Of a stretch of DNA of 22,656 nucleotides, positions 1 to 22,656 are shown piece by piece. The notes beneath the pieces are model-generated. The model worked only from the letters and a program-made list of their open reading frames with translations. It was not told where the DNA came from and ran no database searches. This DNA comes from a virus. The stretch lies in the IMG/VR virus record IMGVR_UViG_3300030380_004935, positions 16,939 to 39,594 of that record; one strand, written 5' to 3'. The position numbers were made by a program, and so were the translations under genes. The first letter of the stretch is position 1. Each line of letters starts with the position of its first letter.

Positions 1-1
1 A

Positions 2-2302
2 AATAGAGGAGGAGGTTCTATTGCTCCATTTATAGCTGATGTATTTACAAGCGATAGACCAAAACCCACAAGACAACAAGTAGATATACGAGAACAAGCT
101 GAAGGTGGTGAAATGAAGTCTGATGCTGTTGGCATTGCTGATGGATTAGATCAAGAAGAACAGATGTCCGTGGACCGTGATCCGTCAAACGAGGGTATCG
201 CTAAAGTTTCTCCTGAACAATATGTTGAATTAATGAATGAGGTTCGTGGAGACGAAGTTCCTATGGAAGGAAGAGTTCAAGAACTAGCAAGCGTTGTTGG
301 TGAAAAAGATGCTACTGACACACCTTTATCTGTTCTAGCTTTAGTGCAACCTATTTTTGAAATGAAAGAACAGCAAGGTATTGCTCAAACTCAGCAAGGA
401 CAACAAATGATGACTCAAGGACCTATTCCAATGGCTGCACAGGGTGGTATTGTACATTTGGCTAATGGACCTGGAGAAGACGGTGTTTATTCAGGAATGG
501 TTGGTCCTCTTTCTTTAGATCAAATACAAAACTTTGGTTTATATACTAGACCTGAAATGTCTGATTTAGGGGTGGCTTCTTATACAGCAGGAGCAGGAGA
601 TGTCTTAGCGTCAGGTTCACCTGAAGCAATTCTTACTCAATTATCAGGAATGGCAACAGAACCTCAAACTTTTGCTGAAATATTAGCAGATAAAAAAGCA
701 TCAATAGGTAAGCTTGGATTGTATGACTCTCAAAAGGAGGCGCTTAAAATTCCTTTTCTTAGTGGAGTGACTAAGTTTGGTTTAGATGTTGCTAGAGGAG
801 ATAATGTTGTTGAATCAGCATTGGATAGATTTAATGAAGCTACAAGCACTGCTCTACCAATGGCTTTAAAAATAAAATCACAAGAAAAACAATTACCTTT
901 ACAGCTAGCTTTAAGTGAATATTCATCTCAAAAAGCTGATGCTAAAGAAATGAAAAAATTTGTTTTAGGTAAGTCTTTTGATTTAGCATTAGAAAATCAA
1001 AAAAATCAGGGTGTGGGAACCGTAGGAGTTGTAGGAACTAACAATGAAGTTATAGATAGTACTTTTGGTTCAGGTGTGTCTGAATCTCTTCCAGTCGGAA
1101 CAATAGTTCAAAAAAATACTTCAGGAGTGATGTCCGTTATTAAGCCTGATAAGTTCAAAGCTGAAAATTTAATAACCGTAACAGGAACCTATGTAACCAA
1201 TAAGTTAGATCAAGATGGTAGACCTATTGTAAAAGAAATAAACACTGTGATTGATCTAAGCACTGAAAGTGGAAAAGCTGAATTTGATACGTTAAAAGAG
1301 GCTTCTCAATTAAAAGCATCAAAACTTATTTTTAAAAGTTTTTTAGATACGCAAAGTACAAATATAATACAAATGCCTGATCCCATTTTAAATGAAGCAC
1401 AAGGTGGTGAAATAGTAAAAAGAGACAAGGGAACTGAGGATAATCCCATAGGTGGTGAAGTAGCAACAGATGGTGGACTTATTGATATAATGTCTGACGA
1501 AGCTTTTGCAGATTTAAATATAGATCCTTTTGCTCCAGGACCTGGAAGAATAGATATAACTAAGTTGGATGGATCCAATAGAATATTAGGTCTTAGACAC
1601 AATACAGGTTATGAAACACTTGCAGCAATAGAAGATTTAGTTGCAAGGACTTACACACAGCCTGAAACAGTGGGTGTTTTAGGTAATACATTAAGAGGAT
1701 ATGCTAACATATCTAATACCGTGGATGAACTTTTAACTCAATTAATTGGAAAAGGGTTACCTGAATCGTTAGTCCTCAATAATCCTGAACTTCAACAAAC
1801 CTTAGAAGACATGATGAAAATTCCTAAATTAGTAGCTGAGACAGAAGCAGGTGCTTCTAGATACAGAGCTGTTCAAAAAGACATAGATGCAATAGCTAAA
1901 GAAAGACTAGATTATGGAGCACTAAGTTCAGCTTCTAGTATTAGAAAAAGTTTAATGGCTGTTCATAAAACTGTTTTTGATAAAATGAACACATACAGAG
2001 ATAGTTTAGGTCAAGGATCGTTAGAGTATAAAAAGCCTGAAATATTTAATGAAGAATATGGAGCTACTTTAGCGCCTAAAGAGCCTATTAAGCTTCCTTC
2101 AAAAGAAGACTTTAGTGCAGATAATTTACAAAGCACTTTATTGGATGCCCTTCCTAACATTGATTTAAAAAAATATCCTCAACTATTAACTGATCCTATT
2201 TTTACAGGAGCCATTTATTCTATTAGTCAAGGAGCCACTGTTGAAGATATTAAACCAAAATTTTTAGAATTATTTAACGAGAAATACGGGACAGGGGAAT
2301 AG
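2..2302 (+). CDS. Probable virion/internal structural protein, 5' end outside window
   Basis: The reading frame is open to the left edge of the window, so the first Met (113) is probably internal and at least 766 residues are present. I do not recognise a catalytic domain. The protein is rich in Gln, Gly, Ala and Ser and has no obvious membrane segment. It carries several short Gly-Gly motifs (AEGGEM near 104, AAQGGIVHL near 434-460, AQGGEIV near 1400), echoed at the C-termini of the next two proteins. The C-terminal third (from about 1600) is helical and charged. Its position, four bases before another very long ORF and upstream of a lysozyme, suggests a late virion or ejection protein. That role is inferred from context only. 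Confidence 0.72.
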   Translation, partial: NRGGGSIAPFIADVFTSDRPKPTRQQVDIREQAEGGEMKSDAVGIADGLDQEEQMSVDRDPSNEGIAKVSPEQYVELMNEVRGDEVPMEGRVQELASVVGEKDATDTPLSVLALVQPIFEMKEQQGIAQTQQGQQMMTQGPIPMAAQGGIVHLANGPGEDGVYSGMVGPLSLDQIQNFGLYTRPEMSDLGVASYTAGAGDVLASGSPEAILTQLSGMATEPQTFAEILADKKASIGKLGLYDSQKEALKIPFLSGVTKFGLDVARGDNVVESALDRFNEATSTALPMALKIKSQEKQLPLQLALSEYSSQKADAKEMKKFVLGKSFDLALENQKNQGVGTVGVVGTNNEVIDSTFGSGVSESLPVGTIVQKNTSGVMSVIKPDKFKAENLITVTGTYVTNKLDQDGRPIVKEINTVIDLSTESGKAEFDTLKEASQLKASKLIFKSFLDTQSTNIIQMPDPILNEAQGGEIVKRDKGTEDNPIGGEVATDGGLIDIMSDEAFADLNIDPFAPGPGRIDITKLDGSNRILGLRHNTGYETLAAIEDLVARTYTQPETVGVLGNTLRGYANISNTVDELLTQLIGKGLPESLVLNNPELQQTLEDMMKIPKLVAETEAGASRYRAVQKDIDAIAKERLDYGALSSASSIRKSLMAVHKTVFDKMNTYRDSLGQGSLEYKKPEIFNEEYGATLAPKEPIKLPSKEDFSADNLQSTLLDALPNIDLKKYPQLLTDPIFTGAIYSISQGATVEDIKPKFLELFNEKYGTGE

Positions 2303-2306
2303 TCTC

Positions 2307-5201
2307 ATGGTGGAAAATAATCCCTATGAAGAGTTTATCCCTAAAAAAACAGACGAAATAGGGGATTTAGGATTAGAAAACAATCCGTATGCAGAGTTTA
2401 TTCCTGTTGATGAATCTGAGTTTCAAGGAACTAGACTAATCGAGGGATCAGTTCCAGCTTTAAATTTTCCTAGTTTTACTCAACCAGTTTATTTAGATAT
2501 TGAAGAAAAAGACGGTCAAAAAATAATTTATATGGGTGATTCTCCTTTTAAGGAAGATTATTCTCCAATTGAAAATGAAAATGAAAAATCTTTTTTTTTA
2601 GAAAGTTTTTTAGGATTTGATGTAAGACAACAAGTCTCTAGTGAGAAACAAGAAGAATATAATGCTTACATTCAAGGTTTAGTGGACGAAGTAGGATTAG
2701 AGGCATACTTACCAAAAGAGGTGTCAACCATTACAGGATCAATAGCAGGTCCTTTAATTTTAAATTATTTTGCAAAAAATCCTGACAAAATTCCAAAGGG
2801 AGGGTCAGGTCAAAAAGCTTTTAAAACTGTTTTTCAAAAATTATGGGATTTTCAAAAAGCAACCATTGATAAACTTCCTGTTACTAAGAAAATGAAAACA
2901 AAAATTAAACAAAGAACCATATTAGGTTTTCTTGCAGCAAGTACACTAGCAGGCAGTGCTGGTTTCGCTTACGATACTTACAGTAGTTATTTAGATGGAG
3001 ACGAGGAAACAATAGACGAAATTATAGCAAAGCTTCCTGAGAATTTAAAAACAGAAGGTATGAACGAATTAATTGGTCTTGGTATATTTAAGACACTTGG
3101 TATAGGTAAGAATAATATAATTTTAGCTAATGACGCTGTTAGAAAAAAATTAAAAGATTTTTATGACGTAGGAGTAAAACCAATTTTAGCAGATGTTGCA
3201 CAAGAGTCAGGTACCTTTGCATCATCTTTTCTAAAATCTTTTGGTAGGCTACCTTTAGTTGCTGACAGAGCAGGAGCATTTGTTAAAGAACAAGGACCTA
3301 TTATTAAAGATAAGGTAGACAAGATGATTGCTGCTTTTGCACCTAGATCAGGTAAAGATGCTACAACTACTTTTTTAGAATCAATGCTTAAAGGTAGAGC
3401 AGAATGGAAAGCAGTAACAGGAGCTGCTTATGATAACTTTTACAGGCAAATAGATGAATTATTTGGTAAGGGGACATCTATTTTTCCTATGATAAAAACA
3501 AGATCCAATCTTGTTGCCTTTATAAAAAAAGCAGACAGTCAAGCTTCAAAAGTTTTAAAAGATACTCCTTTTTATAAATTTGCTAAAGGATTTATAAAAG
3601 ATTCTAAAGGAAAAAAACTTACCATAGATGATTACAAATTTTATAGAGATGAATTAAATGACATTTATGACTCACTTCCTTACGAGGACAGCACCACTAG
3701 AGCTTTAATAGATGGTCTTAAAACCGATTTTATAGAGGACCTAGGTTACGTAACAGCTACTGAAGGAGGAGCCTTCACAGTAAATCAAGCAGGTCAGGTT
3801 ACTTCACAAATTTTACCAAGAATATTAGATCCAAGTAAAGTAGCCTTACTTAGAGAGGCTAAAAAGTTTGCAGATGATGTATTTAGATTTGGAGTAGAGA
3901 GAGATGGCGCTATGCCTATGGGAAAAGACTTTTTTGATAAAGGTGTTTTTGCAAAAATGACTCAACAATATAGACAAGGAACCGATACAAATGATTTTGC
4001 TAAATTAGTTGGATTTGGTGACGAAGGATACACCGTTAAAAAAGTCATAGATCTTCCTGGAGCACCTGGGACAAAAATAACTCAGACTTATAATGTTAAT
4101 CAATTATATCAAACTCCTCTCTCAAAAGAAGGAACTCAATACTATGATCAAATTTTTAAACCTTTAATGCAAAAATTAAACTCTCCTCAAGCAGTAAAAC
4201 AACTTTTTAAATTAACAGGTAGTGATCCTAATGTTTTCGGTAGTTTTGTATTTAAGCTTATGGACGATAGTATGAACGGAGCTATAAAAGCTTTAAAAGC
4301 TTCAGGTGAAAATACTTCTACTTTTTCTGCTACTAAAAACTTTTTAAACTTTGATCCTGTTAAATTCAGAAATGGTATTTTTGGAACAAATGATCAAATG
4401 AAAAAAGGAGTTATGACAGCCTTTGATCTTTTACACGCTAGGAATCCAAAAGAATTTATATCAGGACAACAATTAGAAAAACTTTTAGATGTTTTAGTTG
4501 CAAGAGGAAATACATTTATTCCTAGTGCGGCAGGTCTTTTGAATAAAAAACTTTCCATTGGTGCAGTTAATTTAACCACAGGGTTAATGGGTATTCTTTT
4601 TGGAGGGTTTGTAGGATTAAAATCAGGGATAGGTGCACCAGCTTTCTTTTTAAGACTAAGAAGCATGGCTAATATTTTAGGAGATCCTAAAAAAGCTAGA
4701 GCTTTTTACAAAGCAATGGATAATGCCACTAACTATAAAACAAGATATTCTAATATGGTTCGTTTAATACAGATGACTTTGGTTGATAAATTAAAAGAAG
4801 ATTTTAAAGAGGGAACTGAAGCTTATGAACAACATAAAAGAGAGATAGAAGAACTGACTAAATTTGGTCAAATTGCTACAGAAACTTTAGATAATATGGC
4901 TGATGATTACGATGGAGATATATTTGAAGAACAAATGCTTAACGATATTGAAACTATTAACTCTACTCCTAAAGAAGAAATTCCTGTAAGTAGAGGACAA
5001 ACTAATGTTCCTTTAATAGAGCCTATTAATATTCCTCAAGTTGATATAGCTTCTTTAGGAGGACAAGGTAGTGGAGCGACTAATACACAAACCATGGCTG
5101 GTTTAGAATCTGTTGGCCTACCTCTATTTAATGCAGCAGATGGAGGTATCGTGAACCTCTATGAGTCTAAAAAATTTAAAAGACCACAGGTGGTAGCATA
5201 A
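2307..5201 (+). CDS. Long probable internal virion/ejection protein (964 aa)
   Basis: This 964-residue protein starts four bases after the previous stop, with a GGGGA stretch about 10 bases upstream of the ATG. The N-terminus holds a duplicated motif, NNPYEEFIP (residues 4-12) and NNPYAEFIP (25-33). Similar NPxxxF repeats occur at the start of phage internal or ejection proteins, which is my main reason for the call. Two hydrophobic, Gly/Ala-rich stretches lie near residues 205-222 and 750-785, which would suit a protein that enters or crosses a membrane during DNA delivery. The rest is helical and charged. The C-terminus ends with AADGGIVNLYES (from residue 943). I see no lysozyme or transglycosylase active-site pattern. 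The exact role is unknown. Confidence 0.7.
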   Translation: MVENNPYEEFIPKKTDEIGDLGLENNPYAEFIPVDESEFQGTRLIEGSVPALNFPSFTQPVYLDIEEKDGQKIIYMGDSPFKEDYSPIENENEKSFFLESFLGFDVRQQVSSEKQEEYNAYIQGLVDEVGLEAYLPKEVSTITGSIAGPLILNYFAKNPDKIPKGGSGQKAFKTVFQKLWDFQKATIDKLPVTKKMKTKIKQRTILGFLAASTLAGSAGFAYDTYSSYLDGDEETIDEIIAKLPENLKTEGMNELIGLGIFKTLGIGKNNIILANDAVRKKLKDFYDVGVKPILADVAQESGTFASSFLKSFGRLPLVADRAGAFVKEQGPIIKDKVDKMIAAFAPRSGKDATTTFLESMLKGRAEWKAVTGAAYDNFYRQIDELFGKGTSIFPMIKTRSNLVAFIKKADSQASKVLKDTPFYKFAKGFIKDSKGKKLTIDDYKFYRDELNDIYDSLPYEDSTTRALIDGLKTDFIEDLGYVTATEGGAFTVNQAGQVTSQILPRILDPSKVALLREAKKFADDVFRFGVERDGAMPMGKDFFDKGVFAKMTQQYRQGTDTNDFAKLVGFGDEGYTVKKVIDLPGAPGTKITQTYNVNQLYQTPLSKEGTQYYDQIFKPLMQKLNSPQAVKQLFKLTGSDPNVFGSFVFKLMDDSMNGAIKALKASGENTSTFSATKNFLNFDPVKFRNGIFGTNDQMKKGVMTAFDLLHARNPKEFISGQQLEKLLDVLVARGNTFIPSAAGLLNKKLSIGAVNLTTGLMGILFGGFVGLKSGIGAPAFFLRLRSMANILGDPKKARAFYKAMDNATNYKTRYSNMVRLIQMTLVDKLKEDFKEGTEAYEQHKREIEELTKFGQIATETLDNMADDYDGDIFEEQMLNDIETINSTPKEEIPVSRGQTNVPLIEPINIPQVDIASLGGQGSGATNTQTMAGLESVGLPLFNAADGGIVNLYESKKFKRPQVVA

Positions 5202-6178
5202 TGGCTCCTCCTTTTGCACAAAAACCTAGTAGAATTTCACAATTAAAAGCTGACGCTAGTAGAGCTAGAACTAGCAAAGCAGATATTGCTAGAGATTTAG
5301 ATATTGCTAGAGGTCGTAGAGAATTCTTTTCCAATAGACCAGATGTATCTGATGACAGAGCATTAAGAAGAATAACACAAGCTGACGAGGGTCAACGTTT
5401 TAAAAATTTATATACAAAACCTGTTCAAGGTTCCTCAAATCTTTTACAAATGACTGCTGATGCTCCTCGTAATCTTGCCGCTGAAAGAGAAAGATTAGCT
5501 AGACAGTATGGACCTACATTAAGTGAAATAGGATCCGATGTTAGATTTGGATTAACAAACTTAGCACAAGGTTTTAAAGAAAAAGGCCCTCCCATTATTC
5601 AATTATTAAGAGGTTTATATCAAAAAGGTAAAGATTTTTTTACTGTTCCTAGTGGTATAGAAACTGTTGTTCCACAGGCTAGAGGAGATCTTTTTGAAGG
5701 AATGCCAACTGATAGTTTTGTAGGTCCTACCTTTGATAATCAACAAATAAATAATCAATCATTGGACGCACTACCGAGCACTCTTTCTAATGAAGAGTTT
5801 GATGAAATTTATGATTTTTTGCCAAAAAGAACAATGTTAGATAATCTTCCTTTTAAAGCAAAGCCCAATAATATAAATAATCAGACTAATTTTGAAAATT
5901 CCTTAGTTAATGCAAGAGCAGACAACGTAGGAATAAATTTATTAGGTGAATTACAAAATTTACAAAACTTAGCTCAACAATATAATTTAAATAAAATACA
6001 ATTTGATCCGTTTGATCCAAATAGAATAGGGTACAAAGATCAATTTATGTTTAATAACACTCCTGTAAATTATAACGTAGGAATCGGTGATAAAGGAATA
6101 GAAGGTGGATTAAGTTTTGTATTTAAAAACGGTGGAAGTGTAGACAAATACAATGGTTTAGGGTATAAATTAAGATAA
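5201..6178 (+). CDS. Probable virion-associated protein (325 aa)
   Basis: The start codon overlaps the previous stop by one base (TAATG), so translation is likely coupled. The first 100 residues are rich in Arg, Ala and Asp and predicted helical. The middle (about 180-260) is Asn-rich and low complexity, and the C-terminal 40 residues look beta-like and Gly-rich. It ends in FKNGGSVDKYNGLG (from residue 308), a variant of the Gly-Gly motif of the two upstream proteins. No enzymatic motif is visible. Co-orientation and coupling with the long virion proteins and the lysozyme suggest a structural or ejection role. Function is otherwise unrecognised. Confidence 0.65.
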   Translation: MAPPFAQKPSRISQLKADASRARTSKADIARDLDIARGRREFFSNRPDVSDDRALRRITQADEGQRFKNLYTKPVQGSSNLLQMTADAPRNLAAERERLARQYGPTLSEIGSDVRFGLTNLAQGFKEKGPPIIQLLRGLYQKGKDFFTVPSGIETVVPQARGDLFEGMPTDSFVGPTFDNQQINNQSLDALPSTLSNEEFDEIYDFLPKRTMLDNLPFKAKPNNINNQTNFENSLVNARADNVGINLLGELQNLQNLAQQYNLNKIQFDPFDPNRIGYKDQFMFNNTPVNYNVGIGDKGIEGGLSFVFKNGGSVDKYNGLGYKLR

Positions 6179-6268
6179 ATGAAATTATTGAAATTTATTA
6201 TAAACATTTTTAAAAGAAAGGAAGAAAAAGACCCACATGAAGAACATTGGGGTATAGGTTCAAAATGA
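6179..6268 (+). CDS. Small 29-aa protein preceding lysozyme
   Basis: A 29-codon ORF begins directly after the upstream TAA (TAAATG) and ends in a TGA that overlaps the lysozyme ATG (ATGA). It starts MKLLKFIINIFKRKEEK and ends EEHWGIGSK: a short hydrophobic segment of about 10 residues followed by a basic then acidic tail. Seamless junctions on both sides favour a real, translationally coupled gene. A role in lysis, for example a small membrane partner of the lysozyme, is possible. The hydrophobic stretch is short for a full membrane span, so I make no firm functional call. Confidence 0.5.
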   Translation: MKLLKFIINIFKRKEEKDPHEEHWGIGSK

Positions 6269-6714
6269 TAAAAATTACAGATGAATTAAAAGCTAGAGTC
6301 ACTTCTGCGGAAGGAATAGTTGACCACGTATATTTAGATAGTTTAGGAAAAGCCACGATCGGCATAGGCCATCTTATTCAGCCTCACGAACGAGAAAGAT
6401 TTCCTGAGGGAAAGAAAATTTCTAGAGAAGAAATAGATGAGCTATTTGATTTGGATTTAAATAGAGCAGCAGCAGGAGCTGACTTATTGATACAAGAATG
6501 TATTGGTCACGATTTGCCTACTCATATAGAACATGTAATCGTGGAAATGGTTTTTCAGCTAGGAACTCAAGGTGTTCGAAACTTCTCCAAAATGTGGAAA
6601 AACATGAGAGTTAAAAAGTGGAAAGAAGCGGCCGAAGAAATGAAAGACTCTAGGTGGCATAAACAAACCACAAATAGATGTGAACATTTAGCTGAAATAG
6701 TAGCTAATACTTAG
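6265..6714 (+). CDS. T4-type lysozyme (endolysin), glycoside hydrolase family 24
   Basis: This 149-residue protein hydrolyses the peptidoglycan glycan backbone at the end of infection. The GH24 catalytic arrangement is visible: Glu16, Asp25 and Thr31 (in ATIGIGH) have the same spacing, 9 then 6, as Glu11/Asp20/Thr26 of T4 lysozyme. The C-terminal SRWHKQTTNR matches the T4 region SRWYNQTPNR. Length is slightly below the 164 residues of T4 lysozyme. I place the start at ATG 6265 because it overlaps the stop of the 29-aa ORF (ATGA). A TTG at 6247 would add six residues but has no ribosome site. There is no clear N-terminal signal, so release would need a holin, which is not recognised here. It ends convergently against the leftward module. 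Confidence 0.93.
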   Translation: MIKITDELKARVTSAEGIVDHVYLDSLGKATIGIGHLIQPHERERFPEGKKISREEIDELFDLDLNRAAAGADLLIQECIGHDLPTHIEHVIVEMVFQLGTQGVRNFSKMWKNMRVKKWKEAAEEMKDSRWHKQTTNRCEHLAEIVANT

Positions 6715-6878
6715 TCATTTCTTCTTGTGGAAGGAGGCAAACAACCTTCTTCTAAAAACCAAACGTAAGCTGATTCCCAATCTTTTTTATATTCTGCTCT
6801 TAAAAATTCTTTGAGAGCTTTGTCTGAGTCATGTTCAAGTGTAATAAAGTTTGTTAGTTTTTTAAGTAATTCAATCAT
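6711..6878 (-). CDS. Hypothetical 55-aa protein
   Basis: A 55-residue ORF on the minus strand starting MIELLKKLTNFITLEHD, preceded by a good AGGAG site seven bases upstream. It overlaps the lysozyme stop by four bases tail to tail. The sequence is helical and amphipathic with a Trp/Tyr/Phe-rich centre and a Pro-Pro-Ser-Thr-Arg-Arg tail. There is no signal peptide and no motif I recognise. It is the last gene of the leftward replication module. An inverted repeat overlaps its ribosome binding site. Confidence 0.6.
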   Translation of the reverse strand: MIELLKKLTNFITLEHDSDKALKEFLRAEYKKDWESAYVWFLEEGCLPPSTRRND

Positions 6879-6879
6879 A

Positions 6880-6905
6880 ATGTTCTCCTATTAGTTAGAG
6901 AACAT
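6880..6905 (-). promoter_or_regulatory. Inverted repeat covering the ribosome binding site of the 55-aa gene
   Basis: A perfect 8-bp inverted repeat, ATGTTCTC (6880-6887) and GAGAACAT (6898-6905), with a 10-base spacer lies between two minus-strand genes. In the minus-strand RNA the GAGAAC arm is part of the AGGAGAAC ribosome site of the 55-aa gene, so folding would hide it. No U tract follows, so it is not a typical terminator. A protein operator is the other option. Confidence 0.4.
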
Positions 6906-6909
6906 ACAT

Positions 6910-7140
6910 TTATTTTTTACTTTTAGATTTGCTATTAACAGTTTTCTGATGTGACTCTAGTGCATCCCACACCTCAACTCTTGACCAATGAGCCAAGACA
7001 CATTTAGATATGTCCTCATGTAAAACTTTCAACCAACTAATATCCATCGATATACTTCTGCCTTTGTTTTTATATATGTGCTCTGCCTCATCATGAGTCA
7101 TAGACAAGTTTAATTCACCATTATTATAAGTTATTCTCAT
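6910..7140 (-). CDS. Hypothetical 76-aa protein
   Basis: Minus-strand ORF of 76 residues starting MRITYNNGELNLSM, with GGAGAAG just before the ATG. It overlaps the end of the upstream zinc-finger gene by 17 bases. The N-terminal half looks beta-rich, the middle is helical (ISWLKVLHEDISKCVLAHW), and the C-terminus is a Ser/Lys tail (SKSKSKK). I recognise no family. Its place at the distal end of the replication operon suggests an accessory role, but nothing in the sequence shows what it does. Confidence 0.6.
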   Translation of the reverse strand: MRITYNNGELNLSMTHDEAEHIYKNKGRSISMDISWLKVLHEDISKCVLAHWSRVEVWDALESHQKTVNSKSKSKK

Positions 7141-7318
7141 TTTCTTCTCCTTTGATTACTTTTAAATTTACCTTTTTTTCTTGAGGAAGATAAACTTCAA
7201 CGTAGCTGTCACAATTGGGACAACTTAAATTTGTCACAATACAATATTCTTCATTATCTTCTTCGATATCATGATCACCACCCCAAATTAATTCGTAATT
7301 ACAATGCCAACAATTCAT
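7124..7318 (-). CDS. Small zinc-finger protein coupled to DNA polymerase
   Basis: A 64-residue protein starting MNCWHCNYELIW. It has two CxxC pairs, CWHC near residues 3-6 and CPNC near 33-36, with an acidic segment between them. This is the layout of a four-Cys zinc ribbon. I choose ATG 7318 because it overlaps the DNA polymerase stop (ATGA) and follows a GGGGG run at normal spacing. An upstream TTG would add five residues. Zinc ribbons of this size usually bind nucleic acid or bridge proteins. Coupling to the polymerase suggests a replication or transcription accessory role, which is inference. Confidence 0.65.
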   Translation of the reverse strand: MNCWHCNYELIWGGDHDIEEDNEEYCIVTNLSCPNCDSYVEVYLPQEKKVNLKVIKGEENENNL

Positions 7319-9195
7319 TTTGCTTCCCCCCAATTATTTCCTGTTGCTACGTCTACTTTAGATGGAACACTCATTTCAATTGAATTTTCCATTACATTTA
7401 CTATTTTTTCTTGCATTTCTTTATCTCCGTTAAAGCTTATGGCCAATTCATCATGAATCTGAATCATTGGTATTATGCCTTCTTTGTAAAGATTGACCAT
7501 GGCTTTTTTTGTTTGATCTGCTGCTGATCCTTGTATCAATCTATTAAGAGCCTTATACGTCCCTGACCTTTTCAAAGGAGTATATTCTCCATATTCTTCC
7601 TTAGCTCTGTCTAAAGGATAAGCCCTATAAGAACCAAATGCCTTAGGCTCCCATAACTCAAAACGACATCTTCTACCTAAAAAAGTTTTAACTGCACCTT
7701 TTTTTTGAGCATGATCAGAAACTGCATCAGCTAATTGTCTTACAAAAGGAACTCTTTCATTGTATTGTTTAATTAACGATTTACCCTCCTCAGGATCAAT
7801 TCCTAATTGATCGGATAACTTACCCACACCCATGCCATAAAATAGTCCTAAATTTATCGTTTTAGCGCTTTTACGAGGTATATTTCCTATCTCAGCCATG
7901 ATTGTATGAAAGTCTGTGGTTTTATCTTCATTATAAGCTTTAACGATTTTTTCAGCCCCCTCCAATTTAACTATATTAGCATAGTGACTAACGAGACGTG
8001 GCTCTTGTTGTGAATAGTCGAAAGAACCCCATTGCTCTCCTTCTTCAGGTAAAAATAAACCTCTGATTAAAGAACCTATTTTTATATCAGAATTAGCATC
8101 ATCTTTAGCAGGAATTTGTTGAAGGTTGGGATTAGAATAACTAAATCTCCCTGTCAAAGTACCACCGTTCTCGGTTCGTAACTGATTGACGTTAGCATGT
8201 ATTCTACCTTTATGTTGATATCTTTCTATCGTATGGAGGAACGTGGTCCGTGCTTTGTTAAAGTTTCTAGCTTGAACAATTGCTTTTGGAATAGGATGAG
8301 GATGAAACTCTAAAAAGTTTTTTGTAAAAGAAGGATTACCTTTATCTGTTTTAGGATAATCTATTTTACAATGATCAAAGATAGTAGCAATGGAACGAGC
8401 AGCCCATATATCACATTTTAAATTAGTCTCACCAAAAACGTATTTTAAAAGTTCATTCTCTTTTTTTATAAAAGACTTTTCTGCTTTCTTTAATTTTTCT
8501 AAATCTACTCTTACACCTTTTTTTCTCATCTTCATCAAGATAGGAATTAAATCAGTTTCTAAATTAAATACTGTTTCCAAATCTTGTTGTGATATTTCAG
8601 GTTTTAATCTGTTCCATAATTTTAGAGACAAAACAGCGTCTTGCTCTGCGTATTCTCCTACATACTGAGAAGGTATTTTAAACATTTCACTCTTAGGATT
8701 CACACCCCATTGTGCTGCAGTTTCGTTTAATAAAAACTCACTTTTACTTTCAGCTAAATATTCTTTAGAAACTGCGTTCAGAGAATAACTAAATTTATTC
8801 TCATTAATCAAAGGAGCAACGATCATTGTATCAATGATACGACCATTCCACTTAACTCCTTCAGCTTCTAACCAACCAAAATCATAGGTGGCATTGTGAG
8901 CTATTTTCTCTCCCTCTCCTGAGAGCATTTCATTTAGCCAATCAAACACGACCCGTGAATCGTGATTAAATCCTGTCTCATGTCTAATAGGATAATATCC
9001 CTTCCAACCATCAACAGCTATGGCAACTCCAATTATTTCTCCATCATTGGTGGCCCAACCTGGGCCTTTCTCCATGATGTTAGGATCTTTAGTTTCTAAA
9101 TCAATTGCAATTTTATCAGCGTCTTTAATGTTAGGGAAATCCATAGGTGGAACCCATTCAGATTTTGGTTTGAACATACCAATTTGTTTACTCAT
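7315..9195 (-). CDS. Family A DNA polymerase with 3'-5' exonuclease
   Basis: This 626-residue replicative polymerase has a DEDDy proofreading domain followed by a palm/fingers domain and no 5' nuclease. Exonuclease residues are Asp32 and Glu34 (AIDLET), Asp105 (NATYD), and Tyr182/Asp186 (YAEQDA). Motif A is DYSQQEPR with Asp393. Motif B (O helix) runs from Arg441 through Lys445 to Tyr453-Gly454. Motif C is HDE at 581-583. The residue four after Lys445, equivalent to Phe762 of E. coli Pol I, is Leu449. Length and layout resemble the short polymerases of T7-like and marine podoviruses. ATGA overlaps link it to the helicase upstream and the zinc-finger gene downstream. All key catalytic residues are present, so it should be active in copying phage DNA. 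Confidence 0.95.
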   Translation of the reverse strand: MSKQIGMFKPKSEWVPPMDFPNIKDADKIAIDLETKDPNIMEKGPGWATNDGEIIGVAIAVDGWKGYYPIRHETGFNHDSRVVFDWLNEMLSGEGEKIAHNATYDFGWLEAEGVKWNGRIIDTMIVAPLINENKFSYSLNAVSKEYLAESKSEFLLNETAAQWGVNPKSEMFKIPSQYVGEYAEQDAVLSLKLWNRLKPEISQQDLETVFNLETDLIPILMKMRKKGVRVDLEKLKKAEKSFIKKENELLKYVFGETNLKCDIWAARSIATIFDHCKIDYPKTDKGNPSFTKNFLEFHPHPIPKAIVQARNFNKARTTFLHTIERYQHKGRIHANVNQLRTENGGTLTGRFSYSNPNLQQIPAKDDANSDIKIGSLIRGLFLPEEGEQWGSFDYSQQEPRLVSHYANIVKLEGAEKIVKAYNEDKTTDFHTIMAEIGNIPRKSAKTINLGLFYGMGVGKLSDQLGIDPEEGKSLIKQYNERVPFVRQLADAVSDHAQKKGAVKTFLGRRCRFELWEPKAFGSYRAYPLDRAKEEYGEYTPLKRSGTYKALNRLIQGSAADQTKKAMVNLYKEGIIPMIQIHDELAISFNGDKEMQEKIVNVMENSIEMSVPSKVDVATGNNWGEAK

Positions 9196-10796
9196 ATTCT
9201 ATAAGCCTCTCTTGATTGTGGTGTTATTATAAAAAGGTTTTCTTTAGCCCTTGAAAACGCCACATAGAAAAGTCTGTGCTCACTTATAGGATTGACCCTA
9301 TATTCCTCATACGCCATTTTTCCTATGTCTAAAGACACGATAACATTATCAGCTTCTCCACCTTTTTGTTGGTGTATGGTCGATAAAGTTACTCGTGGCT
9401 CTAAAGCTAAATTTTCTCCTCTAGACTCTAAATTTTCTAAGTAAGCAACAGTTTCTGTATTAATTGTTGTCATTACTTCTGTCCAAGGAGTTCCGAACTC
9501 AGCTTGTAATCCAAAATCATCTCTGAGTTCTAAAAAAGATAATTTCTTATCAGGAAAAGCTTTTCTTTGTTCAGATATTTTTTTCTTATTACCTCTCAAA
9601 ACAAATTCTTTTCCTAGACACTTGTATAAATTTTCTACTAATCTAATGGGAACCTCATTCTTCTCCTGTCTCATTAAGTCTTTCCAAGTTAGTATAGCAT
9701 TTCTTTCTTGGGTTTTAACTGAATATCTGTATTTATTATCTTTTAATTTTACCCTAAAAAAAATATTTTTCTTTCTCATAACTTCTTCCATGTCATCACG
9801 AATAGTTCTTGTTCGTCCCATAATTAACCAAGAACCCTCATCCATATTTAAATGATAAATACCCCTTATAAATTCTACTGCACCGTCTCTATTTGCTGGA
9901 GACCATTTAATATCGTCATAACCAATGATTTGTTCTTCTACACGATTAACTACTTCCCAAACTTTTCTTGGCACTCTTTTTGATTGATCTAAAACAATTA
10001 ATTCTTCAGCTTCTTCTTTTATTTGAATCGCTTTTCCCACATCAGCATCTGCCCAAGTATATATAGCTTGATTAGGGTCCATAGCTAAATAAGACTTATC
10101 AGAGTTCCTCCAAATCTTTTCTGCCATTTTCCATTGTATAGTAGACATGTCTTGAGACTCATCAAAGAAAACAACTTTAAAAGACTTATAGAAACTACCC
10201 TCAACATAGTTTTTTATAAGGTCTGTAAAATCTATTTTTGGCCCTTGATCTTTTACGAGATATCCATTTGTACCCCCTGTAAACTTCTTATATCCGAAAT
10301 TTTTGTAGTCTTTTAGACCCTTATCTATGTATTCTAGTTTATGCCAAATTATGTCCTTAGCAAACATAGCCCAACACTCCCTTAACGAAATATCTCTCCT
10401 TTTTGACTTTTCTATAAGATCAACATATTTGTCGTCATAGTTGTTGAAAAATATGTCATCATCATTATTAACGTTAATATTAATCCTAAGTTCATTTGAT
10501 ATGTTCCTCCAATCATTGTTACTCATTATATGTTCTCGTGTTAAACCCATTTGCCTCAGAGCAAAAGAGTGCATTGTACTAAAATGTTCTAAATGACTCA
10601 TGGGAACTTTAAACTTCTCTGAAGCTCTTTGTTTGGCCTCGTCTACTGCTTTATTTGAAAAAGAAAAGAAAGCTACCTCATCAATAGAAATTTCTTTCGA
10701 TAAATATTCTTCAATTTTATTTAATATAAAAGTGGTTTTACCTGTGCCTGGTGGACCAATAACAACTGTGGGTATTTTCTTATCCAATAAATTCAT
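9192..10796 (-). CDS. UvrD/Rep-like superfamily 1 DNA helicase
   Basis: A 534-residue ATP-dependent helicase. Motifs in order are Walker A GPPGTGKTT (residues 14-22), motif Ia FFSFSNKAVDEA (43-54), motif Ib FSTMHSFA (72-79), DFTDLI (189-194), Walker B FFDESQD (210-216), motif III MDPNQAIYTWADAD (239-252), a motif IV-like region with DQSKR, motif V STIHQQKGGEADNV, and motif VI YVAFSRAKENL near the C-terminus. The set matches SF1A enzymes that move 3' to 5', at somewhat less than the roughly 700 residues of UvrD. It overlaps the ABC/GNAT gene by 17 bases and the polymerase by four. It probably unwinds DNA ahead of the phage polymerase, or acts in recombination. Confidence 0.9.
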   Translation of the reverse strand: MNLLDKKIPTVVIGPPGTGKTTFILNKIEEYLSKEISIDEVAFFSFSNKAVDEAKQRASEKFKVPMSHLEHFSTMHSFALRQMGLTREHIMSNNDWRNISNELRININVNNDDDIFFNNYDDKYVDLIEKSKRRDISLRECWAMFAKDIIWHKLEYIDKGLKDYKNFGYKKFTGGTNGYLVKDQGPKIDFTDLIKNYVEGSFYKSFKVVFFDESQDMSTIQWKMAEKIWRNSDKSYLAMDPNQAIYTWADADVGKAIQIKEEAEELIVLDQSKRVPRKVWEVVNRVEEQIIGYDDIKWSPANRDGAVEFIRGIYHLNMDEGSWLIMGRTRTIRDDMEEVMRKKNIFFRVKLKDNKYRYSVKTQERNAILTWKDLMRQEKNEVPIRLVENLYKCLGKEFVLRGNKKKISEQRKAFPDKKLSFLELRDDFGLQAEFGTPWTEVMTTINTETVAYLENLESRGENLALEPRVTLSTIHQQKGGEADNVIVSLDIGKMAYEEYRVNPISEHRLFYVAFSRAKENLFIITPQSREAYRI

Positions 10797-11877
10797 GTGC
10801 GTAACAAACCCTTTCCTTATGTCTTTCTCTTAATTCTTGAGAATAACCACCAAAAGTTCTTATTTTTGTTTTACCTTCTTCTAATCTTTTTAATTCTTTT
10901 TCGTAATCATCTTTTCTATTTTGTTTGTTATGTGTTGTTGGTCTCCATTTTTCAGGATGTGCCTCTCTATATTCACCAAAACGAGGATGTGCTGTTTTAG
11001 AAAAGAAACGATGACCGATCTTCGTGAATTGTTGTGCTACTGCTTCCGATAAACGAACTCCTAATCCCAATCCTTGAAAGTCAGGTAATATCACTGTCCT
11101 GTGTTCTCTCCATGCTTTTTCTTTGATTGTTCCTGAGGGGAAGAAAATGACTGAAGCAAATCCAACTGGAACTCCTTGCCATGTTCCAAGCCAACATCGT
11201 GATGCGTTACTGATGTGTCCTGTGAGATAGTGATGGTCAGCGAAGTATGGCCAAATTTTGGGTGAACAAGGAACGACTTCCAAAACGACCTTGGGTCGCC
11301 TAAGTAACCCCCTTGTCACAACTTTGCTTGAGTTCGTATCGAAAACCCAATCAGGTTGCAACCAATCAATGATGTCATAATGACAAGAAGCAAAGACAAC
11401 ATTTTTAATATTTTTATTTCTTATAAATTTTTGTAAAGCATTAGAACAAGACTTAGCTACATTACGATCTACCACACTTGTAAACTCATCAATGATTGCA
11501 TTTTCTTTTATGCGTCTTGATAAGTCTGCCCTAAACTTTTCTCCTGTGCTTAAGACGTGATAAGGCTTCATCCAAGAGGGAATAGTATTGAAACCAACTG
11601 ATGACAATCTTTCTTGAGCTTCTTCAGATGTTGTAAAGTGAGAACAAACTGCTTTGTTTTTATCCCAATTTATAATTTCTTCTTCTCCAAAATCTTTTAA
11701 CAAGCTTGATTTACCTGTTCCTGATGCACCTACTATTAATCCTATATTAAAATCATTGTTTATATTTCTAAAATTAGGAAGCTCAAACTCAGTTTGACCA
11801 TTAAATTTGTAATCGAACATTGTGCTGATCTCATCTGTGATTTGATCAGTTTGAACCTGTGAAGTTAGTTTTTTCAA
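10780..11877 (-). CDS. ABC-type ATPase fused to a GNAT acetyltransferase domain
   Basis: The N-terminal half carries a full ABC ATPase set: Walker A GASGTGKSS (50-58), signature LSTGE (109-113), Walker B AIIDEF (about 127-132) with D-loop SVVDR, and the switch His in CHYD (166). No membrane segments are present, so it is soluble. The C-terminal half, about residues 197-305, looks like a GNAT domain, with ASVIFFPSG on a core strand and the acetyl-CoA loop QGLGLG at 268-273. A basic tail follows. The start is probably TTG 11877, which overlaps the primase stop (TTGA) and follows GAGGAGG. An internal ATG at codon 20 is the alternative. It sits between primase and helicase, so a DNA-related job is likely. 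Related GNAT folds include the phage Mu DNA-modifying protein Mom. The substrate is unknown. Confidence 0.78.
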   Translation of the reverse strand: MKKLTSQVQTDQITDEISTMFDYKFNGQTEFELPNFRNINNDFNIGLIVGASGTGKSSLLKDFGEEEIINWDKNKAVCSHFTTSEEAQERLSSVGFNTIPSWMKPYHVLSTGEKFRADLSRRIKENAIIDEFTSVVDRNVAKSCSNALQKFIRNKNIKNVVFASCHYDIIDWLQPDWVFDTNSSKVVTRGLLRRPKVVLEVVPCSPKIWPYFADHHYLTGHISNASRCWLGTWQGVPVGFASVIFFPSGTIKEKAWREHRTVILPDFQGLGLGVRLSEAVAQQFTKIGHRFFSKTAHPRFGEYREAHPEKWRPTTHNKQNRKDDYEKELKRLEEGKTKIRTFGGYSQELRERHKERVCYAHEFIG

Positions 11878-13433
11878 AATGGTATGTCCTCCTCTATATC
11901 TTTCTGTTGTTTCATATTAGGAACCTCAAGACTAACTTCTTCTATTGTTAACTGTTTAATCTTCCATAGTCTAACCCTTGTATTTTTAACAGTTCTAATT
12001 AAATCTTCTGCATTATACTCCTCTTTTAATCTCATAGTCACCCAAGGTCTTGATTCCTTAAAATCATTTCTTTTCAAGTGGTCCATTAAATCTTTTAAAG
12101 CAAAGTAAGTAAACCCCTCCTCAGTATAAGATTTACCTAAAAATATATCAGCCATAGTTAAAGCTTCTCCTTGATGTAAACAAAACTCCTCTAACAGTTC
12201 CTTAAACTCACCTTTCTTTGTAACTTCTTCAGGAGGATGATCTATTGATATAGATTCAAATAAATCACTATATGTTTGATTCCATTCAGCAGAACTCATG
12301 TTCATAATTCCTGTATTTAATTGTTCCAAACAAGCTTGAATAATTTTTTTATGAGTCATCAAATCCTCAGTATTTGATATTTCAATTCTTCTGTCATCAA
12401 CGTTGAGAAAGTATCTTGGAGGATCAGATTTATAAACTTTTAAATCAGAATAAACAGGATGGTCTCTATCACCTTCGCTACCAATACCGAACTTTCTTTT
12501 CTTACAAAGTCTTTTATTACATAAAGACTCGATAGGAGGCTGAGAACAACGATACATATATTTAGGAGCACCATTGTTATCACTCTGACTGACTTGTTTT
12601 ATAACTATTAATACTTCATCTGACTTTAAAGGTGGTGTTATATAGTTTCTATTATACTCTTCGATTAACTCTTTATAACTATCAGGGTCTGCTTTTCGAT
12701 AGTAAACGCCTACATTGAACAGAGCGTTATTCCTGGAGCCATCGGAGACACCCTGTTCAGTAAGTATTTGTAGGCATGGAGGTCCGTCTTTAATAACCTC
12801 GTTCTTGAAATCGGTTTTAATCGACTTGAGAGCACCAACAACAAGGTTATCGTAGTAAGAAAGAAACTCTTCTAAACTTAAAGCACTACCAACACTGTTG
12901 AGGCCATAACGACTTCTTCCGTGATAAGGTAGATTAATCCAACTTCCTGTATCTCTTTTTTCTTCTCCCTCTCTTTGATAGAGTTCAATTTGTTTAGGAA
13001 ATACTTCAGCTTTAGGGAAACCCATGGTGGTTGCCATTTCGCTAAGTTTAGTTTGCATGTCTTTCGCTGAGACATAATCTTTTGTAAATAAATATAAATG
13101 TGCGCCACCACTTTTTGATAGACACATAATTAAAGGAAACTTCTTTTGTTTTATTTTTTTTAATAATGATTTGTGATCTAAAGGATAGACATCAATATCT
13201 ATTGCACCAAACTTACATTTATCATCATCGTTAATCGGAACGATACCCATTGCAGGATATTCTCCTTTAAGATGTGATTCAAATTTTTCTAAGGACGGTG
13301 GCTCGTGGACCGTTTTCATATGAGCCTCAACCTTTACACCTTCTTGGGGTTCATTCTTTTTTTCGAATACACCATGAGCTCTCTCTAGCCCTGTAAATAT
13401 ATCCTTAAATTTTTGTACTAATTCTAGCTCCAT
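11874..13433 (-). CDS. AEP-family primase-polymerase (PrimPol) with Cys cluster and SSB-like tail
   Basis: This 519-residue protein has the archaeo-eukaryotic primase signatures: DxD metal ligands in AIDID (Asp79, Asp81), SGGAH (108-112), EVFPKQ (143-148) and INLPYHG (166-172). A PriCT-like helical segment follows with GSRNNALF (232-239). Cys220, Cys296, Cys305 and Cys310 could bind Zn or an Fe-S cluster. The C-terminal 200 residues are of unknown fold and end in DIEEDIPF, an SSB-like acidic tip. The protein should make primers for the family A polymerase. A GAGGAA site lies just before the ATG, and a structured leader of about 116 bases precedes it. The stop overlaps the next start (TTGA). 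Phages of this kind often use a T7 gp4 primase-helicase instead; none is seen here. Confidence 0.88.
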   Translation of the reverse strand: MELELVQKFKDIFTGLERAHGVFEKKNEPQEGVKVEAHMKTVHEPPSLEKFESHLKGEYPAMGIVPINDDDKCKFGAIDIDVYPLDHKSLLKKIKQKKFPLIMCLSKSGGAHLYLFTKDYVSAKDMQTKLSEMATTMGFPKAEVFPKQIELYQREGEEKRDTGSWINLPYHGRSRYGLNSVGSALSLEEFLSYYDNLVVGALKSIKTDFKNEVIKDGPPCLQILTEQGVSDGSRNNALFNVGVYYRKADPDSYKELIEEYNRNYITPPLKSDEVLIVIKQVSQSDNNGAPKYMYRCSQPPIESLCNKRLCKKRKFGIGSEGDRDHPVYSDLKVYKSDPPRYFLNVDDRRIEISNTEDLMTHKKIIQACLEQLNTGIMNMSSAEWNQTYSDLFESISIDHPPEEVTKKGEFKELLEEFCLHQGEALTMADIFLGKSYTEEGFTYFALKDLMDHLKRNDFKESRPWVTMRLKEEYNAEDLIRTVKNTRVRLWKIKQLTIEEVSLEVPNMKQQKDIEEDIPF

Positions 13434-13457
13434 AATTCCTCACAATAATAGCTTTTT

Positions 13458-13535
13458 GCTGAGGCACGACCCGAAAGGAGGCCGGAAAAAATCGCACCTC
13501 AGCTTTGAAGACGAAAAAATAAAGAAAACGTCTTC
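13458..13535 (-). promoter_or_regulatory. Structured leader: two adjacent hairpins upstream of the primase gene
   Basis: In the 116-base gap before the primase gene, minus-strand RNA can form hairpin A, with GAAGACG arms (13507-13513 and 13529-13535), and hairpin B, a 12-bp stem (13458-13469 with 13492-13503). They are separated by three bases. Two positions in stem B are G-U wobbles in minus-strand RNA but would be C-A mismatches on the plus strand, which points to function in leftward RNA. Neither hairpin is followed by U residues, so simple termination is unlikely. The region is clearly more GC-rich than its surroundings. An RNase processing site, a translational control element or an origin-related structure is possible. 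Confidence 0.5.
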
Positions 13536-13549
13536 AATTTACGCGGCTA

Positions 13550-14377
13550 TTAGAATGGTATATCACCACTCTGCGAGGACTCCCCTTGCGGGGAACTTGT
13601 TTCATCTGACTGAGGAGCAACTTTTAACTCCCCACTGTGAATACTTTTTTCGAATTGAGTTGCGTCAGCTAAAATGTCCTCAATTTTAACTAATCCTAAT
13701 TCGTCAATCCATTTATTTTGATTGATAGCCCAACCATGCCAACTTCCCTGATCATTTTTTTCAGGTTTACCTGACAGGTCATATGCCATTGCAAAATCCT
13801 TAGGCTGATAAATCTCATCACCGTCTACACGTCTTTGATTTGACATGATTGAATTCCACTGCCTTGACTTTTTAAGTTGTGAACCCTTCATTTTTATTAG
13901 GGCCTTATACCAACTCTGACCATCGATAACGATAACATAATGTTCAGCAGTGTTTTCTACATAAGAATCACCTTTACCTACAAAGCGATCTTTCTTATCA
14001 TCACCACGAACAATTTTACCTTGCTTTTGAAAAGTTTGAAACTCTTCAGGAGTGAATTCATTTACAGGGGACTTATTTTTAGTTCTGTCATTATACCACT
14101 CCACGTATCGTCTTCTATAATAAACAGGCAACACTGTTAATACATCACTACAAACCTCTGTAACTGTATTAAATATTTGTCCCTTTTTAGCTTCTTTTAT
14201 ATATTTTTCATTCTCCTCATCTACTTGAGGTGAACCCTTACTTAGCATATTTAAATAAGGTATTGAGTAATCATCAGCATCTCTTTTTGAAAGTGGAGCT
14301 GATCTTAATATCGCACTTACTTGTGCAACTTCTTTTTTTTCGCTTTTCGCTACTTGCTTTTTTACTGTCTCTGTCAT
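13550..14377 (-). CDS. Probable phage ssDNA-binding protein with SSB-like C-terminal tip
   Basis: A 275-residue protein beginning with a Lys/Glu-rich segment, followed by a compact beta-rich core (about 35-245). Conserved-looking parts include IPYLNMLSKGSPQV (39-52), VLPVYYRRRYVEW (82-94) and Trp/Tyr-rich strands. The core pattern resembles phage proteins annotated as ssDNA-binding. A low-complexity Ser/Gln/Glu tail (from about 250) ends in SGDIPF, like the DDIPF tip of bacterial SSB that binds replication partners. It starts directly after the upstream TAA, with a weak AAAGG site. It probably coats single-stranded DNA during phage replication. The core assignment is moderate; the tail is clear in the sequence. 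Confidence 0.7.
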   Translation of the reverse strand: MTETVKKQVAKSEKKEVAQVSAILRSAPLSKRDADDYSIPYLNMLSKGSPQVDEENEKYIKEAKKGQIFNTVTEVCSDVLTVLPVYYRRRYVEWYNDRTKNKSPVNEFTPEEFQTFQKQGKIVRGDDKKDRFVGKGDSYVENTAEHYVIVIDGQSWYKALIKMKGSQLKKSRQWNSIMSNQRRVDGDEIYQPKDFAMAYDLSGKPEKNDQGSWHGWAINQNKWIDELGLVKIEDILADATQFEKSIHSGELKVAPQSDETSSPQGESSQSGDIPF

Positions 14378-14920
14378 TTATTTACCTTTCTTGATATTGA
14401 CTTTGTGTCCTACAAAAACTCCAAAAGTTTCCATAGGAAGTTCTTTTCCACTCTCAATAAGTTCACGAATGAAACCTCTTAGAGTAGAAGGTTCGACTTT
14501 AACATTTCTGTCAGTATCGAGCCCTTGGTTAGCTAAGTCTGAAAAAAGTTTTTTTGCTTTATCATCTTCAGCTCTACCAAACTTTACTATGACTTGGTTT
14601 TTAATCAAGTCCTCATATCCATTATCTCGAAGCCATGCAAAAGCTTCTACTTGTCTGTCTTTAGATATTGTTCCTGTATAAAATGGTTTTATTTCTACAT
14701 TAGAACCGTCTCTCATTTTAATTGAAGTGACACCACGCTCTTCAAATAATTGAACTAGATTTTCATTTGCTCTACGTAAAGCTTCTTTTTTAACTTTAAG
14801 TAAAGCCTCTAAGTCCTCAACTTCTTTTTCAGCTTTCAAATAATCTTGAGAGCCTTTTGAAATAGGGTCTACTTCAGTTACTTGAAAATCTTTCTCGTCT
14901 CGTCTTAAATTAATAGCCAT
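14378..14920 (-). CDS. Coiled-coil phage protein (180 aa), Gp157-like in layout
   Basis: A 180-residue protein with a strong GGAG site. Residues about 25-65 form a charged heptad-rich helix (coiled coil). A short beta segment, VTSIKMRDGSNVEIK, comes next, and then a helical region ending in PMETFGVFVGHKVNIKKGK. Coiled coil followed by a small beta domain resembles Siphovirus Gp157-like proteins commonly found beside ssDNA-binding and recombination genes. The match is by layout only. It ends in TAA immediately followed by the ATG of the probable ssDNA-binding protein, so the two are likely made together and may interact. Confidence 0.65.
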   Translation of the reverse strand: MAINLRRDEKDFQVTEVDPISKGSQDYLKAEKEVEDLEALLKVKKEALRRANENLVQLFEERGVTSIKMRDGSNVEIKPFYTGTISKDRQVEAFAWLRDNGYEDLIKNQVIVKFGRAEDDKAKKLFSDLANQGLDTDRNVKVEPSTLRGFIRELIESGKELPMETFGVFVGHKVNIKKGK

Positions 14921-14941
14921 ATTTATTCTCCTTTTTTATTC

Positions 14942-15289
14942 TTAGTTATAAATGTCAACTCTGATAGGAAAGTAATCTTTTTCTATCCTATCGTATTTTA
15001 ACATATTATATCTACCATTAGATATAGTACTAACAACTGAGCATGTCAACCCAATCAAGGCGGGATCTCCAACTAAAAGTAAATAATCGTTGTCTTTAAA
15101 GTCTTTTAGAAGAGATTTGAGTTTTCTAATTGTTGGTTGTGGAGACATTACAACTTGCTTGCTTCCGTCAAACAAAAATATAACTTCTCCAAATCTTTCT
15201 GCTTGACTGTAATCTAGTGATCTTAGTGTTCCGTCAGGATATTTTCTAAGTACGTTTTGAATAACATACACTTTACTTTTTTGTATCAT
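14942..15289 (-). CDS. Conserved-looking phage protein of unknown function (115 aa)
   Basis: A 115-residue minus-strand protein, first gene of the leftward replication operon. A central YLLLVGDPALIGLT (residues about 69-82) is the most conserved-looking part; similar stretches occur in small phage proteins without a known role. The fold looks mixed alpha/beta. It has no membrane segment or catalytic motif that I recognise. It is transcribed divergently from the SNF2 helicase across a 36-base gap. The stop lies about 20 bases before the next gene, whose ribosome site fills the gap. Being first in the operon, it may be regulatory or a replication accessory factor, which is a guess. Confidence 0.62.
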   Translation of the reverse strand: MIQKSKVYVIQNVLRKYPDGTLRSLDYSQAERFGEVIFLFDGSKQVVMSPQPTIRKLKSLLKDFKDNDYLLLVGDPALIGLTCSVVSTISNGRYNMLKYDRIEKDYFPIRVDIYN

Positions 15290-15325
15290 TTATTATATTC
15301 TCTTTTATAGAATAAAATATTACAT
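15290..15325. promoter_or_regulatory. Divergent intergenic region, possible back-to-back promoters
   Basis: Only 36 bases separate the leftward and rightward operons. The stretch is almost pure A/T and contains TATAAT-like hexamers on both strands (minus-strand TATAAT near the 115-aa start; plus-strand TATAGAAT). Any promoters here would give very short or leaderless messages, or their upstream parts would lie inside the flanking genes. No clear -35 boxes are visible. Confidence 0.3.
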
Positions 15326-16786
15326 ATGTTGGTAGATAAATACAAGTTTAAAACTAAGCCTATGGAACATCAATTGGTGGGCCTTGCTGGAATGATGAAT
15401 TCATTTGATCAAGATAAACCTGAGTATGCTTTGTTTATGGAAATGGGTTGTGGAAAAACAAAAGTTTTAATAGACGGTGTGTCTATTTTATTTGATAACG
15501 GAAAAGTAAATAATCTTTTAGTTATTTGTCCAAATGGAATTAAATATAATTGGCAAGAAGAATTAGCAAAACATTTAGCAGAGCATATTGAATATGATGT
15601 TCATGTTTGGGAAGGAGCTAAAACAAAAAAAGAACAACAAGAAATTAGATTAAAATTATTTTCAACAGATAATAAATTAAAAGTGTTAGTTATGAACATT
15701 GATGCAATCATTACAAAAAATGGTAGCAACGTAGCAGAAAAATTTACATATACCGATAAAACTTTAATGTGTGTTGATGAGTCTACTATAATTAAAAATG
15801 GGTCAGCTAAAAGAACTAAGAGATGTGTTAAGATAGGCTCCTATGCTCGTTATAGAGTGATTTTAACAGGGTCTCCAATAACTAAATCTCCTGAAGACTT
15901 ATATTCTCAATGTGCTTTTTTAAATGAGGACCTCTTAGGTTTTAGTTCTATTTATACTTTTAAAGCTAGATATTGTGATCAAGTAAAAATGAGTTTCGGT
16001 GGTAGAAGTTTTAACAAAGTAACAGGATACAAAAGATTAGATGAATTGACAGGGAAAATAAGAGACTTTTCTTATCGTGTAACAAAAGATGAAGCCTTAG
16101 ATTTACCTGATAAAGTTTATTTAAAGAGACGTGTACCGATGACCGATAATCAATTGAAAGCATATGTTATGATGAAAAAATTAGCTTTAGCTGAGATAGA
16201 CGGAGAACAACTCACTACTGCTACATTAATTGCTCAGTTAAAAAGATTACATCAAATAGCTTGTGGATACATGACAACTGATGAGGGAAAGTTAATTGAT
16301 TTTTCAGAGAATAGAGTCAAAGAATTAATTGATACAGTAGAAGAAGCTGACGGAAAGATAATTATATGGTGCTCTTATAGGCATAACATTAGAACAGTTA
16401 TTGAAGCTTTAGATAAAAAATATGGACAAGGCTCAGCAGAGGGTTTTTATGGAGAAACTCCTTCAACTGAAAGACCGAAAATTTTAGAAAGATTTAAAGA
16501 CCCTAGTCATCACATGAGATTTTTAGTAGGACACCCAAGAACAGGGGGTTATGGTCTTACTTTAAATATAGCGAATACTATGATATTTTATTCTAACGAT
16601 TATGATCTTGAAATACGAGAACAAGCTGAAGCTAGAAATCATAGAATCGGAACAGAGAAGAAAGTGACTTATGTCGATCTTATCTGTGAGGGAACAGTAG
16701 ATGAAAATATAATTAAAAGTTTACGTTCTAAAATTAATATCGCTACTGAAATAATGGGCGAAGAATTTAAGGAGTGGTTAATATGA
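15326..16786 (+). CDS. SNF2-type superfamily 2 helicase/ATPase
   Basis: A 486-residue ATPase with two RecA-like domains. It shows KPMEHQ (11-16) at the start, Walker A MGCGKT (40-45), motif II DEST (151-154), motif III TGSPI (181-185), motif V GYGLTLN, and motif VI EQAEARNHRIG in the C-terminal third. This is the compact SNF2/HARP-like form common in phages, with no added DNA-binding domain. Such enzymes move along double-stranded DNA and can anneal or remodel forks. It is the first gene of a rightward operon, and its TGA overlaps the ATG of the next gene. It may help replication, recombination or protection of phage DNA; the sequence does not decide which. Confidence 0.9.
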   Translation: MLVDKYKFKTKPMEHQLVGLAGMMNSFDQDKPEYALFMEMGCGKTKVLIDGVSILFDNGKVNNLLVICPNGIKYNWQEELAKHLAEHIEYDVHVWEGAKTKKEQQEIRLKLFSTDNKLKVLVMNIDAIITKNGSNVAEKFTYTDKTLMCVDESTIIKNGSAKRTKRCVKIGSYARYRVILTGSPITKSPEDLYSQCAFLNEDLLGFSSIYTFKARYCDQVKMSFGGRSFNKVTGYKRLDELTGKIRDFSYRVTKDEALDLPDKVYLKRRVPMTDNQLKAYVMMKKLALAEIDGEQLTTATLIAQLKRLHQIACGYMTTDEGKLIDFSENRVKELIDTVEEADGKIIIWCSYRHNIRTVIEALDKKYGQGSAEGFYGETPSTERPKILERFKDPSHHMRFLVGHPRTGGYGLTLNIANTMIFYSNDYDLEIREQAEARNHRIGTEKKVTYVDLICEGTVDENIIKSLRSKINIATEIMGEEFKEWLI

Positions 16787-16968
16787 TCTTGAGTCCTAAC
16801 AGAGAAAAGATAGACCATAGAAAGTTAAAAGAAGCATGCGAATGCTTTAACGAGTTAATTAAAATGCAAGAAAGTTTAGATAAATATGAAAAGTGGTCCA
16901 TGGCCAATGTAGTTCATGAAACTGCAATACAATTAGCTGAGTCAATAACGGAGAAATTAAAACAATGA
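16783..16968 (+). CDS. Hypothetical 61-aa helical protein
   Basis: A 61-residue, largely helical protein starting MILSPNREKIDHRKLKEA. I place the start at ATG 16783, which overlaps the helicase stop (ATGA) and follows AAGGAG nine bases upstream. A GTG at 16774 is possible but has no ribosome site. Its own stop overlaps the methyltransferase start (ATGA), so it is embedded in a coupled operon. It has no membrane segment or motif I recognise. A small partner of the helicase is possible from context only. Confidence 0.6.
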   Translation: MILSPNREKIDHRKLKEACECFNELIKMQESLDKYEKWSMANVVHETAIQLAESITEKLKQ

Positions 16969-17597
16969 AATATTATGACATACCTGGGTGGTTCAATGGT
17001 CATGAACAGTACGATAAAGCAGTGGATTTTTGTCCACAGAATGGAAAAATTTTAGAGATTGGGTGTTTTTATGGTAGGTCAACAACTTATATGTGTACCA
17101 ATATTGTTAATACAAAAAGAACAGATATAAATGTTTGGGCATTGGATACTTTTAAAGGTTCTTCAGAACACGCTACATTAAAAGATTTTGTAGGCAAAGA
17201 CGGAACATTTTATGAAAAAACAAAAGAACATTTAAAATCTTTTATTGATCAAGGATTTTTACACTTAGTTAAAAGTAGGTCTGATGACCAAAAAACATTA
17301 GATAGTTTTGATGATAAATTTTTTGATACTATCATCGTAGATGGAGCTCATGAATATGATCAAGTCTTAGATGATATAGAAAATTGGTGGCCAAAATTAA
17401 AAGATAACGGAGTCATGCTCTTTGATGATATGTACATGGAATCTGTCAGTCAAGCGACTCACAAAGGATTAGCCAATAAAGTATCTGAATTTTCCATTGT
17501 CATGGGAAAAGAAGCCTACGGAATAGCCTGTAAAAGCAACGATAAATCACAAATGGATAAATTAGCAAAAATAACACCTGAGAATTATTTTAAATAA
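16965..17597 (+). CDS. Class I SAM-dependent methyltransferase
   Basis: A 210-residue protein with a Rossmann-type methyltransferase fold. Motif I is LEIGCFYGRST (30-40), the acidic residue binding the SAM ribose is probably Asp61 (WALDTF), and VDGAHEYDQVLDDI with a later LFDDM matches the metal or substrate side of the Methyltransf_24/TylF-like O-methyltransferase group. There is no DPPY or PC motif, so an ordinary DNA base methyltransferase is less likely. Small-molecule, sugar or protein methylation is more consistent with the family. It is coupled to the upstream gene by ATGA and followed after 14 bases by the 82-aa gene. The substrate is unknown. Confidence 0.82.
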   Translation: MKYYDIPGWFNGHEQYDKAVDFCPQNGKILEIGCFYGRSTTYMCTNIVNTKRTDINVWALDTFKGSSEHATLKDFVGKDGTFYEKTKEHLKSFIDQGFLHLVKSRSDDQKTLDSFDDKFFDTIIVDGAHEYDQVLDDIENWWPKLKDNGVMLFDDMYMESVSQATHKGLANKVSEFSIVMGKEAYGIACKSNDKSQMDKLAKITPENYFK

Positions 17598-17611
17598 TAT
17601 AAAATTAAGGC

Positions 17612-17860
17612 GTGAAAAATGCCTTAGAAAACAAAGTTGAAATAGAGTGGATTGATGCCTACGAATTGGGTAGTGGTTGGCATGAATTAGAAGATGCTTT
17701 AAAAATTACTCCACCAAAAATTTGGAGTCTAGGGTATGTAGTAAAAGAAACTAAAGAGTACGTAATAATTTCTGCTGACAAAGGTCGTAAAGGCGATTCT
17801 GATTGTGGTAGAGTCCAACTTATTCCCAAACCTTGGATAAATAAAATAAATTTGATTTGA
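17612..17860 (+). CDS. Hypothetical 82-aa protein
   Basis: An 82-residue protein with a GTG start and an AAGG placed unusually close before it. There is no in-frame ATG nearby. Sequence features are WIDAYELGSGWHELEDALK in the N-terminal third, then alternating beta-like segments and an IPKPWI motif near the end. This layout occurs in small phage proteins of unknown function. Its TGA overlaps the TTG start of the nuclease gene, so the two may be co-translated. No active-site residues are obvious. Confidence 0.55.
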   Translation: MKNALENKVEIEWIDAYELGSGWHELEDALKITPPKIWSLGYVVKETKEYVIISADKGRKGDSDCGRVQLIPKPWINKINLI

Positions 17861-18213
17861 AAAATTTTTTAAATAAAAAACATTTAGTAGGGTCAACCTC
17901 AGAATATTCAGCTACAATAAAATTATTAGAGCTAGGTTTTTTAGTTTTTAAAAATGTTTCTTCTCATGGAATAATTGATCTAATGGCAATATCTCCTAAC
18001 AACGAAACTTTTAGAATTGATGTTAAAACTGCTTCAAAGAGAATTAGTAGTATTAAAACTTCAAATGGTTCTTACAGAAGAAGTGGAGAAATGATATACA
18101 GGGTCCCCACTAAAGAACAAAAAATATATAATGTTGTATTGATGATCGTGAACCGTGATAAATTTAAAATTATTCCTACTCGTTCTAAACTAGCAAAATG
18201 GTTAAAGACCTAG
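17857..18213 (+). CDS. PD-(D/E)XK family nuclease, possible resolvase
   Basis: A 118-residue protein with the small PD-(D/E)XK core. An early Glu16 (GSTSEYSAT), Asp41 in GIIDLMAI and Asp55-x-Lys57 in RIDVKTAS fit the E, D and (D/E)xK catalytic set. Size and order resemble PD-(D/E)XK endonucleases and archaeal-type Holliday junction resolvases. It starts with TTG overlapping the previous stop (TTGA) and lacks an upstream ribosome site, so translation probably depends on coupling. It closes the rightward operon and meets the leftward 71-aa gene tail to tail with a 12-base overlap. Possible roles are branched-DNA cleavage before packaging or host DNA breakdown. Confidence 0.75.
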   Translation: MKNFLNKKHLVGSTSEYSATIKLLELGFLVFKNVSSHGIIDLMAISPNNETFRIDVKTASKRISSIKTSNGSYRRSGEMIYRVPTKEQKIYNVVLMIVNRDKFKIIPTRSKLAKWLKT

Positions 18214-18417
18214 CATAAGGTCCTCAATTACTCCTGAACTAACACAATTTAATTGCATATTAACATCTTCAACCTTTGAGATTTCACTTAGTATAAGGCC
18301 ATAGTGTTGTTGGCAACTCTCAAAAGTATCATGAATAACCTCTGATCCTACTCTAATACACTGTTCTTGGCCACTTGAACTGACACAAGCCCAACCAATT
18401 AAGAAAAATTTAAGCAT
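18202..18417 (-). CDS. Small Cys-rich protein with signal-like N-terminus (71 aa)
   Basis: A 71-residue protein starting MLKFFLIGWACVSSSGQ. The first 12 residues are hydrophobic, like a short signal peptide, and Cys11 could be a lipobox-like or disulfide residue. Further cysteines lie near positions 20, 35 and 58, so two disulfides are possible after export. This suggests a secreted, periplasmic or membrane-attached protein. No ribosome binding site is visible before the ATG. Superinfection exclusion or a lysis accessory role would fit; neither is shown by the sequence. Confidence 0.5.
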   Translation of the reverse strand: MLKFFLIGWACVSSSGQEQCIRVGSEVIHDTFESCQQHYGLILSEISKVEDVNMQLNCVSSGVIEDLMLGL

Positions 18418-18496
18418 GGAACGACTGTATCATAAAAGTCAAACCATTTATTTACCAAAATCAAAAATAAATGTGTGGCCTTTTATACCTCAGTTT

Positions 18497-18530
18497 TGAT
18501 ATACTGATCGTTCACGCTAAAAAAAAGGAG
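18497..18530 (+). promoter_or_regulatory. Extended -10 promoter and ribosome site for the 48-aa gene
   Basis: TGATATACT (18497-18505) matches an extended -10 element (TGn followed by TATACT). No good -35 box lies 17 bases upstream, as is common for extended -10 promoters. Transcription would begin near 18512 and is followed by AAGGAG (18525-18530), six bases before the ATG at 18537. This is one of the clearest promoter and ribosome site pairs in the window. Confidence 0.55.
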
Positions 18531-18536
18531 ATTTAA

Positions 18537-18683
18537 ATGACAGAAGAACAAGAAAACAAGTTGATTATAGCTTATTTACAAGATGTAATAGCTCAACAGA
18601 GTGCTTACAAAGAGTATAAGGAAGACAGTCAAACAAAAAATTGGTGGGATAAAATTCCACATGGTCCGAGTATGGGGGATTAA
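18537..18683 (+). CDS. Hypothetical 48-aa protein with its own promoter
   Basis: A 48-residue plus-strand protein beginning MTEEQENKLIIAYLQ and ending in a Trp-Trp segment and HGPSMGD. The N-terminal 30 residues look helical. A near-ideal AAGGAG ribosome site and an extended -10 promoter precede it, so it is probably expressed well. It stands alone in this orientation between two leftward groups and overlaps the stop of the 68-aa gene by four bases. I recognise no family. Confidence 0.6.
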   Translation: MTEEQENKLIIAYLQDVIAQQSAYKEYKEDSQTKNWWDKIPHGPSMGD

Positions 18684-18886
18684 TTCCTCCGTCTCTCCAA
18701 TATTTCTTTTCCTTTTTCAGCTATCTGTTTCCAAACACTAAAATCATATAATTTTTCTGAACCGTCTGTAAACTCTACCAATACTTTTTGAACAATATTT
18801 TCTTCTTCGTCGGGTACGTCAACATATTCGACTCTATATACAGTCTTCTCAAAGAAGTGTGGGTGATTTTTTAAAACCTCCAACAT
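18680..18886 (-). CDS. Hypothetical 68-aa protein
   Basis: A 68-residue minus-strand protein, MLEVLKNHPHFFEKTVYR at the start, with beta-like middle strands (VLVEFTDGSEKLYDF) and a charged helical C-terminus (EKGKEILERRRN). No ribosome site precedes the ATG; a GGAGG lies just inside the gene instead, which is odd and lowers confidence in the start. It is bounded by a palindrome on its 5' side and the convergent 48-aa gene on its 3' side. Function unknown. Confidence 0.5.
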   Translation of the reverse strand: MLEVLKNHPHFFEKTVYRVEYVDVPDEEENIVQKVLVEFTDGSEKLYDFSVWKQIAEKGKEILERRRN

Positions 18887-18900
18887 TTCACAAATTTATC

Positions 18901-18920
18901 ATAAATTATGAATAATTTAT
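18901..18920. repeat. 20-bp A/T palindrome between two small genes
   Basis: ATAAATTAT and ATAATTTAT form a perfect 9-bp inverted repeat with a two-base spacer. It lies between the stop of the 54-aa gene and the start of the 68-aa gene on the minus strand. As an A/T-only stem it would be a weak RNA hairpin. A dimeric repressor site or an overlapping promoter is equally possible. Confidence 0.4.
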
Positions 18921-18921
18921 A

Positions 18922-19086
18922 CTAAACTTTTTGTAATTTATCGTAATATTCTTTAACAATCATGTGTAATTGAGTAGGTTTTGTTCTCATCGTGTCTTTA
19001 CATATTCTTTCTAATAGAGTTTGAGTATCTCTAGACATTATCTGTGACACCCATTTTTGAGCGTCTTTTTTTGTTGTTTTAGTCAT
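18922..19086 (-). CDS. Hypothetical 54-aa protein
   Basis: A 54-residue minus-strand ORF starting MTKTTKKDAQKWVSQIM, with AAAGGAA about seven bases before the ATG. It is mostly helical and basic, with one cysteine. It has no membrane segment or recognised motif. A very A/T-rich stretch (about 19097-19152) upstream may hold its promoter, and a terminator-like hairpin isolates it from the genes further right. Small basic helical proteins in such clusters often bind host proteins or DNA, but this is only general expectation. Confidence 0.55.
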   Translation of the reverse strand: MTKTTKKDAQKWVSQIMSRDTQTLLERICKDTMRTKPTQLHMIVKEYYDKLQKV

Positions 19087-19153
19087 TTCTAATTCCTTTC
19101 ATGAAATAAGTTATTTATTTATATAATATATTAATTAATTTTAAAATAGATTA

Positions 19154-19177
19154 AATGGGGGACTTTTGCCCCCCATT
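19154..19177 (-). terminator. Terminator-like hairpin for the leftward small-gene operon
   Basis: AATGGGGG (19154-19161) and CCCCCATT (19170-19177) form a perfect 8-bp stem with an eight-base loop just past the stop of the 64-aa gene. In the leftward direction it is followed by TTTAATCTATTTT, a broken U tract. No U tract follows on the plus strand. The strong GC stem in a very AT-rich setting supports termination of the leftward transcript. Confidence 0.65.
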
Positions 19178-19183
19178 AAAGAA

Positions 19184-19378
19184 CTAAATTACATCTAATA
19201 ATTTATTAATATTAGTTAGTTCCGTACGAAGTTTTGTGATCTCGTGATCAAACTTCTCGTTAAGTATATCAATTTTAGATACATTTCTCACTTTTATATA
19301 TTTCTCCAAAAGAGAAATTATTTTAATTTTTCTTTTTCCGTGAAGATATCTCCATTGATTTTCTGCCTCACAATTCAT
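19184..19378 (-). CDS. Hypothetical 64-aa coiled-coil-like protein
   Basis: A 64-residue protein with GGAGG about nine bases before the ATG. The N-terminus is Arg/Lys-rich (RYLHGKRKIKI) and the C-terminal 35 residues have a heptad-like pattern of Leu/Ile, suggesting a short coiled coil. It is the last gene of the operon before the terminator-like hairpin and starts two bases after the stop of the 95-aa gene. No family recognised. Confidence 0.55.
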   Translation of the reverse strand: MNCEAENQWRYLHGKRKIKIISLLEKYIKVRNVSKIDILNEKFDHEITKLRTELTNINKLLDVI

Positions 19379-19380
19379 GG

Positions 19381-19668
19381 TTAATTTACCTCCTTACCAA
19401 CAGGTGAATCGTCATTATGAAACCAAGTGATGTTTTTTTTAGCATCATCAATAAGTTTATTCTCACGAGCTTTTTTTAACTCACGAGCACTACTGACATA
19501 TTTGACATCTACCCTAGGTATCTTTGTTGAATACAAATAATGACCGTGGTCATAAACGTTGACCTCTTCCTTATTGGTCTGAACAATATGAATGTCATAA
19601 GGTGCATCTATATAAGTTATGTTTATAGTCTTGCTAAAACCGTAATCATCTTCTGTTGCTTTTGTCAT
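19381..19668 (-). CDS. Hypothetical 95-aa protein
   Basis: A 95-residue protein starting MTKATEDDYGFSKTINITY. The first 60 residues look beta-rich with many Tyr and Asp; the C-terminal part is helical and charged (ARELKKARENK). The start overlaps the previous stop (ATGA) and follows CGGAG. No catalytic pattern or membrane segment is visible. Function unknown. Confidence 0.55.
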   Translation of the reverse strand: MTKATEDDYGFSKTINITYIDAPYDIHIVQTNKEEVNVYDHGHYLYSTKIPRVDVKYVSSARELKKARENKLIDDAKKNITWFHNDDSPVGKEVN

Positions 19669-19880
19669 TTTTTCTCCGTTTCTAGTGCTAACTTTTGCAC
19701 CTCTTCTAGTCTTCTTTCTTTTTCTTTTAAAGGTAAGCTATCCCAATCATTCGGAAAACTTATTCCTTTGACTGTCTCAAAAAATCTTTTTTGATATTTT
19801 ACTTTACCCTCTTTGTCGTTTGCTGACATAATACCAAACATAGCTGATACCATGCCAACCGTTTTTAATTGATCGTCCAT
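19665..19880 (-). CDS. Hypothetical 71-aa protein
   Basis: A 71-residue protein starting MDDQLKTVGMVSAMFGIMS: a mildly hydrophobic, Met-rich first segment and a highly charged helical C-terminus (KEKERRLEEVQKLALETEKK). The ATG overlaps the upstream TAA by one base and shares the duplicated junction sequence. The stop overlaps the next start (ATGA). Function unknown. Confidence 0.55.
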   Translation of the reverse strand: MDDQLKTVGMVSAMFGIMSANDKEGKVKYQKRFFETVKGISFPNDWDSLPLKEKERRLEEVQKLALETEKK

Positions 19881-19901
19881 TATTCTTTCTCCTTTTTTAT
19901 T
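19878..19901 (-). repeat. Duplicated gene-junction sequence, copy 1
   Basis: This 24-base segment is identical to 20054-20077. It encodes the last residues (KKEKE and stop) of one gene, contains the GGAG ribosome site of the next, and its TAATG gives the stop and start. Copy 1 joins the 58-aa and 71-aa genes. Confidence 0.7.
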
Positions 19902-20056
19902 CTAGTGACGTTTACGACTGCGTGAGTTTTTTTATCTAAAATCTCCACATGTAATTTTTCGTCCTCTTTTATTTTCGCAGTTTCTTCTTTAATACCTATA
20001 TTAATGGCATTAACGATGTTCTGCATTGCGTCTTTCCATGAGTATTCATCTTTCAT
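19880..20056 (-). CDS. Hypothetical 58-aa protein
   Basis: A 58-residue protein starting MKDEYSWKDAMQNIVNAI and ending IKKEKE. The first half is helical; the second half has a short beta stretch (LHVEILDKKTHAVVNV). Start and stop each overlap the neighbouring gene by one base (TAATG), and a copy of a 24-base junction repeat sits at each end. This gene plus one junction therefore looks like a unit that may have been inserted or duplicated. Function unknown. Confidence 0.58.
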   Translation of the reverse strand: MKDEYSWKDAMQNIVNAINIGIKEETAKIKEDEKLHVEILDKKTHAVVNVTRIKKEKE

Positions 20057-20077
20057 TATTCTTTCTCCTTTTTTATT
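20054..20077 (-). repeat. Duplicated gene-junction sequence, copy 2
   Basis: Identical over 24 bases to 19878-19901. It encodes the KKEKE end of the 105-aa gene, the ribosome site and the start of the 58-aa gene. The two copies flank exactly one gene. Confidence 0.7.
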
Positions 20078-20373
20078 TCTGACTCTAAAAAGTTTTTTAT
20101 CTCTAAAGTCCTGTTGTTTTGGTTAAAAATTCTTTGCATAAATCTTGGGTTTGTGTGCATAAAATTTTCAACTTTGTCTTTGCTCCAAACGAGGGGAGTC
20201 GATAAGTAATCGAAAAGTTTATTTTTATCTTTCTTATAAACGTTGCGATGTTCTCCTGTGTAAAGAGCAATAGCTTCGTAGCTTCTTTCTTTGTGTTTTA
20301 CAAAGATCAGTTTGTCAGCTATTGGGAGACCTTGAGGGTCTCCTAAATAGCCACGGTGTATCGTCCAAGTCAT
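20056..20373 (-). CDS. Hypothetical 105-aa protein
   Basis: A 105-residue protein starting MTWTIHRGYLGDPQGLP. It mixes beta-like segments (ADKLIFVKHKERSYEAIALY) with a helical C-terminus ending IKKEKE, the same tail as the next gene. The region before the ATG has GAGAGAGG, a usable ribosome site. No family recognised, and no membrane or catalytic motif. Confidence 0.58.
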   Translation of the reverse strand: MTWTIHRGYLGDPQGLPIADKLIFVKHKERSYEAIALYTGEHRNVYKKDKNKLFDYLSTPLVWSKDKVENFMHTNPRFMQRIFNQNNRTLEIKNFLESEIKKEKE

Positions 20374-20387
20374 TAAGTCCTCTCTCT

Positions 20388-20561
20388 CTAGCCTTTGACC
20401 GTTAATCGTGAATTAGCTTTAAGTCTTCTTAAATAAAGCTTATTGTTGATGTTCCATTCTTTTTTATCAAGAATAGTTTTAACTTCTTTCAAACTAATAT
20501 TGTGATAGTCAATAACGTTTTCTATCCAACCATTTGAAAGTGCTTTCTTTTTTGCTTCCAT
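20388..20561 (-). CDS. Hypothetical 57-aa protein
   Basis: A 57-residue basic protein starting MEAKKKALSNGWIENV. I choose ATG 20561 because GGGAGAG lies at normal spacing and the start follows the previous stop by one base. A more upstream ATG at 20588 would add nine residues and overlap the previous gene. The sequence is helical with a Lys/Arg-rich C-terminus (YLRRLKANSRLTVKG), compatible with nucleic-acid binding. No family recognised. Confidence 0.52.
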   Translation of the reverse strand: MEAKKKALSNGWIENVIDYHNISLKEVKTILDKKEWNINNKLYLRRLKANSRLTVKG

Positions 20562-20562
20562 T

Positions 20563-20796
20563 TTATTCTCTCCCTTCTTTTCTATCATCTAAATAATGAC
20601 GATAAAATTTTTTATCAAGACCGTCTATTTTTACTTTAATAGTTGCCTTACCACTATACTTCGAGTGAGTAAAATCTAATAATAAATAACCATTAGTTTC
20701 TCTCATCACTTCAAGTGTTACCTGTGGATTATTAGTTTTGTAATTTATTTTTTTACCTTGAACTAATCTCCTCTTAGCTTGTACATCAGTTGCCAT
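20563..20796 (-). CDS. Hypothetical 77-aa protein
   Basis: A 77-residue protein starting MATDVQAKRRLVQGKK. I prefer ATG 20796 over a TTG at 20835, which would extend it by 13 residues into the upstream gene. It overlaps that gene by 11 bases. Most of the protein looks beta-rich (TLEVMRETNGYLLLDFTH, ATIKVKIDGLD) with a basic N-terminus, like a small OB- or Sm-sized barrel. The fold is a guess and the function unknown. Confidence 0.5.
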   Translation of the reverse strand: MATDVQAKRRLVQGKKINYKTNNPQVTLEVMRETNGYLLLDFTHSKYSGKATIKVKIDGLDKKFYRHYLDDRKEGRE

Positions 20797-21151
20797 TCTC
20801 AGCCACCAATCTGTAATTATCGGAAAAGAGATCAACTAACTCTAAATTTTCTCTTATCGACTTTCCTCTTTTTTTGATAACTACTTTTGCATATTTAGTA
20901 GCACAACTTTTACCACAAAATGGAGCGTCATAATTAATATAACTTTCTCCGTCCCACAAAAGTAAAGTCTTATTCGCTAAGTTTGATGTTTCTTTGACAA
21001 CAATCATATTACCTTGATAAGTTTCGTCTAACTTTAAATAAACAGTTTTTGTTTGTTTTGGAAATTTCTTGTGACAAACATAACAACGGTTTTTTTCTCT
21101 TTGTTCCTCATTAATTTGACGAACAGTTCTTTTAATTTTATTTTTTCTCAT
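20786..21151 (-). CDS. Small putative zinc-binding protein (121 aa)
   Basis: A 121-residue basic protein starting MRKNKIKRTVRQINEEQ. Cys pairs CYVC (residues 23-26) and CGKSC (about 79-83) could bind one zinc, with a beta-rich segment between them. The C-terminal 35 residues are helical. GAGAGG lies before the ATG. The start overlaps the 38-aa gene by 14 bases. A treble-clef or HNH-like zinc site is conceivable, but no HNH catalytic histidines are evident. Host-factor binding or nucleic-acid binding is plausible. Confidence 0.58.
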   Translation of the reverse strand: MRKNKIKRTVRQINEEQREKNRCYVCHKKFPKQTKTVYLKLDETYQGNMIVVKETSNLANKTLLLWDGESYINYDAPFCGKSCATKYAKVVIKKRGKSIRENLELVDLFSDNYRLVAENGN

Positions 21152-21254
21152 TTTTTCCTCTCTTTTTATTTTCTTTTCTGTCCCATGTGATCGGTAAAAA
21201 TGTTAACCAACCGACCAACATCATTATAATTATATATATTATAATCTCAAACAT
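21138..21254 (-). CDS. 38-aa single-span membrane protein
   Basis: A 38-residue ORF starting MFEIIIYIIIMMLVGWL: about 20 hydrophobic residues forming one membrane span, then a basic tail (DRKENKKRGKNEKK) that would stay in the cytoplasm. AGGAG lies about 12 bases before the ATG. It overlaps the following zinc-protein gene by 14 bases. Size and shape fit small phage membrane proteins such as holin-like peptides or inhibitors of host membrane proteins. The role is unproven. Confidence 0.52.
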   Translation of the reverse strand: MFEIIIYIIIMMLVGWLTFLPITWDRKENKKRGKNEKK

Positions 21255-21260
21255 TTTATT

Positions 21261-21578
21261 TTATATCTCCTTTTCTTCTAGTTTATTTTTAAAAACAAGT
21301 AATTGTTTTTTAAGTGTTGGTGTTATTTTGATACCGTCTACGTCATAAGTTTTGTTCTCAAAAGTAATGTGATTAATTAAAAAAGAAATAAACTCGTCTC
21401 CGAATTCATATCTTTCTCTTTCATCATTCCAATACTCCCAAATTTCTTTGAAAGTATAGCCACACCAATTATCAAAAGATTTGAGTAAATACTCAATCTC
21501 ATCGAATAGTTTGTCCTCATCGTATGCTTTCTTAAAAAGATAATCCCATACGAGTTCGTGTATGTCTTCTCTAGTCAT
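21261..21578 (-). CDS. Hypothetical 105-aa acidic protein
   Basis: A 105-residue, strongly acidic helical protein starting MTREDIHELVWDYLF, with AAAGGAGAG before the ATG. It is rich in Asp/Glu and Trp/Tyr/Phe, for example NWCGYTFKEIWEYW, a composition often seen in small phage proteins that mimic DNA or bind host enzymes. Its ribosome site follows directly after the terminator-like hairpin of the RNA gene. No family recognised. Confidence 0.58.
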   Translation of the reverse strand: MTREDIHELVWDYLFKKAYDEDKLFDEIEYLLKSFDNWCGYTFKEIWEYWNDERERYEFGDEFISFLINHITFENKTYDVDGIKITPTLKKQLLVFKNKLEEKEI

Positions 21579-21603
21579 TGTTTGCTCTCCTTTTATTTTA
21601 ATG

Positions 21604-21625
21604 AAAAGTAGCCCCTAAGGGCTAC
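21604..21625 (-). terminator. Intrinsic terminator-like hairpin ending the structured RNA unit
   Basis: GTAGCCC (21608-21614) and GGGCTAC (21619-21625) form a perfect 7-bp, GC-rich stem with a four-base loop. In the leftward direction it is followed directly by TTTT and then an A/T-rich run. The plus strand lacks a U tract. It lies about 50 bases past the end of the structured RNA and just before the ribosome site of the 105-aa acidic gene. Confidence 0.65.
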
Positions 21626-21675
21626 CATGGGTCAAGTACTATAACTAACATTATAGAACCTCCTTTATTGAAACG

Positions 21676-21889
21676 AAGAAAGACCTATAAACGCTTGTGG
21701 GATTTGAACTTATTACCCACAACTTTCGGTAGAACAGATAGTTTCTCATCTACTCGCACTTACTTCTTAGGCCCTCAGCCATTTGGCCATGCTTCCTAAG
21801 ATCAATACCTTACGACTCTGTTTTAAAATCGTTATTCAGTCAGAGCGTCCACAAACAAATTGCAATTTGTTTGATTCTAGGTCTTTCTT
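21676..21889 (-). ncRNA. Structured non-coding RNA, multi-hairpin, with tRNA-like blocks
   Basis: A 12-bp perfect stem (21676-21687 with 21878-21889) encloses about 190 bases with no usable ORF. Inside, in leftward order, are: a 22-base perfect palindrome (21852-21873); a stem 21841-21848 with 21812-21820 (one bulge); a 7-bp stem 21795-21801 with 21765-21771 holding a small GCC/GGC hairpin; a stem 21749-21756 with 21727-21733 (one bulge); and a 7-bp stem 21716-21722 with 21695-21701. The third domain reads ATGGCCAAATGGCTGAGGGC, like a type II tRNA D arm, and the last loop holds GTTCAAATC, like a T loop. No normal anticodon or acceptor stem forms, so it is not an ordinary tRNA. Promoter-like boxes and a terminator flank it. 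I recognise no known RNA family. Confidence 0.7.
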
Positions 21890-21903
21890 TATTTCTTATA
21901 CTT

Positions 21904-21933
21904 ACTATATCGAGACATTGTAAAAAAATTCAA
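21904..21933 (-). promoter_or_regulatory. Sigma70-like promoter for the structured RNA
   Basis: On the minus strand TTGAAT (21933-21928) and TATAGT (21909-21904) are separated by 18 bases. Transcription would start near 21897, about eight bases before the closing stem of the structured RNA. Both hexamers are close to consensus for a host housekeeping sigma factor. The surrounding DNA is AT-rich, so chance matches are possible, but the position is apt. Confidence 0.5.
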
Positions 21934-22196
21934 GTTTTTTTTATCTCTTACTATATGTATGTGTGTTTTTATTTTTTTTTCAACCAACTATTTTAAAAAG
22001 TTTTGGTCAGTGGGTTTGTGAAGATTGATAACAAAAGTTATGATGATGATACTTTGAGTTACTCATTTAACCCAACACCCTTAAAACTTAAGAAATCATT
22101 TTAGTTCACTTTAGACAACCCACGTGCCTACAATATGCAAAAAGCATCAATTACACATTGTCCAAGACCCCACATCGGAGTCTTAGAAAATGTATA
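21934..22196. other. Unassigned intergenic region
   Basis: About 260 bases without a credible ORF on either strand. They hold poly-T and poly-A tracts (about 21934-21985) and a hairpin at 22164-22171 with 22177-22184. That stem pairs better in leftward RNA (one G-U wobble) than in rightward RNA (one C-A mismatch). No U tract follows it. It lies about 12 bases past the stop of the 95-aa gene and could stabilise that transcript's 3' end. I see nothing else recognisable. Confidence 0.4.
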
Positions 22197-22484
22197 TTAT
22201 TTTTCATATTCTCTCTTGATGTCATAAAGAGCATCGTCTTTTGCTCTTTGTTTCTCTTGAGTGATTTGCTCAATTAAGTGAGGGAGCGCTTGTTCGTGCT
22301 CCACTGCTTCGTCCCAAAGATCACAAAAACGTTTGAGATAATCCTCTTGTTCTTTTGTTAAAGAGTTCGTATAAAGATTATTATATAAAACGTCATCTGC
22401 TGACCCTTTTTCTACGTTTTTGTTTTCTTCTTTACTTAGCCAACGAGTGTAAACCTCGGTTAGCTTGGTTATATGATCTGCCAT
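22197..22484 (-). CDS. Hypothetical 95-aa helical acidic protein
   Basis: A 95-residue protein starting MADHITKLTEVYTRWLS, with AAAGGA before the ATG. It is almost wholly helical and charged, with no membrane segment, and one cysteine near residue 54. It follows the next gene's stop by 15 bases, in the same leftward group. No family recognised. Confidence 0.57.
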   Translation of the reverse strand: MADHITKLTEVYTRWLSKEENKNVEKGSADDVLYNNLYTNSLTKEQEDYLKRFCDLWDEAVEHEQALPHLIEQITQEKQRAKDDALYDIKREYEK

Positions 22485-22499
22485 TATATTTTCCTTTCT

Positions 22500-22656
22500 T
22501 TAAGCAACAATATAAATATTGTCTATTGTGTTATCATCTAAGACATGAATTTCTATTTCACAATCTTTTACTTTTAAAAATTCGTCCTTAGTTAATTTTT
22601 TATTAATGTTTGATCTATAAGAAAATATCTTTTTAACTTCGAGCTTACTTCCGTAA
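22500..22656 (-). CDS. Hypothetical protein, 5' end outside window
   Basis: A minus-strand frame open to the right edge, with 51 residues visible and a TAA at 22500-22502. The visible part is rich in Lys and Ile and ends in a beta-like acidic segment (EIEIHVLDDNTIDNIYIVA). The start lies outside the window, so length and family cannot be judged. Confidence 0.45.
   Translation of the reverse strand, partial: YGSKLEVKKIFSYRSNINKKLTKDEFLKVKDCEIEIHVLDDNTIDNIYIVA

Follow-up and report, generated by a model that had tools for sequence, protein, structure and literature searches.

A manA-like structured RNA followed by a conserved nine-codon reading frame in a probable SAR11-type phage

The cassette and its surroundings

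The window, that is, the whole stretch of 22,656 nucleotides analysed here, is the final 22.7 kb of a 39.6-kb virus record. The family A DNA polymerase of the phage is about 50% identical to those of the Pelagibacter phages HTVC023P and 023Pt_psg01, and a SAR11-type host is therefore likely. In the replication gene block, a 365-aa protein (10780-11877, minus strand) begins with a region like a P-loop ATPase (GASGTGKSSLLKDF); its residues 209-290 match a GNAT acetyltransferase domain in Pfam. For the primase encoded at 11874-13433 (minus strand), the resemblance is to PF22548, the archaeo-eukaryotic primase domain known from TOTE conflict systems, and to PriCT-1. The cassette studied here lies close to the end of the window, and the following features were assigned to it and to the next gene.

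21594..21996, minus strand: cassette (promoter, RNA, micro-ORF, terminator) with an 8-bp direct repeat at either end
21996-21989 and 21601-21594, minus strand: the 8-bp direct repeats, TTAAAATA
21904..21933, minus strand: promoter-like pair, TTGAAT (21933-21928), 18 nt, TATAGT (21909-21904)
21676..21889, minus strand: body of the structured RNA, with the 12-bp clamp P0 as its closing stem, as delimited by comparison of relatives
21889-21878 / 21687-21676, minus strand: arms of clamp P0
21687..21865, minus strand: match to Rfam manA RF01745, model positions 1-192 (full length), 27.7 bits
21851..21874, minus strand: hairpin P1 with a TTGCAA loop, between clamp and core
21690..21849, minus strand: manA-type core
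21849-21843 / 21696-21690, minus strand: core helix P2; an invariant CTGACTGAAYA stands between P2 and P3
21832-21825 / 21819-21812, minus strand: core helix P3, followed by AAGGT
21808-21756, minus strand: core P4
21753-21729, minus strand: core P5, followed by CCGAAAGTTG
about 21720-21716 / 21701-21697, minus strand: core helix P6
21659..21664, minus strand: Shine-Dalgarno sequence AGGAGG, separated from the micro-ORF start by 7 nt
21622..21651, minus strand: micro-ORF ATGTTAGTTATAGTACTTGACCCATGGTAG, MLVIVLDPW*, 9 codons, between clamp and terminator
21603..21626, minus strand: intrinsic terminator GGTAGCCC-TTAG-GGGCTACT with a short T-run
21261..21578, minus strand: next gene, 105 aa, no family match

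The initial annotation had described a stand-alone structured RNA gene with a promoter-like pair and a terminator-like hairpin followed by TTTT. Taken alone the promoter pair is weak (9/12), and six such sites were found in the 900-bp region examined, against 3.1 by chance, but a promoter upstream of the RNA was kept in most relatives, in position and mostly in sequence. A block TTGAATTTTT...TCGATAT(A/T) before the RNA was likewise conserved in most close relatives. The terminator hairpin stood up to analysis (21626-21607), but its T-run is short (TTTTCATT).

Comparison of related loci delimited the unit. Locus L250 was 96-100% identical to locus L017 on both sides and lacked everything from the promoter region to the terminator, a stretch of about 395 bp (390-400); the junction, near position 2001 of L250, falls at one 8-bp repeat TTAAAATA. 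Such an occupied/empty pair may reflect target-site duplication on insertion or deletion between short repeats, both being possible.

Four sister RNAs (L106, L134, L108 and L135) possess the promoter, a 5' hairpin and the RNA, and have no micro-ORF. The promoter of L108 and L135 reads TTGACA-17-CATAAT, the promoter of L106 also contains TTGACA, and nine T come directly after the clamp of L135. In both L106 and L135 a separate promoter serves the next gene. An Rfam scan of phage 023Pt_psg01, whose genome is complete, detected nothing, but a covariance model of the window's clade identified a homologue there at 33.3 bits (E 1.8e-6). This homologue lies on the minus strand, with all annotated neighbours on the plus strand. 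A terminator precedes this RNA, and TTGACA...TATATA lies in front of it.

The window's own next gene has no obvious promoter, and the terminator before it is weak. It represents just one among many gene families found 3' of the cassette across phages: a survey of 24 loci gave 13 groups, a few of them doubtful ORFs, with at least nine unrelated families. Homologues of the window's downstream gene occur without the RNA in L250, L251 and L256.

These comparisons give good support to the view that the cassette, from promoter to terminator, is one independent unit. The unit carries its own promoter and terminator and appears to need no neighbour gene, as expected of a stand-alone small RNA gene; the original proposal to this effect is borne out by the sister RNAs without an ORF, the empty-site allele and the homologue on the opposite strand. 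No second copy of the RNA was found in the remaining part of the 39.6-kb record. Upstream of the cassette, at about 22150-22200 (minus strand), a near-palindrome TACATTTTCTAAGACTCC...GGGGTCTTGGACAATGTGTA is kept between phages and is perhaps a bidirectional terminator.

Structure of the RNA and its relation to manA

The interval 21933-21604 on the minus strand folded at -97.1 kcal/mol, against -71.8 kcal/mol in shuffled sequences (z -4.87, 0/100). The plus strand of the same interval also folded strongly (z -5.6); therefore folding alone does not fix the strand. The strand of the RNA is set by the order of promoter, Shine-Dalgarno sequence and terminator, together with covariation and comparison of relatives.

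Covariation was assessed in an alignment of 25 relatives comprising 62 pairs in ten helices. Standard pairing amounted to 95.5%, compared with 33-46% when the partners were slid, and 30 of the 62 pairs were changed on both sides. The covariation score was 0.373 versus 0.172 after shuffling, a value that none of 500 shuffles reached. RNAalifold, run without an imposed structure, recovered most helices and proposed an extra small helix in the P5 arm (AAC/GUU versus GUU/GAC). These comparisons indicate that the structured RNA is real and strongly conserved. The 12-bp closing stem seen at the outset was kept, with changes on both sides in 10 of its 12 pairs, the internal hairpins were conserved with compensatory changes, and the search for paired substitutions among homologues that the initial annotation had recommended gave a positive answer.

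The initial annotation had matched the RNA to no known class and suggested a search with covariance models. This search aligned it with the full length of the Rfam manA model, the sole relevant Rfam match. The score is 27.7 bits, with an E-value of 4.9e-7 when the 39.6-kb record is searched for this family. It lies below the manA gathering cut-off of 55.2 bits, and the RNA is therefore called a homologue or subfamily and not a listed manA member.

Relatives were collected from IMG/VR with a DNA pattern of conserved blocks, which retrieved 89 stretches, and with a second pattern from the 3' half of the RNA, which retrieved 53. Their Rfam manA scores formed a continuous series between 124 and 14 bits that crosses the cut-off, the window's clade occupying about 20-39 bits. 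As a reciprocal test, the covariance model built from the window's clade alone was used. It found manA RNAs scoring above the Rfam threshold in L118 (E 5e-8), L122 (2e-12) and L076 (1.4e-5), and those of named cyanophages at E of about 1e-3 to 0.02 (S-SSM4, 9e-4). Since a clade-only model recovers bona fide manA RNAs, the window RNA is, by sequence and predicted structure, a divergent, clamp-stabilised manA subfamily.

With RF01745 the window RNA shares the full-length alignment, a closing helix, the hairpins, occurrence in marine phages and the blocks TGACTGAATAA - hairpin - GTAAGGT ... GTGGGTA...AATCCCAC. It differs in its sub-gathering score, in the additional 12-bp clamp P0 and in the Shine-Dalgarno sequence, 9-codon ORF and terminator that follow the RNA. 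The core is homologous to the manA RNAs of the T4-like cyanophages S-SSM4, S-SSM7, P-RSM1, P-RSM4, P-TIM40 and P-TIM68, which, unlike the window RNA, have neither clamp P0 nor micro-ORF.

The suggestion of a highly modified tRNA-like RNA was abandoned: the tRNA and tmRNA models gave no match at E <= 10 in the Rfam scan, and ARAGORN found nothing. A BLAST search with the RNA against isolated phages returned a spurious 27-bp match only. The wider scan of bacterial genomes gave mostly chance pattern matches and one convincing manA-type core, at L231 348-532 (58 bits with the clade model), on a contig that is binned as candidate division WOR-3 and is probably phage DNA.

The micro-ORF and its terminator

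The interval had been described as free of ORFs, which did not hold: clamp and terminator are separated by AGGAGG and the 9-codon MLVIVLDPW*, both of them conserved. The micro-ORF was kept in about 20 relatives, in forms that include MLIIVLDPW, MIIIVLDPW, MVIIVLDPW, MIVIVLDPW, MFIVLDPW, MFVVLDPW, MIVIVIDDW, MIIIIDLDYW, MLIIVFDDW and MIIIILEPI. Its length varies in whole codons, from 8 to 10, and the Shine-Dalgarno sequence before it was always kept. Variants at codon positions 1, 2 and 3 numbered 9, 2 and 14. The pattern M-[ILVFM]5-[DE] was found in 14/14 distinct 9-codon forms, whereas the same number of changes placed at random left it in 5.6 forms on average and in 10 at most, in statistics that ignore the relatedness of the sequences. 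The substitution pattern indicates that the micro-ORF is under coding selection.

IMG/VR was scanned for the 3' end of the micro-ORF, and the RNA was linked to it in 17/17 places; the micro-ORF without this RNA was thus not found among them. The places not previously known to carry the RNA (L093-L098) all had it directly upstream, including L095, an incomplete sequence in which the 3' half of the RNA precedes the micro-ORF.

The 5' arm of the terminator starts in the last sense codon of the micro-ORF and includes its stop codon TAG; therefore translation and termination cannot be independent. On this evidence the lineage is a new manA variant, in which the RNA is tied to a 9-codon ORF and its terminator. 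No mention of the micro-ORF was found in the main texts of the manA literature consulted. If the assignment is true, the micro-ORF would in our judgement be among the smallest conserved phage coding sequences known, tied to one structured RNA and to the terminator of that RNA.

Leader peptides such as TnaC and ErmCL act by terminator control or ribosome stalling. The window ORF resembles them in being short, in its strong Shine-Dalgarno sequence, in the overlapping intrinsic terminator and in the conserved residues near the stop; it differs from them in that it has no conserved downstream target or known inducer and is preceded by a large structured RNA. A structured RNA followed by a very short ORF is also found in the downstream-peptide and glnA RNAs of cyanobacteria and cyanophages. 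The window has this arrangement in a phage, but Rfam scans gave no match of sequence or structure to those RNAs, and its ORF has 8-10 codons and ends in a terminator.

manA across phages and possible roles

Weinberg et al. 2010 (PMC2864571) placed manA in 5' UTRs and named it a riboswitch candidate, and PMC9964418 describes it likewise; its covariation is strong (PMC7779021), and the 5'-UTR description is repeated in the S-CREM1 and review papers. A functional test of manA was not found in the main texts of this literature.

The arrangement of manA among the phages analysed was mixed. S-SSM4 and P-RSM1 have a manA promoter of their own, with the -10 a few nt before the RNA, and a terminator just 3' of it with no ORF, in which, apart from the micro-ORF, they are like the window; promoters directly upstream of manA were seen in the named cyanophages. 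In cyanophage tRNA arrays, the RNA abuts tRNAs with gaps of 0-2 nt: L076 carries tRNA-Ala (8207-8278), manA (8280-8478) and tRNA-Asn (8480-8551), L065 and L089 carry tRNA-Thr, manA and tRNA-Asn with gaps of 1-2 nt, and manA of S-SSM7 adjoins tRNA-Gly. Promoter-like pairs lay just upstream in 20/48 sequence clusters (4.7 expected) and terminators just downstream in 18/48 (0.3 expected), the expectations being those of mononucleotide shuffles and the clusters being partly dependent.

The published layout, a Shine-Dalgarno sequence and gene 15-35 nt 3' of manA, was present in some clusters only, in a count whose controls were likewise mononucleotide shuffles. Several relatives have this layout with an ordinary gene and no terminator, and in P-TIM40 the gene after manA is talC; in many other cases there is no downstream gene. 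In the window the order is Shine-Dalgarno sequence and 9-codon ORF, terminator, then gene. Own promoters and terminators, abutment to tRNAs and opposite-strand cases argue that the 'cis-regulatory' label is not valid for manA in general. The RNAs look like free-standing phage RNAs and not like riboswitches, and the window RNA likewise behaves as an independent unit, in contrast to the family description as cis-regulatory in 5' UTRs.

The reading that we prefer, with a probability of about 0.5, is that the window encodes an independent manA-type phage small RNA which acts in trans, perhaps on translation, its micro-ORF tuning termination. Transcription would start at the own promoter, produce the clamp-closed, multi-branched RNA and end at the own terminator, so that the locus would yield a discrete transcript. 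The RNA body would act in trans during infection, with the translation apparatus as its likeliest target or partner, since in cyanophages the same RNA is part of tRNA arrays and does without a protein gene downstream; it is this neighbourhood, and nothing else, that points to translation.

In the window lineage the transcript would hold a translated ORF of 8-10 codons with its stop codon inside the terminator stem. A ribosome ending the micro-ORF would sit over the terminator's 5' arm, which may tune read-through into the next gene and also the lifetime of the RNA 3' end. The purine strand of P0 could hold the pyrimidine strand off the Shine-Dalgarno sequence, and folding of the RNA may in this way license translation of the micro-ORF. 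When the 5' strand of the clamp was omitted from the computation, the window's Shine-Dalgarno sequence went from 0.42 to 0.05 unpaired by pairing with the freed pyrimidine strand; in several relatives the effect was smaller or absent. These computations weakly support a competition between clamp and Shine-Dalgarno sequence. Its sequestration as a conserved switch was rejected, the effect being modest and not universal among relatives.

We hold more tentatively the wider reading that manA RNAs are free-standing phage small RNAs, some processed from tRNA arrays, which act in trans on host translation, the window lineage being a dual-function form whose micro-ORF stop controls the terminator. To our knowledge, manA has been a riboswitch candidate since 2010 without a ligand. 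If most members are independent phage RNAs, to search for a ligand in cis would be the wrong question; the right ones would concern the ends of the manA RNA, its binding partner and its activity in trans, and cyanophages in culture, S-SSM4 or P-RSM1 for example, would allow them to be addressed without delay.

Rather unlikely, by our estimate, is a switch in cis, as a riboswitch or leader-peptide attenuator, in which the manA fold senses a ligand and sets read-through via clamp, Shine-Dalgarno sequence, micro-ORF and terminator. It agrees with the published candidacy (PMC2864571), with the 5'-UTR-like part of the family in which a Shine-Dalgarno sequence and gene follow without a terminator, with the overlap of the weak window terminator by the micro-ORF stop, and with the capacity of the clamp 3' strand to pair with the Shine-Dalgarno sequence. 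Features of an attenuator do appear to be present, namely a Shine-Dalgarno sequence, an ORF under coding selection and an overlapping intrinsic terminator; as regards an antiterminator or stalling, the modest computed competition was all that was found. The consistent class of downstream gene expected of a riboswitch is, however, lacking, at least nine families standing after nearly the same RNA, and RNAs in tRNA arrays, before terminators without an ORF, or antisense to their neighbours have no target in cis. A simple cis-regulator of the downstream gene is weakened by this variety and by the gene homologues that lack the RNA.

The peptide itself, 8-10 hydrophobic residues ending in D-x-W, could be the product, with the RNA a mere stabilising leader. 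Peptide-level coding selection, length changes in codon steps and the ever-present Shine-Dalgarno sequence would suit this improbable reading, but the sister RNAs and nearly the whole family keep the RNA without the ORF, the peptide never occurs apart from the RNA, and the conservation near the C-terminus would also suit a function within the ribosome.

A tRNA-like or tmRNA-like decoy for a host nuclease or RNA-binding protein is more doubtful still. tRNAs and a permuted tmRNA are neighbours in the family and there are superficial D-arm- and T-arm-like stretches, of which the CCGAAAGTTG.GGGT..CCC pattern matches true tRNAs too; against this, the tRNA and tmRNA models and ARAGORN were negative, and the T-arm-like loop of about 14 nt varies through the family. 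Strong compensatory variation among many homologues refutes the reading as a chance fold or a decayed host gene, for which the AT-rich intergenic DNA might speak; no host homologue was found.

Several further arrangements were seen around manA. In P-RSM1, P-RSM4, P-TIM40 and P-TIM68 (L102, L246, L101 and L247) terminator and promoter are fused, the -35 (TTGACA/TTGACG) lying in the terminator loop of the preceding unit and the -10 just past its T-run. L076 (IMGVR_UViG_3300020456_000192) carries at 7911-8551 a permuted tmRNA of cyanobacterial type (RF01851/RF04321), followed by tRNA-Ala, manA and tRNA-Asn, and the phage contig L136, which also has manA and six tRNAs, contains at about 7183-7563 a tmRNA predicted by ARAGORN with the tag GETQYALAA. 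In L087 / L088 two manA RNAs, scoring 47.3 and 25.9 bits, stand in tandem with a few nt between them, ahead of a terminator hairpin. Two deposited 'hypothetical proteins', SSSM7_180 of S-SSM7 (L099 2556-2687) and ORF_135 of S-TIM4 (L248 1628-1819), overlap manA, one in sense and the other in antisense orientation, and are probably annotation artefacts.
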